Origin: Mycolicibacterium neworleansense | Lineage (GTDB): Bacteria; Actinomycetota; Actinomycetes; Mycobacteriales; Mycobacteriaceae | Direction of reading: 5' to 3' | Length of the DNA stretch: 64,000 bases | Assembly (NCBI RefSeq): GCF_001245615.1 | Contig: NZ_CWKH01000003.1 | Span: 868,001 to 932,000, forward strand | In this document: piece by piece, positions 1 to 64,000 of the stretch | How positions within the stretch are numbered: position 1 is the first letter of the stretch | Layout: each line of letters opens with the position of its first letter | Program-made: the position numbers and the translations under genes | The notes under the pieces: model-generated | Databases searched by the model: none | Told to the model about the DNA's origin: nothing | What the model saw: only the letters and a program-made list of their open reading frames with translations

Positions 1-283
1 GCAGGATCTCGTCCAGCCCCCACTCGTGGTTGACGGCCACCAGTCCGCCCTCGTTGATCACCGCGACGACGGGCACCGAGGTACCGGTCGTCCCGAGCAG
101 CCGGCACAGGCCGCGAGCGGCCGCGAGATCGGTACGCGCGTCGACGATCGCCACATCGGCACTGCCCGCTTCCAGCAGCGAGGACACCTCTGTCGGTGCT
201 GTGCGCACGGTGTGGGCCAGCAGGGTCAGGGAGGGCAGGACCGACTCGGGGTGCGGGTCGACGGTCAGTAGCAGCAGATCCAA
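1..283 (-). CDS. glnR: GlnR, nitrogen response regulator (N-terminal part only)
   Basis: Only the first 94 codons are in the window; the gene runs off the left edge. The protein begins with a receiver-like domain (LLLLTVD, then ADVAIVDARTDL) that matches mycobacterial GlnR, the OmpR-type activator of ammonium assimilation genes. I chose a TTG start at 283 because GGAGG lies 5 nt upstream, and because it puts the conserved aspartate of VDARTD at residue 48, the position known as essential in M. smegmatis GlnR. An in-frame ATG at 364 would add 27 residues not expected for the family. It is divergent from lmeA, as in other mycobacteria. The DNA-binding half is not visible. Confidence 0.88.
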   Translation of the reverse strand, partial: MDLLLLTVDPHPESVLPSLTLLAHTVRTAPTEVSSLLEAGSADVAIVDARTDLAAARGLCRLLGTTGTSVPVVAVINEGGLVAVNHEWGLDEIL

Positions 284-446
284 CGGGTCCTCCGGCGCGC
301 CGGCAATCAATTCCCACGATCGCCCGGACCCCGATGTCCACACGGTCGGATTCATGACTGACATGTAGCCGTTACCGGCCTTTAGTGATCTAACGATAAC
401 GCCTCACCTGCTGATTAGCCGCGCCGAGCGCTTCGATTCTGAGGCT

Positions 447-1262
447 GTGGGCGACAATGTGCCGGTGCGCAAACTGCTGATCGGGATCACCGCGACCGTG
501 ACCGCGCTCATCGTGGGGGTCGTCGGCACCGATTTCGGTTCGGCGATCTATGCCGAGTACCGGCTTGCCCGCAACGTCCGCACCGCGGCCGGGCTCAACT
601 GGGATCCGTGGGTCGCCATCCTGGGATTTCCGTTCCTCACCCAGGTCCGCAACCACCGGTACCGGGAGATCGAGATCCGGGCTGCGGGCGTCGACCATCC
701 GGTTGTCGGGAAGGCCTCACTGGAAGCCACGTTGCACGGCATCGACATCACCGAGTCGTCCTGGCTGATCCGGCCCGACGCGAAACTGCCGGTCAAGAAG
801 GCAGAGAGCCGCATCATCATGGACTCCACCCATATCGGCAGGTTCATGGGCATCGACGACCTGCTGGTGGAGGCTCCCTCGCGGGAGACCAATGACGCCA
901 CCGGCGGCACCACCGAGTCCGGCATCTCCAGCAGCCAGGGGCTGGTGTTCACCGGCACGCCCAAGGAGTCCGGTCTGGACAAGCGGGTCAGTGTCTCGGT
1001 CGACCTGTCCTTCGCCGACGGCGACGACACCACCCTGGTACTGACCGCAACCGGAATCCTGACCGGCCCGGGAACCGCCGACGAGCCCGTGCCCGACGAC
1101 AAGACCGCGGCCGTGCTGTCCGAGTTCAGCGACACGATCTCAGGGCAGAAACTCCCGTTCGGGATCAGCCCGACCACCGCGGGGGCCCGCGGCTCCGACG
1201 TGATCATCGAGGGCATCGCCTCGGGAGTAACGATCGACCTCGCGGGGTTCAACCGATCATGA
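447..1262 (+). CDS. lmeA: LmeA-like DUF2993 envelope protein (lipomannan elongation factor)
   Basis: This 271-aa protein has one N-terminal hydrophobic helix (about residues 8-28) that serves as signal or anchor, followed by a soluble DUF2993 domain. It corresponds to Rv0817c and to M. smegmatis LmeA, a periplasmic phospholipid-binding phospholipase needed for normal mannan chain elongation of lipomannan and lipoarabinomannan. The GTG start follows a GAGG sequence. The last four bases overlap thiX (ATGA), so the two are probably co-translated. Assignment rests on domain character and on its place between glnR and thiX; the enzymatic role is known from the family, not visible here. Confidence 0.85.
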   Translation: MGDNVPVRKLLIGITATVTALIVGVVGTDFGSAIYAEYRLARNVRTAAGLNWDPWVAILGFPFLTQVRNHRYREIEIRAAGVDHPVVGKASLEATLHGIDITESSWLIRPDAKLPVKKAESRIIMDSTHIGRFMGIDDLLVEAPSRETNDATGGTTESGISSSQGLVFTGTPKESGLDKRVSVSVDLSFADGDDTTLVLTATGILTGPGTADEPVPDDKTAAVLSEFSDTISGQKLPFGISPTTAGARGSDVIIEGIASGVTIDLAGFNRS

Positions 1263-1681
1263 GTTCTTCGATGGTGCTGGCGATCGTGGTGCTCATCGCC
1301 GCGCTCGGGATCGCCTACGTGATCGGCCGCCTGATCACGCTGCGCGCCGGCACGCTCAAGGCCGGCGAAGAGGCCGCCAACGTCGACACCAGCGGTCTGG
1401 GGTTGTCGCAGACAGGCCCGACCGTCCTGCATTTCTCGGCCGACTGGTGTGGCCCGTGTGCCGGAGTGCGACGCGTCGTCGACCAGGTCTGCGCCGAGCT
1501 GCCCGATGTTGCGCACGTCGAGATCGACATGGACACCAATCCCGAAGCCGCCCGGCGGCTTTCGGTCCTGTCGCTGCCCACCACCATCATCTTCGACCGG
1601 GACGGGCGGCCCCGGTACCGCACCAGCGGGGTTCCCAAGGCCGCTGACCTGCGCTCGGCGCTGGAACCACTGTTGGCCTGA
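1259..1681 (+). CDS. thiX: Membrane-anchored thioredoxin ThiX
   Basis: A 140-aa protein with one N-terminal transmembrane helix (about residues 5-27) and a thioredoxin fold carrying the WCGPC active site (Cys64 and Cys67) and a cis-proline region SLPTT. It is expected to act as a disulfide reductase or oxidase at the membrane. Its ATG overlaps the lmeA stop codon by 4 nt. It corresponds to Rv0816c, and the sulfur-transfer operon starts immediately downstream, but a separate leaderless promoter at 1698 shows that the downstream genes have their own control. Confidence 0.9.
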   Translation: MSSSMVLAIVVLIAALGIAYVIGRLITLRAGTLKAGEEAANVDTSGLGLSQTGPTVLHFSADWCGPCAGVRRVVDQVCAELPDVAHVEIDMDTNPEAARRLSVLSLPTTIIFDRDGRPRYRTSGVPKAADLRSALEPLLA

Positions 1682-1697
1682 CTCCGCGGTTATTGGG

Positions 1698-1703
1698 TAA
1701 GCT
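1698..1703 (+). promoter_or_regulatory. Leaderless -10 element (TAAGCT) for the polycysteine sORF
   Basis: TAAGCT fits TANNNT and ends 7 nt before the GTG at 1711, the usual geometry when transcription begins at the first base of the start codon. No -35 is obvious. Confidence 0.7.
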
Positions 1704-1710
1704 GTGGCTC

Positions 1711-1800
1711 GTGTCAGCCCGCCTTGAGCTTGTGCTCACCAAGCGCCGCGCAGTGGATCTGTGCCGCGTCGCGGGTTGCTGCTGTTGTTGTTGCTGTTGA
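1711..1800 (+). CDS. Leaderless polycysteine leader peptide (cysteine attenuator)
   Basis: A 29-codon frame starting with GTG and ending in seven consecutive cysteine codons (1779-1797, TGC and TGT mixed) followed directly by TGA; one further Cys is at position 18. There is no room for a Shine-Dalgarno site and a -10 element sits 7 nt upstream, so it should be translated from a leaderless mRNA. Polycysteine sORFs of this type upstream of the same DUF4395/rhodanese/DUF1416 operon are described in M. smegmatis as cysteine-responsive attenuators: slow translation at the Cys run when cysteine is scarce exposes the downstream gene. The peptide itself probably has no function. Confidence 0.88.
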   Translation: MSARLELVLTKRRAVDLCRVAGCCCCCCC

Positions 1801-1808
1801 GGGCAGCC

Positions 1809-1847
1809 GCGCGCTTTCGCGCGCCCGCTCAGGCCTCGTGCCTGAGC
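1809..1847 (+). promoter_or_regulatory. Two tandem hairpins between polycysteine sORF and DUF4395 gene
   Basis: The first stem pairs 1809-1814 with 1819-1824 (GCGCGC, loop TTTC). The second pairs 1827-1834 with 1840-1847 (GCTCAGGC and its complement, loop of 5). They start 9 nt after the leader-peptide stop. Their place suggests a structure whose folding depends on ribosome position at the Cys codons; whether it ends transcription or hides a ribosome site is inference. Confidence 0.6.
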
Positions 1848-1890
1848 CTGCACACCATCAGACCTTCCACAACAACAGGAGTTCGTTTTC

Positions 1891-2385
1891 ATGTCATCGA
1901 CATCAACCCAGCCCATCACGGATGGCCGGCCCGCCCAGGTCGACGTTCGGGGTCCGCGGTTCGCGGCCTGGGTGACCACCGCGGTGCTGATCGCCACCCT
2001 GCTGGTCGCCGGGGTGAGCGCACCCGCGGCCGCGGTGCTGCTGGGTGTCCAGGCGGTGGTCTTCGCCATCGGCGCGGTCGGCGGCCCGCGCGCCCATCCC
2101 TACGGCCGGCTGTTCGCCACCTTCGTCGCCCCTCGGCTGGCTCCGGTCAGCGAGCGTGAGCCGGTGCCGCCACTGAAGTTCGCACAGTTGGTCGGCTTCG
2201 TGTTCGCTGTCGTCGGTACCGTCGGATTCGCTTTCGGCATCACCGCACTCGGCCTGACCGCCACGGCCTTCGCCTTGGTGGCGGCCTTCCTGAACGCCGC
2301 CTTCGGCATCTGCCTGGGCTGCCAGATCTACCCGCTGGTGGCGCGGTTGCGCCGTCCGGCAATCCGCGTGAACCAAACCGCCTGA
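1891..2385 (+). CDS. DUF4395 integral membrane protein
   Basis: A 164-aa protein with four predicted transmembrane segments (about residues 27-45, 47-65, 98-116 and 120-140) and a conserved C-terminal motif CLGCQIYPL. It heads the sulfur operon (DUF4395, thiosulfate sulfurtransferase, DUF1416) and lies behind the polycysteine attenuator, so a role in sulfur or thiol transport or in membrane thiol chemistry is likely, with the CxxC pair as candidate reactive site. The biochemical function is unknown. The ATG is preceded by ACAACAGGAG, a good ribosome site 8 nt away. Confidence 0.8.
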   Translation: MSSTSTQPITDGRPAQVDVRGPRFAAWVTTAVLIATLLVAGVSAPAAAVLLGVQAVVFAIGAVGGPRAHPYGRLFATFVAPRLAPVSEREPVPPLKFAQLVGFVFAVVGTVGFAFGITALGLTATAFALVAAFLNAAFGICLGCQIYPLVARLRRPAIRVNQTA

Positions 2386-2421
2386 CAACTCAAATCTGAA
2401 GCAACCGAAAGGAATTCGTAC

Positions 2422-3258
2422 ATGGCACGTTCCGACGTCCTGGTCTCGACCGAGTGGGCCGGGAACAACCTCGATACCCCCGGCGTGGTGTTCGTCGAGG
2501 TCGACGAGAACACCAGCGCCTACGACGACGAAGGCCACATCCCCGGCGCCGTCAAGCTCGACTGGAAGACCGACCTGCAGGACTCCGTCAAGCGTGACTT
2601 CGTCGACCAGCAGCAGTTCTCGAAGCTGTTGAGTGACAAGGGCATCAGCAACGACGACACCGTCATCCTGTACGGCGGCAACAACAACTGGTTCGCGGCC
2701 TACGCCTACTGGTACTTCAAGCTGTACGGCCACGCCGACGTGAAGCTGCTCGACGGCGGCCGCAAGCGCTGGGAGCTCGACGCGCGCCCGCTGGTCAAGG
2801 ACGCCGTCAGCCGTCCCGCCACGTCGTACTCGGCCAAGGCACCGGACAACAACATCCGCGCCTTCCGCGACGAGGTCATCGCCGCGATCGGTGAGAAGAA
2901 CCTGGTCGACGTGCGTTCGCCTGACGAGTTCTCCGGCAAGATCCTGGCCCCGGCGCACCTGCCGCAGGAGCAGAGTCAGCGCCCCGGACATATCCCGGGC
3001 GCCATCAACGTTCCGTGGAGCAAGGCAGCCAACGAGGACGGCACCTTCAAGTCCGACGAGGAGCTGGCCAAGCTGTACGCCGCGGCCGGCCTCGACGGCG
3101 AGAAGGAGACCATCGCCTACTGCCGGATCGGTGAGCGTTCCTCGCACACCTGGTTCGTGCTGCAGGAGCTGCTGGGACACCAGAACGTCAAGAACTACGA
3201 CGGCAGTTGGACGGAATACGGCTCCCTGGTGGGCGCCCCGATCGAGTTGGGAAGTTGA
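2422..3258 (+). CDS. cysA2: Thiosulfate sulfurtransferase (rhodanese), CysA2/SseA type
   Basis: A 278-aa protein with two rhodanese domains. The first (about 1-140) is inactive and the second (about 155-278) carries the active loop CRIGERS with catalytic Cys234. It should move sulfane sulfur from thiosulfate or 3-mercaptopyruvate to acceptors such as cyanide, thiols or sulfur carriers in the cytoplasm. The start is supported by GAAAGGAATT upstream. It is placed between the DUF4395 membrane protein and the DUF1416 protein, exactly as Rv0815c is with Rv0814c. Expression is probably under the cysteine attenuator at 1711. Confidence 0.93.
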   Translation: MARSDVLVSTEWAGNNLDTPGVVFVEVDENTSAYDDEGHIPGAVKLDWKTDLQDSVKRDFVDQQQFSKLLSDKGISNDDTVILYGGNNNWFAAYAYWYFKLYGHADVKLLDGGRKRWELDARPLVKDAVSRPATSYSAKAPDNNIRAFRDEVIAAIGEKNLVDVRSPDEFSGKILAPAHLPQEQSQRPGHIPGAINVPWSKAANEDGTFKSDEELAKLYAAAGLDGEKETIAYCRIGERSSHTWFVLQELLGHQNVKNYDGSWTEYGSLVGAPIELGS

Positions 3259-3259
3259 T

Positions 3260-3562
3260 ATGTGCTCTGCACCCAAGCAAGGACTGACGTTGCCGGCCGG
3301 CGTCGACCTGGAGAAGGAAACCGTCATCACCGGTCGTGTGGTGGACGGCTCCGGCCAGGCGGTCGGCGGTGCATTCGTGCGCCTGCTGGATTCCAGCGAC
3401 GAGTTCACCGCTGAGGTTGTGGCCTCGGCTACCGGTGACTTCCGCTTCTTCGCCGCTCCGGGCACCTGGACGCTGCGCGCCCTGTCCCCCGCGGGCAATG
3501 GCGACGCCAGCGTGGCCCCGGCCGGTGCCGGGATCCACGAGGTCGACGTCAAGGTCGCCTGA
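3260..3562 (+). CDS. sseC: DUF1416 protein, SseC family
   Basis: A 100-aa protein starting MCSAPKQGL and made of a predicted carboxypeptidase-regulatory-like beta sandwich (TGRVVDGSG, GAFVRLLD, GDFRFFAAPG). It begins 1 nt after the cysA2 stop codon and corresponds to the Rv0814c/SseC proteins that accompany rhodaneses in actinobacteria. Co-translation with the rhodanese suggests a partner or sulfur-acceptor role; Cys2 is the only cysteine and could carry sulfur, but this is inference. Confidence 0.85.
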   Translation: MCSAPKQGLTLPAGVDLEKETVITGRVVDGSGQAVGGAFVRLLDSSDEFTAEVVASATGDFRFFAAPGTWTLRALSPAGNGDASVAPAGAGIHEVDVKVA

Positions 3563-3573
3563 GACCGACCTGC

Positions 3574-3632
3574 CCGAACGTGGGCTTGTGTGCGCGTATT
3601 CGTACGTTTTTGGCACACAAGCCCACGTTCGG
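3574..3632 (+). terminator. Long perfect inverted repeat (20-bp arms) after sulfur operon
   Basis: Positions 3574-3593 are the exact reverse complement of 3613-3632, with a 19-nt loop containing a small CGTA/TACG stem and a T5 run. It starts 11 nt after the sseC stop. The length and perfection of the stem suggest a strong transcription end or an RNase III substrate; there is no U-tract after the second arm. Confidence 0.65.
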
Positions 3633-3681
3633 CGTGTATTGGGCGTGCCGACCCGGGGCGCCGACACCCTCGACTAGGAAC

Positions 3682-3687
3682 TAGACT
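3682..3687 (+). promoter_or_regulatory. Leaderless -10 element (TAGACT) for 32-aa membrane peptide
   Basis: TAGACT ends 7 nt before the GTG at 3695, so the transcript should start at the GTG. Confidence 0.65.
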
Positions 3688-3694
3688 TACTCCC

Positions 3695-3793
3695 GTGGTG
3701 CTCTTCTTCGAGATAATGCTCGTCGCGGCCGTCGTGGTCATCACGTGGTTCGCGTTGTACGCGGTGTACCGCCTCGTCACCGACGAGTCGTGA
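3695..3793 (+). CDS. Small membrane peptide, 32 aa
   Basis: A single-helix peptide: the hydrophobic stretch covers about residues 3-26 and ends in the polar tail YRLVTDES. It has no room for a ribosome site and its GTG lies 7 nt after a TAGACT -10 element, so it is probably leaderless. Its TGA overlaps the GTG of the nitrobindin gene by 4 nt (GTGA), so translation of this peptide may drive translation of the nitrobindin. I know no function; it may be a membrane anchor, a small regulator or a leader whose translation matters more than the product. Confidence 0.65.
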
Positions 3794-4473
3794 CGTCCGA
3801 CCGAGACATTCCAGCCGAGGCCTCCGTCCCGGAGCCGGGCTCCGGCGACCGAGCCGTAGCGGCAGCCGCCGAGCGGGCCAAGGCCACGGCCGCCCGTAAC
3901 ATCCCGGTCTTCGACGACCTCCCGCTGCCAGCCGATACGGCCAACCTGCGCGACGGCGTCGAACTCAGCGATGCGCTGCTGGCGCTGCTGCCGTTGGTCG
4001 GCGTCTGGCGCGGTGAAGGCGAAGGCCGCGACACCCATGGCGATTACCGGTTCGGCCAGCAGATCGTGGTCTCCCACGACGGCGGCGATTACCTGAACTG
4101 GGATTCCCGGTCCTGGCGATTGACCGAGTCGGGCGAATACGACTCCCCTGGCCTGCGCGAGACCGGCTTCTGGCGATTCGTGACCGATCCCGATGATCCG
4201 GCCGGGCGTGACGAATCCCAGGCCATCGAACTGCTGCTGGCCCATTCGGCCGGCTACGTCGAGCTGTTCTACGGCAAGCCCCTGACCCAAGCCTCCTGGG
4301 AGCTGGTCACCGATGCACTGGCCCGCAGCAAGTCCGGGTTGTTGGTCGGCGGCGCCAAGCGGCTCTACGGCATCGTCGAAGGTGGCGATCTGGGTTACGT
4401 CGAGGAACGTGTGGATGCCGACGGCGGGCTGGTACCGCACCTGTCGGCCCGGCTGTCACGGTTTGTCGGCTGA
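3790..4473 (+). CDS. Nitrobindin-like heme-binding beta-barrel protein (Rv0813c family)
   Basis: A 227-aa protein with a variable N-terminus and a 10-stranded barrel domain from about residue 45. The signature GVWRGEGEG begins the first strand, and the C-terminus has a conserved histidine region ([16 protein letters not shown]). In nitrobindins the C-terminal His binds heme and the protein handles NO or peroxynitrite; the M. tuberculosis homologue has the fatty-acid-binding-protein-like fold. I start the gene at GTG 3790, inside the stop codon of the 32-aa peptide, rather than farther upstream. It is followed without gap by a small lipoprotein. Confidence 0.85.
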
Positions 4474-4721
4474 TGCGGCGGGCGATAGTCGCGGCAGGTC
4501 TGCTTGCCGCAGCGGGATTCCTCGGTGCGTGTTCGTCGGAAGGGCCGCAACCGGCACCGACCTCACCCCCGCCCGAGCACGGGACGTATGCGCACTGCCT
4601 GTCCGAGCACGGGGTTCCGGCGGCGCCCGGCCCGGTCGCCGGGCCGCCGACCGGGGTCGACGAACAGACCTGGCAGCAGGCCACCAAGGCGTGCTCGACA
4701 CTGGCGCCGGGCCCGAGCTGA
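4473..4721 (+). CDS. Small lipoprotein with conserved HCL-EHG-P motif
   Basis: An 82-aa protein with a signal peptide ending in lipobox LGAC (Cys20), a proline-rich spacer, then YAHCLSEHGVP, a GP-rich stretch, GVDEQTW and a final KACSTLAP. Its ATG overlaps the nitrobindin stop by 1 nt (TGATG), so the two are coupled. After cleavage two cysteines besides the lipidated one remain and could form a disulfide. It is clearly related to the next gene. Function unknown; exported to the outer face of the plasma membrane. Confidence 0.75.
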   Translation: MRRAIVAAGLLAAAGFLGACSSEGPQPAPTSPPPEHGTYAHCLSEHGVPAAPGPVAGPPTGVDEQTWQQATKACSTLAPGPS

Positions 4722-4804
4722 TTCCGGCTTCCGCCGGGTGCCACATAGCTGACGCATAGCCGGCGAATATCTGGTGCTCAGCCGAGCCTCATACGGTCAT
4801 CGCA

Positions 4805-5133
4805 ATGAGACAAACCCTTGTGCGTACGACGTTTTCCGGGCTGGCCGCGCTCGCCCTGATCGGGTCCGTCGCGGCCTGCTCGCCGGCTGAGTCGACGGAA
4901 TCGGCGCCGGTCACGCCGGATGCCTTCGGGCAGTGCATGCAGGAGCACGGGATTCCGGCCCCGCCCGAAGGCGCGCCCGGTGCCCGGAGCATCCCGGCGG
5001 GCCCGGGCACCGTCCGGACGGCCCGCCGCCGGGTGACGGCGACACTCCGCCTCCGCCGCCCGGGGTCGATCAGGCTCAGTGGGAGAACGCCATGCAGGCC
5101 TGCCGGTCGTTGGCGCCTCAGCCGCCGCAGTAG
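4805..5133 (+). pseudogene. Second HCL-EHG-P lipoprotein, single-base frameshift
   Basis: The frame from ATG 4805 encodes a signal peptide with lipobox VAAC (Cys25) and then QCMQEHGIPAPPEG, the same motif as its neighbour. Near 4983-4985 (a CCC run) the meaningful frame shifts: the other half of the family pattern, GVDQAQWENAMQACRSLAP, continues in another frame to the TGA at 5131-5133. Adding one C to the run restores one 109-aa protein. So this is either a recent frameshift or a sequencing error. It looks like a tandem duplicate of the preceding lipoprotein gene. Confidence 0.7.
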
Positions 5134-5162
5134 TCGCCGTGACCGGCCCCAGATATGGGGCA

Positions 5163-5210
5163 GCCCCCGAGCCTTGGTACCTGGTTGGACAGACCGGGAG
5201 GCTCGGGGGC
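5163..5210. terminator. Inverted repeat with 11-bp G/C arms between convergent genes
   Basis: 5163-5173 (GCCCCCGAGCC) pairs perfectly with 5200-5210 around a 26-nt loop. It lies between the lipoprotein gene and the convergent pabC-like gene, so a two-way transcription end is the simplest reading. Confidence 0.5.
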
Positions 5211-5212
5211 CG

Positions 5213-5277
5213 GGTGGCTGCGGGGAATTCGCCAGCGCGCGCAGGCAATACCCCGGCGCTGCTAGCGGGCAGCCACC
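5213..5277. repeat. Second inverted repeat (9-bp arms) next to the first
   Basis: GGTGGCTGC at 5213-5221 pairs with 5269-5277, and the inside can pair GGGG (5222-5225) with CCCC (5251-5254). The two repeats are only 2 bp apart and fill most of the 246-nt gene-free stretch 5134-5379. I could not match it to a known RNA family. Confidence 0.4.
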
Positions 5278-5379
5278 TCACATGTCCATAAGTCACTCAA
5301 TTTGACGGACCACCTCCTTCCCTGTGTGCCCACGAAGGTACCCCCGTCTTTGCACCCCGACAAGCGATTTATTCGCAGC

Positions 5380-6258
5380 TCAGCGATCGCTGACGATCGC
5401 CGCGTCGACCAGGCCGGAAATGTCGGCGGCGAGCGGCGCGGCGGGCAGCGGCTGCCCGTCCAGGGTGTGCACCCGGGCTGCGAGGGTGATGCTCGAGATC
5501 AGCCAAACCCCTTGCGCGCTCAACAGATCCGCCGGCTTGAGAGCACGGAAGTCGCAGTCATAGCCCTTGTTGCGGGCCACCTCGAACAGTGCCTGTTGAG
5601 TGGTGCCCCGCAGGATCGGGTACCACGGCGGCGGCGTGAGCAGGACCGGCTGGCCGTCGTCACCCTCGGTGGCGATCACCACGGTGGAACGGGGTCCCTC
5701 CAGCAGGTAGCCGTCGGAGCTGACGAAGATCACGTCGCCGGCGCCGTGACGTTCGGCATGCCGCAGTGCGGCCATGTTCACCGCATACGACAGGGTCTTG
5801 GCACCCGCGGCCAGCCACGGCATGTCGCCGGCGTTCAGGGGCAGACCGCGGTCCAGGGTGATCGCCGCCAGCCCGTCCCGCCGCACCACCGCCACCCGGT
5901 CGGCCAGCGCACCGACGGTAAGGAACGCCGTCGCCGGTCCCCCGCTCTCCCGTCCACGGCTGTACACCAGGCGCAGCACCCCGTCGCCGTCGTTTTCGGC
6001 CGTCCAGCGCGCGGCTCCCTGCGCGACCGCGGCCCGCCAGGCGTCGAGGTCCGGCTCCGGCAGGTCGAGCATCTTGGCGGACTGCGTCAACCGCCCCAGG
6101 TGCGCCTCCAACAGGCAGGGCCTGCCGTCGCGTACCAGCAGGGTCTCGAAAACCCCGTCTCCGCGGACCGCCGCCAGGTCGTCGGCATGCAGCAGCGGGA
6201 CATCGGGGTCGTGGACCTGCCCGTCGAGGGTGACCAGTACCGCTGGATGGCTCGCCAT
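5380..6258 (-). CDS. pabC: Aminodeoxychorismate lyase / class IV aminotransferase (Rv0812-like)
   Basis: A 292-aa fold-type IV PLP enzyme. The Schiff-base lysine is Lys154 in GAKTLSYAVN, and the phosphate-binding and glutamate loop is YLLEGPRSTVV. The family includes 4-amino-4-deoxychorismate lyase (p-aminobenzoate for folate), branched-chain aminotransferase and D-amino-acid aminotransferase; Rv0812 is usually taken as the PabC-type enzyme, but sequence alone does not fix the substrate. ATG 6258 has a TACGCT -10 element 8 nt upstream and no ribosome site. It is divergent from ygfZ by 83 nt. Confidence 0.83.
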   Translation of the reverse strand: MASHPAVLVTLDGQVHDPDVPLLHADDLAAVRGDGVFETLLVRDGRPCLLEAHLGRLTQSAKMLDLPEPDLDAWRAAVAQGAARWTAENDGDGVLRLVYSRGRESGGPATAFLTVGALADRVAVVRRDGLAAITLDRGLPLNAGDMPWLAAGAKTLSYAVNMAALRHAERHGAGDVIFVSSDGYLLEGPRSTVVIATEGDDGQPVLLTPPPWYPILRGTTQQALFEVARNKGYDCDFRALKPADLLSAQGVWLISSITLAARVHTLDGQPLPAAPLAADISGLVDAAIVSDR

Positions 6259-6266
6259 GGGCCCAA

Positions 6267-6272
6267 AGCGTA
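6267..6272 (-). promoter_or_regulatory. Leaderless -10 element (TACGCT) for pabC-like gene
   Basis: On the minus strand TACGCT is followed by 8 nt and then the ATG at 6258. Confidence 0.6.
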
Positions 6273-6329
6273 GCCGCGTCGATGAGCCCGGCAGGACAGA
6301 TGAGCCGCTTGCGCGAAGATCGCCGAACG

Positions 6330-6335
6330 TAGAGT
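6330..6335 (+). promoter_or_regulatory. Leaderless -10 element (TAGAGT) for ygfZ
   Basis: TAGAGT is followed by 6 nt and the ATG at 6342. A weak TTGCGC lies 15 bp upstream of it. Confidence 0.65.
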
Positions 6336-6341
6336 TGGGCT

Positions 6342-7436
6342 ATGTCTGCACTCCCGTCAGCAGTTCCGGCACCTGAGGCCGGCCCCGACGCCGGCGCCGT
6401 CTGGCATTACGGTGATCCGCTCGGTGAACAACGGGCCGCAGCCGCTGGCGCGATCCTGGTGGACCGCTCGCACCGGGCGGTCCTGACGCTGACCGGCAAG
6501 GACCGTCAGACGTGGCTGCACAGCATCTCGAGTCAGCATGTCAGTGCCTTGCCGGACGGCGCGGTGACCGAGAACCTGAGCCTGGATCTGCAGGGCCGTG
6601 TCGAAGATCACTGGATTCAGACCGAGCTCGGCGGCACCACCTATGTGGACACCGAGCCGTGGCGGGGCGAACCACTGCTGGCCTACCTGCGCAAGATGGT
6701 GTTCTGGGCCGACGTGCAGATCGAACCGGTGGATATGGCGGTGCTGTCGCTGCTGGGACCCGGGCTGGCCGATGAGCAGGTCGTCGAGGCCTTGGGCTGC
6801 GGACAACTGCCGCAGGAGTCGACGGCGGTGGCGCTGCCCGGCGGGGGGTTCCTGCGCCGGCCGCCCGGCCCCGGCATCGAATTGGATCTGGTGGTGCCGC
6901 GCGAGGCAGTCGCCGATTACACGCGGCGGCTCACCGGCGCAGGCGTCCGGCCGGCCGGGGTGTGGGCGTACGAGGCACACCGGGTGGCGTCCGGGCGGCC
7001 CAGGCTGGGCGTCGACACCGATGAGCGCACCATCCCGCACGAGGTCGGCTGGATCGGTGGCCCCGGCATCGGGGCCGTCCATCTCGACAAGGGCTGCTAT
7101 CGGGGCCAGGAGACCGTCGCGCGGGTCCACAACCTGGGTAAACCGCCCAGGATGCTGGTGATCCTGCAGCTCGACGGCTCCTCCGAGCGGCCAGTGACCG
7201 GCGATGTGGTGACCGCGGGCGGGCGCAACGTCGGCCGCATCGGCACGGTCGTCGACCACGCCGACGACGGCCCGATCGCATTGGCCCTGGTCAAACGGGG
7301 CCTGCCGGTCGATACCGAGCTGGTCGCGGGGGCCGAGGCGCAGGCCCCGGCCGTGATCGACCCGGATTCCATGCCGGAGGCGGATGCCACCGCCGGGGCC
7401 GGGCGCGCCGCGGTCGAACGGCTCCGCGGGCGTTAA
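6342..7436 (+). CDS. ygfZ: YgfZ/CAF17-like folate-binding protein (Rv0811c)
   Basis: A 364-aa protein of the GcvT-like YgfZ family. The family signature KGCYRGQE is at about residues 250-257, followed by the C-terminal barrel. YgfZ/IBA57 proteins bind tetrahydrofolate and support assembly or repair of certain 4Fe-4S enzymes. The signature cysteine (Cys252) is present. The gene stands alone, divergent from the pabC-like gene, which links two folate-related genes back to back. Start chosen at ATG 6342 because of the leaderless -10. Confidence 0.85.
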   Translation: MSALPSAVPAPEAGPDAGAVWHYGDPLGEQRAAAAGAILVDRSHRAVLTLTGKDRQTWLHSISSQHVSALPDGAVTENLSLDLQGRVEDHWIQTELGGTTYVDTEPWRGEPLLAYLRKMVFWADVQIEPVDMAVLSLLGPGLADEQVVEALGCGQLPQESTAVALPGGGFLRRPPGPGIELDLVVPREAVADYTRRLTGAGVRPAGVWAYEAHRVASGRPRLGVDTDERTIPHEVGWIGGPGIGAVHLDKGCYRGQETVARVHNLGKPPRMLVILQLDGSSERPVTGDVVTAGGRNVGRIGTVVDHADDGPIALALVKRGLPVDTELVAGAEAQAPAVIDPDSMPEADATAGAGRAAVERLRGR

Positions 7437-7617
7437 CCCGTGGAACTGCACATGAGCACGTAAACTCACTCGGTCACCGACGACGTGACGGCCGTCTCAG
7501 CGCGGATTCCCGCAATCCTGGTGACGGTCGTGCTGTTGTGCAACGACGCATGGCAGCCCGGGCCCCCAGCCGCTCACCGTGAGGCAGGGCCTGACAGCAC
7601 TTCGCGGGCGGGCACGG

Positions 7618-7703
7618 TAAAGTGTTGGCAGGACAATAAAGACACACAGATCGGAGCCGCCTAGCAATTGGGCCGCTCCGTTATTGCGCGAGGGGGTCCC
7701 CCC
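7618..7703 (+). promoter_or_regulatory. Probable promoter and structured 5' UTR of DUF3073 gene
   Basis: TAAAGT at 7618-7623 could be the -10; a transcript from about 7630 would have a UTR of about 74 nt. In it CGGAGC at 7652-7657 pairs with GCTCCG at 7675-7680, extended inside by GCC/GGC after one mismatch. A GAGGGGG ribosome site precedes ATG 7704. The rest of the 267-nt gap shows nothing I can name. Confidence 0.4.
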
Positions 7704-7877
7704 ATGGGCCGCGGCCGGGCGAAGGCAAAGCAGACCAAGGTGGCACGTGAGTTGAAGTACAGCTCACCGAACACCGACTTCAGTCAGCTCCAACGTGAGC
7801 TGTCGGGATCTCCCGATTCCGGTGACGTCAATGACGACACCGATGAATGGTCGGGTGAGGATGACTGGCGGCGCTGA
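7704..7877 (+). CDS. DUF3073 small protein (Rv0810c-like)
   Basis: A 57-aa very polar protein starting MGRGRAKAKQTKVAREL, with a basic first third and an acidic end (DDTDEWSGEDDWRR). The family is found throughout actinobacteria, is short, and its function is not known. The basic N-terminus could touch nucleic acid. A start 12 codons upstream (7668) is possible, but MGRGRAK is the conserved family beginning and has a strong ribosome site (GAGGGGG). It is convergent with purM, separated by a hairpin. Confidence 0.8.
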   Translation: MGRGRAKAKQTKVARELKYSSPNTDFSQLQRELSGSPDSGDVNDDTDEWSGEDDWRR

Positions 7878-7902
7878 GCCGCCTGCATTCCGTTCCACAC
7901 GC

Positions 7903-7955
7903 TAGACGCAGGTCGCGCTGGTTGCGCATCACGCTTACCAGCGCGACCTTGTCTA
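7903..7955. terminator. Long hairpin between DUF3073 gene and purM
   Basis: AGGTCGCGCTGGT (7910-7922) is the exact complement of 7937-7949 with a 14-nt loop, and TAGAC (7903-7907) pairs with GTCTA (7951-7955) to extend it. Symmetric and between convergent genes, so it can serve both strands. Confidence 0.7.
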
Positions 7956-7959
7956 CTGT

Positions 7960-9051
7960 CTAGAACCGCGGATGCTGTCCGACCAGCTGGGCGCGCACAC
8001 TGTCCTTGCCGCCCTTCTTGACGGTTCCCAGCGTCCAGCAGTCCAGGTGCCGTGCGGTCAGGATGGCCAGCGCGCGATCGGTGTCCTCAGGGGCGACGAC
8101 CGCGACCATTCCGACGCCCATGTTGAACGTCTTCTCCATCTCGGCACGCTCGATGCGTCCGCGCTGGGCGATCATCTGGAACACCGGTGCCGGCGTCCAC
8201 GTGCCGCGGTCCAGTTCTGCGGTGAGCCCGTGCGGCACCACCCGCTCCAGGTTCCCGGCCAGGCCGCCACCGGTGACGTGGCAGAAGGTGCGGACCTGGG
8301 TTTCGGCGGCGAGCGCCAGGCAGTCCTTGGCGTAGATGCGCGTCGGCTCGAGCAACTCCTCGCCGAGCGTGCGGCCGAACTCCTCGACGTGGCCGGCCAG
8401 GTTCATCCGGTCGATCTCCAGCAGCACCTTGCGGGCCAGGGAGTAGCCGTTGGAGTGCAGCCCGCTGGAGCGCATGGCGATGATCACGTCGCCGGGACGG
8501 ACCCGGTCGGGGCCGAGCACGTTGTCGGCCTCGACGATCCCGACACCGGTCGCGGAGATGTCGTAGTGGTCGGGTTCCATCAGGCCGGGGTGTTCGGCCG
8601 TCTCACCGCCCAGCAGTGCGCAGCCGGCCTGGATGCAACCTTCGGCGATGCCGGACACGATGGCGCTCACCCGCTCCGGGACGGTGCGGCCCACGGCGAT
8701 GTAGTCCTGCAGGAACAGCGGCTCGGCGCCGCACACCACGAGGTCGTCGACGACCATCGCCACCAGGTCCAGACCCACGGTGTCGTGTTTGTCCATGGCC
8801 TGTGCGACGGCGAGCTTGGTGCCCACCCCGTCGGTGGAGGCGGCCAGCACCGGCTCGCGGTACCCGCCGCGTAAGGCGAACAGTCCGGCAAAGCCGCCCA
8901 GACCGCCCCTGACCTCCGGACGGGTCGCCTTCGCGGCGAGGGGTTTGAAGAGTTCAACAGCGCGGTCACCGGCTTCGATATCGACTCCGGCTGACGCGTA
9001 CGAAATGCTGTTGTGTTCGGCGATGCCGTGCTGTTCGGCGCCCTTAGTCAT
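7960..9051 (-). CDS. purM: Phosphoribosylformylglycinamidine cyclo-ligase (AIR synthetase)
   Basis: A 363-aa enzyme that closes FGAM to aminoimidazole ribotide with ATP, step 5 of purine synthesis. Visible family motifs: STDGVGTKL, GGETAEHPG and NMGVGMV. The start is ATG 9051; the minus-strand -10 TAGCCT lies 8 nt upstream, so the mRNA is probably leaderless. purF lies 50 nt upstream on the same strand, so purM can be read from purF as well as from its own promoter. Confidence 0.96.
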   Translation of the reverse strand: MTKGAEQHGIAEHNSISYASAGVDIEAGDRAVELFKPLAAKATRPEVRGGLGGFAGLFALRGGYREPVLAASTDGVGTKLAVAQAMDKHDTVGLDLVAMVVDDLVVCGAEPLFLQDYIAVGRTVPERVSAIVSGIAEGCIQAGCALLGGETAEHPGLMEPDHYDISATGVGIVEADNVLGPDRVRPGDVIIAMRSSGLHSNGYSLARKVLLEIDRMNLAGHVEEFGRTLGEELLEPTRIYAKDCLALAAETQVRTFCHVTGGGLAGNLERVVPHGLTAELDRGTWTPAPVFQMIAQRGRIERAEMEKTFNMGVGMVAVVAPEDTDRALAILTARHLDCWTLGTVKKGGKDSVRAQLVGQHPRF

Positions 9052-9059
9052 CGCAAGCA

Positions 9060-9065
9060 AGGCTA
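9060..9065 (-). promoter_or_regulatory. Leaderless -10 element (TAGCCT) for purM
   Basis: TAGCCT then 8 nt then ATG at 9051 on the minus strand, inside the short purF-purM gap. Confidence 0.55.
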
Positions 9066-9101
9066 CCGCCCCGCTGTTACGGGGGTACAGCGCAGGAGGC
9101 G

Positions 9102-10637
9102 TTAAGGACGTCTCAAGGCCGACGCGTTGTCGTTGGCCGCCTGCAGCGGGACGCCGGTCCGGGCCGCGGTGGCGAGCATGTGCTCGACGACGTTCTTGCC
9201 CAGCGCGGTCTCGCCGGGGAGCTCGATCGGGTAGTTCCCGTCGAAACACGCCGAGCACAACCGGGTGGCGGGCTGCTCGGTGGCCGCGATCATGCCCTGC
9301 TGGGAGATGTAGCCCAAGCTGTCGGCACCGATGGCGTGCCGCACCGCTTCGAGCATCTCGCCCTCGTGCTCGGCGGATGCCGCGTTGGCGATGAGCTCGG
9401 CCGGGGTGGCGAAGTCGATTCCGTAAAAGCAGGGCCACCGCACCGGCGGCGAGGCGATCCGGACGTGGACTTCGAGGGCTCCGGCCTCACGCAGCATGCG
9501 GACCAGGGCGCGCTGGGTGTTGCCGCGCACGATCGAGTCGTCTACGACGATGAGCCGCTTGCCGCGGATGACCTCGCGCAACGGGTTGAGCTTGAGCCGG
9601 ATGCCCAGCTGCCGAATGGTCTGCGAGGGCTGGATGAAGGTGCGGCCCACGTAGGCGTTCTTCATCAGGCCCTGACCGAACGGGATGCCGGATTCCTGCG
9701 CGTAACCCACCGCGGCGGGCGTTCCCGACTCGGGGACGCCGATCACCAGGTCGGCGTCGATCGGGTGTTCGCGGGCCAGCCGCCGGCCGATGTCGACGCG
9801 CGTGGCGTGCACCGAGCGGCCCACCAGTGTGCTGTCGGGACGGGCCAGGTAGACGTATTCGAAGACACAGCCCTTGGGTTCGGGGTTGGCGAACCGGGTG
9901 GAGCGCACGCCGTCGGCGTCGATGGCCAGCAGCTCGCCGGGTTCGATGTCGCGGACGAACGAGGCGCCGACGATGTCGAGCGCGGCGGTTTCGGAGGCCA
10001 CCACCCAGCCCCGGTCGAGGCGACCCAGTGCCAGCGGACGCACGCCGTGCGGATCACGGGCGGCGTAGAGGGTGTTCTCGTCCATGAAGGTGAGGCAGAA
10101 CGCGCCGCGCACGGTCGGCAGCAGCTCCAGGGCGGCCTGCTCCAGAGTGGCGTCGGCGGCACCGTGCGCCAGGAGCGCTCCGAGAATGTCGGAATCGGTG
10201 GTGGCCGTCGGCGCACCCTTCATGTCGATCAGTCCGGCCTCACGGGCGCGGGCGGCCAGCTCGGCGGTGTTGACCAGGTTGCCGTTGTGGCCGAGTGCGA
10301 CGCCGGTCCCGGCGGCGGTGTTCCGGAACACCGGCTGGGCGTTTTCCCACGTGGTGGACCCGGTCGTGGAGTAGCGGCAGTGGCCGACGGCGACATGGCC
10401 CGGCATCGCCGCCAGGGTCTGCTCGTCGAACACCTGGCTGACCAGGCCGAGATCCTTGAACACCAGGATCTGCGAACCGTCGGACACGGCGATGCCCGCC
10501 GCTTCCTGTCCGCGGTGCTGCAGGGCGTAGAGGCCGTAGTAGGTGAGCTTGGCGACGTCCTCGCCTGGGGCCCAGACCCCGAATACGCCGCATTCCTCGC
10601 GCGGCTCGTTCTCGTCGTCGAGTTGCTGACCAGTCAC
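9102..10637 (-). CDS. purF: Amidophosphoribosyltransferase
   Basis: The first enzyme of purine synthesis: PRPP plus glutamine give phosphoribosylamine. With the chosen start it has 511 aa; a short propeptide of 15 residues precedes Cys16 of CGVFGVW, which becomes the N-terminal nucleophile after cleavage. The PRPP loop is VVDDSIVRGNT, and CFYG and CSACFDG supply Fe-S cysteines of the Bacillus-type enzyme. GTG 10637 is preferred: a -10 (TAGACT) at 10678-10683 would put transcription start near 10671, downstream of the alternative ATG 10703, and GGGAG precedes the GTG. Confidence 0.93.
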   Translation of the reverse strand: MTGQQLDDENEPREECGVFGVWAPGEDVAKLTYYGLYALQHRGQEAAGIAVSDGSQILVFKDLGLVSQVFDEQTLAAMPGHVAVGHCRYSTTGSTTWENAQPVFRNTAAGTGVALGHNGNLVNTAELAARAREAGLIDMKGAPTATTDSDILGALLAHGAADATLEQAALELLPTVRGAFCLTFMDENTLYAARDPHGVRPLALGRLDRGWVVASETAALDIVGASFVRDIEPGELLAIDADGVRSTRFANPEPKGCVFEYVYLARPDSTLVGRSVHATRVDIGRRLAREHPIDADLVIGVPESGTPAAVGYAQESGIPFGQGLMKNAYVGRTFIQPSQTIRQLGIRLKLNPLREVIRGKRLIVVDDSIVRGNTQRALVRMLREAGALEVHVRIASPPVRWPCFYGIDFATPAELIANAASAEHEGEMLEAVRHAIGADSLGYISQQGMIAATEQPATRLCSACFDGNYPIELPGETALGKNVVEHMLATAARTGVPLQAANDNASALRRP

Positions 10638-10677
10638 GATAGGGCTGCTCCCGGGGCGGCGGTTGGTGACATAACCG

Positions 10678-10683
10678 AGTCTA
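10678..10683 (-). promoter_or_regulatory. -10 element (TAGACT) of purF
   Basis: Minus-strand TAGACT with TTTTGT 16 bp upstream as possible -35. It predicts a leader of about 33 nt before GTG 10637. Confidence 0.5.
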
Positions 10684-10857
10684 CGGTCCAGGCGGGCCAA
10701 CAAAAGAATCGAATGGCCGCTCTGGCACCGGCTTTTGCAACAACGGGCGCCGCCATCGCCATTCCCCGATCGCCCCGCAGGGGTGTGGTCAGCCGTAGCC
10801 GGATCCGTGGGGATAACCCCATCGACCCACTACATGCCAACGGCAAGGATGGATTTC

Positions 10858-12201
10858 GTGACGCGCCAACTCTCCGACAAGCCGGCAACCGAGCCCCTCG
10901 ATTCCGACTCCGCGGCTCAGCCGCAAGCGTGGCCGGAGGTGACGAAGATCGCATTCCGGTTCTGCTTCCTGTACTTCGGCCTGTTCTGTCTGTTGTTCGC
11001 GCAGATCACGTTCGCCTTCCTGGGGATCGTGGGCCACTGGCTGCCGGATCGGGCGGTGATGTGGCAGATGACGGTGCTGGGCCCGGTGGTCAGCTGGGTC
11101 GGCCGTCACGTCTTCGGCGTCGAGGCGGTGCTGCATCAGGATTCGGGCAGCGGGGATCAGGCCGCGATCTGGGTGATGATCTTCTGCCTGCTCGTGTTCT
11201 CGGTCGTCGGCACCGCGGTGTGGTCATGGGTGGACCGGCAGCGGCCGGACTACTCGCGGCTTTGGGTCTGGTTCCTGACGTTCGTGCGGTTGTGTGTGGC
11301 CGGCCAGATGTTGTTCTACGGGTTCGCCAAGCTGATCCCGACGCAGATGCCGGCTCCCCCGCTGGCGGCGTTGCTGCGCCCGTACGGCGAGTTCAGTCCG
11401 GCCTCGGTGTTGTGGCTGCAGGTCGGTAGCTCCTACCCCTACGAGATGGCCCTGGGGGCGGTCGAGGTTCTCGCCGGGCTGCTGCTGTTCCTGCCGCGGA
11501 CCGCGACACTGGGCGCGCTGCTGGGTGTGGCCAGCATGGTGCAGGTGTTCCTGCTGAACATGACCTTCGACGTGCCGGTCAAGATTCTGTCCGGGCACCT
11601 GCTGTTGATGGGCCTGGTGCTGTTGGCCCCGCAGTACCGCCGGATGGCCGACTTCCTGGTGCTGCAGCGCACCACAGAACCCGCCGTTCAACCCGACCTG
11701 TTCGCCGATGCCCGGGCCAACACCATTGCGACCCGCGTCCAGGCCGTGCTCGGCGTCTGGATGGTGGCCGGCTGCGTCCTGACCGGCTGGCAGAGTTGGA
11801 GCGAATACGGTGGCGGCCGCGCCAAACCCGAGTTGTACGGCATCTGGACGGTGAGCCGGTTCGACGTCGACGGCCGAACCGCCCCGCCATTGACCACTGA
11901 TGAATCTCGTTGGCAGCGCGTCGTATTCGACCTTCCCGAGGTCCTCACCTATCAGACGATGAACGGCACATTGGTGGACGCGCCGGTCAAGATCGACGGT
12001 GATCACCTGACGGTGTCGGGGCCGGACGGCTCACCCCTGGCCACACTCACCGCAGCCCGGCCGACCCCTGGACAATTGCAGCTGACCGGTGAGTTGTCCG
12101 GTCGTGATGTCGCGATCTGGCTGGATCGCGTGGATCCTGACACGTTCACGCTGCGTAACCGCGGCTTTCACTGGGTGCAGGAGTATCCGTACTTCCGGTG
12201 A
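10858..12201 (+). CDS. DoxX-like multi-pass membrane protein
   Basis: A 447-aa protein. It has two N-terminal transmembrane helices, then a DoxX-like four-helix region (about residues 135-275: the segment FVRLCVAGQMLFYGFAKL, then later helices), a further helix near residue 300, and a C-terminal soluble domain of about 120 residues. DoxX proteins join membrane redox complexes that handle thiol or sulfur stress, but the role of this large form is unknown. GTG 10858 has AAGGA 8 nt upstream; ATG 10849 is an alternative. Divergent from purF. Confidence 0.65.
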   Translation: MTRQLSDKPATEPLDSDSAAQPQAWPEVTKIAFRFCFLYFGLFCLLFAQITFAFLGIVGHWLPDRAVMWQMTVLGPVVSWVGRHVFGVEAVLHQDSGSGDQAAIWVMIFCLLVFSVVGTAVWSWVDRQRPDYSRLWVWFLTFVRLCVAGQMLFYGFAKLIPTQMPAPPLAALLRPYGEFSPASVLWLQVGSSYPYEMALGAVEVLAGLLLFLPRTATLGALLGVASMVQVFLLNMTFDVPVKILSGHLLLMGLVLLAPQYRRMADFLVLQRTTEPAVQPDLFADARANTIATRVQAVLGVWMVAGCVLTGWQSWSEYGGGRAKPELYGIWTVSRFDVDGRTAPPLTTDESRWQRVVFDLPEVLTYQTMNGTLVDAPVKIDGDHLTVSGPDGSPLATLTAARPTPGQLQLTGELSGRDVAIWLDRVDPDTFTLRNRGFHWVQEYPYFR

Positions 12202-12260
12202 GTCGCGGCGATCCCGATACCCTGCGTCGAGCACGTCATCTGCCCTGTCGAGGAGGATTT

Positions 12261-12644
12261 GTGGGAGTTTGGGGTCCAGGGAACTTCGAGAGCGACACCG
12301 TGGCCGACGGGCTCGGCGAGCTGACGAACCGGATCATCGGTGAGATCTCGGAGCAGTTCGACGACACGTCCGACGATTCCGCTGTGCAGCCCGACGAGTG
12401 GGGCGGGGAGATGGTGCCCGCCTGGCTCGAGATCCTGATAGACATCGTCGAGCCGGCGCGGGTCGGTGCCACGTTTCCTTCGGTGGCCACGCTGAGCGAT
12501 TGGCGTGACCGCTACCTGCGCGTGTGGGACGAGTACATCGACGAGCTCGAACCGGAAGACACGTACAAGACCGAACGGCGCGCGGTGCTCGTCAGCACCT
12601 TCGAGCGGGCCATCTCCCTGGCCACCACGCGCGAACAGGGTTAG
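12261..12644 (+). CDS. DUF4259 protein
   Basis: A 127-aa soluble protein that begins MGVWGPGNFESDTVADGL, the characteristic opening of DUF4259 proteins (WG-G-F--D-A-D pattern). The function of the family is unknown; it often appears as a lone gene. GTG 12261 has a strong GAGGAGG site 4 nt upstream, which decides this start over the in-frame start 63 nt earlier. Confidence 0.7.
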   Translation: MGVWGPGNFESDTVADGLGELTNRIIGEISEQFDDTSDDSAVQPDEWGGEMVPAWLEILIDIVEPARVGATFPSVATLSDWRDRYLRVWDEYIDELEPEDTYKTERRAVLVSTFERAISLATTREQG

Positions 12645-12663
12645 GGCACGTCCGGCAGACCGG

Positions 12664-13050
12664 TCAGCCCGCCAGCGGCACCAGCGGCAGCCACCGGGCC
12701 ACCTCACCGGCCCGCGATCCCGACATCTGGACGGCTGCGCCTGCCGCGTCGAGAGCGAGCAGGCCGGTGGCCAACCGCAGCCAGGTGCGCGGATCGGTTT
12801 CCACGACGTTGGGCGGGTTGCCGCGGGTGTGGCGCGGCCCTTCGATGCACTGCACCGCGACGAACGGCGGCACCCTGACCTCGACGCTGGCACCCGGTGC
12901 CGCCGCGGCCAGGGTGCGCGCGGTGAGGCGCACCGCGTCGGCCAGTTCGGCACGTGAGGGTTCGGCATGGGCGGGATCGCGTAGCCAATCGGCGACGGCG
13001 GCCACCGCCGCCCTGGTCTTTTGCGGATCGACACTGCCTCGCGCGGCCAT
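12664..13050 (-). CDS. Sterol-carrier-like small protein (Rv0807-like)
   Basis: A 128-aa protein, predicted helical in the first half, with the sequence [24 protein letters not shown] and a W/L-rich middle ([12 protein letters not shown]). Proteins of this kind are labelled sterol carrier family proteins in mycobacteria, and the position between purF and the genes that follow matches Rv0807. The lipid-binding role is only from the family. I chose ATG 13050; it is convergent with the DUF4259 gene (19 nt gap) and divergent from the MCE gene. Confidence 0.6.
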
Positions 13051-13054
13051 GCCA

Positions 13055-13060
13055 TAGAGT
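13055..13060 (+). promoter_or_regulatory. Leaderless -10 element (TAGAGT) for orphan MCE gene
   Basis: TAGAGT, 8 nt, then GTG 13069. It lies 5 nt outside the start codon of the divergent gene. Confidence 0.6.
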
Positions 13061-13068
13061 CTCGCAAA

Positions 13069-14274
13069 GTGTTTGCCGATCACCGTAATCCGCCGTATCG
13101 CACGGCCGGTGCAGTGTTTCTGGCGATCCTCGCGCTGGTACTGGGGTTGATCGTGGCGCAGTTCCGGGGCGCGTTCGAACCCAGGACGCCACTGACGCTG
13201 CTGGCCTCGCGGGCGGGTCTGGTGCTCGATCCGGGTTCGAAGGTGACCTACAACGGGGTCCCGATCGGCCGGGTGGGCGCGGTGGACGCCGGCTCTGACC
13301 CGGTCCGGGCTCTCGTGCGGCTCGACATCAACCCGAAGTACCTGGACCTGCTGCCGGCCAATGTGCAGACCTCCATCCAGGCGACGACGGTGTTCGGCAA
13401 CAAGTACGTGGCGTTCACCTCACCGGAACATCCCAGTGCGCAACGGGTTTCGAGTTCCGACCCGATCGACGTCACGGCGGTCACCACCGAGTTCAACACG
13501 TTGTTCGAGACGATCACCGCCATCACCGAGCAGGTCGATCCGATCAAGCTGAACCAGACCCTGTCGGCCACTGCGCAGGCACTGACCGGCCTGGGCAGCG
13601 CGTTCGGGCAGTCACTGTCCGACGGCAACACCATCCTCGACGATGTGAACCCGCGACTGCCCGCGCTGCGGCACGACATCGCCGGGCTGGCCGATCTCGG
13701 CGAACGCTATGCGGCGGCCGGGCCCGATCTGTTCGACGGCCTGGGTGAGGCTGCCCGCAGTGCCGCCACCTTCAACTCCCAGCGCGGCCACCTCGACGCG
13801 GCGCTGGTCGCGGCGATCGGCTTCGCCGGAACGGGTTCGGACATCCTCGAGCGCGGCGGGCCGTATCTGCGGCGCGGGGCGCAGGATCTGATCCCGACGT
13901 CGCAACTGTTCGACAAATATCAGGGTCAGCTGTTCTGCACGATCCGCAACTACCACGACGTCGCGCCCGCCTTCTATGAGACGTTCGGCGGCGACAACGG
14001 ATATTCGCTCGACAGCACGGGCACCCTCTCGAGCATCGGAGTCGGCAACACCTACGTCTATCCCGACAACCTGCCGCGGGTGAATGCCAAGGGCGGCCCC
14101 GAGGGCAAGCCCGGTTGCTGGAAGCCGATCACCCGTGACCTGTGGCCCGCGCCGTATCTGGTGATGGACACCGGCTTGTCGATCGCGCCGTACAACCATG
14201 TCGAACTCGGCTCACCGATCTTCACCGACTATGTCTGGGGACGGCAGGTCGGTGAGCCCACGATCAACCCGTGA
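13069..14274 (+). CDS. Orphan MCE-family (MlaD domain) protein
   Basis: A 401-aa protein with a signal anchor (about residues 12-32), an MlaD/MCE domain (about 37-115: [20 protein letters not shown]), a long helical region (about 130-270) and a Cys-containing C-terminal part ([15 protein letters not shown]) like MceA proteins. MCE proteins form hexameric tubes that take lipids from the outer envelope to YrbE permeases. Here no yrbE or other mce gene is adjacent, so it must use other partners or act alone. GTG 13069 is set by the -10 at 13055. Confidence 0.8.
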
Positions 14275-14332
14275 CAGCTTTACGATCTTGGCCCAGGGGA
14301 GCTTCGGGCGAAAAGGGGATCTGTGAACGGTA

Positions 14333-15604
14333 GTGCCGATGCCTAAGCGTGCAGTACCGGCGAGTCCCGAGCGGTCCGCGGCCTGGCCTCCGTCCCTTTC
14401 GACCTGGCGCGCTGTCGGGCTGTCGCTCGCGCCGATCGGTGGTGCGGCCTTCAATGGAGTGGCCGGCCTGTGTGCGGCGGCGATCGCAGCTGTGCTGATT
14501 TTCGCGTTCGCCCGGGTGCACCGGCATGCACCGCATGCGGTGTCGACTGGTGATCTGGTGGCCTCCACGGTGGGTCCGGCCGCCGGACGGTTCACGAGTC
14601 TGGTGCAGCTGGCGGCCTATGTGCTGCTGGGCGTGGGTGCCGCGCTGACCCTCGCGCTGCAGCCGTTGACCGGCGCGCCGGACCTGGAGACGGCGCTGGC
14701 CGGCTGGTGGTGGCCCGGCTGGTCGGTGGCCGTGGTGGTGATCGCCGGCGCGGTGGTGGCGTACCTGCCGACCCGGGCGGTGGGTGCTACGGCCGCAGCG
14801 CTGGCCGGCGTGGGACTGCTGGTCTTCGTCTACATGGCGCTGGCGATCGTGGCCCGCGTGGCATCGGGTACACCCCCGATGGAATTCGGGGCGACCCGCA
14901 TCGATTCGGTGCTGCTGGCCACCGCGGCTGCCATCCCGCTGGGCCTGGGGTTGGTCGGGTTCGAGGCGTCCACCGTGGTCAGCGGCCGGCTGCAGTCGGT
15001 GGCGCGCCCGGTGGGCACTGCGGTGGGAGTGACGGCCCTGGTCGCGGTGGCCCTGCTGCTGGCCGCCAACATCGGCGCGACGGGCGGGTTCCACAGCACC
15101 GCCGTGACCCTCTCGCTGATCATCTCGCAGTTCTTCGCCGACGCCGGGTTCTATTGGTTCGCCACCGGGGCGTTGTGTCTGGGTTCGGCCGCGCTGCTGG
15201 CGTTGACGTGGGCAGCCACCCGGGTTGCGGGACGGCTGTTCGGCGCCGGGCCGGAGGTGGCGATCTTGGTCCCCGCGGTGATGTGTGTGCTGGCCGTGGC
15301 GTTCTGCCGGTTTCAGGATCACCTCGGCAGGTTGCAGGCGACCGTCCCGGCACTGCTTCTCCTGGTGGTCTATGTGCTTGTTACCGAGGCCAATTCGCGC
15401 ATAGAAGGGTCCGCGGCGGCGCAGCAGGCGCCGCGGCTGATCCTGACCGTGGTCGTGGTCTGTGTGGTGTTGATCCCGCTTCGGGTCACTGATTTCTCGG
15501 TGCCCACGCTGTGGCCGCTGGCCGTTACGGCTGCACTCCTGGCGTCGGCAGGGGTGCTGGCACGGCTTGGGAGGCCAGTGCAGCCAGCGCCCCCGCCTCG
15601 TTGA
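14333..15604 (+). CDS. APC-superfamily permease-like membrane protein
   Basis: A 423-aa protein with about 12 predicted transmembrane helices and an amino acid-polyamine-organocation permease layout: the N-terminal helix has GGAAFNGVAGL, and helix 6 has GLGLVGFEAS, similar to the FVGFE motif of APC transporters. The substrate cannot be told. The start is uncertain (GTG 14333 or ATG 14339). Its last 80 bases overlap the end of the convergent CPBP protease gene. Confidence 0.65.
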   Translation: MPMPKRAVPASPERSAAWPPSLSTWRAVGLSLAPIGGAAFNGVAGLCAAAIAAVLIFAFARVHRHAPHAVSTGDLVASTVGPAAGRFTSLVQLAAYVLLGVGAALTLALQPLTGAPDLETALAGWWWPGWSVAVVVIAGAVVAYLPTRAVGATAAALAGVGLLVFVYMALAIVARVASGTPPMEFGATRIDSVLLATAAAIPLGLGLVGFEASTVVSGRLQSVARPVGTAVGVTALVAVALLLAANIGATGGFHSTAVTLSLIISQFFADAGFYWFATGALCLGSAALLALTWAATRVAGRLFGAGPEVAILVPAVMCVLAVAFCRFQDHLGRLQATVPALLLLVVYVLVTEANSRIEGSAAAQQAPRLILTVVVVCVVLIPLRVTDFSVPTLWPLAVTAALLASAGVLARLGRPVQPAPPPR

Positions 15605-16175
15605 TCGCCAGGTGCGCCAGCATCGGCGCGGCCAGGCTCGACGAGCGCTGCGCCAGCCGGCCGAACACCCACCCGGCCACGCCGGTGACCAACACGGTCG
15701 GCAGCACCGGTTCGCCCGCGGCGCGGGCATCGGCGATGTGTGACAGCCCGAACGCCGTGGCCTGCAAGATCTGACCGCCGGCCGGGCCGAACGCCTCGGC
15801 GCCGACCTTGGCCAGTGCGGCACGAAAGATGGCCTCCTCCGGCCAGACCGTCCCCACCGGGATTCTCAGCGCCAACCATCGCGCCGGCGCATCGGGAAGC
15901 ACCTTGCGGCGCATCTCCGTCCGCACGATGGGGACCGCCGAGCTCGCCGCCACACCCGCGCTCACCACGGTGGCGGCGGCCGCCCCGAGTCGCAGACCCG
16001 ACCACAATGCCGGGGGCCGCAGCCCCGACCGGGCCCCTGTTCCGAACATCAGCCCACCGCCGAGCGCCGCTCGCACCACCGGCTGCCAGCGGGCCGGCAA
16101 CCGGGGATCGACCAGGCCGTTCCACGCGACCAAGCCGGCGGCAAGCGCCACGGCCCGAATCCGGCCGGCCGGCAT
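15525..16175 (-). CDS. CPBP intramembrane metalloprotease (Rv0804-like)
   Basis: A 216-aa membrane protein of the CPBP/Abi (Rce1-like) family. The catalytic motifs are PEEAIFR (Glu113, Glu114, Arg118), FGLSHI and MLAHLAINE. Such proteases cut proteins inside the membrane; in bacteria the targets are mostly unknown. Its ATG overlaps the stop of the upstream hydrolase gene by 1 nt (TGATG), so both are coupled and part of the chain that starts at the antiporter. The 3' end overlaps the convergent permease gene by 80 nt. Confidence 0.8.
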   Translation of the reverse strand: MPAGRIRAVALAAGLVAWNGLVDPRLPARWQPVVRAALGGGLMFGTGARSGLRPPALWSGLRLGAAAATVVSAGVAASSAVPIVRTEMRRKVLPDAPARWLALRIPVGTVWPEEAIFRAALAKVGAEAFGPAGGQILQATAFGLSHIADARAAGEPVLPTVLVTGVAGWVFGRLAQRSSSLAAPMLAHLAINEAGALAALASQAVPAPLPTPGVQP

Positions 16176-17902
16176 CAGTTTTCGGGTCCGTCGTTGGCCT
16201 CGGTCTTCTCCAGCGCCACCCGGATCCGCTCGGTGTCCCCGGGAGTCCAGCCCTCAGGTGGTGCCACGGCCGCCCAGCCGTCGAGTACCGATTCGCCGTA
16301 ATTGTGGCCGTGCCCCGCCGGGACGCTCGACGCGTTGGTGATGTCGGCGGCCACCTGCCAGAACGTGATGATCGGGTACCAGCGCATCGAGGCGGTGCGG
16401 TCCGTGCCGGGCGGTTCGACCAGCCAATCCGGTTCGGAGAACAGCAGATCCGTCGACCACCAGATGATCGGATCGGACGGGTGCTGCAGGAACAGGACCC
16501 GAGTGCCCTCCCACGGCGCGGCGGTGTCCTCGGCGATCTCGGCGGCGTTCGCCGCTTCGGAGAACCGCACGGTGCGGCCGTTGTCGTAGCGCGGGCGTAC
16601 TTGCGGGGTGCCGGGGTCACGCCGCACGGTCAGGCCGCGCCACAGCGGACTGGCGTTGGGCGGGCCGACCCACAGCACCGAGGAGAAGCCCATCCGGGAG
16701 ATGTCGGGCAGCCAGCTGAACGCACCCTGGCCGGCCATCGATCCCAGGCTCTCCCCGTACAGGACCAGCTTCGGGCGGCGCTCGGGCGGCAGCTGCTCCC
16801 AGCGTGCGTGGATCGCGTCGATCATCAGCCGGCCGTTGTTCATGGACTTCTCGCGGTCGCCCATGAACGAGATCCAGCTCGGCAGATACGAATACTGCAT
16901 GCCCACCATCGCGGTGTCGCCGTTGTACATCAGCTCCAGCGCGCGGGCGGCCACCGGGTTGACCCAGCCGGTGCCGGTGGTGGGGACGATGACCAGCAGC
17001 TTGCGCTCGAAGGCGTGGGTGCGCTCAAGTTCGCTGAGCAGCACCGCGATCCGCTGATCGTCGTCATCGGCGGTATGCAGGCCGGCGTACACCCGGATGG
17101 GTTCACGGGCCGGTGCACCGTTGAGCTTTTCGAGTTCGGCGGCCCGCGGTCCGGTCGCGACGAAGTTGCGGCCCTGGAACCCCAGCGAATCCCATGCCGC
17201 GAAGGAGGCTGGGCTGCCGGACCTTTCGGATTCGGACGGCTGGCTGATGCCCTCCCGTGTGGTGGTGTTCTGTGGCTGAAACACCCGGCTGGCCCCGGCC
17301 AGGAATCCGCGGTAGAGCACGCCGTTGACGAGCGTGACCACCAGCACCACCACGATGGCCGTCCCGATGAACTGGGCCACCTCCCGGTGCAGGTGCCAGC
17401 GCCGGATGAACAACCTGGCCAGCAGTCGCACGGCGTCGCGCAGCATCCGTGCGGTGGCGATCAGCGCGGCGCCCACCGCCACCGCGATGATCAGGGTGCG
17501 CAGATAGCCCGGCGTGGCCGGGCCTTCCATGCCCATCAACGACGAGACCTGCCGTTGCCAGGCCGCTGCGGGGATCAGCATCAGCACACAGGCGGTGACC
17601 GCACCGGCGACGACGAGCACCTTGAGCCAGTACAGCGTCCGCTTCGACGGTGGCCACCAGGTGCGGTTGCGTAACCCGAAGCGGTACAGCCCTTTTCCCA
17701 ACAGGACCCCGATGCCGTAGCCGATGGCGGCGTTGATGCCGCCGATCAGGCCGGCGAACAGCCAGTCGCGCGGCAGCAGCGACGGGGTCAGCGAGAGACA
17801 GAAGAACAGGGCTCCGACGGCGATGCCGGTGAAGTCCAGTCGCACCAGGCTCCAGGCCCAGCGCAGCAGAGGGTGACGTTCGTCGAGGGTTTCCGCCGTC
17901 AC
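16175..17902 (-). CDS. Membrane-anchored alpha/beta hydrolase (DUF2319 type)
   Basis: A 575-aa protein. The first 200 residues hold about five transmembrane helices ([16 protein letters not shown] begins the first conserved loop) and the rest is an alpha/beta-hydrolase domain with nucleophile Ser near residue 384 in YGESLG. The family is common in mycobacteria and rhodobacteria; substrates are unknown, lipid or ester hydrolysis at the membrane is likely. The GTG or ATG region overlaps the purL end by 4 nt, and the gene runs into the CPBP protease gene. Confidence 0.8.
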
Positions 17903-20229
17903 CCGAACAGCCCGGGCAGCACGCCCTCCGACGTGCTCCGTAGCTCCGCGAGGGTGATGCTGAACTGGCCCTGGACCTCGATCACGGGTTCCCCGCCTTC
18001 GGGACCCTGGTCCACCACGCCGACCCGGGTCGCGGGAAGGTCTCTGGCCTCACACATCGACCGGAACCGGCTCTCCTCGGTACGTGGCACGGCGACGAGC
18101 ACCCGGCCGGCGGACTCGGAGAACAGGAAGACGAACGGATCGATGCCCTCGGGCAGATCCTCGGGAAGGATGACGCGGCAACCGGTTTCACCGGCCAACG
18201 CGGCCTCCACCACGGCCTGCATCAGGCCGCCTTCGCTCAAGTCGTGCGCCGCCGAGATCAGGCCGTCGCGCGAGGCCGCGGTCAGCACCTCGGCCAGCAG
18301 CTTCTCGCGGGCCAGGTCCACCTTCGGCGGAACCCCGCCCAGATGGTCGCCGGTGACCTGGGCCCAGACCGAGCCGTCGAACTCGTCGTAGGTGTCGCCG
18401 AGCAGCAGCAACGTCTCCCCCGGCTCGGTCCCCAGGCCGGTGGGGATGCGTCGCTTCACGTCGTCGATGACGCCGAGCACGCCGACCACCGGGGTGGGCA
18501 GGATCGCGGTGGATCCGGTCTGGTTGTAGAAGCTGACGTTGCCGCCGGTGACCGGGATGCCAAGGGCGGCACAGCCGTCGGCGAGGCCGCGGACGGCCTG
18601 GCTGAACTGCCACATGACACCCGGGTCCTCGGGGGACCCGAAGTTGAGGCAGTTGGTGACGGCGACCGGGGTGGCCCCGGTGACCGCGACGTTGCGGTAG
18701 GCCTCGGCCAGGGCGAGCTGGGCACCGGTGTACGGGTCGAGCTGGGTGTAGCGGCCCGAGGCGTCGGTGGAGACCGCGATGCCACGGCCGGTGGCCTCGT
18801 CGATGCGCAGCACACCGCCGTCGGCATGCTCGGCCAGCACGGTGTTGCCCCGCACGTAGCGGTCGTACTGCTCGGTGATGAAGGCCCGGCTGCACAGGTG
18901 CGGGCTGCCGATCAGCGCCAGCAGGGTGGCCTTGAGCTCATCGCCGGTCTTGGGCCGGGGCAGTTTGGCCGAGGTGTCGGCGACCAGGGCGTCCTGACTC
19001 TCTGGACGGGCCACCGGACGCTGGTAGACCGGGCCCTCGTGGGCCACGGTGCGCGGCGGCACGTCGACCACGGTCTCACCGTGCCAGGTGATCTGCAGCC
19101 GGTCCCCGTCGGTGACCTCACCGATCACGCTGGCCAGCACGTCCCACTTGCGGCAGACGGCCATGAACGCCTCGACGTTCTCCGGCGTCACCACGGCGCA
19201 CATGCGTTCCTGGGACTCACTGGAGAGCACCTCGGCCGGGGTCATGTCCTTGGCGCGCAGCGGCACCTGATCCAGCTCGATGCGCATGCCGCCGTCGCCG
19301 GCGGAAGCGAGTTCAGATGTGGCGCAGGACAGTCCGGCACCGCCGAGGTCCTGGATACCGACCACCAGGCCGGCCGAGTACAGCTCGAGGCAACACTCGA
19401 TGAGCACCTTCTCGGTGAACGGGTCGCCCACCTGAACGCTCGGCAGCTTCTTGCGGCCCGCGCCGGATTCGTCTCCGCTGAAGGTGTCCGAAGCCAGCAC
19501 CGAGACACCGCCGATGCCGTCCAGGCCGGTGCGCGCACCGAACAGGATGATCTTGTTGCCGGTGCCCGAGGCGAACGCCAGATGCAGGTCTTCTTTGCGC
19601 AGGGCACCTACGCACAGCGCGTTGACCAACGGGTTGCCGGCATAGGAGGGGTCGAAGATCGTCTCGCCGCCGATGTTGGGCAGGCCCAGCGAGTTGCCGT
19701 AGCCGCCGACCCCGCGGACCACGCCGTCGAGAACGCGGCGGGTGTCGGGCGCATCGGCCGCGCCGAAGCGCAGCTGATCCATGACCGCCACCGGGCGGGC
19801 ACCCATCGCCATGATGTCGCGGACGATGCCGCCGACACCGGTGGCCGCGCCCTGGTAGGGCTCGACGTAGGACGGGTGGTTGTGGGACTCGACCTTGAAG
19901 GTGACGGCCCAGCCGTCGCCGATGTCGACCACGCCGGCGTTCTCACCGATGCCGGCCAGCATGCCGGCGCGCATCTCGTCGGTGGTGGTCTCACCGAAGT
20001 AGCGCAGGTGCACCTTCGAGGACTTGTAAGAGCAGTGTTCGCTCCACATCACCGAGTACATCGCCAGCTCGGCGTCGGTGGGGCGGCGGCCCAGGATCTC
20101 GCGAATCCGCTGGTACTCGTCGTCCTTGAGACCGAGTTCACGGTAGGGCTGCGGCTGATCAGGGGTGGCGGCTGCCCGCTCCACAGTGTCTTGGGTCGAT
20201 GTACGGCCGTGGGTGAGCTCAGACGTCAC
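17899..20229 (-). CDS. purL: Phosphoribosylformylglycinamidine synthase II, small PurL
   Basis: A 776-aa enzyme converting FGAR, ATP and glutamine-derived ammonia to FGAM. It is the small PurL that needs PurQ (glutaminase) and PurS, both present at 27-28 kb. Motifs: [26 protein letters not shown] and [13 protein letters not shown]. The GTG start at 20229 overlaps the end of the antiporter gene by 4 nt, so purL is probably co-transcribed with it. Confidence 0.96.
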
Positions 20230-21434
20230 GGGCCCAGTTTAGTAGCTGCCCGGGCATAGGCGCGGGCAGCCGCTGGTGCGCCCACCCCGTGCAGCACGAC
20301 ACTGCCCAGAACGGCTACCACCAGCACCTGCGCCACTGTGTGCTCGGCCACACCTTCCAGGGCATTGAACGCCAGCAGCCCGAACACGATCGAGGTGGTG
20401 CCGCGCGGCCCCAGCCAGCCCAGCAACAGCCGTTCACGCCGGCTCACCGGCGAGCCCAGCATCGCCAGCAGCACCGGGAGCATCCGCACCACGGTCAACG
20501 CCAGCAGGCCGAACAGCACCGTGGACACAGCGACTCCGGCGCCCAGTGCCAGCACCGCGGTCAGTCCGAACACGAACCACATGACGGCCGCCAGCAGGAA
20601 GCCCACGTCGTCGACGAGTTCCAACTCGGCCGAGAACGTGTCCGATGACCGCAGATAGTTGAACGCGATGCCGCAGACGAACGCCGAGACGAAGCCGTTG
20701 CCGTCGATGAGAACGCTCGCACCGTAGGCCAGCAGCGGTGCGGCGACCAGGATCAACCGCTTGGCCTGGCCGGTCATCAGGTCGCGGCGCTGGGCGTGGT
20801 TGGCCGCGACGGCCAGGGCGGCACCGACCACCACACCGACGACGATCGCCTTCAAGGCGTGCGGGACGGCGGAGGCCAGCGCGTCGATCGGTGTCTCGGC
20901 GTGGGTGCGGTCGGCGGCCAACACCAGAGCGAAGATGAAGATGGGCGAGACGATGCCGTCGTTGTAGCCGGCCTCGACGTTGAGCAGGCCGCGGACCCGC
21001 TCCGGCAGCCGGTCGTCGCGCAGCAGCGTCGATGTCGGCGCGAAATCGATCGGCACCACGACGCACGCGATCACCAGCAGGACCGCCCAGGGCAGGCCGG
21101 GCAGCAGCCACAGCCCCACCAATACCGAGCAGGCCAGGCCGATGGGCAGCGCGATGAACAACAGCCGCAGCGCCGCACGAGGGTTGGCGCCGAGGAATCC
21201 GCCGCGCACATCGGTGGCGTCGACGAACAACAGCACGGCCAGGATGATCTCGGCGACGTGCTGGGCGCTGTCGGCGTTCAGGGTGTCGGCCAGCACGTCC
21301 TGGGTGGTGAAGCCGAGGATCACCCCGGCCAGTACCAACACCATCGGCGCGGTCAACCGCAGCCGGGCCAACCCCTTTGACAGCAGCGACCATCCGGCAA
21401 GCACGGCCGATATCGCGATCAGTCCCAACAGCAC
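20226..21434 (-). CDS. CPA1-type cation:proton antiporter
   Basis: A 402-aa protein with about 12 transmembrane helices. Features of the CPA1 (NhaP/KefB-like) fold are the PIDFAPTS loop with a membrane aspartate and YNDGIVSP, the conserved ND pair of the ion site; the C-terminal helix ends at the purL start. It should exchange Na+ or K+ for H+. It is the first gene of the antiporter-purL-hydrolase-protease chain and is divergent from the thiamine-diphosphate enzyme gene. Confidence 0.82.
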
Positions 21435-21496
21435 GGCGGAGATCTTTCCAGCGTCACCGCAGGTTTTTGGGCGGGCATCGCGGGTAACACCGCCAC

Positions 21497-23165
21497 ATGA
21501 GTCAAACAGTCGCCGAATTCGTCCTGGACCGCCTCCGCCAATGGAACGTCGAGCAGGTTTTCGGCTATCCAGGTGACGGCATCAACGGTCTGGTGGCCGC
21601 GTTCGGCAAAGACCGCCGGGCCGGCCCCCGGTTCGTGCAGACCCGCCACGAGGAGATGGCCGCGACGGGATATGCGAAGTTCTCCGGCCACGTCGGAGTA
21701 TGCATGGCCACCTCGGGCCCCGGCGCGATCCATCTGCTCAACGGCCTCTACGACGCCAAGCTGGACCACACACCGGTGGTGGCGATCGTCGGGCAGACCG
21801 CGCGCAGCGCGATGGGCGGCAGCTATCAGCAGGAGGTCGAGCTGCAGGCCCTGTTCGCGAATGTGGCCAGTGATTTCCTGGTCGAGGTCAACGTGGCAAG
21901 CCAACTACCCAACGCGTTGGACCGGGCCTTCCGCACGGCCCGGGCCCGCCGGGCGCCCACGGCGGTGGTGATCCCATCGGATCTGCAGGAGCAGCCGTAC
22001 GCGGCACCGGAGCACGCGTTCAAGGAGGTGCCGTCCAGCGGCCCCCGAGCTGACCGGAGCGGGCGTGGCCAAGGCGCTGCTCGGCAAGGATGTGCTGCCC
22101 GATGACCTGCCGTACGTCACCGGGGCGATCGGTCTGCTCGGCACCAGGCCCAGCTACGAGTTGATGCGTGAGTGCGACACGTTGCTGATCGTCGGCTCGA
22201 ACTTCCCCTACAGCCAGTTCCTGCCCGGGTTCGGGCAGGCCCGAGCCATCGAGATCGACATCGACGGCGCGAACATCGGCATGCGCTATCCCACCGAGGT
22301 CAACATCGTCGCCGATGCGAAAGCCGCTCTGGCGGAGCTGGTCCCGTTGCTGACCCACAAGACGGACCGGTCCTGGCGCGACGCCGTGGAGGCCGGGGTG
22401 AGCCGGTGGTGGGAGACGGTCGAGCGGCAATCGATGCTGTCGGCCGATCCGATCAATCCGATGCGGGTGGTGTGGGAATTGTCGGCCCGCTTGCCCGACT
22501 ACGCGATAGTCACCGGCGATTCCGGTTCCTCGACCAACTGGTATGCCCGCTGCCTACGTTTCCGGGCCACCACCAACGGGTCGTTGTCGGGCACCCTGGC
22601 CACCATGGGCTCGGCGGTGCCGTACGCGATCGGCGCCAAGTTCGCCCAACCGGACCGGCCGGTGATCGCCCTGGTCGGCGACGGCGCGATGCAGATGAAC
22701 GGGCTGGCCGAGCTGCTCACCATCCGCCGTTACGCCGAGGATTGGGCCGATCCACGACTCGTAGTGTGCGTGTTCCACAACAACGACCTTGCCCACGTGA
22801 CCTGGGAGCTGCGCGCCATGGGCGGTGCACCGAAGTTCGAGGATTCGCAGACCCTGCCCGAGGTGTCCTACGCCGACATCGCCAAGGCGATGGGTCTGCA
22901 GGCGATCACGGTCGACGAACCCGATCAGATCGGCCCGGCCTGGGATGCGGCACTGGACGCCGACGGTCCGGTGGTGCTCGACGTGCGAACCGATCCCGAG
23001 GTGCCGCCGATACCGCCCCACGTCACCTACGAGCAGGCCAAGTCCACCGCGCAGGCGGTCGCCAAGGGCGATCCGAACGGCTGGCATTTGATGGCCGAGA
23101 TCGCGAAAAACAAGGCGGCAGAAGTACTTACCGGTTCGGGTTTGCGTGGCAGAGACCACGGGTAG
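21497..23165 (+). pseudogene. Thiamine-diphosphate enzyme (pyruvate oxidase/acetolactate synthase-like), broken in the middle
   Basis: The first frame (21497 to about 22043) encodes the N-terminal PYR domain with the catalytic glutamate in TRHEEMAATGY. From about 22044 a different frame gives PELTGAGVAKALLGKDVLPDD, the rest of the central domain and the PP domain with GDGAMQMNG and HNND (Mg-diphosphate site). The first frame runs on into a meaningless tail to 22105; the second has a possible GTG at 22065. Compared with homologues about 50 residues at the start of the central domain are also missing, so this is a deletion plus frameshift. Unless the two halves are made separately and assemble, the enzyme is dead. 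Confidence 0.75.
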
Positions 23166-23206
23166 CCGGACGGTCTCAGGACAAATGACAACGAAGGAGA
23201 ACCGCG

Positions 23207-23437
23207 ATGACCGCGACCACCGATGCCGGCCAGATCACCGGCACCAAGGACAAGAACTACAACCTGATCTGGTACACCGAGCAGTGTCTGGAGAACGCGC
23301 TACGGATGGAGACCTACATCGCCGACGCCGAGCGCGACGGCGACAAAGAGGTCGTCGAGCTGTTCCGCAAGGCTCAGGCCGACAGCCATAAAGGCGCCGA
23401 GATGGCCAAGCACCTGCTGGCCAACCGCATCTCCTAG
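23207..23437 (+). CDS. Small helical protein, 76 aa, possibly ferritin-like
   Basis: An all-helical acidic protein with two predicted helices: EQCLENALRMETYIADAE and EVVELFRKAQADSHKGAEMAKHLL. The Glu and His spacing recalls a half-ferritin helix hairpin, but the metal ligands cannot be confirmed. ATG 23207 has AAGGAG 8 nt upstream. It follows the broken thiamine-diphosphate gene on the same strand by 41 nt, so it was probably its partner. Its stop codon shares the tetranucleotide CTAG with the convergent VOC gene. Confidence 0.65.
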   Translation: MTATTDAGQITGTKDKNYNLIWYTEQCLENALRMETYIADAERDGDKEVVELFRKAQADSHKGAEMAKHLLANRIS

Positions 23438-23784
23438 CCCTCGGAGCCGATACAGAAGGCGTTGCCCTCGGGGTCAGCCAGGACCACCCAGCTGAAGTCC
23501 GGACCGAAGCTGTGGCGTTCCGTCTCGGAGGCCCCGAGGCCCACCAGCCGTGCCACCTCGGCTTCGGTGTCCTCGGCCGCCAGGTCGAGGTGGACGCGGT
23601 TCTTACCCGGCGTCGGATCCGCCACTTTCTGAAATCCCAGCCGCGGCCCGTCGGGCCGCGCCAGCACCACGAATTCGCCTGGCATCAAGGCGTTCACCTC
23701 GCCGCCGAGGGCTTGGGCCCACCACTGGGCCAGCGCCTCGGGATCGGTGCAGTCGACGGTGATCATCTCCACGGACAGTGCCAT
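23434..23784 (-). CDS. VOC (glyoxalase/dioxygenase fold) protein, Rv0801-like
   Basis: A 116-aa one-domain vicinal-oxygen-chelate protein: beta-alpha-beta-beta-beta units with VDCTDPEALAQWW at the start, NRVHLDL in the middle and VLADPEGNAFCI at the end, the last being the usual metal-ligand strand. It may isomerise, resist an antibiotic or act on an aldehyde; the family does not tell which. It follows pepC by 15 nt on the same strand and matches Rv0801 next to Rv0800. Confidence 0.82.
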   Translation of the reverse strand: MALSVEMITVDCTDPEALAQWWAQALGGEVNALMPGEFVVLARPDGPRLGFQKVADPTPGKNRVHLDLAAEDTEAEVARLVGLGASETERHSFGPDFSWVVLADPEGNAFCIGSEG

Positions 23785-23799
23785 GGCGCCGACCCTAGA

Positions 23800-25059
23800 T
23801 CACGCCGGTGACAAGAACGCCCGCAATGCCGCCGAGTAGGCGGCGACGTCGTGGGCACCCATGAACTCCCTGGCCGAATGCATGGCGAGCTGGGCTGCAC
23901 CGACGTCGACGGTCGGGATCCCGGTGCGCGCCGAGGTCATCGGCCCGATGGTCGACCCGCACGGCAGGTCGGCGCGGTGCTCATACCGCTGCAGCGGCAC
24001 CCCGGCCTGATCGCAGGCCAGCGCGAAGGCCGCCGCGGTGCGGCCGTCGGTGGCGTAGCGCAGGTTGGGCTGCACCTTGAGCACCGGTCCGGCGTTGACC
24101 TCGATCAGGTGGCCGGGCTCGTGACGGTCCGGGTAGTTCGGATGCGTCGCGTGCGCCATGTCCCCGGAGGCCACCATGGATCCGGCCGTCCGGCGCAGGA
24201 AGTCCTCCCTGGTACCGCCCGCGGCGAGCACGATGCGCTCCAGCACCGTCGGCAGCAGCTCGGACTGGGCGCCGTGATCAGAGGTCGAGCCGACTTCCTC
24301 GTGGTCGAAGAGCGCCAGCACCGGCACATGCGTGCCGGCGCCGGCCGCCAGGAACGCCTCCAGCCCGGCATGGCAGGTGGCCTGGTTGTCCAGCCGGGGT
24401 GCGCTGACGAACTCCCCCTCGGCGCCGGTGATCGCCGACGGCGTCAGGTCGTGGGTCATCAGGTCGAAGCCCAGCACGTCGGCTTCGGCGGCGCCGGCCC
24501 GCTCGGCGACGAATCCGATGAAGGACCGTGGCCGCTCGCCCAGACCCCACACCGCGTTGACGTGGCGCTGCGGGTCGGGGCTGACGCCCTTGCGGTCCTC
24601 GGACAAGTGAATCGCCAGCTGTGGCACCCGCAGGATCGGATCGTCGATGCGCACCAGCAGGTGCTCGACCGTGGAGTTCCGGCGCACCGAGAGCCTGCCG
24701 CTGATCCCGAGGTCGCGGTCCAGCCACGAGTTCAGCCAGGCGCCGCCGTAGGGCTGCAGGGCCAGGACCTGCCAGCCGGCGACCACGCGGTCGGGGTGCT
24801 GTTTGACCCGGAGATTGGGGCTGTCGGTGTGCCCGCCCACCACCCGGAACGGCGCCGCCGGGTCGGTTCCTTCGGTGTTCCAGGCCACCAGCGACCCGGC
24901 CCGCACCGTGAAGAACTTTCCCGTGCCCGGCCAGCTGTCGGTTTCGGCCAGCTCGGTGAATCCCTCATCGCGCAGTCGTTGCGCTGCGGTGGCGCACAGG
25001 TGGAACGGCGATGGCGAGGCATCGATGAATTCGCACAAGCTGTGTGGGCTAGCTGCCAT
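23800..25059 (-). CDS. pepC: M18 aminopeptidase PepC
   Basis: A 419-aa M18 metallo-aminopeptidase. The first metal-ligand motif is GGHTDSP (His77, Asp79) and the catalytic Glu pair lies in FDHEEVGS. It removes N-terminal acidic or neutral residues from peptides in the cytoplasm as a dodecamer. The ATG at 25059 is 50 nt from the divergent DyP start. It corresponds to Rv0800. Confidence 0.9.
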
Positions 25060-25096
25060 ATGTCTATCTTGACCGGGATTTCCCCGCGCGCCGCGT

Positions 25097-25102
25097 TAGG
25101 GT
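25097..25102 (+). promoter_or_regulatory. Leaderless -10 element (TAGGGT) for DyP-encapsulin operon
   Basis: TAGGGT is followed by 7 nt and the GTG at 25110. Confidence 0.65.
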
Positions 25103-25109
25103 CGTCGTT

Positions 25110-26141
25110 GTGCCCGCACCACAGCCCCAGCCGGTCCTGGCGCCGCTGACACCGGCGGCCGTGTTCATGGTTGCCACGATCGACGAGGGTGGTGAGTCCA
25201 CGGTCCACGACACCCTGGCCGATGTCTCAGGCCTGGTGCGCGCCATCAGCTTCCGTGACCCCACCAAGCATCTGTCGGCGATCGTGTCGATCGGCTCCGA
25301 TGCCTGGGACCGGTTGTTCTCCGGTCCCCGCCCCGCCGAACTCCACCCGTTCATCCCGCTGGAAGGCCCGCGGCACCGGGCCCCGGCGACCCCGGGCGAC
25401 CTGCTGTTCCATCTGCGCGCCGAGTCCATGGACGTGTGTTTCGAGCTGGCCACCAAGTTCGCCGACGCCCTGGCCGGCGCGGTGACGATCGTCGACGAGG
25501 TGCACGGGTTCAAGTTCTTCGACAACCGGGATCTGCTCGGCTTCGTCGACGGCACCGAGAACCCGAACGGTTCAGTTGCCACCAATGCCAGCCAGATCGG
25601 TGACGAGGACCCGGATTTCGCCGGCGGTTGCTACGTGCACGTGCAGAAGTACACCCACGACATGAGTTCGTGGAATTCGCTGTCCACCGAGGAGCAGGAG
25701 CGGGTGATCGGCCGCACCAAGCTCGACGACATCGAGCTCGACGATGCGGTCAAACCGGCCAATTCACATGTGGCGCTCAACGTGATCGAAGACGACGAGG
25801 GCAACGAGCTCAAGATCATCCGGCACAACATGCCGTTCGGTGAGATCGGCAAGGGCGAGTTCGGTACGTACTACATCGGTTATTCGCGTACCCCTGCGGT
25901 CACCGAGCGGATGCTGACCAACATGTTCATCGGCGATCCGCCCGGGAACACCGACCGGATCCTTGATTTCTCCACCGCCACCACCGGTGGCCTGTTCTTC
26001 ACGCCCACGATCGATTTTCTGGATGATCCACCGCCACTGCCCTCCTCGGACGAGGAGTCGGCAACGGCGGAAGCTCCACCGGCTCAGGGCCACCGCGACG
26101 GCTCGCTCGGCATCGGCAGTCTGAAAGGAATCCCGCAATGA
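25110..26141 (+). CDS. dyp: Dye-decolorizing heme peroxidase (DyP), encapsulin cargo
   Basis: A 343-aa DyP-type peroxidase. The distal aspartate is Asp147 in GFVDGTENP, the distal arginine is Arg238 in IIRHNMPFG and the proximal heme ligand is His220 in NSHVALN. The C-terminal tail is flexible and Pro/Glu/Ala-rich, ending DGSLGIGSLKGIPQ, the classical encapsulin targeting peptide. It therefore should be packed inside the encapsulin shell encoded by the next gene, whose ATG overlaps its stop by 4 nt. In M. tuberculosis the pair Rv0799c/Rv0798c gives resistance to oxidative stress at low pH. Confidence 0.96.
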   Translation: MPAPQPQPVLAPLTPAAVFMVATIDEGGESTVHDTLADVSGLVRAISFRDPTKHLSAIVSIGSDAWDRLFSGPRPAELHPFIPLEGPRHRAPATPGDLLFHLRAESMDVCFELATKFADALAGAVTIVDEVHGFKFFDNRDLLGFVDGTENPNGSVATNASQIGDEDPDFAGGCYVHVQKYTHDMSSWNSLSTEEQERVIGRTKLDDIELDDAVKPANSHVALNVIEDDEGNELKIIRHNMPFGEIGKGEFGTYYIGYSRTPAVTERMLTNMFIGDPPGNTDRILDFSTATTGGLFFTPTIDFLDDPPPLPSSDEESATAEAPPAQGHRDGSLGIGSLKGIPQ

Positions 26142-26935
26142 ACAACCTGTACCGCGAGCTCGCTCCGATCACCGAGTCCGCCTGGGCCGAGATCGAGCTC
26201 GAGGCCAGCCGAACCTTCAAGCGGCACATCGCCGGACGGCGCGTGGTCGACGTCAGCGAGCCGGGCGGCCCGGTCACCGCGGCGATCAGTACCGGCCATC
26301 TGCTCGATGTCAGCTCTCCCGGTGACGGCGTGGTGGCTCACCTGCGCGACGCCAAGCCCCTGGTGCGGCTGCGGGTGCCGTTCACGGTGTCGCGCACCGC
26401 GATCGACGATGTCGAGCGCGGTGCCCAGGACTCCGACTGGGATCCGGTGAAGGACGCCGCCAAGAAGCTGGCTTTCGTCGAGGATCGCGCGATCTTCGAG
26501 GGCTACCCGGCGGCCTCGATCGAAGGGATCCGCAGCTCGAGTTCCAATCCGGCGCTGGCCCTGCCCGACGACGCCCGTGAGATTCCCGACGTGATCGCCC
26601 AGGCGCTCTCGGAGCTGCGGCTGGCCGGTGTGGACGGGCCGTACTCGGTGCTGCTCTCGGCGGCGACCTACACCAAGGTCAGCGAGACCACCGCGCACGG
26701 ATACCCGATCCGCGAACACCTGAGCCGGCTCGTCGACGGTGAGATCATCTGGGCGCCCGCGATCGACGGGGCGTTCGTATTGTCCACCCGCGGTGGTGAT
26801 TTCGATCTGCAGCTGGGCACCGACGTGTCCATCGGCTACCTGTCCCATGATGCCGAGAGCGTGCAGTTGTATTTGCAGGAGACGCTGACGTTCCTGGCCT
26901 ACACCGCCGAGGCGTCGGTCGCCCTCACCGCCTAG
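26138..26935 (+). CDS. enc: Encapsulin shell protein (Cfp29)
   Basis: A 265-aa HK97-fold protein that forms a 60-subunit (T=1) protein nanocompartment. It starts MNNLYRELAPITESAW, as family 1 encapsulins do, with the N-terminal helix that binds cargo peptides. Length and ends are typical. Co-translation with DyP through ATGA makes peroxidase loading likely; ferritin or FolB are other known mycobacterial cargos but are not encoded nearby. It is also known as a culture-filtrate T-cell antigen. Confidence 0.97.
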   Translation: MNNLYRELAPITESAWAEIELEASRTFKRHIAGRRVVDVSEPGGPVTAAISTGHLLDVSSPGDGVVAHLRDAKPLVRLRVPFTVSRTAIDDVERGAQDSDWDPVKDAAKKLAFVEDRAIFEGYPAASIEGIRSSSSNPALALPDDAREIPDVIAQALSELRLAGVDGPYSVLLSAATYTKVSETTAHGYPIREHLSRLVDGEIIWAPAIDGAFVLSTRGGDFDLQLGTDVSIGYLSHDAESVQLYLQETLTFLAYTAEASVALTA

Positions 26936-26955
26936 CACCTAGCGCGTTGGCCCCG

Positions 26956-27014
26956 CGAGCGTGCGTGTCTGCTGCCCGGCACGCCGCTCGCGGGCAGCAC
27001 TGTGCGCACGCTCG
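26956..27014. terminator. Two-step hairpin between encapsulin and purQ
   Basis: CGAGCGTGCG (26956-26965) pairs with 27005-27014, and GCTGCCCG (26971-26978) pairs with 26991-26998, with small unpaired joints. Located between convergent genes, so probably used from both sides. Confidence 0.65.
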
Positions 27015-27035
27015 TCGCGCCGGTACAGCGAAGAA

Positions 27036-27710
27036 CTAGACCGAGAGAACCGCGTCCAGCGCGGAGTAGAACAACCCGAGCCCGTCATCGGACGGACCGG
27101 TCAACGCCTCGGTGGCGTGTTCGGGATGCGGCATCAGGCCCACGACGCGACGGTTTTCCGAGCACACGCCCGCGATGCCGCGCATCGAGCCGTTGAGGTT
27201 CTCGCGGTACCGGAAGACCACGCGGTCCTCGCCCTCGAGTTCGTCGAGCACAGCTTCGGACGCGACGTACCGGCCTTCACCCGACTTGAGCGGGATCAGC
27301 AGATCGGCGCCGGCGTCATAGCGGGTCGTCCAGGCCGTGGTGTTGGAGGCGACCTCCAGCCACACGTCGCGGCAGATGAAATGCAGGCCGGCGTTGCGGG
27401 TGAGCGCACCGGGCAGCAGGCCGGCCTCACACAGCACCTGGAAGCCGTTGCAGATGCCCAGCACCGGCATGCCCTTGCCGGCAGCCTCCACGACCGAGCC
27501 CATCACGGGGGCAAACTTCGCGATCGCCCCGCAACGCAGGTAGTCGCCGTAGGAGAAACCGCCGGGTACGACGACCGCGTCGACGCCCTTCAGGTCGGCG
27601 TCGGCGTGCCACAGGCTGACCGCCTCGGCACCGGCCAGACGCACCGCTCGGGCCGCGTCGACGTCGTCGAGCGTCCCGGGGAAGGTGATCACCCCGACAC
27701 GGGTGGTCAC
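27036..27710 (-). CDS. purQ: FGAM synthase glutaminase subunit PurQ
   Basis: A 224-aa class I glutamine amidotransferase that feeds ammonia to PurL. The nucleophile is Cys87 in GICNGFQ and the other triad members are His195 and Glu197 in MPHPEHA. The ATG overlaps the stop of purS by 4 nt, so PurS and PurQ are made together. PurL itself is 7 kb away. Confidence 0.97.
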
Positions 27711-27946
27711 GCGTCCTCCCGGCTCACCGAGAAGTCCTCGATAACGGTATTGGCCAGCAGAGATTCGGCGATCTCGGCCAGGGTTTCGTCAGCTACGGAG
27801 TCGTCGACTTCGAGCTCGAAACGCTTCCCTTGACGGACGTCCGAGATGCCACCATGTCCGAGCCGACCAAGTGCCCCGACGATCGCCTGACCCTGCGGGT
27901 CGAGGATCTCCGCCTTGGGCATGACGTGCACAACCACCTTTGCCAC
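27707..27946 (-). CDS. purS: FGAM synthase subunit PurS
   Basis: A 79-aa protein that joins PurL and PurQ into the active complex and helps pass ammonia. The sequence [21 protein letters not shown] at the start is diagnostic. GTG 27946 lies 7 nt after a TAGAGT -10 element, so it is read from a leaderless mRNA. A longer frame to 28042 has no support, because the promoter lies inside it. Confidence 0.95.
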
Positions 27947-27953
27947 GGCGCAC

Positions 27954-27959
27954 ACTCTA
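27954..27959 (-). promoter_or_regulatory. Leaderless -10 element (TAGAGT) of purS-purQ; contains a stop codon
   Basis: The first three bases, TAG at 27959-27957, are the stop codon of the secreted protein gene upstream; the element ends 7 nt before the purS GTG. Confidence 0.7.
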
Positions 27960-28616
27960 CCGGCACGACCCGGTGTAAGCCGTGCACAGTGGGTCGGCCA
28001 GCGCATCGAGCACCTGGCGATCCGACGGTGCCGACCATTCAACCCTGGACGGGGTGGTCGACCACATGGCCAACTCGACCACGGTGCTGTTGTTGGGATC
28101 GGCGAGCAGATACTGGTGCAAGACCCGGTCGTCGAAGTTGATCACCGCGGCCAGTCGCCCGGTCCGGTCGGTGGTGATCGACGGCGGGTTCCCCGGGCAC
28201 TTGCGCAGCGCATCGGCGGCCCCCTGCACCACCGCCAGCGCCGTCTGCCCGCCCAGCCAGGTCTCCCCGCGCCAATGGATGACCTGCACCCGCAGTTGCC
28301 AGTCGCCGTCGGGCCGGCCGGCCTCCGATCGTGCCGCCACGGCATAGCCGCGCGGGTCCCCGAGCACCGGCGGTGTCTGGCATTCCTCCTCGAAGCGGAA
28401 ACGCGGCGAAACCGCGGTCACGGCCAAACCGGCCAGCCCGGGCCAGCGGTATTCCCGGTCCAGCGGCAGTTTCGAGGTGGCGGCCCAGGCCGAATCCGGG
28501 ATGCGGTCACACAGCGGTGGGCAGTCGGCTCCGGGTTCCGGCCAGGCCGAAGGCGGCGCTGCGGCCAGCCCGCAGAGCACCAATGACATCGCCACGATCA
28601 CCCGCCATAGCCCCAC
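27957..28616 (-). CDS. Secreted cysteine-rich protein of unknown function
   Basis: A 219-aa exported protein. The signal peptide is MGLWRVIVAMSLVLCGLAAAPPSAWP; the mature part has six cysteines (two in DCPPLCDR, then EECQ, RKCPG, PLCTA, GSCR) and so perhaps three disulfides, and no transmembrane segment. I start it at GTG 28616, preceded by -10 TATTGT with an 8-nt gap; a much longer frame to 28763 would cross the divergent gene. It sits upstream of purS in the same place as Rv0787. No function is known to me. Confidence 0.7.
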   Translation of the reverse strand: MGLWRVIVAMSLVLCGLAAAPPSAWPEPGADCPPLCDRIPDSAWAATSKLPLDREYRWPGLAGLAVTAVSPRFRFEEECQTPPVLGDPRGYAVAARSEAGRPDGDWQLRVQVIHWRGETWLGGQTALAVVQGAADALRKCPGNPPSITTDRTGRLAAVINFDDRVLHQYLLADPNNSTVVELAMWSTTPSRVEWSAPSDRQVLDALADPLCTAYTGSCR

Positions 28617-28623
28617 CGAGCGC

Positions 28624-28630
28624 CACAATA
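28624..28630. promoter_or_regulatory. Overlapping divergent -10 elements
   Basis: On the minus strand 28630-28625 reads TATTGT and is followed by 8 nt and GTG 28616. On the plus strand 28624-28629 reads CACAAT and is followed by 6 nt and ATG 28636. One 7-bp stretch may therefore serve both genes. Confidence 0.45.
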
Positions 28631-28635
28631 TAGGT

Positions 28636-29274
28636 ATGCAACTCACGCATTTCGGACATTCGTGCCTACTGGCCAGCATTTCGGACACCACCGTGCTGTT
28701 CGACCCGGGCAACTTCTCGCACGGTTTCGAAGGCATCACCGGCTTGTCGGCCATCCTGATCACCCACCAGCACCCCGATCACGCCGATACCGCCCGCCTG
28801 CCCGCGCTGATCGACGCCAACCCGCAGGCGGCGCTGTACGCCGATCCGCAGACCGCCGCCCAGCTGGGTGACCCGTGGCAGGCAGTGCACCCCGGCGACG
28901 AGTTCCGCGTCGGCTCGCTCAACGTCCGTGGGACCGGCGGCAGGCATGCGGTGATCCACCCGGAAATCCCTGTGATCGACAACATTTCGTATCTGCTGGG
29001 CGACGACGAGCATCCGGCCCGGCTCATGCATCCCGGCGACGCGCTGTTCGTGCCCGGCGAACCGGTCGACGTGCTGGCCACCCCGGCGGCCGCTCCGTGG
29101 ATGAAAATCTCTGAGGCCGTGGACTTCCTGCGCGCGGTGGCTCCAGAGAAGGCGGTGCCGATTCACCAGGGCATCATCGAGCCGAACGCGCGCGGCATCT
29201 ACTACGGCCGGCTGGCCGAGATGACGAATACCGACTTCCAGGTGCTCACCGAGGAAAACGGCACCGAGTTCTGA
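28636..29274 (+). CDS. Metallo-beta-lactamase-fold hydrolase (Rv0786c-like)
   Basis: A 212-aa UlaG-like metal hydrolase. The metal motif is THQHPDHAD (His44, His46, Asp48, His49), and PIHQGIIEP near the end holds a further His. These enzymes open lactones or cut phosphodiesters; the substrate is unknown. It starts with no ribosome site, just 19 bp from the start codon of the divergent secreted protein. Its stop TGA is immediately followed by the stop of the convergent FAD enzyme. Confidence 0.82.
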   Translation: MQLTHFGHSCLLASISDTTVLFDPGNFSHGFEGITGLSAILITHQHPDHADTARLPALIDANPQAALYADPQTAAQLGDPWQAVHPGDEFRVGSLNVRGTGGRHAVIHPEIPVIDNISYLLGDDEHPARLMHPGDALFVPGEPVDVLATPAAAPWMKISEAVDFLRAVAPEKAVPIHQGIIEPNARGIYYGRLAEMTNTDFQVLTEENGTEF

Positions 29275-30918
29275 CTAGGCGATGTCGGCCGCGGCGCCAC
29301 GCCCGGCCGCCCGGCCGGAGAAGATGCAGCCACCCAGGAAAGTGCCCTCCAGCGACCGGTAGCCGTGCACCCCACCGCCGCCGAATCCGGCCGCTTCGCC
29401 TGCTGCGTACAGGCCGGCGAACGCCGTGCCGTCTTCCTTGAGCACCCGGGAGTCCAGGTCGGTTTCCAACCCGCCCAAGGACTTTCGGGTCAGGATGTGC
29501 AGCTTGACGGCGATCAGCGGGCCCGCTTTCGGGTCGGTGAGCCGGTGCGCGGGGACGACGCGGGTGAACCGGTCACCCAGATAGCTGCGTGCTCCGTGGA
29601 TCGCGGTGATCTGCCCGTCCTTGGTGAATTTGTTGACCACCTCGCGGTCGCGGGCGGTCACCTCGGCCGCGACCGTCGCGTAATCGAGTTCCAGCACATC
29701 GGGCACGTCGTTCATCGCGGCCACCAGTTCGCGCAGCGAGCGCGCGCTGACGAAGTCGACGCCTCGATCGACGAACGCCTGCACGGGGGCCGGCGCACCG
29801 GGCCGCACCCGTGCCAGCACGTCACGCACACTGCGCGAGGTGAGGTCGGGGTTCTGCTCCTGGCCGGACAACGCGAACTCCTTGGCGATGATCCGCGCGT
29901 TGAGGATGAACCAGGTGTAGTCCTGCCCGGTGCGGCAGATGTGTTCCAGCGTGCCCAGGGTGTCGAAGCCCGGATACAGCGGTCCGGGCAGCCGTTTTCC
30001 GTTGGCGTCCAACCACAATGACGATGGTCCGGGCAGGATGCGGATGCCGTGGTCGGGCCAGATCGGGTCGTAGTTGGTGATGCCTTCGGTGTAGTGCCAC
30101 ATCCGGTCGCTGTTGATGACGTGCGCCCCGGCGGACTCGGAGATGCCGATCATGCGGCCGTCGACGTGGGCGGGCACCCCGCTGAGCAGCTGCTCGGGCA
30201 CCCGGCCCATGCGAGCGGGCCAGTTCTTGCGCACCAGCTCGTGATTGCCACCGATCCCGCCGCTGGCCACGATCACCGCGGATGCGCGGAACTCGAAGTC
30301 GCCGACGACGTTTCGTGACGACGGTGCCCCGCGTGGCGCGTCAGAGGGCTCCAGCACCGCACCTCGGACGCCGACAACGGCACCCTCGGAGACGATGAGC
30401 TCATCGACGCGGTGCCGATGCGCGAACCGCACCCCGGGCTCGCCCAGCAACCGGCGGGCGAACACGTCGACGATCGCCGGCCCGGTCCCCCAGGTGATGT
30501 GGAAACGCGGCACCGAATTGCCGTGTCCCAGCGCGCCGTAACCGCCCCGCTCGGCCCACCCGACCAATGGGAAGGTCTGTAGGCCCCGGGACCGCAACCA
30601 GCTGCGTTTCTCCCCGGCGGCGAAGTCGACGTACGCGTGCGCCCACTCCCGCGGCCAGTGATCCTCGGCCCGGTCGAAGCCCGCGGAGCCCAGCCAGTCC
30701 TGCAGGGCCAGTTCCTGGCTGTCACGGATTCCGAGCCTGCGCTGTTCGGGACTGTCGACGAAGAACAGGCCGCCGAACGACCAGAAGGCCTGCCCACCCA
30801 GGTTGGCGGCGTTCTCCTGATCGACGACCAGCACACGATGCCCGCGCTCGACCAACTCGCATGCGGCAACCAGTCCGGCGAGACCCGCCCCCACGACAAT
30901 GACATCGGCGTCTGCCAT
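29275..30918 (-). CDS. FAD-dependent oxidoreductase, KstD/fumarate-reductase type (Rv0785)
   Basis: A 547-aa flavoprotein. The dinucleotide motif is VVGAGLAGLVAACELVERG at residues about 8-26, with a later GGIGGNHE and a C-terminal GGGGVHGYRSLEG typical of the 3-ketosteroid dehydrogenase/fumarate reductase family. The exact substrate is unknown; homologues are labelled FAD-binding dehydrogenases. ATG 30918 has -10 TAGTCT 8 nt upstream and no ribosome site; an ATG 9 nt upstream is possible. Confidence 0.85.
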   Translation of the reverse strand: MADADVIVVGAGLAGLVAACELVERGHRVLVVDQENAANLGGQAFWSFGGLFFVDSPEQRRLGIRDSQELALQDWLGSAGFDRAEDHWPREWAHAYVDFAAGEKRSWLRSRGLQTFPLVGWAERGGYGALGHGNSVPRFHITWGTGPAIVDVFARRLLGEPGVRFAHRHRVDELIVSEGAVVGVRGAVLEPSDAPRGAPSSRNVVGDFEFRASAVIVASGGIGGNHELVRKNWPARMGRVPEQLLSGVPAHVDGRMIGISESAGAHVINSDRMWHYTEGITNYDPIWPDHGIRILPGPSSLWLDANGKRLPGPLYPGFDTLGTLEHICRTGQDYTWFILNARIIAKEFALSGQEQNPDLTSRSVRDVLARVRPGAPAPVQAFVDRGVDFVSARSLRELVAAMNDVPDVLELDYATVAAEVTARDREVVNKFTKDGQITAIHGARSYLGDRFTRVVPAHRLTDPKAGPLIAVKLHILTRKSLGGLETDLDSRVLKEDGTAFAGLYAAGEAAGFGGGGVHGYRSLEGTFLGGCIFSGRAAGRGAAADIA

Positions 30919-30926
30919 GAGACGCA

Positions 30927-30932
30927 AGACTA
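30927..30932 (-). promoter_or_regulatory. Leaderless -10 element (TAGTCT) for FAD oxidoreductase
   Basis: TAGTCT, 8 nt, ATG 30918 on the minus strand. Confidence 0.55.
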
Positions 30933-30939
30933 GCCCTAG

Positions 30940-31644
30940 TCAGGCGGCCTCGGTCAGTACCGAAAATCCTCGCCACCGGTAAACGGTCGGCTCGCACTGA
31001 TGCAGCAAAGCCAGGTCGATCGCATCCAGCATGGCCTGCCGGGGGCCGGGCCGTCGCAGGTGCCTCGCAGCGACCGCGACCCGCACCGTGCCCTCGCGAC
31101 GCGCGGTGCGTTCAGCGGCGAGCACGACGGTGCGGCACCACCACGGTTCGGACAGAAATCCTTCGCCGATGCCCACCACCCGGGCGCGCGTCGTGGTCTG
31201 CCGGACCAGGTCGGTGATGCCGTTCAGGTCGGCCAGCAAACGAAAGCCGTTGCGTGGCAGCGCCGTCACGGTTCCCTGTGAGACGTTCCAGCCGGGCGCG
31301 GCGAACAACCTGGTGCGCAGACCCAGGTGCTCGAGCACCCGGTCGGCGCCCATCAGCCTCAGGTTGGCCTCGTGGGCGGGCAACGAGGCGAACTCACCGC
31401 GCCGCTTCTTGGTCGCGGCCTCGTCGTAGCCGTGGAGCACGATGGCGTCGCCGCCGCTGCGCCGACGGGCCAGCCACTGGACGGTGTCGGCATCGCGGTC
31501 CAACCGGTAGCCACCCTTGAGCCGCGGCGCCACCATCATCGAGACGGGTACGCCACGGGTGTCGAGCTCGGCGCAGAACGACTCGACATCAGCCATCGTG
31601 CGATCGCTGATCTGCGATATCGAGACGATGAGTTGTCCGGTCAC
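30940..31644 (-). CDS. DUF2334/polysaccharide-deacetylase-like protein (Rv0784)
   Basis: A 234-aa protein with the NodB-like barrel: SISQISDRTMADV at the first strand where a catalytic Asp would be, HGYDE as the second motif and RLFAAPGWNVS as the third. In DUF2334 proteins this fold binds a metal and removes acyl groups from sugars, but here no signal peptide is present. It ends 21 nt before the FAD enzyme start. GTG start at 31644. Confidence 0.75.
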   Translation of the reverse strand: MTGQLIVSISQISDRTMADVESFCAELDTRGVPVSMMVAPRLKGGYRLDRDADTVQWLARRRSGGDAIVLHGYDEAATKKRRGEFASLPAHEANLRLMGADRVLEHLGLRTRLFAAPGWNVSQGTVTALPRNGFRLLADLNGITDLVRQTTTRARVVGIGEGFLSEPWWCRTVVLAAERTARREGTVRVAVAARHLRRPGPRQAMLDAIDLALLHQCEPTVYRWRGFSVLTEAA

Positions 31645-31724
31645 GCCGCCAGTGTGGCAACGTCACATGTCGGGACGGTGTCGAACACTCTGACGCGGAA
31701 TGTCCATTCGGCCATGGCGTGCGT

Positions 31725-32213
31725 TCAGGACGGCAGAATGGCCTCGATGGCCTCGATCACCTCGGGTGCATCCGGCTCGGTGCGGGGACGGAACCGGTTG
31801 GCCACCGCGCCGCCGGGGGCGAGCAGAAACTTCTCGAAGTTCCACTGGATGTCCCCGGCTTCGCCGGCCGCGTCGGTGGCCTTCGTCAGCTCGGTGTAGA
31901 GCGGGTGGCGGTCGGCGCCGTTGACGTCGGTCTTGGCCAGCAACGGGAAAGTCACGCCGTAGGTGCTCGAGCAGAACGTCTGGATCTCCTCGGCGGTGCC
32001 CGGCTCCTGGCCCATGAACTGGTTGCACGGAACACCGACGACGGTCAGCCCCCGGGCGGCGTAGTCCTGCGCGAGCTTCTCCAGCGCGGTGTACTGCGGC
32101 GTCAGCCCGCATTTGGAGGCCACGTTCACCACCAGGACGGCGCCGCTCGCCAACTCGGCCAGCGTCGTCGGCTTGCCGTCAAGGGTGGTCAGCGGAATGT
32201 CGTTGAGGCTCAT
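31725..32213 (-). CDS. gpx: Glutathione-peroxidase-like thiol peroxidase
   Basis: A 162-aa protein of the GPx family. The peroxidatic cysteine is Cys35 in ASKCGLT, the second cysteine Cys64 lies in VPCNQFMGQE with the conserved Gln, and the active-site Trp/Asn is in IQWNFEKF. Mycobacteria have no glutathione; such enzymes use thioredoxin, with the second Cys as resolving residue. -10 TACCGT 7 nt upstream of ATG 32213 gives a leaderless mRNA. The 80 nt between this gene and the deacetylase hold no feature I recognise. Confidence 0.9.
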   Translation of the reverse strand: MSLNDIPLTTLDGKPTTLAELASGAVLVVNVASKCGLTPQYTALEKLAQDYAARGLTVVGVPCNQFMGQEPGTAEEIQTFCSSTYGVTFPLLAKTDVNGADRHPLYTELTKATDAAGEAGDIQWNFEKFLLAPGGAVANRFRPRTEPDAPEVIEAIEAILPS

Positions 32214-32220
32214 GCCTGGG

Positions 32221-32226
32221 ACGGTA
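32221..32226 (-). promoter_or_regulatory. Leaderless -10 element (TACCGT) for peroxidase gene
   Basis: TACCGT, 7 nt, ATG 32213, minus strand. Confidence 0.6.
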
Positions 32227-32231
32227 CCGGA

Positions 32232-32786
32232 CTAGCCGTCGAACAGGATCGCGGCCAGGCTCTCCACCTTGGCAATCGGATCACCGGCGGTGTCGATCGC
32301 GTCGTTGAGCCACAGCATCGAAAATCCGTGCACCAGAGACCAAGCCGCCAGTGCGGCACTTGCCGGATCGGCGGCCGCCTTTGGGTCGGCGAGGGTGCCG
32401 ACGCCGCGGTTCAGCTCGGCCCCCGCAGCCGATGCGGCCACGACCAGTTCGGCGTCGGTGTCGTCGTAGAGCGATTTGTCGAACATCACCTCATAGTGGC
32501 CGGGATGGTCCAGGGCGAAGCGCACATAGGCCTTGGCCGCGTCGATGAACTGCGGCCTGGCGTCGGTCAGCGCGGCGGCCAGCAGCCGGAACCCTTCGGT
32601 GGCCAGTGCGGTGAACAGCCCGCGCCGGTCGGTGAAGTGGTGCGCGGGGGCGGCGTGCGAAACGCCCGCGGCGCGCGCGAGTTCGCGCAGCGAGATGCCG
32701 TCGGCGCCCCGTTCCGCCACCAGAGCGGCGGCCTGAGCGAGGATCACGGCCTTGAGATCGCCGTGGTGATAACTCATGTGGGCCAT
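32232..32786 (-). CDS. TetR-family regulator beside DoxX gene
   Basis: A 184-aa TetR/AcrR-type repressor with an N-terminal helix-turn-helix (about residues 28-53: ISLRELARAAGVSHAAPAHHFTDRRGL) and a helical ligand domain. The start is either ATG 32786 or ATG 32777 (MSYHHGDLK). It is divergent from a DoxX gene whose promoter carries a palindrome over the transcription start, so that gene is the likely target. The inducer is unknown. Confidence 0.88.
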   Translation of the reverse strand: MAHMSYHHGDLKAVILAQAAALVAERGADGISLRELARAAGVSHAAPAHHFTDRRGLFTALATEGFRLLAAALTDARPQFIDAAKAYVRFALDHPGHYEVMFDKSLYDDTDAELVVAASAAGAELNRGVGTLADPKAAADPASAALAAWSLVHGFSMLWLNDAIDTAGDPIAKVESLAAILFDG

Positions 32787-32800
32787 CGTAATCCCATATC

Positions 32801-32828
32801 TTGACAGCGCCTAGATTGCGGGTAGCGT
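32801..32828 (+). promoter_or_regulatory. SigA-type promoter (TTGACA-N16-TAGCGT) of DoxX gene
   Basis: TTGACA at 32801-32806, 16-bp spacer, TAGCGT at 32823-32828. A leader of about 25 nt precedes ATG 32862. It is the best -35/-10 pair I saw in the window. Confidence 0.75.
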
Positions 32829-32842
32829 GTCCATCTAGACAC
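32827..32842. promoter_or_regulatory. Palindromic operator GTGTC-N6-GACAC
   Basis: Perfect 5-bp arms (32827-32831, 32838-32842) around CATCTA. It covers the end of the -10 and the likely +1, the right place for repression by the divergent TetR. Confidence 0.6.
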
Positions 32843-32861
32843 CGACAAGATCGGAGCTGCG

Positions 32862-33308
32862 ATGGCTGTCTTCCTGACCCTGATCCTCGGTAGCGTGGCC
32901 GCCCGGACCATCGGCCTGCTGGGCGTGGACTACCTCGACAGCTGGCCCGAGGCCATCACGGTCGGACTGGCCGCCATGTTCGTCATGACCGGCGTCGCGC
33001 ACTTCGTCAATCCGCTGCGGCGCGACATGATCGCGATCGTGCCGCCGGCCCTGCCCGCGCCCGGCACCCTGGTGACCGTCACCGGCGTGCTGGAACTGGC
33101 GGGTGCCGTGGGCCTGCTCTATCCGCCCACCCGCGTGGTGGCCGCCGTCTGCCTGCTGCTGCTCATGCTGGCGATGTTCCCGGCCAACGTCTATGCGGCC
33201 CGGATGCCGAACCCGCCGAAGTCGATGACCTCGCGGTTAAGCGTCCGGACCGCCGAAGAGGCTGTCTACCTGGCCGCTGCCGTAGTTGTCGCGGTCGGCG
33301 GCAGCTAG
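32862..33308 (+). CDS. DoxX-family membrane protein
   Basis: A 148-aa protein with four predicted transmembrane helices (near 1-20, 33-52, 69-92, 97-113, plus a hydrophobic end). The segment MTGVAHFVNPLRRDMIAIVPP is typical of DoxX/DUF4267-like proteins. These may link membrane quinone or thiol redox to detoxification; no substrate is known. ATG 32862 follows CGGAG. Likely controlled by the divergent TetR. Its last 72 nt overlap the end of the convergent ptrB. Confidence 0.75.
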   Translation: MAVFLTLILGSVAARTIGLLGVDYLDSWPEAITVGLAAMFVMTGVAHFVNPLRRDMIAIVPPALPAPGTLVTVTGVLELAGAVGLLYPPTRVVAAVCLLLLMLAMFPANVYAARMPNPPKSMTSRLSVRTAEEAVYLAAAVVVAVGGS

Positions 33309-35384
33309 CAGCCAGGCGTACTGGAACGCGGCTTCCTTCCACCGCTCGTACCGACCGGACAGACCGCCGTGACCGGCCACCATCTCGGTCTTGAGCAGCA
33401 CAGGATGACCGTCGGTCTTCGTATGCCGCAGAGCCGCAACCCATTTGGCCGGTTCGACGTAATAGACCCGGGTGTCGTTGAGCGAGGTCATCGCCAGGAT
33501 CGCCGGATAGTCCTGCGCCGTCACGTTCTCGTAGGGCGTATAGGACTTCATGTAGCGGTAGACCTCGGGGTCCTCCAACGGATTTCCCCACTCATCCCAT
33601 TCGGTCACCGTCAACGGCAACGATGGATCGAGGATGGTCGTCAACGCATCGACGAACGGCACCTGAGCCAGGATCCCGGCGAACAGCTCCGGCGCCATGT
33701 TGGCCACCGCGCCCATCAACAATCCGCCGGCACTGCCGCCGAGGGCCACCAGATTCTGCGGGCGGGTCACCCCGGAGTCGACGAGATGCCGTGCCGCCGC
33801 GATGAAGTCGGTGAACGTGTTGGTCTTCTCCAGCAGCTTGCCGTGCTCGTACCACGGCCGGCCCAACTCGCCGCCGCCACGCACATGGGCGATCACGAAC
33901 ACCATGCCGCGGTCCAGCAGCGACAACCGGGCGATCGAGAACCGAGGGTCCTCACACGACTCGTAGGCGCCGTAGCCGTACAGCAGCGCCGGCGCCGGGA
34001 ACTGCAGTCCGGCCCGGTGGATGATCGAAACGGGGACCCGCGTCCCATCGGAAGCGGTCGCCCAATCCCGGCGCTCCACATAGTCTTCCGGCCGGTAACC
34101 ACCCAGCACCGGTTGCTCGCGCAGCAAGGTGCGCTCACCGGTGGCCAGGTCCAGGTCGTAGATCCGTGCCGGGGTGATGAACGACGTCGCGCCGATGCGC
34201 AGCTTGGGGGTGGACCAGTTCGGGTTGCCACCCATTCCCGCGGCGGTCAGCTCAGAGTCGAAGGTCAGCTCCTCGCGCCTGCCGTACCCGTCGGCGGTCA
34301 GCGGCCACAGTGCCATCTTCGGCAATGCCTCACTGCGGTAACTGATCACCAGGAAACCGTCGAACGCGTCGACCCCGTCGAGGCGCACGTCCGACCGGTG
34401 CTCGATCACGGTGCGGAAATCGCTCGGGTCGTCGACCGGGGCGTCCACCAGCATGAAGTTCTCTGCACCATCGTTGTGCAGGATCAGGAACCGGTCCTCG
34501 CCCCCGACCACCGCGTGCTCGACGGAGTACTCCACCAGGTCCCGGCGCTCCCACACCGTGGTGAGCTCGGCGGTCGGATCGTTCGCGTCGACATAGCGGA
34601 CCTCGGTGGTGACGGCGCTGCCCGACGCGACGAACAGGTATTTGTCGCTGCGGCTGCGGCCGATCGCGACCCAGAACCGTTCGTCGGGTTCGTGATACAC
34701 CTTCTCGGCGGGCAGGCCCGATGCCAACCGGTGCCGCCACACGGTATCGGGCCGCCAGGCCTCGTCGACCGTCGTGTAGTACAGCGTGCGACTGTCGGCC
34801 GCCCAGGTGCCGCCGGCGCCGATCCCGGTGATGGTGTCGTCGTAGAGCTCGCCGGTGCGTAAATCCTTGAACTTCAAGGTGTATCGCTCGTCGCCCAAGA
34901 CATCGACGGAGTAGGCCAGGATATTGCCGTCCAGGCTCACCGTGGCCGCGCCCAGCGAGAAGTACTCGTGACCGTCGGCCTCGATGTTCTCGTCGAGCAG
35001 AACCTGCTCACCGGGAATATCGGCGTCACCGTCGAGCTCAGGCGGAGTCCAGTCGTCGGCATCGTCGATCGGGCACCGGCAGTGCACCGCGTACTGCTTG
35101 CCCTCGAAGCTGCGTGCGTAGTACCACCAGCCGGCCCGGCGCATCGGCACCGACAGATCGGTCTCCTTGGTGCGCGCCTTGATCTCGTCGAAGATCTTCT
35201 GCCGCAACGGCTCCAGGTGGGCGGTGGCGACGTCGGTGTAGGCGTTCTCGGCCTCCAGGTGCGCGATCACCTCGGGGTTGTCCTTGTCGCGCAACCATTC
35301 GTAGGGGTCGATGAACACGTCGCCGTGGTGCTCGCGGCGATGGTTGCCGCGCTTGGCGACCGGCGGCTGCACGGACTGGCTCAT
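33237..35384 (-). CDS. ptrB: Oligopeptidase B (protease II), intact
   Basis: A 715-aa S9A serine peptidase that cuts after Lys or Arg in short peptides. The N-terminal propeller (about residues 70-400) is followed by the catalytic domain with nucleophile Ser near residue 550 in ALGGSAGG, and the catalytic His in [10 protein letters not shown]. In M. tuberculosis the corresponding gene is split in two (Rv0782 and Rv0781); here it is one continuous frame. ATG 35384 overlaps the purC stop by 4 nt. The last 72 nt overlap the DoxX gene. Confidence 0.93.
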
Positions 35385-36268
35385 GCACCGATCCAATCGT
35401 CGAAGCGCAGGCCCGAAATCCGTTCGTAGGCCTCGATATACCGGTCGCGGGTGGCGGCCACGATCTCCTCGGGCAACGGCGGGGGCGGGGTATCACCCTT
35501 GCGGTCCCAGCCCGAGTCCGGCCCGGTCAGCCAGTTGCGGACGAACTGCTTGTCGAAGCTGTCCTGGACCACGCCCTGCCGGTAGGACTCGGCGCGCCAG
35601 TACCGCGACGAGTCCGGGGTGAAGACCTCATCGGCCAGCACCACGTTGCCGTGGTCGTCGACGCCGAACTCGAACTTGGTGTCGGCGATGATGATGCCCC
35701 GGGTCAACGCGTGGTCGGCACCTTGGATGTAGGTCTGCAGCGTGCGTTCCTTCAACTGGTTGGCCAGCTGGGGCCCGACCAGATCGATCACATGGGCGAA
35801 CGAGATGTTCTCGTCATGCTCGCCGATGTCGGCCTTGGTGGCCGGGGTGAACAGCGGCTCGTCGAACTTGCTCGCCTCGCCCAGCCCCGGCGGCAGCGGG
35901 ATACCGCACACCGAACCCGAGGCCTGGTAGTCGAGCAGGCCCGAGCCGGTCAGATAACCGCGGGCCACACATTCCACCGGCAGCATCTTCAGCTGCTTCA
36001 CCACCAGCGCACGGCCCAGCACCTCGGCGGGAATGCGTTCGTCGTCCGGCGGCCCGGCCAGATGATTGGGCGCGCTGATCAGGTCGAAGAAGAACACGCT
36101 CATCGCCGTCAGGATCCGGCCCTTGTCCGGGATCTGCGAGTCGAGGACGTAGTCGTAGGCCGAGATGCGGTCGGTCGCCACGAACAGCAGGTGCTCGTCA
36201 TCGATGCGGTACAACTCGCGGACTTTGCCGCTGGCCAGGTGCTGGTAGTCGGACAGAGCAGGGCGCAT
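35381..36268 (-). CDS. purC: SAICAR synthetase
   Basis: A 295-aa enzyme joining aspartate to CAIR in purine synthesis. The motifs [11 protein letters not shown] at the start, IADTKFEFG and [12 protein letters not shown] are characteristic. It is the larger yeast-like PurC. ATG 36268 lies 6 nt after -10 TAGGCT, hence leaderless, and the gene is co-translated with ptrB. Confidence 0.96.
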
Positions 36269-36274
36269 TGGGCC

Positions 36275-36280
36275 AGCCTA
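36275..36280 (-). promoter_or_regulatory. Leaderless -10 element (TAGGCT) for purC-ptrB
   Basis: TAGGCT, 6 nt, ATG 36268, minus strand. Confidence 0.65.
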
Positions 36281-36298
36281 TGTGTTGGGATCGGTTTC

Positions 36299-36922
36299 AT
36301 GAGATCGCGGTACCTGCCCTATGCCACCAGACCCGGCCGCTTGTTGGCGCAGTTGTTCAGCGACGTGGCCGTCATCACCTGGACCGCCGTGTGGATATTG
36401 GTCGGGTTGGCCGTGCATTCCGCGGTGGCGACCATTGCCGAAGTCGGCAGGCAGGTCCAGAACGGCGCCAACGGGGTTGCTGACAACCTGGGCTCCGCTG
36501 GTGACAGCACCGACAACGTTCCCCTGATCGGCGACACGTTGAGCAAGCCGCTGCGCGCAGCCAGCGAAGCGGCCCTCGACATCGCCGGGGCGGGCGCCAA
36601 CCTGGACAGCACGGCGAGCTGGCTGGCCTGGGTGCTGGCCCTGGCGGTGGCCGCCGCGCCGATCCTGTTCGTGATGATGCCGTGGCTGTATCTGCGGGTG
36701 CGGTTCTTCCGGCGCAAGTGGACCGCGATCACCCTGGCCTCCACGGCTGCCGGCGAACAACTGCTGGCGCTGCGGGCACTGGCCAACCGGCCGCTGGCCA
36801 AGCTGACCGCGGTGACCGATGACCCCGTTGGTGCGTGGCGCAGTCAAGATCAGCAGGCCATTCGCGGCCTGGCGGCCCTGGAGCTGCGTTCGGCCGGCAT
36901 GCGTTGGCGCCGCATCCAGTGA
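36299..36922 (+). CDS. Two-helix membrane protein (Rv0779c-like)
   Basis: A 207-aa protein with two transmembrane helices (about residues 22-45 and 110-133) that enclose an external loop of about 65 residues rich in Asn, Gly, Ser and Asp, and a cytosolic C-terminus. It fits the membrane protein Rv0779c next to purC. Function unknown. I start at ATG 36299, just after the divergent purC promoter. Its stop lies in the left arm of the inverted repeat that follows. Confidence 0.72.
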   Translation: MRSRYLPYATRPGRLLAQLFSDVAVITWTAVWILVGLAVHSAVATIAEVGRQVQNGANGVADNLGSAGDSTDNVPLIGDTLSKPLRAASEAALDIAGAGANLDSTASWLAWVLALAVAAAPILFVMMPWLYLRVRFFRRKWTAITLASTAAGEQLLALRALANRPLAKLTAVTDDPVGAWRSQDQQAIRGLAALELRSAGMRWRRIQ

Positions 36923-36974
36923 TTTGTGCACCCGGACACTCGGTGAGCGTGTGTGCGCGTGCACAAATCACTGG
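36916..36974 (+). terminator. Perfect inverted repeat (16-bp arms) overlapping the stop codon
   Basis: 36916-36931 is the exact complement of 36959-36974, with a 27-nt loop. The left arm contains the TGA of the preceding gene. No U-tract follows. Confidence 0.6.
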
Positions 36975-37014
36975 GGTGGGAACCGGTTGACGGCGCAACC
37001 GCGTCCAAACGCAT

Positions 37015-37914
37015 GTGCTTGAGGACTTTCTGCGAGACCAGGACGGGGTGATCACCTTGGCCCAAGCCAAACAGGCAGGGCTGAGCCAGCAGGCAGTGAA
37101 CCGGCGGGTCCACTCTGGACGCTGGCTGCGCTGTTCACGCGGGGTGTACTTCGCCGACGACCGCCCGTTTACCGAGGCCGCAAGGATCCGCGCCTCCGTC
37201 TGGTCACTCGGTCCGCGGGCGACTGCCAGTGGCCTGGCTGCCGCGTGGTGGCACGGCGTGACCAAGTACGCCCCCGACGATGTCGAGGTCACCGTTCCAA
37301 GGGTGAGCAACCACTCGCGGCGGCCCGGCATCCGCGCTCGCAGGCGGGACCTCGACCCACGGGACGTCATCGAACGCAGGGGCCTGCGAGTGACCGCACT
37401 ACCGCTGACCGTGGTCGAGGCCGCCGCCCGCCGAGGCGGCGGCGCCAAGCTCATGGATTCTGCCCTGCAGCGCCACACCGAACTGCGTGACCTGTGGCGG
37501 GCGCATCTGCGGAACAAGGGCCGGCACGGCTCCCCCGCCGCCCGGATATTGCTCATCGCCGCCGCCGACGGCGCGCGCTCGGCGGCCGAACGGCTGCTGA
37601 TCAAGCTGCTCAGAGAAGCCGGCCTCACCGGCTGGAAGGCCAATTACCGCCTCGGCCGGTATGTCATCGACGTGGCTTTTCCGGCTCACAGGCTGGCGAT
37701 CGAGACCGACGGTTGGGCGTTCCACAGTGATCAGGAGGATTTCCAGAAAGACCGGGTCAAGCAGAACGAAATCGCGTTGACGGGCTGGCAGGTGCTGCGG
37801 TTCACCTGGCTGGATCTGACCGAGTATCCGCAGCGGGTGATCGCCGAGGTCCGTTTCGCTATCGAGTGCCGCTCAGGCGCCGCAGCCAGCTTCCGAACGG
37901 GTGCCGCACGGTGA
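37015..37914 (+). CDS. AbiEi-like N-domain with DUF559 (Vsr-like) endonuclease fold
   Basis: A 299-aa protein. Residues about 1-60 look like the winged-helix part of AbiEi-type antitoxins (LAQAKQAGLSQQAVNRRVHSGRW, then GVYF). Residues about 195-285 are a DUF559/very-short-patch-repair-like nuclease domain: YVIDVAFPAHRLAIETDGWAFH has the D-E core, then QVLRFTW. Many actinobacteria carry such lone genes, often called type IV toxin-antitoxin AbiEi family proteins; no AbiEii partner is visible here. GTG start has no clear ribosome site. Overlaps the convergent DUF1707 gene by 56 nt. Confidence 0.7.
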   Translation: MLEDFLRDQDGVITLAQAKQAGLSQQAVNRRVHSGRWLRCSRGVYFADDRPFTEAARIRASVWSLGPRATASGLAAAWWHGVTKYAPDDVEVTVPRVSNHSRRPGIRARRRDLDPRDVIERRGLRVTALPLTVVEAAARRGGGAKLMDSALQRHTELRDLWRAHLRNKGRHGSPAARILLIAAADGARSAAERLLIKLLREAGLTGWKANYRLGRYVIDVAFPAHRLAIETDGWAFHSDQEDFQKDRVKQNEIALTGWQVLRFTWLDLTEYPQRVIAEVRFAIECRSGAAASFRTGAAR

Positions 37915-38437
37915 CCGACCCCATCCGCACGCGGCCGCGCACGATGAGGTGCAGTTGATCTGAGGGCGGGCTGCTGCGCACCTTGACCGTGGCGCTGCCT
38001 GCGACAGCGTTGACGCCGTTGACATCTGCGGTCGCCGATGCGGGCACGATCAGCTCGGTCGAGCTGCAGTAATCGTCGAGGAGGACTTCGACTACCGGCC
38101 CAGGCAGTACCGCCGAGGTGAAGTCCAGCGTGGTGCTGCACATCCGGCTTTTCACATGCAGGGCGGGGGCCACCCGCCATTGCCCGCGCCGCACGATCGA
38201 CGACATCCAGCCACGCAGCTCCTCGGGCGGAAGCTGTGCCGCCGGCAGCGTCATCGGCAGGTCCGCCACGACCGCTGACAGTTCGCCACGGGTGCGCGCG
38301 GCCAGTGCCGCGTCGTAGCGCTCGCTGAATTCGTCGAGCGTGATCATGCCCTCGGCTACCGCGCGTTCGAGCAGGTGCCCCACCTTCGCGCGTTCGGCGT
38401 CTGAGACTCGGAGATGGTCATGTTGGCCTGAGTCCAT
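37859..38437 (-). CDS. DUF1707 domain protein
   Basis: A 192-aa protein with an N-terminal DUF1707 domain (about residues 8-62: LRVSDAERAKVGHLLERAVAEGMITLDEF and ERYDAALAARTRGEL), a motif thought to bind DNA or act as a small signalling module, and a C-terminal DUF1707-linked beta region (GVNAVAGSATVKVR). It has no membrane helix. -10 TAACCT with a 6-nt gap to ATG 38437 makes it leaderless, and that -10 begins with the stop codon of cyp126. Confidence 0.78.
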   Translation of the reverse strand: MDSGQHDHLRVSDAERAKVGHLLERAVAEGMITLDEFSERYDAALAARTRGELSAVVADLPMTLPAAQLPPEELRGWMSSIVRRGQWRVAPALHVKSRMCSTTLDFTSAVLPGPVVEVLLDDYCSSTELIVPASATADVNGVNAVAGSATVKVRSSPPSDQLHLIVRGRVRMGSVTVRHPFGSWLRRLSGTR

Positions 38438-38443
38438 GTCCCG

Positions 38444-38449
38444 AGGTTA
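38444..38449 (-). promoter_or_regulatory. Leaderless -10 element (TAACCT); contains the cyp126 stop codon
   Basis: The minus-strand TAA at 38449-38447 ends cyp126 and is also the first half of the -10 of the DUF1707 gene (6 nt before ATG 38437). Confidence 0.6.
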
Positions 38450-39667
38450 GGCGAACTCGACGACCATGTGCCGGATGCCGGTGTGCCGGTTGCTGCGGGT
38501 CCATTCGACGGGCTTGACCAGCTGAGCCGACGAAAACCGGGACAGCAGTTCCTCGTACAGCACCCGCAACTCCAGCCGGGCCAGATTGGCGCCCAGGCAG
38601 TAGTGGATGCCGTAGCCGAAACCCAAGTGCGGGTTGGGCTTACGGGTGATGTCGAAGGTGTCGGCATCGGAGAACACCAGTGAGTCCCGGTTCGCCGACC
38701 CTTCCCAGACCTGGACCTTCTGGCCGGGCTCGATGTCGCAGCCGCCCAATGTCACCGCTCGGGTCGCCGTGCGGCGTTTGGACGGTGACGGCGAGGTCCA
38801 GCGCACCATCTCCTCGATCGCGGTGGGCAGTTCGGTGAGATCCTCACGCAACAACGCCATCTGTGAAGGGTTTTCGATCAGGGCCAGCAGCCCGCCCGCC
38901 ACGGCGTTGCGCGTGGTCTCGGCACCGGCGCTGAACAGCAGGCTGAAGAACAGGTACAGCTCCACTTCAGAGAGGGGAAGCAGCGAGTCGTCCAGCTTTG
39001 CGTTGGCCACGACCGAGAGCATGTCGTCAGTCGGCTCGGCCCGTTTCTCCGCGATCAACTCGGACCCGTAGGTGTACATCCGCGAGCCGGCCTCCTCGGC
39101 CGACAACTGTGCCATGGCCGCCGACCGCGAGCCGCCGAAGTCGAACTGCGGCTCGATCGCCTGGAACAGCCAATGCCGTTCGGATTCAGGCACTCCCAGC
39201 AGGATGCAGATCATCTGCATCGGCAGCTCGGCGGCCACGTCGACCAGGAAATCAAACCCCACACCGGGCTCAATCCCGTCGAGCAACCGGCGGGTGCGGG
39301 CGCGCAGATCGTCTTCGACCCGCCGGATCATCCGCGGGGTGAGCCCGGAGCTGACCAGTCGACGGATCTCGGCATGTCGCGGGTCGTCCATCATGTTGAG
39401 CACCTGCCCGGCGATGGACAGGTCCTGCAGCAGGGTGCCTCCGTAGGGCCGATCTCCGCCGGTCACCGACGAATAGGTCTCCGCATCACGCAGTACCGCA
39501 AGGGTTTCGGCGTGGGTGGCCACCGACCAGAAGCCTTCGGCGTCCGGTGTGTGTTCCGTCGGCGGATGCCAGTACACCGGGGCTTCGCGGCGGTGCGCGG
39601 CGAACAACTCGTGCGGGAATCCGGCAGCGAAGTTGTCCAGATCGGTGAGGTCGGCCGCCAAACTCAC
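38447..39667 (-). CDS. cyp126: Cytochrome P450 CYP126
   Basis: A 406-aa soluble P450. The heme ligand is Cys357 in [17 protein letters not shown], the I-helix oxygen site is [13 protein letters not shown] and the ExxR is in [10 protein letters not shown] and onwards. It corresponds to Rv0778 (CYP126A1) by its place beside purB. Natural substrate unknown; reported ligands are aromatic. The GTG start overlaps the purB stop by 4 nt (GTGA), an unusual coupling of a P450 with a purine gene. No ferredoxin gene is adjacent. Confidence 0.9.
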
Positions 39668-41082
39668 AAGATGGCGCCCGAGGTGTACTTGGCGGCTTCC
39701 GGGTAGCGGCTGACGAGTTCGTCGACGGCGGCGACGACTCCGTCGACCTGCGCGCCGGCGGCGCCGGTGAATGCCTGCTTGTCGGCCAGCGCGGCTTCCA
39801 GGGCGGCCCGGTCCAGTGGCAGCCGCGGGTCGGCGGCGAGCCGGTCGAGCAGGTCGGGCTCCATCCCGCGCTCACGCATGTCCAGTGCGACGGCGACAGC
39901 GTGTTCCTTGATGACCTCGTGCGCGGTTTCCCGGCCGACCCCGGCCCGCACCGCGGCGATCAGGATGCGAGTGGTGGCCAGGAACGGCAGGTAGCGGTCC
40001 AGTTCGCGCTGGATGACGGCCGGGTAAGCGCCGAACTCGTCGAGCACGGTCAGGATGGTCTCGGTCTGCCCGTCGAGGGCGAAGAACCCGTCGGGCAGGG
40101 CGACGCGGCGCACCACCGAACAGAACACGTCGCCCTCGTTCCACTGCGCCCCGGCCAGTTCGGCGGCCATCGAGGCATAGCCGCGCAGCACCACCTGCAG
40201 GCCGTTGACCCGCTCGCAGGAACGGGTGTTCATCTTGTGCGGCATGGCCGAGGAGCCGACCTGACCGGGCGCGAAGCCCTCGGTGACCAGTTCGTGGCCG
40301 GCCATCAGCCGGATGGTGTGTGCCAGCGAGGACGGCCCGGCGCCCACCTGCACCAGTGCGGAGAGCACGTCGTGGTCCAGCGAGCGCGGGTAGACCTGCC
40401 CGACACTGGTGAAAACTTCTGTGAATCCCAGGAATTGGGCGACCCGACGCTCCAGCTCGGCGAGCTTGGCGGTGTCTCCGTCGAACAGGTCGAGCATGTC
40501 CTGGGCCGTGCCCATGGGGCCCTTGATGCCGCGCAGCGGGTAGCGGTCGATCAGCTCACGCAGCCGGGTCAGGGCCACCAGGCTTTCTTCGGCTGCCGAG
40601 GCGAACCGCTTGCCCAGCGTGGTGGCCTGGGCGGCAACGTTGTGCGACCGGCCGGCCATCACCACGTCGCGGTAGACGACGGAACGCTCGGCCAGCCGGG
40701 CCACCACCGCGACCCCGTGGGCGAACACCAGCTCGAGGGAGCGGCGGATCTGCAGCTGCTCGACGTTCTCGGTGAGGTCGCGGCTGGTCATGCCCTTGTG
40801 GATGTGCTCGTGGCCGGCCAGCGCGTTGAATTCTTCGATGCGCGCCTTGACGTCGTGGCGGGTGACGCGTTCGCGCGCGGCGATCGACGGCAGGTCCACG
40901 TTCTCCAGGACGCGCTCGTAGTCGTCGACGACGCCGTCTGGCACGGGCACGCCCAGCTCAGCCTGTGCCCGCAGCACGGCGAGCCAGAGTCGGCGTTCGG
41001 CGACGATCTTGGCCTCCGGCGACCAGATCGCGACCATTTCGTCGCTGGCGTAGCGGTTGGCCAGAACATTCGGGATCGTCAC
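39664..41082 (-). CDS. purB: Adenylosuccinate lyase
   Basis: A 472-aa fumarase/aspartase-family enzyme acting twice, on SAICAR and on adenylosuccinate. The signature [10 protein letters not shown] is present, as are [10 protein letters not shown] and [13 protein letters not shown] start at GTG 41082, giving [12 protein letters not shown] as in related genes and a length equal to the M. tuberculosis protein; the -10 TAAGCT lies 8 nt upstream, so mRNA is leaderless. A GTG 6 nt earlier is the only close alternative. Confidence 0.96.
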
Positions 41083-41090
41083 GAACACAC

Positions 41091-41096
41091 AGCTTA
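41091..41096 (-). promoter_or_regulatory. Leaderless -10 element (TAAGCT) for purB-cyp126
   Basis: TAAGCT, 8 nt, GTG 41082, minus strand. It is 36 bp from the relZ start on the other strand. Confidence 0.65.
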
Positions 41097-41132
41097 CGGC
41101 CCGCGCCGGGGTACCAATGAGACAGTGGACGG

Positions 41133-42857
41133 ATGTACTTCGTCGGACTCGACCTCGCGTGGGGCGAGAAGAACCAGACGGGTGTGGCCGCGATCGACTC
41201 CGGTGGGCGGGTGCTCCACGTCGGGGTGGCGCAGGACGACGACGAAATCGCGGCGACCATAGAGCCGTACGTCAGCGGCGACTGCCTGGTCGCCATCGAC
41301 GCGCCCCTCATCGTGGAGAACTCGACGGGCCACCGGCCGTGCGAGCGGGATCTCAACCGCGACTTCCAGCGGTTCGACGCCGGGGCGCGGCCGGCCTTCA
41401 CCGAGCGTCCGGAGTTCAAGCATCCGCGTGGCGCGCGGATCGCGTCGGCGCTGGGCCTGGACATGGATCCGTCATCGGCGTCGAACCGGCGGGCGATCGA
41501 GGTCTACCCGCACCCGGCGAGCATCGTGCTGTTCGGCTTGGACAAGACGCTCAAGTACAAGCGCGGTACCTTCGGCGACCGGCAGCGCGAACTGCTGAAG
41601 CTGATGACGTTCATCGAGGAACTCGACACCGCTACGCCTCGGCTGCGGGCGAACCGCAATGTCAACTGGGTGGAGCTGCGTCGGCGGATCGAGGCCGCCA
41701 CCCGGCCCGGGCAGCTGGACCGCGACGAGGATCCCGTCGACGCGCTGCTGTGCGCCTACATCGCGTTGTACTGGTACCACCGGCCCGAGGACGTGACGAT
41801 CTACGGCGACTTCGCCTCGGGCTACATCGTGACCCCGTCGCTGCCCGCGGACCGGCTTCCCCGGCCGCGTCCCGCACCGGTGCGCCAGGCCGCACCTTCC
41901 AAGGCGGTCGCCGAGTACGCGGCCCGGCGCCCCGACCTGGTGGCCGCCACCGAGCAGTACCTCAAGCTGGTCACCGGACTGCTCGATGAGGCCGGCATCA
42001 ACTACCTGAGCATCACGGCCCGCACCAAGAGCGTCGATTCGTTCGCCATGAAGGCCAATCGCCGGGCTGTCGACGGCACGCCGATGTACAGCGACCCGCT
42101 GGTGGAGATCACCGATCAGGTGGGCTTGCGGGTCATCACCTATCTGCGTGAGGACGTCGACGCGGTGGCCAACCTGCTGGCCGAGGAGATGCGGCTGCTC
42201 GACGACCAGGACATGGGTCTGCAGACCGCCCGTCAGGGCCGGTGGGGGTACGCGAGCCGGCATCTGTTGTTCGGGGTCGAGGGCGAGCAGTATCCGGCGT
42301 CCATCCAGGTGCGCACCGTCTTGCAGCACGCATGGGCCGAGTTCGAGCACGACGTGCGGTACAAGGGCTCGATACCGGCTGAGCATGTGAGCGAGCTGGA
42401 CCGCCGCTTCACCTTGGCCGCCGGCCTGCTGGAATTGGCCGACCGTGAGTTCACCGAGATCCGGGAACGGTTGCGGCAGACCATGACCGACGAAGGGGAG
42501 GTAGAACCCCCGGGGTTCGCCAGGGACGCGCGCATCCCCACCCCGGTGCTGGCCACCTATCTGGGCAACCGCTTCCCCGACGCCGGCTGGTCACGCACGG
42601 ACCACTACGGCTGGATCTCGGGTTTGCTGCTCGAACTCGGCATCACCTCACTGGATGCGCTGACGGGCGTGCTGGATTCGGTGGACACCGATGAGATCAA
42701 CCGGCTGATGGATTACCGGTACCCGCCGGGTGCGGTGCGCCGCCTCGATGACGCGTTGCTGGCCGTGTTCGGTGACCGCTACATCGGGCTGGACGGCAAT
42801 GCACACCGGATCCCGTTGCTGCAGAACCGGATCGAAAAGCTGCGTAAAGAGCTCTAG
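41133..42857 (+). CDS. relZ: RelZ: RNase HII-like (DUF429) plus (p)ppGpp synthetase fusion
   Basis: A 574-aa two-domain protein. Residues about 1-235 form a DUF429 domain (FVGLDLAWGEKNQTGVA, then VAIDAPL), which in the M. smegmatis homologue MS_RHII-RSD has RNase HII activity against RNA-DNA hybrids. Residues about 275-440 form a RelA/SpoT synthetase domain: ARTKSVDSFAMKANRR, ITDQVGLRVITYL, and IQVRTVLQHAWAEFEHD with the catalytic Glu. A C-terminal helical region follows. Such an enzyme makes pppGpp/ppGpp or pGpp and clears R-loops, linking stringent response to replication stress. M. tuberculosis keeps only the DUF429 part (Rv0776c). Shares CTAG stop bases with the convergent permease. Confidence 0.92.
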   Translation: MYFVGLDLAWGEKNQTGVAAIDSGGRVLHVGVAQDDDEIAATIEPYVSGDCLVAIDAPLIVENSTGHRPCERDLNRDFQRFDAGARPAFTERPEFKHPRGARIASALGLDMDPSSASNRRAIEVYPHPASIVLFGLDKTLKYKRGTFGDRQRELLKLMTFIEELDTATPRLRANRNVNWVELRRRIEAATRPGQLDRDEDPVDALLCAYIALYWYHRPEDVTIYGDFASGYIVTPSLPADRLPRPRPAPVRQAAPSKAVAEYAARRPDLVAATEQYLKLVTGLLDEAGINYLSITARTKSVDSFAMKANRRAVDGTPMYSDPLVEITDQVGLRVITYLREDVDAVANLLAEEMRLLDDQDMGLQTARQGRWGYASRHLLFGVEGEQYPASIQVRTVLQHAWAEFEHDVRYKGSIPAEHVSELDRRFTLAAGLLELADREFTEIRERLRQTMTDEGEVEPPGFARDARIPTPVLATYLGNRFPDAGWSRTDHYGWISGLLLELGITSLDALTGVLDSVDTDEINRLMDYRYPPGAVRRLDDALLAVFGDRYIGLDGNAHRIPLLQNRIEKLRKEL

Positions 42858-44293
42858 GGCGCGTCACTGAGGTGGGTGGGGTCGGTGATGCCCGCCCCGC
42901 GAATACCGAGCTGCCGGTTGATCAGCATGGTGATGCCGAACAGTACGACGCCGGTGGCGACGAGCGCCAGGGCGAGGATGTACTGCTCGGGTGGGCGGCC
43001 CGATGTCGGCAGCACCAGATACAGCGAGGCGATGAAGCCGATGACCGGCAGTGCCGTCGGAGTCTTGAAGTGCCCGCCCTCTTTTCGGACATCGCGGCGC
43101 AGCACCAGGACCGCGACGTTGACCATGGCGAACACCGCGAGCAACAGCAGTGACGTGGTGCCTCCGAGGATCGCAACCGTGTCCCCGCTCGCGAACGCCG
43201 ACACGTAGAAGATCAGCCCGAAGGCGATGAGCGTGGTGAAGATGATTGCCACCCAGGGGGTGTGCCGCTTCGGATGCACCGACCCGAGCACCGGCGGCAG
43301 CACGTGCTGGCGGGCCATCCCGTAGATCAGGCGGCTGGCCATCAGCATGTTGATCAGCGCGGTGTTCGATACGGCGAACATGGAGATGACCGGGAGGATG
43401 TTCGCGAACGGCAGCCCTGGCGCTGCGGCCTGCATGACCTTCACCAGCGGGGAGGAATCGGCTTCGGCGAGTTCGCCGACCGGTACCAATGCCACGGCGA
43501 TCACGGCGACGACGATGTAGACGCAGCCGGCGATACCCAGGCCCGTCAACAACACCTTGGGGAAGATCCGGACCGGATCCTTGGTCTCCTCGGCCATATT
43601 GACCGAATCTTCGAATCCGACCATCGCGAAGAAGGCCAGCGACGTCGCCGCGGTGACCGCGATGAACGCGTTCTTCTCCTCGGAGGTGTCGAATGCGACG
43701 ACCCGGGAGAAGTCGACGTCGACACCGCTGACGATGGCCCACAACCCCACCACGACCACGATCACCAGACCGGTGATCTCGATGAACGTGAGGACGACGT
43801 TGAGCTTGACGCTTTCACTGACGCCGCGGAGGTTCACGGTCGCGATGAGCAGCATGAACAATAGCGCCAGCGCCACGGTTCCCAGCCGTTGCCAGCTGAA
43901 GATGTGGTCGAAGTTGATCTCGATCGCGTCGAAGAAGCTGATCGCGAAGAACCGCGAAGCCGTTGAGGCCGAGGTAATTCCGGAACACATCACGATGAAC
44001 GCCACCAGGAAGGTGACGAACTGGATGCCAAATGCCTTGTGCGCGTACAGCGCAGCGCCGGCCGCCTGCGGATACTTGGTGACCAGCTCGAGGTAGCTGA
44101 ACGCGGTGATGGTGGCGATCACGAACGCCGCCAGGAACGGAAGCCATGCGGCACCGCCGACTTCTTTGGCGACCTGACCGGTGAGCGCATAGACGCCCGT
44201 GCCGAGGATGTCGCCGACGACGAACAGCAGTAACAGTCCGGGTCCCATCACCCGCTTGAGCTGTGGCTCCTCCGCGGTTGCGGGTTGCGACAT
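42854..44293 (-). CDS. Amino-acid permease, APC superfamily
   Basis: A 479-aa transporter with about 12 transmembrane helices. The first helix has GPGLLLLFVVGDILGTGVYA, the substrate site of LeuT-fold APC carriers (GxGxG-like), and helix 6 has FFAMVGFEDS. Close to cationic amino acid transporter-like permeases; the substrate is not certain. ATG 44293 has AAGGAGG 7 nt upstream. It is 10 nt behind the TetR gene on the same strand, so probably in an operon under it. Confidence 0.83.
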   Translation of the reverse strand: MSQPATAEEPQLKRVMGPGLLLLFVVGDILGTGVYALTGQVAKEVGGAAWLPFLAAFVIATITAFSYLELVTKYPQAAGAALYAHKAFGIQFVTFLVAFIVMCSGITSASTASRFFAISFFDAIEINFDHIFSWQRLGTVALALLFMLLIATVNLRGVSESVKLNVVLTFIEITGLVIVVVVGLWAIVSGVDVDFSRVVAFDTSEEKNAFIAVTAATSLAFFAMVGFEDSVNMAEETKDPVRIFPKVLLTGLGIAGCVYIVVAVIAVALVPVGELAEADSSPLVKVMQAAAPGLPFANILPVISMFAVSNTALINMLMASRLIYGMARQHVLPPVLGSVHPKRHTPWVAIIFTTLIAFGLIFYVSAFASGDTVAILGGTTSLLLLAVFAMVNVAVLVLRRDVRKEGGHFKTPTALPVIGFIASLYLVLPTSGRPPEQYILALALVATGVVLFGITMLINRQLGIRGAGITDPTHLSDAP

Positions 44294-44303
44294 TCCCCCT
44301 CCT

Positions 44304-44942
44304 TCAGCCGGTCAGACGCGTACCCGCCCGCTCGTCGACGGGCGCCAGCACGTCGATGACGTCGATCAACGTGGCGCGGGCGCTGGCTCTGGGCCCCTCC
44401 CCTTCGTCGACCAACGATGCCACAACTGCTCCGTCCACGGCGCACACCAGTGCGGTGACCAGTTCTGCGCGCACCGAGCGGCCCGAGCGTTCCACCACCT
44501 CGACCACGGCGTCGGTGCGCTGCTGGAGGATGCGGCGCTGGATATCGCGCAACCCGGGCTGCCGGGCGCAGGCGATGTAGCGCTCGTAGCGAGAGATCAG
44601 TTCCTCGGTTCCGCGGCGTTCCCGGGATTCCCCGAGCAACAAATCGACGAGGACGTCGGCGGTCGATTCGGCGCCCCGACGCCGCCGCGAGAGCGCGGCC
44701 ACGCCGGCGCTGAGTTGTTCGGCTTCCTGGGTTCCGATGTACTCGACGGCCTTCGCGATGAGGTCATCCAGTGAGGAGAAGTAGTACGTCGTGGACGCCA
44801 GCGGAAGGCCGGCACGACGCGCCACAGCACGGTGCCGGACGGCGTCGAAACCGCCTTCACAGAGCAATTCAGCGGCCGCCCTGACGAGGGCGTACCGCCG
44901 ACGCTCCCCTTTAGGAGTGACCGCTGCCGTCACCTTCCACAT
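44304..44942 (-). CDS. TetR-family regulator (Rv0775-like)
   Basis: A 212-aa TetR-type protein. The helix-turn-helix is at about residues 33-58 (FDAVRHRAVARRAGLPLASTTYYFSSLDDL) and the rest is helical. It lies 10 nt upstream of the permease gene and 126 nt from the divergent esterase gene, either of which could be its target. The start may be ATG 44942 or GTG 44933. Confidence 0.85.
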   Translation of the reverse strand: MWKVTAAVTPKGERRRYALVRAAAELLCEGGFDAVRHRAVARRAGLPLASTTYYFSSLDDLIAKAVEYIGTQEAEQLSAGVAALSRRRRGAESTADVLVDLLLGESRERRGTEELISRYERYIACARQPGLRDIQRRILQQRTDAVVEVVERSGRSVRAELVTALVCAVDGAVVASLVDEGEGPRASARATLIDVIDVLAPVDERAGTRLTG

Positions 44943-45068
44943 GCTGCCAGCCGGGCCCCCTCCACATCGGGCTTTCGGCCAATCATCAGGCTTTACTCAG
45001 GTTTTGCCAACGCATCGGCAATGCGACGAGAATGCCACTGACCGATGCCATTGGCGGGCGATGGCAAG

Positions 45069-45902
45069 ATGGCCCGCATGCCCAACTTGACCCGTCGCGC
45101 AGTCCTGCGCCTCGGCGTCGGTGCGGCTGCCGGCGCCGCCGGTGCTGTAGCCCTCGCCTCCGCCCCTGTCGTACCGGCCAGCCCGGTGGTTGCCCCGACG
45201 TTCAGCAGCGGTTCCTTCCCCTCGGCCGCGCGCGGCGGCACGAACACCAACTGGGCCATCGCGCGCCCGCCGGGCCAGACCGGCAAACTTCGTCCGGTGA
45301 TCGCCCTGCACGGCAAAGGGCAGGACGCCGCCGGTGTGATGGCCGGCGGAGTGGAGCAGGGCCTGGCCGAGGCGGTGGCCGCCGGGCTGCCGCCGTTCGC
45401 GGTGGTCGCGGTCGACGGTGGTGGAAGCTACTGGCACAAGCGTGCATCCGGTGAGGATTCGGGCGCGATGGTGCTCGACGAGCTGATCCCGATGCTGGGC
45501 GAACAGGGCCTGGACACCTCACGGGTTGGGTTCCTGGGCTGGTCGATGGGCGGCTACGGCGCGCTGCTGCTGGGTTCACGCCTCGGTGCGGCGCGCACCG
45601 CGGCGATCTGTGCCGTCAGCCCGGCGCTGTGGACATCCTCGGGGGCGGCTGCGCCGGGGGCCTTCGACAGCGCGGCGGATTACGCCGCCAACAGTGTCTG
45701 GGGCCAGCCCGCGTTGGGCTCGATCCCGATCCGGATCGATTGCGGCAACAGTGATCCGTTCTATTCGGCCACCAAGCAGTTCATCGCCGAGCTGCCCAAT
45801 CCGCCGGCCGGCGGCTTCTCCCCCGGCGGCCATGACGGCAGCTTCTGGAGTTCGCAGTTGCCCGCCGAGATCGCCTGGATGGCCCCACTGCTGGTCGCCT
45901 AG
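45069..45902 (+). CDS. Tat-exported esterase (Rv0774c-like)
   Basis: A 277-aa alpha/beta hydrolase. The N-terminus has a Tat-type signal, [18 protein letters not shown] with the twin Arg, and the cleaved protein is an esterase-D-like domain with nucleophile Ser in GWSMGGYG, plus later Asp (DCGNSDPF) and His (GGHDGSFW). Homologues hydrolyse short acyl esters or lipids at the envelope. ATG 45069 is preferred ([10 protein letters not shown] is the family start); ATG 45078 is also possible. The stop shares CTAG with purD. Confidence 0.85.
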
Positions 45903-47167
45903 ACGCTGATGCGCCCCTCGGCGGCGGCCAGACCGATGTCGGTGCGGAAGTGGCTGCCCGGCAAGCGGATCGACTTGGCCAGCGCGTAGGCCGCATCGCG
46001 GGCGGCGAGCAGGTCCGCGCCGGTGCCGACCACCGAGAGCACCCGGCCGCCTGAGGACACCACCTCGCCGTCCTCGCGCCGTGCCGTGCCGGCATGCAGC
46101 ACACCGTCGGCTTCGGATCCGTGGATGACGTCGCCGACGCGGGGCCGGCCGGGGTAGTTCTCCGCGGCCACCACAACGGTCACCGCGTAGCCGTCGTGCC
46201 ACTGCAGGTCGCCGAATGAGGCGAGCTCGCCGGTGGCCGCGGCGTTCAGCAGCTGCCCGAGCGGTGAATCAAGCAGGGCCAGAACCGATTGCGTCTCCGG
46301 ATCGCCGAAGCGGCAGTTGAACTCCACGACCGCCGGGCCGTTGGAGGTGATGGCCAGGCCGGCGTAGAGCAGGCCCGAGAACGAGCTGCCGCGCGCAACC
46401 AATTCTGCCGCAACCGGTTTGACGACCTCCTCGACAATCTGAGTTTCCACCGAGTCCGGCAGCCAGGGCAACGGGGCGTAGGCGCCCATGCCGCCGGTGT
46501 TCGGTCCGGTGTCGCCGTCGCCGACGCGCTTGAAGTCCTGTGCGGGCAGCAGCGGCACCACCGTGGCGCCGTCGACCACGCAGAACAGTGACACCTCGGG
46601 ACCGTCCAAAAACGATTCCAGCAGCACCGGATGCCCGGAATCGAGCAGGCCGGCGGCATGCGCCCGGGCGGCGTCGCGATCGGCGCTGACCACCACACCC
46701 TTACCGGCGGCCAGTCCGTCGTCCTTGACCACCCAGGCGGCCTGGCCGGCGGGCGGGCCGAAGCGGTCCAGTGCGGCGTCGAGGTGTGCCGGGTTGTCGA
46801 CGATCTCGCTGCCGGCGGTCCGGACCCCGGCCGCGGCCATCACGTCCTTGGCGAAGGCCTTCGAACCCTCGATACGCGCGGCGTCCTTGCTCGCGCCGAA
46901 GCAGGCGATGCCGGCGGCCCGCACCGCGTCGGCCACGCCGAGCACCAGCGGAACCTCGGGGCCGATCACCACCAGGTCGCTGTTGATGCGCTGGGCCAAC
47001 TTCACCACGGCCTCGCCGGAGGTGATGTCGACGTCGTACTGATCGGCGATGGATTGGGTACCGGCGTTGCCGGGTGCCACCGCCAACTCCTCCACCTGCG
47101 GGTCGCGGCGCAGGGCCAGCAGCAGGGCGTGTTCACGGGCACCGGATCCGATAACGAGGACGCGCAC
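45899..47167 (-). CDS. purD: Phosphoribosylamine-glycine ligase
   Basis: A 422-aa ATP-grasp enzyme that makes GAR, step 2 of purine synthesis. Motifs: [13 protein letters not shown] at the start, [11 protein letters not shown] in the ATP lid and [12 protein letters not shown]; metal ligands in [13 protein letters not shown] 47167 is set by -10 TACGCT 6 nt upstream; a frame to 47212 would begin upstream of the likely transcript. Confidence 0.96.
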
Positions 47168-47173
47168 GGACGT

Positions 47174-47179
47174 AGCGTA
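47174..47179 (-). promoter_or_regulatory. Leaderless -10 element (TACGCT) for purD
   Basis: TACGCT, 6 nt, GTG 47167, minus strand. Confidence 0.6.
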
Positions 47180-47195
47180 GCGGGAAACACACGGG

Positions 47196-47222
47196 CATAC
47201 ACTTGACGCCACAGTGTATGGT
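47196..47222 (+). promoter_or_regulatory. Palindrome CATACACT-N9-AGTGTATG overlapping a -10 (TATGGT)
   Basis: Perfect 8-bp arms at 47196-47203 and 47213-47220. TATGGT at 47217-47222 is a possible -10 giving a leader of about 38 nt before the P450 gene. Likely operator for a regulator, perhaps the TetR encoded downstream. Confidence 0.5.
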
Positions 47223-47267
47223 CGACACCAGGAATGTGCTCGCCGTCACACGAGGAGATGATCCGGC

Positions 47268-48503
47268 TTGACCACCATGAATGCTTGCCCGTTCGGCGCC
47301 GGTTACGACTTCACCGATCCCGACGTCCTGCTGCGCGGGATTCCCGTCGACGAGTTCGCCCAGCTGCGCAAGACCGCGCCGGTGTGGTGGAACGAGCAGG
47401 ACGAGTCGATCTTCGATGACGGCGGATACTGGGTGATCACCCGGCACGAGGACATCAAGACCATCTCCCGCGACGGCGGCACGGTCTGGTCGACGAACGC
47501 CAAGGGTGCCGTCATGCGATTGCCCGATGGCGTGACCTCAGAACAGCTCGACCTCACCAAGGCGCTGCTGATCAACCACGACGCCCCCGAGCACACCCGG
47601 CTACGGAAGCTGGTGTCGCGACTGTTCACCCCGCGTTCGGTGGCAGCGTTGGAGGAGAAGCTGGCCGTGGCGGCCCGCAACATCGTGGCCGAGGCCGCCA
47701 AGAAGGACAGCGGCAACTTTGTCGACGACATAGCGATGAGCCTGCCGCTGCAGGCCATCGCGGACCTGATCGGCGTGCCCGAGGAAGACCGGGAAAAGCT
47801 GTTCCACTGGACCAACGCCATCATGAACACCGACGATCCGGATTTCGACAGCGATCCGACCATGGCCAACGCCGAGCTGATGGGCTACGCCTACACCATG
47901 GCCGAGCAGCGGCGGCAATGCCCGGCCGACGACATCGTGACCCGGCTCGTGCAGGCCGACGTCGACGGAGACTCACTCGGCGAGGTGGAATTCGCGTTCT
48001 TCGTGATCCTGCTGGCCGTGGCCGGCAACGAGACCACCCGCAACGCCATGACCCACGGGATGAACGCGTTCCTCGAAAACCCGGACCAGTGGGAGCTTTT
48101 CAAGCGTGAACGCCCGGAGACCGCGGTCGACGAGATCATCCGCTGGGCCACCCCGGTGCACTGTTTCCAGCGCACCGCACTCGTCGACACCCAGATCGGC
48201 GATGTGACCGTGAAGGCCGGGCAACGCGCCGGCCTGTTCTACAGCTCGGCGAACTACGACGAAGAAGTCTTCGAGTCGCCCTTCACCTTCGACATCCTGC
48301 GCAGTCCCAACCCGCACCTGGCCTTCGGCGGCAACGGCGCGCATTTCTGCATCGGCGCCAACCTGGCGCGGATGGAGATCAAGCTGATGTTCAACGAGAT
48401 CGCCGATCAGATTCCCGACATCACCAAACTGGGTGAGCCGCAACGCCTCCGGTCGGGTTGGATCAATGGCATCAAGGACCTGCAGGTGTCCTACCACGGT
48501 TGA
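47268..48503 (+). CDS. Cytochrome P450, CYP125/CYP189-like
   Basis: A 411-aa P450. Heme ligand Cys361 in GAHFCIGANLARM, I-helix LLAVAGNETTRN, and the N-terminal DDGGYWVITRHEDIKTISRDGG like steroid/fatty-acid CYP125-type enzymes. It should hydroxylate a lipid, perhaps a sterol side chain or terpenoid; not provable from sequence. TTG 47268 is chosen because GAGGAG lies 10 nt upstream; an ATG three codons later is the alternative. A TetR gene follows by 38 nt with its own leaderless promoter. Confidence 0.87.
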   Translation: MTTMNACPFGAGYDFTDPDVLLRGIPVDEFAQLRKTAPVWWNEQDESIFDDGGYWVITRHEDIKTISRDGGTVWSTNAKGAVMRLPDGVTSEQLDLTKALLINHDAPEHTRLRKLVSRLFTPRSVAALEEKLAVAARNIVAEAAKKDSGNFVDDIAMSLPLQAIADLIGVPEEDREKLFHWTNAIMNTDDPDFDSDPTMANAELMGYAYTMAEQRRQCPADDIVTRLVQADVDGDSLGEVEFAFFVILLAVAGNETTRNAMTHGMNAFLENPDQWELFKRERPETAVDEIIRWATPVHCFQRTALVDTQIGDVTVKAGQRAGLFYSSANYDEEVFESPFTFDILRSPNPHLAFGGNGAHFCIGANLARMEIKLMFNEIADQIPDITKLGEPQRLRSGWINGIKDLQVSYHG

Positions 48504-48529
48504 CCGGTGGTGTGACCGGCCCGTTGTTC

Positions 48530-48535
48530 TAGGAT
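48530..48535 (+). promoter_or_regulatory. Leaderless -10 element (TAGGAT) for TetR gene
   Basis: TAGGAT, 6 nt, ATG 48542. Confidence 0.6.
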
Positions 48536-48541
48536 TCGCCC

Positions 48542-49171
48542 ATGCGTACGCACGGGTGGTCCGGTTCAGCGCCGGCCAGCGACGAGGAGGCGATTGCCCG
48601 CATCCTCGTCGCCGCGGGCAACGCCATCGACGAGCGGGGTGCGGACTTCTCGATCGCCGACGTGGCACGCACCCTCGGAGTCACCCGCCAGACGGTGTAC
48701 CGCTATTTCCCGAGCACCGACGCCCTGCTGGTGGCGTCCGCAGTGCATGCGGCCAGCGACTTCCTGGACCGGCTCGCCGCCCATGTCAAAGGGGTGACAG
48801 ATCCGGTGGAGGCCATCACCGAGTGCATTGCCACCTCCTTGGAGTGGCTGCCCGAGGACAAACACATCGGTTTGCTCGTCGCTCCGGGTCGCCCCAACGC
48901 GCACACCGAATCGGTGACCTCGGATGTGGCCGTCGACTTTGCCCGGGAGATGTTGCGCAGGCTGGACGTCGACTGGGCTGAGGTCGGTTACACCGACGCC
49001 GAGCTGGACGAACTCGCCGAGCACGTGCTTCGGATCATCCAGTCGTTCGTCGTCGACCCGGGCCGTCCTCCGCGCACCGGAGCGGCCCTGCGCAGCTACA
49101 TGACACGGTGGATGGGTTCAGCCGTCGTTGGCGGACATCTGGCGTCCGAGAGGCCCTCGGCAGGGATCTAG
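48542..49171 (+). CDS. TetR-family regulator behind P450
   Basis: A 209-aa TetR regulator with helix-turn-helix at about residues 37-63 (FSIADVARTLGVTRQTVYRYFPSTDAL) and a helical C-domain. It may control the P450 gene just upstream through the CATACACT palindrome. Leaderless start at ATG 48542. Confidence 0.85.
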   Translation: MRTHGWSGSAPASDEEAIARILVAAGNAIDERGADFSIADVARTLGVTRQTVYRYFPSTDALLVASAVHAASDFLDRLAAHVKGVTDPVEAITECIATSLEWLPEDKHIGLLVAPGRPNAHTESVTSDVAVDFAREMLRRLDVDWAEVGYTDAELDELAEHVLRIIQSFVVDPGRPPRTGAALRSYMTRWMGSAVVGGHLASERPSAGI

Positions 49172-49186
49172 ACCGGTCTGGTCAGC

Positions 49187-49894
49187 TCAGCGTCGTTCGA
49201 AATGCTGGTAGTCGACCGGGTTGTGCCAATGCCCTCCCCAATGCCAGCCCCGCTCGGCGAAAGCCCGCACCACTGCGTCGCCGTCGCGGATCATCCCCTG
49301 ATCGGTGCGGGTGCGGTCCAGGTATGCCCCCGCAGTGACCGGCTGCAGGTCGCCAGAAGCCGAGATGTAGGGATTGATCAAGGGGTTGATGTCGATCGCA
49401 CGACCGAAGGCGTGCAATGACCACGATCCACTCGGCAGCGGCCGGCAGTTGAACGCCGAGGTGTTGTTGTCCTGCATGGACAGCTCGTCGGCGGCGTCCG
49501 GATAGTGGTCCACCGTGCGCATCTTCTCGATCGGGAACCGCGCCGAATACAAGTTCCCGAAGATCGCGATCACATCGCTGACCGAGTCGCGGTGGACCAC
49601 CAACTCACCCCGGTGCGAACGGCCGTCGAAACCGATATACGACAAAGTGATTCGGCGAAGTTCGGCCGGAGGCACCGGACACCCCGGCCGCCAGCTGGCA
49701 CCCAGCCCAGTCGCGTCCAGCGGCTCCACCCGCGCGGGTTGCTCCGGCTTCGCACCAGGCTGCGGATTCTGTGGCGGGGCGGAGATGGTTTGCGGCGCCC
49801 GCACCGAATCCGGCGCACCACCGGCACACGCCGCCGTGCACCCGGTGAACAGACCCACCACCAGGGCACACACGCGGACGGTTGCGATGCCCAC
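49187..49894 (-). CDS. Exported M15-type (D-Ala-D-Ala / L-Ala-D-Glu) peptidase
   Basis: A 235-aa exported protein. The signal peptide ends LFTGCTAACAGG (a lipobox is possible at Cys19), then a proline-rich linker of about 35 residues. The catalytic domain has the zinc motif SLHAFGRAIDINP (His, Asp) and WNPVDYQHFE-like WHNPVDYQHFE (Glu, His). Such enzymes trim peptidoglycan stem peptides. GTG 49894 follows -10 TACAGT with 6 nt, so leaderless. Confidence 0.83.
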   Translation of the reverse strand: MGIATVRVCALVVGLFTGCTAACAGGAPDSVRAPQTISAPPQNPQPGAKPEQPARVEPLDATGLGASWRPGCPVPPAELRRITLSYIGFDGRSHRGELVVHRDSVSDVIAIFGNLYSARFPIEKMRTVDHYPDAADELSMQDNNTSAFNCRPLPSGSWSLHAFGRAIDINPLINPYISASGDLQPVTAGAYLDRTRTDQGMIRDGDAVVRAFAERGWHWGGHWHNPVDYQHFERR

Positions 49895-49900
49895 CCCGCG

Positions 49901-49906
49901 ACTGTA
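49901..49906 (-). promoter_or_regulatory. Leaderless -10 element (TACAGT) for M15 peptidase
   Basis: TACAGT, 6 nt, GTG 49894, minus strand. Confidence 0.6.
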
Positions 49907-49979
49907 GATCGCGGAACGGGGGCCGGGGGTCAGCCCCGGCCTGGGAAAATTGGCGCCCGAGGTGGGGTTTGCCCGGATC

Positions 49980-49985
49980 TAGACT
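49980..49985 (+). promoter_or_regulatory. -10 element (TAGACT) of EspA/E-like operon
   Basis: TAGACT would start transcription near 49992, about 22 nt before GTG 50014, with a G-rich ribosome site (GCGGGGGTG) between. Confidence 0.5.
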
Positions 49986-50013
49986 TGAGACCTCGATCCA
50001 GCGGGGGTGAGCG

Positions 50014-50889
50014 GTGGGGGCACTCGACGCCTTCTACACGACGTGGTCGCAGGCGCGCACCACGTTCGGCGAGGGTGCCCCGACGACGGGTGACTCATTC
50101 GACGGCAGCGCACGGCTCCGCGAGATGCAATCCACCATCGAGTCCGCAGCACCCGACGACCGATGGCAAGGCACGGCGTCGCAGGCCTATGCCACCAAGA
50201 ACGCTGAACATGCCGCCGTCTACGGCAAGCTCGCAGATCTCGATCAGCGCATGGCCGCCGAAGTCACCAACTCCGCGGCAGTAGTCTCCGCGGGCCGACG
50301 TAACCTCGACGAACTGCAAAAATGGGTCGAGGCTGCCGATGCCTCGATCCCCGGCGGACAGTCCGGCGAGACGATGCGAATGATCTTGGCCCGTAAGGGT
50401 CTCAGCCAGGTCGGCGACACCGTCCACCGGTCCACTGAGCAAATGAGCGCCATCGGACGCAGAGTCGACGACATCCGAGGCCAATACGACGCGATCATGG
50501 GCGAAAGCAAGAAGGCTGCGGGCTGGAAGGAGAATCCGCCGCCGGTCACTGCAGACGACAACCGCACCCACGACGAGAAGGTCGCGGAATGGTTCGTGAA
50601 GCTCAACGAGTGGAATCAGAAGGTCGCGAAACTCACGGCGACCAGGCCACCGGAGAGCGCGCCTGAGGGTGTGAAGATTGCCTGGAATGAGGAGCGGAGG
50701 GCATTGGCCAAAGAACAGGCCGACTTGGCGCAGGAGGGTGTCGAGCTCGGTATCGAAGGAGCGGGAGTTCCACCCCCCGTTGCGCAGGGTGGAGGGCCGA
50801 GTAATCAGCCGCGCCTTTCTGGTGCTGCCGGGGTTCCGACGACGCCCACGACCAACAATGTCGACATGCCGAGGACGAGGCGGCTGTGA
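50014..50889 (+). CDS. EspA/EspE-like type VII secretion substrate
   Basis: A 291-aa helical protein. Its first 100 residues resemble the N-terminus of EspA/EspE proteins: GALDAFYTTWSQARTTFGEG, then DDRWQGTASQAYATKNAEH with the WxG turn and a Y-x3-N/D-like element, and LADLDQRMAAEV. Long helices to about residue 200 and a Gly/Pro-rich tail follow. EspA/E proteins leave the cell through ESX-1. No PE/PPE or ESX core gene lies nearby, so it must use a distant machine. It is first in a three-gene unit with overlapping starts and stops. Confidence 0.72.
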   Translation: MGALDAFYTTWSQARTTFGEGAPTTGDSFDGSARLREMQSTIESAAPDDRWQGTASQAYATKNAEHAAVYGKLADLDQRMAAEVTNSAAVVSAGRRNLDELQKWVEAADASIPGGQSGETMRMILARKGLSQVGDTVHRSTEQMSAIGRRVDDIRGQYDAIMGESKKAAGWKENPPPVTADDNRTHDEKVAEWFVKLNEWNQKVAKLTATRPPESAPEGVKIAWNEERRALAKEQADLAQEGVELGIEGAGVPPPVAQGGGPSNQPRLSGAAGVPTTPTTNNVDMPRTRRL

Positions 50890-51512
50890 TTCGTTTCTGT
50901 ACAGCAGCTTTCTGCTGTTTCACCGTCGCGATGACAGCATGCGGAACTGACGCACCCATGCCGTCAGCGACGGTGCAGAGCACGAATGCACTTGCAGGCG
51001 TGGTCCTTCCCGTCGAAGAGGTGCGAACCATATCCGGGGTTGCTGGATTTCACGACATACCGGAGTTGAACGCCACCGCACCCGCCGCGATCCCGGACAT
51101 CCCCGAACCATGTCGCGCGGTGTTCGACCCGCCCACCGTTTTCGGATCCGACTGGAAGCAGTTCGATGCCGCAGGCTACGGTGCCGATCTGGACGCTCCG
51201 GTGCTTCCCATCATGGCCGATGTCCGGCAGGCAATTGCCGTCTACCCGGACGCGGCGACCGCACAGGCAACGTTCGACCGGCTCGCAGCGGCGGTACCCG
51301 GCTGCATCAGCACGGGTACCGGATACTACCGCCGCACGGCGGAGAGCCCCGACCCAAACACCCTGCTACTCAACAGTGAACAGGCCGACGGGGGCCACAG
51401 CGCGTATCGGCTCACCGGTACTGCGCTGATCAGCTCAAGCGCGCTCGGACTCCCAGACAGCCAGCGGGTCGCTCTGGCGATACTCGACGGTCTCGAAAGA
51501 GCGGAGCACTAG
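50886..51512 (+). CDS. Lipoprotein with PknH-C-like sensor domain
   Basis: A 208-aa exported protein with lipobox-like MTAC (Cys19) after a hydrophobic segment, then a domain of the PknH extracellular sensor type: CRAVFDPPTVFG, QAIAVYPDAATAQATFDRL and the Cys in PGCIS, which gives a likely disulfide. Such domains bind unknown ligands outside the cell. GTG 50886 overlaps the stop of the EspA/E-like gene by 4 nt (GTGA). Confidence 0.7.
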   Translation: MIRFCTAAFCCFTVAMTACGTDAPMPSATVQSTNALAGVVLPVEEVRTISGVAGFHDIPELNATAPAAIPDIPEPCRAVFDPPTVFGSDWKQFDAAGYGADLDAPVLPIMADVRQAIAVYPDAATAQATFDRLAAAVPGCISTGTGYYRRTAESPDPNTLLLNSEQADGGHSAYRLTGTALISSSALGLPDSQRVALAILDGLERAEH

Positions 51513-51985
51513 TGGGCACGCCCCGAGTGAATATCGTCAGGACCACAACGATCTCGCTCATCGTTGCGCTTCTCTGTCCCTCCCTGACCGGCTGCGACCT
51601 GGTCCGGCAGGTGCTGAGGCCGTCGATGGATATCGATTACAACGACCAGAAGCTGAACGACGGCCTGGAAATCCTTCTGCACGAGAAGAAGACAGGCCGA
51701 CTCAACGAGTTCACCAGCTGGGATTGGGACGAGGTGCATCTGTTCCACGAATACACCAGCCGCGAGTCGATCGAAGAGACCGTCGGTTCACCGGTCATCA
51801 AGAGCAGCTCCTACGACTCGCAAGCAAGCCTGCTGGTCTTCGAGAACAACGGGAAACCGATCAAAGCCGCTGGGGTCAGCGGCGATTACCTGCGTAGCGA
51901 GGATCACCGCGCCACTTTCCCAGCCGACGTGATTGTGCAGCCTTGGGGCGACGGGTATCTGATGCTGACTGTTCCTGCCGACTAG
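51512..51985 (+). CDS. Lipoprotein of unknown family
   Basis: A 157-aa protein with a signal peptide and lipobox LTGC (Cys28), then a charged soluble domain with many Asp, Glu and Trp residues (FTSWDWDEVHLFHEYTSRE) and a beta-rich end (VIVQPWGDGYLMLTV). I do not recognise the domain. GTG 51512 shares a base with the TAG of the preceding lipoprotein, so all three genes are coupled. Confidence 0.65.
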   Translation: MGTPRVNIVRTTTISLIVALLCPSLTGCDLVRQVLRPSMDIDYNDQKLNDGLEILLHEKKTGRLNEFTSWDWDEVHLFHEYTSRESIEETVGSPVIKSSSYDSQASLLVFENNGKPIKAAGVSGDYLRSEDHRATFPADVIVQPWGDGYLMLTVPAD

Positions 51986-52000
51986 AGACCCGTTCACCCG

Positions 52001-52016
52001 GAGCGGCGACCCGCTC
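52001..52016. terminator. Short G/C hairpin between convergent operons
   Basis: GAGCGG (52001-52006) pairs with CCGCTC (52011-52016), loop CGAC, touching the stop codon of the minus-strand gene. Confidence 0.4.
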
Positions 52017-53241
52017 ACACCACAGTCAGCGGCAACGACTTTCGCGGCTCGAACACGAACGACGCACCGCCGCTGAACTTCGTCACCGCAACCTCATCGA
52101 GTTCCTTTGCCGCGGTCTCCGTTTCGATCACCCGGGCGGTCCACTCGGTATCCGCACCGATGACCTCGACGGACAGGTGTGGATCGACGGCCGCGACGAT
52201 GGCCCGCAACGGCCGGGTCTCGGCCGGGCCGGTCAGCGCCACCCAGGAACCGTCCTCGTGGGCCGGGGAACGCCGCACCGACACTGTGTCGGGGCCGAAC
52301 TCGGCGTCGACGTAGGCCGCGGGGTTGAACAGAGGGTGCAGTTCCAGCACGCGCACGGCCCCCTCGACGCCACCCGGCAGTCCGAGGGCGCGGTGGATGC
52401 GCTCAGCCCCGATGCCGGCCACACCGATCAGCTGCTTCGTGCAGATATCGGTGGCCAGTTCGGTATTCGCGCCGGCCCGTGCCCCCACCGCGAGAATGAA
52501 CGACAGGTTCAGCAGATGCATCTGCAGGCACACCTCGTCGGCGATCCGGACCAGCGCGGAATGGGAGAACGCCGCGAAGTCGAAGTCCGACAGCAGCGGC
52601 CCCGAGTAGTCGGAGGCACCCTCGTCGGAGGGGTCGATCGGGTCCAGAACCGTTTGGGCAGCGCGGGTCCGGCCGATCACCTCGAGTGCGGGGATGTCAT
52701 CGACCTCGGGGTAGGACTCGTCGATGATCACGGTCCACGCGCAGTGCGGCTGCCGGTCGGCGGGTGTCCGGGGCGGCCGGTGAATGGGACGCACCTGGCA
52801 CTTCCGGTTGGTGGCCAGGGCAGTCGCATCGAAGGTCGGGTCCTCGATGTCGTGGCACATGCCGCGCACGTAGTCCTCGCCCATCGGCTCGACGTCGAGC
52901 AATGCCCCGCAGTGATCGAGGTGGAATTCGCCGTGCCAGCGATCGTGGACGGTGTAGCGGAAGTCCATGAATTGCGGCGGAGCACCGATGTCGAGCTGCA
53001 GCCCCTTGAAGATCGTGATGATGTCGACGCCTTCGTACTTGAGCGCCTTCTGCATCCGCCTGGTGTAGATCGGGCTCGACGCCGCCCACTCCTCTATCGC
53101 GATCTGCAGCATCTCCGGACGGCCGAAATTGCTGATGCACCAGGCCATCCCGGAGCGGTCGATCATCTGCCCCATGAGCAGCAGCTCGGGCACGAGTGTG
53201 ACCAGCTGCTCGTGGCTCAGCGAGGCGTACCTACTTGTCAT
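52015..53241 (-). CDS. Conserved His/Cys-rich protein, DUF6125/thiazoline-hydrolase-like
   Basis: A 408-aa cytosolic protein. The first half has conserved clusters that look like a metal or Fe-S site: FHLDHCGALLDVEP, GMCHDIEDPTFDATA and RPIHRPPR. This pattern recalls the DUF6125/L-2-aminothiazoline-4-carboxylate hydrolase-like family; I hold that assignment lightly. The second half is beta-rich with no clear match. It is the last gene of the operon that begins with aldA and overlaps the CMD gene by 11 nt. Confidence 0.55.
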   Translation of the reverse strand: MTSRYASLSHEQLVTLVPELLLMGQMIDRSGMAWCISNFGRPEMLQIAIEEWAASSPIYTRRMQKALKYEGVDIITIFKGLQLDIGAPPQFMDFRYTVHDRWHGEFHLDHCGALLDVEPMGEDYVRGMCHDIEDPTFDATALATNRKCQVRPIHRPPRTPADRQPHCAWTVIIDESYPEVDDIPALEVIGRTRAAQTVLDPIDPSDEGASDYSGPLLSDFDFAAFSHSALVRIADEVCLQMHLLNLSFILAVGARAGANTELATDICTKQLIGVAGIGAERIHRALGLPGGVEGAVRVLELHPLFNPAAYVDAEFGPDTVSVRRSPAHEDGSWVALTGPAETRPLRAIVAAVDPHLSVEVIGADTEWTARVIETETAAKELDEVAVTKFSGGASFVFEPRKSLPLTVV

Positions 53242-53674
53242 CGAGCTCGCTCCCGGTGTTCATCTTGACCGCTGCGTTGACGTTCGCCTTACGATCTTCG
53301 GCCAGCCCCTTCTCGGCGGCCTTGCGGCGCTTGGCCACAACCTTGGACACGGTGCCGTTCAGGCCGGACCCCAGCGGGAAGCCGAGGTACTGGGTGAGGA
53401 AGATGGCGATGTCCTTGAGTTCCTCTTCGGTGAACTCACCGTTGAGCAGCGCGGCATTGACCTGGATTTCAGCGAGGTCCTGCGATCCGACGGCAGTGAC
53501 CGCCGACAACGTCATCAGCCGCTTCTCCCGCATCGACAACCCGGGCTTGGACCAGATGGTGCCGAACAGGTGATCGACAGTGAGATCGAAGTACGGATCC
53601 CCCTCGATGTTCGGCATCTCCCAGCCATAGACCTCGTTCATCTTGGCCAGGCCCTTGGCGCGCAACTCGTCCAT
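53231..53674 (-). CDS. Carboxymuconolactone decarboxylase family protein (Rv0771)
   Basis: A 147-aa CMD/AhpD-fold protein (helices; LSMREKRLMTLSAVTAVG, then EIQVNAALLNG). The AhpD CxxC is absent, so it should be of the PcaC/decarboxylase kind, not a peroxidase. In 4-carboxymuconolactone breakdown it removes CO2, but the substrate in this cluster is not known. ATG 53674 follows AGGAGAG. Confidence 0.83.
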   Translation of the reverse strand: MDELRAKGLAKMNEVYGWEMPNIEGDPYFDLTVDHLFGTIWSKPGLSMREKRLMTLSAVTAVGSQDLAEIQVNAALLNGEFTEEELKDIAIFLTQYLGFPLGSGLNGTVSKVVAKRRKAAEKGLAEDRKANVNAAVKMNTGSELDDK

Positions 53675-53685
53675 CGAAAGCTCTC

Positions 53686-54534
53686 CTAGTCGTTCTCGTG
53701 CGGTACGCCGAGGCCCTCAGCGAGCCGCTGCAAGGCCACCTGGGCCAACGGAAGGTCAACTCCCACAACATCGCCCAGGCCGATGGCCAGGCTCAGATCC
53801 TTCTCCCCCAACCCGCGGGTGTGGGTGAACGCGTCGTAGAGCCAGTGATCCGGGGTCAGCTCGGCCATGTTCTCGCGCACGATGATCGCACCCGGCCCGC
53901 TGGTCAGCGCATCGGTATGACGCACCACCCGGCCCAGGGCACCCAGGTCCAGGCCGGCCGCCTCGGCCAGCTTCATCGCCTCGCACGCCGCGGCGTACGA
54001 GGTGAAGGTCAGCATGTTGCGGGCCAGCTTCATCCGGGTGCCGGCACCGGGCTCCCCGGCGTGGATCACCATCGAGCCGAACTGCTTGAGCGCCGGCTTG
54101 ATCCGCTCGTACACGGGCCGCTCGGCGCCGACCATGATGGCCAGCTCACCCTTCTCGGCGGCCGCGCCGCCACCACTGACCGGGGCATCGACGATGTGGA
54201 TCCCCTGCGGCTTGTACTGCTCGGCGAGCTCGGCCGCGGTGGTGTCGCTGATCGTCGAGTGGATCACGATCACGGTGTCGGGCTTGACCTTCGGCGCCAG
54301 GTCCGCGATCACCGACCTCACCTGCTCGTCATTGAGCACCGTGATGCTGATGATGTCCGCATCAGCAACACCGGTGACGTCATCCGCCAACGTGGCGCCG
54401 AGCTCCCCGAACGGCTCCATGGATTCGGCGCGCACATCGAACACCGTGAACCCGCCCGGCCATTCGGCCAGCCGCTTGGCCATCGGGGCACCCATGTTGC
54501 CCAGGCCGATGTATCCGTACTTCGGATCGCTCAT
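53686..54534 (-). CDS. 3-hydroxyisobutyrate-dehydrogenase-like oxidoreductase (Rv0770)
   Basis: A 282-aa beta-hydroxyacid dehydrogenase: the NAD(P) motif GYIGLGNMGAPMAKRL at residues 6-21, DAPVSGGGAAAEKGELAIMVG for substrate binding and the catalytic Lys in GTRMKLARNM. It oxidises a short hydroxy acid or reduces a semialdehyde. I start at ATG 54534 (MSDPKYGYIGLG); a frame to 54594 would overlap the upstream SDR gene. Confidence 0.88.
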   Translation of the reverse strand: MSDPKYGYIGLGNMGAPMAKRLAEWPGGFTVFDVRAESMEPFGELGATLADDVTGVADADIISITVLNDEQVRSVIADLAPKVKPDTVIVIHSTISDTTAAELAEQYKPQGIHIVDAPVSGGGAAAEKGELAIMVGAERPVYERIKPALKQFGSMVIHAGEPGAGTRMKLARNMLTFTSYAAACEAMKLAEAAGLDLGALGRVVRHTDALTSGPGAIIVRENMAELTPDHWLYDAFTHTRGLGEKDLSLAIGLGDVVGVDLPLAQVALQRLAEGLGVPHEND

Positions 54535-54565
54535 GAGCCGTGCCCGTTGCTCTTCGCGCAAGCGC

Positions 54566-55315
54566 TCATCGGATGATCTGTCCGCCGTCGACATTGAAGA
54601 TCTGGCCGGTGATCCACTTGGCCTGATCGCTCAGCAGGAACAGGCACATGCCGACCAGGTCCTCGGGCTGGCCCATGCGGGACAACGGGATTCCCTTGAC
54701 GATGTCGGCCACCATCTCCGCCGGCGTGGTGGTGCGGTTGGCTTCGGTGTCGATCGGGCCGGGCGCGATGGCGTTGATGCGGATGTTCTGCCCGCCGAGC
54801 TCACGGGAGAGCTGCTGGGTCAGGCCGTTGATGCCGACCTTGGCCAGGCCGTAGTAGTTGGCGTACAGCCAGGCCGCGGTCGAGGACTGGTTGACGATTG
54901 CGCCGCCGCCGCGCTTGGCCATCTTGCGGTACACCGCGCGGGTGCACACCAGCGCGCCGTCGAGGTTCACGCTCATGAACTTCTTGTAGTAGTCCCAGTC
55001 GACGGTGAGCAGGAAGTCCAGCTTCATCCCGCCGAAGATCGCGGCGTTGTTCACCAGGTAGTCGATGCCGCCGAACTCCGAAAGCGTCTGCGCGGCCATG
55101 TCCTTGGCCGAGTCGATGTCGGAGACGTCGACCCGCACGGCCAGCGCGTTGCCGCCCTCGCCTTTGATGCCGTCGGCAACCTTCTGCGCGCCTTCGGTGT
55201 TGATGTCGGCCACCACGACCGCTGCGCCTTCACGTGCCAGCGCCTCGGCGTAGGCCTGGCCGATGCCGCCACCTGCCCCGGTGACGATGGCCACCTTGTT
55301 GTCGAACTGTCCCAT
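54566..55315 (-). CDS. Short-chain dehydrogenase (Rv0769)
   Basis: A 249-aa SDR. Cofactor motif TGAGGGIG, NNAA, catalytic Ser in VNQSSTAAW and YxxxK as YGLAK. It ends with a typical NVDGGQIIR. Acts on an alcohol or ketone of the pathway. ATG 55315 has AAGGAG 7 nt upstream. It is 10 nt after aldA and is part of the same operon. Confidence 0.92.
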   Translation of the reverse strand: MGQFDNKVAIVTGAGGGIGQAYAEALAREGAAVVVADINTEGAQKVADGIKGEGGNALAVRVDVSDIDSAKDMAAQTLSEFGGIDYLVNNAAIFGGMKLDFLLTVDWDYYKKFMSVNLDGALVCTRAVYRKMAKRGGGAIVNQSSTAAWLYANYYGLAKVGINGLTQQLSRELGGQNIRINAIAPGPIDTEANRTTTPAEMVADIVKGIPLSRMGQPEDLVGMCLFLLSDQAKWITGQIFNVDGGQIIR

Positions 55316-55325
55316 CAAAATCTCC

Positions 55326-56795
55326 TTAGTTGGCCAGAGTGGCGATGCATTTGATTTCGGTGTATTCCTCGAAGCCGGCCACGCCCATCTCGCGGCCGAC
55401 TCCGGACTGCTTGTAGCCGCCGAACGGGGCGTCGGCCGAGTACCAGATGCCGCCGTTGACGTTGACGGTGCCAACCCGCATGCGCGCGGCCACGGCCTGC
55501 GCACGGGCGTCGTCGCCGGAGAACACCGTGCCGGACAGGCCGTAGGGCGAGTCGTTGGCGATCCGCACCGCGTCGTCGTCGCCGTCGTGGGCGATCACGG
55601 TCAGCACCGGGCCGAAGATTTCCTCACGGGACACCCGGGCGTTGTTGTCGAGACCGGCGATCACCGTCGGCTCGATGAAGAACCCGGTGTCGAGATCGGC
55701 GGGACGTCCACCGCCGCAGGCAAATCGGCCGCCCTCCTGCAGCGCCAGGTCCAGGTAGGACTGCACCCGGTCACGCTGGCGCGCCGAGATCAACGGCCCG
55801 CACACGGTGCGCTTGCTGTTGGGATCCCCCGGCTTGATCGAGCCGAGAGTCGCGGCCGCGGCCTCGACGGCCTCGTCGTAGCGGGCCCTGGGCACCACCA
55901 GGCGCGTGGTGATCGCGCAGCCCTGGCCGGCGTGCATGGCAACCGTGAAGGCCGCCATCGAGCAGGCCCCGGCCAGGTCGGCGTCATCGAGCACCAGGAA
56001 CGCCGACTTGCCGCCGAGCTCCAGGAACACCTTCTTCAGCGTCAGCGCCGCGTCGGTCATCACGGCGCGTCCGGTGTTGGTCGACCCGGTGAACGAAACC
56101 ATGTCCACTCGAGGATCTTTGGACAGCAGCGCGCCCACCGAGTGGTCGCTGGAGGTGACGATGTTGATCACGCCGGCCGGGAATTCGGTGTGCTCGGCGA
56201 TGATCTGGCCGATGGCCGCGGCCGCCCACGGGGTGTCCGGGGCCGGCTTGAGGATCAGGGTGTTACCCGCGGCCAGGGCGGGCCCGACCTTGGCCAGGTT
56301 GATCTGGTGCGGGAAGTTCCACGGGGTGATGGCGCCGACGACGCCGACGGCTTCGCGCGCGACCACGCGATTGGTCGGAATCCCTTGCGGGGTGGCATGT
56401 CCCAGGTCGGTGCGCCACTCGTAGTTCTCGGCGGTGTCGGCCGAGAAGGCCAGGTCGTCGATCGGGCCTTCCAGCTGGGCGCCTGCGGTGAGCATGCGCG
56501 GGGCGCCCACCTCGGCGATCGTCAGTTCCCGTAGTTCCTCGACGTTTTCACGCAACGCATCGCGCAGCTGACGCAGGCAACGCACCCGCAGCGCGGTGTT
56601 CGTCGACCAATCGGTGTCGTCGAAGGCGCGGCGGGCCGCCTCGATGGCATTGCCCATGTCCTCGGCGTTCGCGTCGGCAGCGACACCGAGCACTTCCTCG
56701 GTCGCGGGGTTGACGGTCTCGAATGCTCCGCCACCCCCGGCCACGAGCTTGCCGTCGATAAGCAGTTGACTCTGGCGATCGGCCAGTACCGGCAT
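55326..56795 (-). CDS. aldA: NAD-dependent aldehyde dehydrogenase AldA (Rv0768)
   Basis: A 489-aa aldehyde dehydrogenase with the length of the M. tuberculosis protein. Catalytic Cys293 in AGQGCAITTR, general-base Glu in LELGGKSA, NAD part TPWNFPHQ and GFTGST-like SFTGSTNTG. It oxidises an aldehyde, possibly the product of the alcohol dehydrogenase at 61.9 kb. ATG 56795 has GGAG 7 nt upstream. It heads the minus-strand catabolic operon; a promoter and palindrome lie just upstream. Confidence 0.95.
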   Translation of the reverse strand: MPVLADRQSQLLIDGKLVAGGGGAFETVNPATEEVLGVAADANAEDMGNAIEAARRAFDDTDWSTNTALRVRCLRQLRDALRENVEELRELTIAEVGAPRMLTAGAQLEGPIDDLAFSADTAENYEWRTDLGHATPQGIPTNRVVAREAVGVVGAITPWNFPHQINLAKVGPALAAGNTLILKPAPDTPWAAAAIGQIIAEHTEFPAGVINIVTSSDHSVGALLSKDPRVDMVSFTGSTNTGRAVMTDAALTLKKVFLELGGKSAFLVLDDADLAGACSMAAFTVAMHAGQGCAITTRLVVPRARYDEAVEAAAATLGSIKPGDPNSKRTVCGPLISARQRDRVQSYLDLALQEGGRFACGGGRPADLDTGFFIEPTVIAGLDNNARVSREEIFGPVLTVIAHDGDDDAVRIANDSPYGLSGTVFSGDDARAQAVAARMRVGTVNVNGGIWYSADAPFGGYKQSGVGREMGVAGFEEYTEIKCIATLAN

Positions 56796-56820
56796 CGGTG
56801 AACTCCACTTCACGAATTCT

Positions 56821-56832
56821 GGACAACTGTCC
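56821..56832. promoter_or_regulatory. Operator 1, GGACA-N2-TGTCC, in aldA leader
   Basis: Perfect palindrome GGACAACTGTCC. It lies about 10-20 nt after the likely aldA transcription start. A second copy with the same arms is at 56978. Confidence 0.65.
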
Positions 56833-56848
56833 GGCTGTCTCGTCTCGA

Positions 56849-56878
56849 ACGATAGCCGCAGACAATGTCGAGCCGCAA
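56849..56878 (-). promoter_or_regulatory. aldA promoter (TTGCGG-N18-TATCGT)
   Basis: Minus strand: -35 TTGCGG at 56878-56873, -10 TATCGT at 56854-56849, start near 56842, leader of about 47 nt before ATG 56795. Confidence 0.5.
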
Positions 56879-56971
56879 GGGCGTACCCCACCAGTGCTGA
56901 TCTGACGCCAAAATCCGCTGCTCATCCCGCCGAATCTCGATCCGCACTTGCCCAATCTCAACATCGTCGGA

Positions 56972-56977
56972 TAACTT
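56972..56977 (+). promoter_or_regulatory. Leaderless -10 element (TAACTT) of the TetR gene
   Basis: TAACTT, 6 nt, GTG 56984; the 6 nt are the left part of operator 2. Confidence 0.6.
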
Positions 56978-56989
56978 GGACATGTGTCC
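56978..56989. promoter_or_regulatory. Operator 2, GGACA-N2-TGTCC, over the tetR start codon
   Basis: GGACATGTGTCC, extended to TGGACA-TG-TGTCCA (56977-56990). It covers the transcription and translation start of the regulator gene, as expected for autorepression. Confidence 0.65.
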
Positions 56990-57595
56990 AGCGATGCGGT
57001 GTCCGCAGTCACAGAAGCAGCTCCAGAGCCAGGCAAGGAGGCCCCGCGCAACCGCCGGCAGGAAGAGACCTTCCGTAAGGTCCTGACCGCCGGCACCGAG
57101 ATGTTGCGCGAGTCGTCCTATGCCGATCTGACGGTGCGCGCGGTCGCCGCACGCGCCGGGGTCGCACCGGCCACGGCCTACACATACTTCTCGTCGAAGA
57201 ATCACCTGATCGCCGAGATGTACCTCGACCTGGTCAGCCAGTGTCCGTACTTCACCGACGTGAACGACTCCATGACCACCCGGGTCGACAAGGCGTTGCG
57301 GGCGCTGACCCTGGTTGTCGCCGACGAACCCGAGGTGGCGGCGGCCTGCACCACAGCCCTGCTGGGCGGCGGCACCGACCCCGCGGTGCGCAAGGTGCGT
57401 GACCGCATCGGCGCCGAGATCCACAAACGCATCCGTTCGGCCGTCGGGCCGGACGCCGATTCCCGGATCGTCTCCGCCCTGGAGATGACGTTCTTCGGCG
57501 CGCTGGTCAATGCCGGCAGCGGCGCTTTCACCTACCACCAGATCGCCGACCGATTGACCTATGTGGTCGGACTCGTCCTCGGAGAGGACAAATGA
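56984..57595 (+). CDS. TetR-family regulator (Rv0767c), likely controller of the cluster
   Basis: A 203-aa TetR protein with helix-turn-helix at about residues 47-72 (YADLTVRAVAARAGVAPATAYTYFSSKNHL) and a helical ligand domain. It is the first gene of the operon tetR-cyp123-SDR-cyp51-fdx and is divergent from aldA. Operators with identical arms lie at its own start and at the aldA leader. GTG 56984 is leaderless. The end reads LGEDK-stop and is copied in the next few codons. Confidence 0.88.
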   Translation: MSSDAVSAVTEAAPEPGKEAPRNRRQEETFRKVLTAGTEMLRESSYADLTVRAVAARAGVAPATAYTYFSSKNHLIAEMYLDLVSQCPYFTDVNDSMTTRVDKALRALTLVVADEPEVAAACTTALLGGGTDPAVRKVRDRIGAEIHKRIRSAVGPDADSRIVSALEMTFFGALVNAGSGAFTYHQIADRLTYVVGLVLGEDK

Positions 57596-57621
57596 GCCTG
57601 AGTTTGGGAGAAGACAAATGA
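57592..57621 (+). CDS. Nine-codon relay ORF from duplicated tetR tail
   Basis: ATG at 57592 overlaps the tetR stop (ATGA), encodes MSLSLGEDK and stops with a TGA that overlaps the cyp123 ATG (ATGA). GGAGAGGACAAATGAG (57581-57596) and GGAGAAGACAAATGAG (57607-57622) differ by one base, so the end of tetR is duplicated 26 bp apart. The small ORF may pass ribosomes from tetR to cyp123. Expression is not proven. Confidence 0.45.
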   Translation: MSLSLGEDK

Positions 57622-58820
57622 GTGTGAACGCTGTCGAGCTGATCCTCGACCCGTACGACTACGACTTCCACGAAGATCCGTATCCGTACTACCGCCGCCT
57701 GCGTGACGAGGCCCCGCTGTACCGCAACGACGAACTCAAGTTCTGGGCGTTGTCCCGGCACAAGGACGTCGTCGCCGGATTCCGCAACAGCGTTGCGCTG
57801 TCCAACAAGCACGGGGTCGCACTGGATCCGATCTCACGCAACGACGAAGCCCACCGGGTGATGTCCTTCCTGGCCCTCGACGACCCGGCCCATCTGCGTC
57901 TGCGCACCCTGGTGTCCAAGGGCTTCACGCCGCGGCGCATCCGCGAACTGGAGGGCCGGGTCACCGAGATCGCCGTGCAGCACCTGGATGAGGCGTTGCA
58001 GAACAACAGCTTCGATTACGTCGACGACTTCGCGGGCAAGCTTCCGATGGACGTCATCTCGGAGCTGATGGGCGTGCCCGAGGAAGACCGGGTGCGCATC
58101 CGCGCCCTGGCCGACGGGGTCATGCACCGCGAGGACGGTATCGCCGACGTGCCCGAATCGGCCATCGCGGCCTCGGGTGAGCTGCTTGTCTACTACGCCG
58201 ACATGGTCAAACAGCGACGCAAGGCGCTCACCGACGACCTGACCTCGGCGCTCGTCGAAGCCGAGATCGACGGAGACAAGCTCACCGACGACGAGATCAT
58301 GGCCTTCCTGTTCCTGATGGTGGTCGCCGGGAATGAGACCACCACGAAACTGCTTGCCAATGCCGCATATTGGGGTTTCAAGAACCCCGACCAGCTGGCC
58401 CCGGTGTTCGACAACCATGATCTGATCCCGCCGTGGATCGAGGAGACGTTGCGGTACGACACCTCCAGCCAGATCCTGGCCCGCGCCGTCGTCGAGGACA
58501 TGACGTTCTACGACACCACGATCCCGGCCGGCGACGTTCTGGTGCTGTTGGCCGGCTCGGCCAACCGTGACGAGCGCGTCTTCGAAAACCCCGACGAGTA
58601 CCGGATCGGCCGTGACATCGGTTCGAAGCTGGTGAGTTTCGGCAGCGGCGCCCACTTCTGCCTGGGCGCGCACCTGGCCCGTATGGAGGCCCGGGTGGCG
58701 CTGACCGAGTTGTTCAAGCGAATCCGCGGATACGAGGTCGACGAGGCCAACGCCGTCCGCGTCCACTCCAGCAGTGTCCGTGGATTCGCTCATCTTCCAA
58801 TGACGGTGGAGGCACGCTAA
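57618..58820 (+). CDS. cyp123: Cytochrome P450 CYP123
   Basis: A 400-aa P450 with heme ligand Cys348 in SGAHFCLGAHLARM, I-helix MVVAGNETTTK and ExxR in EETLRYD. It matches Rv0766c by location next to CYP51. Substrate unknown. ATG 57618 has GGGAGAAG 4-10 nt upstream and overlaps the relay ORF. The next gene starts directly after its stop codon. The ferredoxin at 61.0 kb may serve it as well. Confidence 0.92.
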   Translation: MSVNAVELILDPYDYDFHEDPYPYYRRLRDEAPLYRNDELKFWALSRHKDVVAGFRNSVALSNKHGVALDPISRNDEAHRVMSFLALDDPAHLRLRTLVSKGFTPRRIRELEGRVTEIAVQHLDEALQNNSFDYVDDFAGKLPMDVISELMGVPEEDRVRIRALADGVMHREDGIADVPESAIAASGELLVYYADMVKQRRKALTDDLTSALVEAEIDGDKLTDDEIMAFLFLMVVAGNETTTKLLANAAYWGFKNPDQLAPVFDNHDLIPPWIEETLRYDTSSQILARAVVEDMTFYDTTIPAGDVLVLLAGSANRDERVFENPDEYRIGRDIGSKLVSFGSGAHFCLGAHLARMEARVALTELFKRIRGYEVDEANAVRVHSSSVRGFAHLPMTVEAR

Positions 58821-59630
58821 ATGGCCCGTTTCGAACCCCATCCCGACCGCAGACCGGCCATCGTGGCCGGCGCGTCGTCCGGCATCGGCGCCGCCACGGC
58901 GACCGAACTGGCCGCGCACGGCTTCCCGGTCGCCCTCGGCGCGCGGCGTGTCGAGAAATGCCAGGAGCTCGTCGACCAGATCACGGCTGCCGGCGGGGAG
59001 GCGATCGCATTGCCGCTCGACGTCACCGACGCCGAGTCGGTCAAGTCGTTCGTGCACGGTGCCACCGAGGCACTCGGGGACATCGAACTGCTGGTGGCCG
59101 GCGCCGGTGACACCTTCTTCGGTCAGCTCCACGAGATCAGCACCGACGAATTCGAGAATCAGGTCCAGATTCACCTGATCGGTGCCAATCGTCTTGCCAC
59201 AGCAGTGCTTCCGGGCATGGTCGAGCGCCGGCGCGGCGACATCATCTTCGTCGGCTCCGATGTGTCGCTGCGGCCGCGGCCGTACATGGGCGGCTATGGC
59301 GCCGCCAAAGCCGGCCTGCTGGGCATGGCCAAGACCCTGCAGATGGAACTGGAGGGCACCGGTGTGCGCGCCTCCGTCGTCCACCCCGGACCCACCAAGA
59401 CCGCCATGGGCTGGAGCGCGCCGATGGACAAGGTCGGCGAGATGCTGGAGGACTGGGCCAAGTGGGGCCAGGCCCGGCACGATTACTTCCTGCGCGCCGC
59501 CGATCTCGCGCGGGCCATCACCTTCGTCGCGGAAACCCCCCGCGGCGGCTTCATCGCCGAACTGGAGATTCAGCCTGAGGCGCCGCTGGCCGACGTCAAG
59601 GATCGCCAGAAGCTGAGAGTTGAAGGCTGA
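58821..59630 (+). CDS. Short-chain dehydrogenase (Rv0765c)
   Basis: A 269-aa SDR with AGASSGIGAATATEL for cofactor binding, catalytic Ser near VGSDVSL and Tyr/Lys in YGAAKAG. The ATG follows the cyp123 TAA without any gap, so they are read together. It may oxidise the alcohol formed by one of the P450s. Confidence 0.9.
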   Translation: MARFEPHPDRRPAIVAGASSGIGAATATELAAHGFPVALGARRVEKCQELVDQITAAGGEAIALPLDVTDAESVKSFVHGATEALGDIELLVAGAGDTFFGQLHEISTDEFENQVQIHLIGANRLATAVLPGMVERRRGDIIFVGSDVSLRPRPYMGGYGAAKAGLLGMAKTLQMELEGTGVRASVVHPGPTKTAMGWSAPMDKVGEMLEDWAKWGQARHDYFLRAADLARAITFVAETPRGGFIAELEIQPEAPLADVKDRQKLRVEG

Positions 59631-59647
59631 GAGGGACTTAGAAGATC

Positions 59648-61774
<2,127 letters not shown>

Positions 61775-61805
61775 TTCCCGGCCAAGCAGTTGCTTGGGGG
61801 TGGGT

Positions 61806-61852
61806 GTGACCCACGCAACTAATGGCTCTAGTCTGTGGTCAACGGCTCTAGT
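61806..61852 (+). promoter_or_regulatory. adhB promoter with two GGCTCTAGT direct repeats
   Basis: GTGACC (61806-61811), 17 bp, TAGTCT (61829-61834) may be -35 and -10. GGCTCTAGT occurs at 61824-61832 and 61844-61852, exactly 20 bp apart, so on the same face of the helix; the copies overlap the -10 and the start point. Likely operator. Confidence 0.5.
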
Positions 61853-61866
61853 GGAAGGCACACGCG

Positions 61867-63000
61867 ATGAAGACCAAAGGCGCTCTCATCTGGGAGTTCA
61901 ACCAACCGTGGACGATCGAGGAGATCGAGATCGGTGACCCCGTCAAGGACGAGGTCAAGATTCAGATGGAAGCCTCGGGCATGTGCCATTCGGACCACCA
62001 CCTGGTGACCGGCGACATCCCGATGGCAGGTTTCCCGGTGCTCGGCGGCCACGAGGGCGCCGGCATCGTGACCGAGGTCGGCCCCGGCGTCGACCACATC
62101 CAGCCGGGCGACCACGTCGTGCTGTCGTTCATCCCGTCGTGCGGGGAGTGTCCGGCCTGCCAGGAGGGGCTGCGCAACCTGTGCGATCTGGGCGCGGGAC
62201 TGCTGGCCGGCACCGCCGTCTCCGACGGCACCCATCGCATCCACGCCGTCAAGAACGGGCAGCCCGTCATCCCGATGACCCTGCTCGGCACGTTCAGCCC
62301 CTACATGGTGGTGCACAAGAGCTCGGTCGTGAAGATCGATCCGTCGATCCCGTTCGAGGTGGCCTGCCTCGTGGGTTGCGGTGTCACCACCGGCTACGGC
62401 TCGGCCGTGCGCAGCGGTGACGTCCGCCCCGGTGACGACGTCGTCATCGTCGGTGTCGGCGGTGTCGGCACGGGTGCGCTGCAGGGCGCGCTGGCCGCCG
62501 GTGCACGCAACGTCTTCGCGGTGGATCCGGTTGAGTTCAAGCGGGAGAATGCGTTGAAGTTCGGCGCCACCCACGCCTACCCGGACATCTTCTCCGCGAT
62601 GGCCGGCGTCGCCGAGGTCACCCAGGGCCGGATGGCGCACAAGACGATCGTCACCGTCGGTGAGCTCAAGGGCGAGGACATCGACCACTACATGAACATC
62701 ACCGCCAAGGGCGGCACCGTGGTGGCCACCGCCGTCGCCAACATGGCCAGCAACGACGTGAAGCTCAACCTGTCGATGCTGACGCTGCTGCAGAAGCGCC
62801 TGCAGGGCACCATCTTCGGCGGCGGTAACCCGCACCACGACATCCCGCAGCTGCTGAGCATGTACAAGGCAGGCCGGCTGAATCTCGATGACATGGTCAC
62901 CCGGCAGTACAAGCTCGAGCAGATCAACGACGGCTACGCCGACATGCTCGAAGGTCGCAACATCCGCGGCGTCATCCGCTACACGGACGCCGACCGGTAA
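61867..63000 (+). CDS. adhB: NDMA-dependent-type zinc alcohol dehydrogenase (AdhB)
   Basis: A 377-aa class III-like zinc alcohol dehydrogenase. Catalytic-zinc ligands in GMCHSDHH and GGHEGAG; the structural zinc loop is SCGECPACQEGLRNLC with four Cys; NAD motif GVGGVGTGALQ. The sequence style is that of actinobacterial enzymes that need mycofactocin or NDMA as outside acceptor with tightly bound NAD. It would make an aldehyde for AldA. It has its own promoter though it follows the CYP51 operon. Confidence 0.9.
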   Translation: MKTKGALIWEFNQPWTIEEIEIGDPVKDEVKIQMEASGMCHSDHHLVTGDIPMAGFPVLGGHEGAGIVTEVGPGVDHIQPGDHVVLSFIPSCGECPACQEGLRNLCDLGAGLLAGTAVSDGTHRIHAVKNGQPVIPMTLLGTFSPYMVVHKSSVVKIDPSIPFEVACLVGCGVTTGYGSAVRSGDVRPGDDVVIVGVGGVGTGALQGALAAGARNVFAVDPVEFKRENALKFGATHAYPDIFSAMAGVAEVTQGRMAHKTIVTVGELKGEDIDHYMNITAKGGTVVATAVANMASNDVKLNLSMLTLLQKRLQGTIFGGGNPHHDIPQLLSMYKAGRLNLDDMVTRQYKLEQINDGYADMLEGRNIRGVIRYTDADR

Positions 63001-63012
63001 TCAACTGCCTCG

Positions 63013-63069
63013 CGAAACGGTATTCCAGCAGGAAAAGGTCGAGTAACTACCTGCTGGAATACCGTTTCG
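63013..63069 (+). terminator. Perfect inverted repeat (20-bp arms) after adhB
   Basis: 63013-63032 is the exact complement of 63050-63069, with a 17-nt loop. It starts 12 nt after the adhB stop and ends 22 nt before the next start codon on the same strand. No U-tract. Confidence 0.65.
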
Positions 63070-63091
63070 GCATATCTAGGAAAGGAAACTC

Positions 63092-63517
63092 GTGACCGAA
63101 ACAACCACCGAGACACCCGTTGTCGTCGCCTCACGGTCGTCGTGGCGGTGTGTGCAGTCCGGTGACCGCGAGGGCTGGCTGGCGCTCATGGCTGATGACG
63201 TGGTGGTCGAGGACCCGATCGGTGAGGCCGTCACCAACCCCGACGGCACCGGCGTACGCGGCAAAGAGGCCCTCGGCGCTTTCTACGACACCAACATCGG
63301 GCCCAACGAGCTGACCGTCACCTGCGAGGAGACGTTCCCGTCGAGCTCGCCCAACGAGATCGCCTACATCCTGGTGCTGCGCACCAAGTTCCCCAACGGG
63401 TTCACCGCCACCGTGCGTGGTGTCTTCACCTACAAGGTCAACGTCGAAGGGCTGATCACCAACCTGCGCGGCTACTGGAATCTGGAAGCCATGCAGTTCG
63501 CGCAGGAAGAGAACTGA
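63092..63517 (+). CDS. Ketosteroid-isomerase-like (SnoaL) protein (Rv0760c)
   Basis: A 141-aa cone-fold protein: RCVQSGDREGWLALMADDVVVEDPIGE with the Asp pair, then FTATVRGVFTYKV. The M. tuberculosis homologue has a ketosteroid isomerase fold and binds steroid-like ligands. GTG 63092 has AGGAAAGGA upstream. Situated beside sterol-type enzymes, so isomerisation of an enone is a reasonable guess. Confidence 0.85.
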   Translation: MTETTTETPVVVASRSSWRCVQSGDREGWLALMADDVVVEDPIGEAVTNPDGTGVRGKEALGAFYDTNIGPNELTVTCEETFPSSSPNEIAYILVLRTKFPNGFTATVRGVFTYKVNVEGLITNLRGYWNLEAMQFAQEEN

Positions 63518-64000
63518 GCGGCGGAACGCTCGCCGGCCGCGGCGCGATCGTGGTCGGCGGCACCCGCGGTATCGGCCTGGCGGTTGCCGAGCTGCTGGCC
63601 GCCCAGGGCGCCGGTGTGGTGGTGAACGGCCGTGACGCCGACGCGACGCATGCTGCCGCGCAGCGGATTTCGGGTGTCGCCCTTGCCGGTTCACCTGCCG
63701 ATCCCCACGTGGCCGACGCGCTGATCGACACCTGCGTGGGCGAGTTCGGCCACGTCGACATCCTGGTCAACTGCGCCGGTACCGCCGAACCGGCGGGTTC
63801 CTCCATCCTGAACGTGAGCAGCGCCCAGTTCCGCGACCTGCTCGATGCGCACCTGGGCACGGTGTTCGAAACCTGCCGCGCGGCAGCGCCGAAGATGGTG
63901 GCCCAGGGCGGCGGCGCCATCGTCAACACCAGTTCCTTCGCCTTCCTCGGCGATTACGGCGGCAGCGGCTACCCAGCCGGCAAGGGCGCCGTCAACGGGT
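63514..64000 (+). CDS. Short-chain dehydrogenase, cut by window edge, CTG start proposed
   Basis: 162 codons are visible. Cofactor motif VVGGTRGIGLAVAELLA, NCAG, TSSFAF and YPAGKGA (Tyr and Lys). The frame has no ATG, GTG or TTG between the upstream gene and the first strand. CTG 63514 overlaps the KSI-like stop (CTGA) and has AGGAAG upstream, so it is the best start; GTG farther in would remove part of the first strand. The 3' end is outside the window. Confidence 0.8.
   Translation, partial: MSGGTLAGRGAIVVGGTRGIGLAVAELLAAQGAGVVVNGRDADATHAAAQRISGVALAGSPADPHVADALIDTCVGEFGHVDILVNCAGTAEPAGSSILNVSSAQFRDLLDAHLGTVFETCRAAAPKMVAQGGGAIVNTSSFAFLGDYGGSGYPAGKGAVNG

Follow-up and report, generated by a model that had tools for sequence, protein, structure and literature searches.

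A cysteine-rich leader peptide before the DUF4395, rhodanese and DUF1416 genes of Mycolicibacterium neworleansense: a probable translational attenuator of the Ms5788A kind

Three consecutive genes near the left end of the window (the whole 64,000-nt stretch of Mycolicibacterium neworleansense DNA under analysis) encode a DUF4395 protein, a cysA2-like rhodanese or thiosulfate sulfurtransferase, and a DUF1416 protein, also called SseC; Pfam matches to all three bear out the operon that an initial annotation had placed there (Table 1). Upstream lie LmeA (447-1262) and a thioredoxin-like gene (1259-1681), followed by a short open reading frame that begins with GTG (1711-1713), ends with TGA (1798-1800) and closes on seven cysteine codons spelled TGC TGC TGT TGT TGT TGC TGT, so that direct reading agrees with the 29-codon frame and terminal cysteine run already described. 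Just past the DUF1416 gene, a perfect 20-bp inverted repeat with arms 19 nt apart (3574-3632) is possibly an operon-end structure, and is absent from the terminator-like sites reported by the terminator scan.

Table 1. The leader, its RNA features and the genes that follow, in positions of the window
Feature	Position	Strand	Basis or remark
Probable -10 element TAAGCT	1698..1703	+	7 nt before GTG; read from sequence
Leader ORF, 29 codons and TGA, probably leaderless	1711..1800	+	Ms5788A-family Cys-rich leader peptide; NCBIfam scores
Conserved peptide segment LTKRRAVDLCR, codons 9-19	1735..1767	+	core motif in 106/111 sequences upstream of DUF4395
In-ORF hairpin GCGCAG/UGGAU/CUGUGC over RAVDLC codons	1748..1764	+	arms fully paired in 101/101 leaders of the DUF4395 locus
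Seven Cys codons, codons 23-29, proposed sensor	1777..1797	+	direct reading
Switching helix (candidate), 5' arm, inside Cys tract	1779..1791	+	13-nt inverted repeat, 92% complementary to 1869-1881; MFE pairs
Third Cys codon, codon 25	1783..1785	+	position 13, with first Arg of RxHVDLxR as position 0
Hairpin 1, 6 bp GCGCGC, UUUC loop	1809..1824	+	static in model
Hairpin 2, 8 bp GCUCAGGC, CUCGU loop	1827..1847	+	static in model; no U-run after it
Switching helix (candidate), 3' arm, ACAACAACAGGAG, holding Shine-Dalgarno AGGAG (1877-1881) of DUF4395	1869..1881	+	inverted repeat; MFE pairs
DUF4395 gene, first after leader	1891..2385	+	PF14340, E 2.8e-43
Rhodanese / thiosulfate sulfurtransferase, cysA2-like	2422..3258	+	PF00581, E 3.1e-36, two stretches
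DUF1416 gene	3260..3562	+	PF07210, E 3.1e-43

The leader peptide belongs to a named family. Against the NCBIfam model NF042933 (Ms5788A family Cys-rich leader peptide) it scores 54 bits where the cutoff is 45, in a match that spans positions 1-27 of the 27 in the profile and shows no difference from the family, a profile of this kind saying nothing of function; against NF042934 (cis_reg_atten putative leader peptide) it scores 38.6 bits, the cutoff being 27. The three genes behind it give it the position of the NF042933 family, upstream of the cysA2/rhodanese operon. The element had been described as not usually annotated, which holds for the RNA, as none of 4227 Rfam models matched 1200-2600 at E<=1, and fails for the peptide, which NCBIfam covers. 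The RxHVDLxR core of its conserved segment is common to other actinobacterial leaders. Other poly-Cys runs found in the genome by pattern (L001, L002) were excluded as leaders by frame and context. The TAAGCT box before the GTG fits the mycobacterial -10 element, and a scan that permitted spacings of 5-8 nt found a TANNNT box 6-7 nt upstream of the GTG in all 101 non-identical leaders described below (7 nt in 96, 6 nt in 5). To judge from the sequence, the leader mRNA probably starts at the GTG itself; a sigma-70 two-hexamer scan found no promoter at the 1698..1703 box.

The leader is widespread. Among 148 sampled genomes of the same genus, 145 carry a match at E<=0.001, which in 119 lies above the NF042933 cutoff. 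The region upstream of DUF4395 was scanned in 111 sequences, comprising the window, 80 loci of named organisms and 30 further loci, the last group including the window once more (as L086) and a few records in duplicate; the nearest named DUF4395 protein, at 94%, is that of Mycolicibacterium septicum, in a ranking from which the species' own record may have been left out. The peptide motif stands upstream of DUF4395 in 106 of the 111, and the five sequences lacking it consist of one with a diverged form (L094) and four in which none was seen (L045, L064, L079, L091). Removal of five identical copies (L011, L086, L087, L090, L096) left 101 leaders, 79 of the mycobacterial type and 22 of another, with Rhodococcus, Rhodococcoides and Nocardia named among the latter; the duplex-shuffle, Shine-Dalgarno unpaired-probability and swap tests below divide the same set 78/23, one more leader (L051 in the first of these tests, L036 in the other two) having been placed with the others. 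Some mycobacteria thus show no leader before DUF4395, and in one such genome (G085; L091, L126) the leader is found at another site, before a putative rhodanese-like gene. The rhodanese, rather than DUF4395, may be the gene that the leader accompanies.

The system is already known, and is met here in another species. A 2020 study by Canestrari reportedly describes cysteine-responsive attenuation, and is said to invoke hiding of the ribosome-binding site. Shell 2015 (PMC4633059) describes a small ORF that precedes cysA2 / Msmeg_5788 and codes for a C-terminal cysteine cluster; it is conserved in mycobacteria and carries ribosomes in M. smegmatis, and the authors speculate on cysteine or redox control. 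The present leader, by gene order at the corresponding locus, shares with it the gene context, a small ORF (probably of a leaderless mRNA) ending in a cysteine cluster, and conservation among mycobacteria; the species differs, and the likeness is one of layout. This gene order and the named NCBIfam family uphold the earlier view that the locus has the layout of the mycobacterial cysteine attenuators. According to a 2026 paper (PMC13236596), which refers to the 2020 study, several cysteine genes of M. smegmatis have been shown to be under translation attenuation, and in a 2005 comparative study (PMC1262725) cysteine leader peptides were predicted before mycobacterial cys operons, without conserved terminator hairpins. 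The LEU element before leuA discussed there (PMC1262725) differs in having leucine codons and a proposed pseudoknot. The same genome holds a second Cys-rich leader, of the Ms4527A family (G000:C1:450360-450413, minus strand; ORF L117:1495-1587), which lies upstream of a nirA-like sulfite/nitrite reductase gene. It resembles the leader studied here in its RxHVD motif and cysteine cluster and scores 57 bits against a cutoff of 45 for NF042936 (nirA type), whereas its cysteine run is shorter, its score for NF042934 falls under the cutoff (21.6 vs 27), and the arms corresponding to the in-ORF hairpin pair in only 1/6 of such leaders.

The initial annotation missed a 13-nt inverted repeat joining the cysteine tract to the Shine-Dalgarno region of DUF4395 (1779-1791/1869-1881), whose 3' arm lies beyond the interval 1711..1847 that it covered. 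This is one of two inverted repeats of at least 12 nt, within 200 nt, in 1600-3720, and the search that found it is independent of the minimum-free-energy fold, in which the pairs 1779:1881, 1780:1880, 1782:1878 and 1783:1877 tie four of the five Shine-Dalgarno bases to the tract. The pairing recurs across mycobacteria: of the minimum-free-energy folds of the 79 mycobacterial leaders, 69 contain 8 or more pairs between tract and UTR, and in 66 the tract pairs with one or more bases of the Shine-Dalgarno sequence. The duplex of tract and UTR was better than shuffles that preserve the Shine-Dalgarno sequence (fraction <=0.05) in 57/78 mycobacterial leaders and in 2/23 others. Tracts and UTRs swapped among mycobacteria bound about as well as their own partners (own -22.08, foreign -21.70; the own pair surpassed the median swap in 34/78), and these figures are therefore no proof of covariation. 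Within the window, which is GC-rich and in which affinity for the tract is not rare, duplex energy was likewise unselective, 5,927 of 25,588 stretches of 30 nt binding the tract equally well.

The consequences of a ribosome on the leader were modelled by equilibrium folding with an assumed footprint of 28 nt. Averaged over the 79 mycobacterial leaders, the cost of opening the DUF4395 start region was 12.5 kcal/mol for the free RNA; a ribosome placed on codon 8 gave 13.3 kcal/mol, and one placed on any of the first five cysteine codons gave 7.8-8.1 kcal/mol. A stall on the third cysteine codon lowered the cost by 4.4 kcal/mol on average, and relief exceeded 1 kcal/mol in 72/79 leaders at the third codon and 71/79 at the fourth; the window's own leader went from 12.3 kcal/mol when free to 5.6-7.3 at cysteine codons 1-7. 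The start site is freed as well by a ribosome that has reached the stop codon (6.9 kcal/mol in the window), so that the model needs prompt release. The Shine-Dalgarno core itself gains little, its mean unpaired probability rising in the window from 0.21 to only 0.26-0.38, and across 78 leaders from 0.235 to about 0.27-0.31, because the core finds weaker partners. Among the 22 leaders of the other type mean relief was about 0.5 kcal/mol, exceeding 1 in 7-8/22, which leaves two readings, a helix largely confined to mycobacteria or different pairings in these leaders. Mycobacterial cysteine translational attenuators have among their features an mRNA structure that covers the ribosome-binding site of the following gene. 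In silico such a structure is present here, and a ribosome on the cysteine codons blocks it, although the shuffle control for the window is weak: UTR shuffles reached the observed relief in 5/30 cases for the window and in 0/30 for each of five other mycobacterial leaders, these six being the leaders tested.

Taken together, the locus is most likely a translational attenuator of the Ms5788A type that responds to cysteine. With Cys-tRNA plentiful, ribosomes would finish the leader ORF and depart, leaving the emptied cysteine codons at 1779-1791 to pair with ACAACAACAGGAG at 1869-1881 and so to hide the Shine-Dalgarno sequence of DUF4395; the twin hairpins would lie inside this helix, probably shortening the span that it has to bridge. 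When cysteine is scarce, a ribosome pausing on the cysteine codons would block formation of the helix, leave the start site open and allow translation of DUF4395, rhodanese and DUF1416. Sequence and model themselves establish the ORF, its family membership, the complementarity with its recurrence among mycobacteria, and the calculated fall in opening cost; the pausing, the response to cysteine and the sharing of control by all three genes would be expected by analogy with published work on M. smegmatis. In the model, the switch is thus the helix between cysteine tract and Shine-Dalgarno sequence and not the twin hairpins, which corrects the earlier idea and places the switch at one defined helix that a single reporter experiment could test.

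The leader RNA is strongly folded, the first 200 nt having a fold z of -3.6 with 0/200 shuffles as stable, and the tandem hairpins that the initial annotation reported behind the leader stop are indeed present, 8 nt rather than the claimed 9 nt beyond it. It had further proposed that these stems toggle, which the folding argues against: mean pair probability is 1.00 for hairpin 2 in all modelled states, and for hairpin 1 is 0.88-0.97 in the free RNA and the seven Cys-stalled states, dropping to 0.62 when the ribosome occupies the stop codon. The stems also vary among mycobacteria: in their minimum-free-energy folds, 40 of the 79 leaders enclose two hairpins of 4 bp or more, 31 enclose one, 7 none and 1 three. 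Strong GC-rich hairpins directly behind a leader ORF would suit a transcriptional attenuator, in which they, or Rho, stop transcription unless a ribosome is stalled on the cysteine codons, and the 2005 study (PMC1262725) proposed termination by Rho for cys operons of mycobacteria, a prediction that its authors themselves graded as rather weak. However, no U-run follows the hairpins, no terminator-like site was found on the + strand in 1600-3700, and the stems are nearly constant across ribosome states and variable among species. The terminator hairpin with U-run and the antiterminator of a trp-type transcriptional attenuator were not found, the hairpins being static, and with neither a + strand terminator-like site in 1600-3700 nor a change of the stems between the free and Cys-stalled states, a role of the pair as terminator or toggle was not supported; control of transcription in this manner is improbable. 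In the model the hairpins look like spacers that would bring the two helix arms together. Simple translational coupling, in which ribosomes leaving the leader would reinitiate at DUF4395 without any sensing of cysteine, accords with the position of the leader before DUF4395 and with the ribosome occupancy of its M. smegmatis counterpart as given in Shell 2015 (PMC4633059). It seems to us very improbable indeed, as 90 nt holding strong hairpins separate the leader stop from the DUF4395 start, and a cysteine tract with UGU spelling, which coupling does not need, recurs across mycobacteria.

Under the favoured reading of a translational attenuator, the tract would serve as RNA as well as coding sequence, and its spelling bears on that role. 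In the 79 mycobacterial leaders the cysteine codons after the motif are UGU in 335 of 524 cases (UGC in 189), compared with 17/161 in the first 160 codons of DUF4395 and 35/156 in the long GC3-rich frames of the window, and UGU is the codon that pairs best with ACAACAACAG. This preference for UGU over UGC suggests that cysteine spelling in the tract is under constraint at the RNA level. The in-ORF hairpin is a further element of this kind: at a site constrained to pair with U, 73/79 mycobacterial rows use the rare alanine codon GCA, which accounts for 154 of 1,961 alanine codons in the long frames of the window, and in the model the hairpin ends one base before the footprint of a ribosome with the second cysteine codon in its A site. 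Among 51 other leaders that lack a CCC run, its arms pair fully in 1, and a further 6 keep 5 of the 6 pairs; the hairpin was accordingly rejected as the shared basis of RxHVDLxR across the wider family, although it holds at the DUF4395 locus.

The wider family raises the alternative that the nascent peptide contributes, with RxHVDLxR in the exit tunnel pausing the ribosome at one cysteine codon in fixed register; the poly-Cys tract would then be a mycobacterial reinforcement, in addition to the helix switch and not in its place. Searches with NF042934 gave 70 loci and, with 3 repeats dropped and 8 loci in which the regular expression found none, 60 distinct peptides, 5 of the Ms5788A type and 55 not. 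The 55 have arginine at position 7 without exception, cysteine at position 13 in 54, and in 43 only one or two cysteines after position 7, and over the 60 leaders five different codons, AGG included, encode the position-7 arginine. The 54/55 at position 13 is not independent, as the HMM behind these leaders probably includes that cysteine, while the regular expression demands a cysteine after position 5, and many of the 55 come from related genomes. Position 13 is also cysteine in 101/101 leaders of the DUF4395 locus, which were chosen via the DUF4395 protein and by a motif that leaves this cysteine out; the neighbouring positions there are nearly all cysteine too (position 15 in 100/101), and part of the conservation lies at the RNA level, in the in-ORF hairpin. 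The fixed distance from motif to cysteine thus hints at a part for the nascent chain without proving it, and we consider such a contribution unlikely, if well short of negligible. If the spacing does reflect action of the nascent chain, it would explain cysteine sensing by single-Cys leaders in other actinobacteria.

A larger reading, slightly more doubtful still, would set the polycysteine leaders within a class of regulatory nascent peptides widespread in actinobacteria, RxHVDLxR-x5-Cys. Here the motif in the exit tunnel would sensitise the ribosome to the decoding (or thiol state) of one cysteine at a fixed distance, the seven-Cys tract being a later acquisition that doubles as an RNA lock on the next gene; cysteine would on this view be sensed by peptide and codon together, and not by counting codons alone. 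The fixed spacing is possibly the new part, searches of one open-access library having returned nothing on a nascent-chain role for RxHVDLxR with the queries used. For 20 of the 55 leaders, picked to differ from one another, the first long frame downstream had a Pfam match in every case: ABC substrate-binding protein or permease in five, luciferase-like monooxygenase in four, and rhodanese, dicarboxylate-type symporter and FMN or flavin reductase in two each; sulfite/nitrite reductase, cysteine dioxygenase, ThiS, ROK and 2OG-Fe(II) oxygenase occurred once each. Several clearly belong to sulfur metabolism, and a sulfur role for the others is a guess. One leader of the NF042934 type (L175) ends in RRHIDLLRVCSAI and a stop codon, exactly at what would be the position-13 cysteine.
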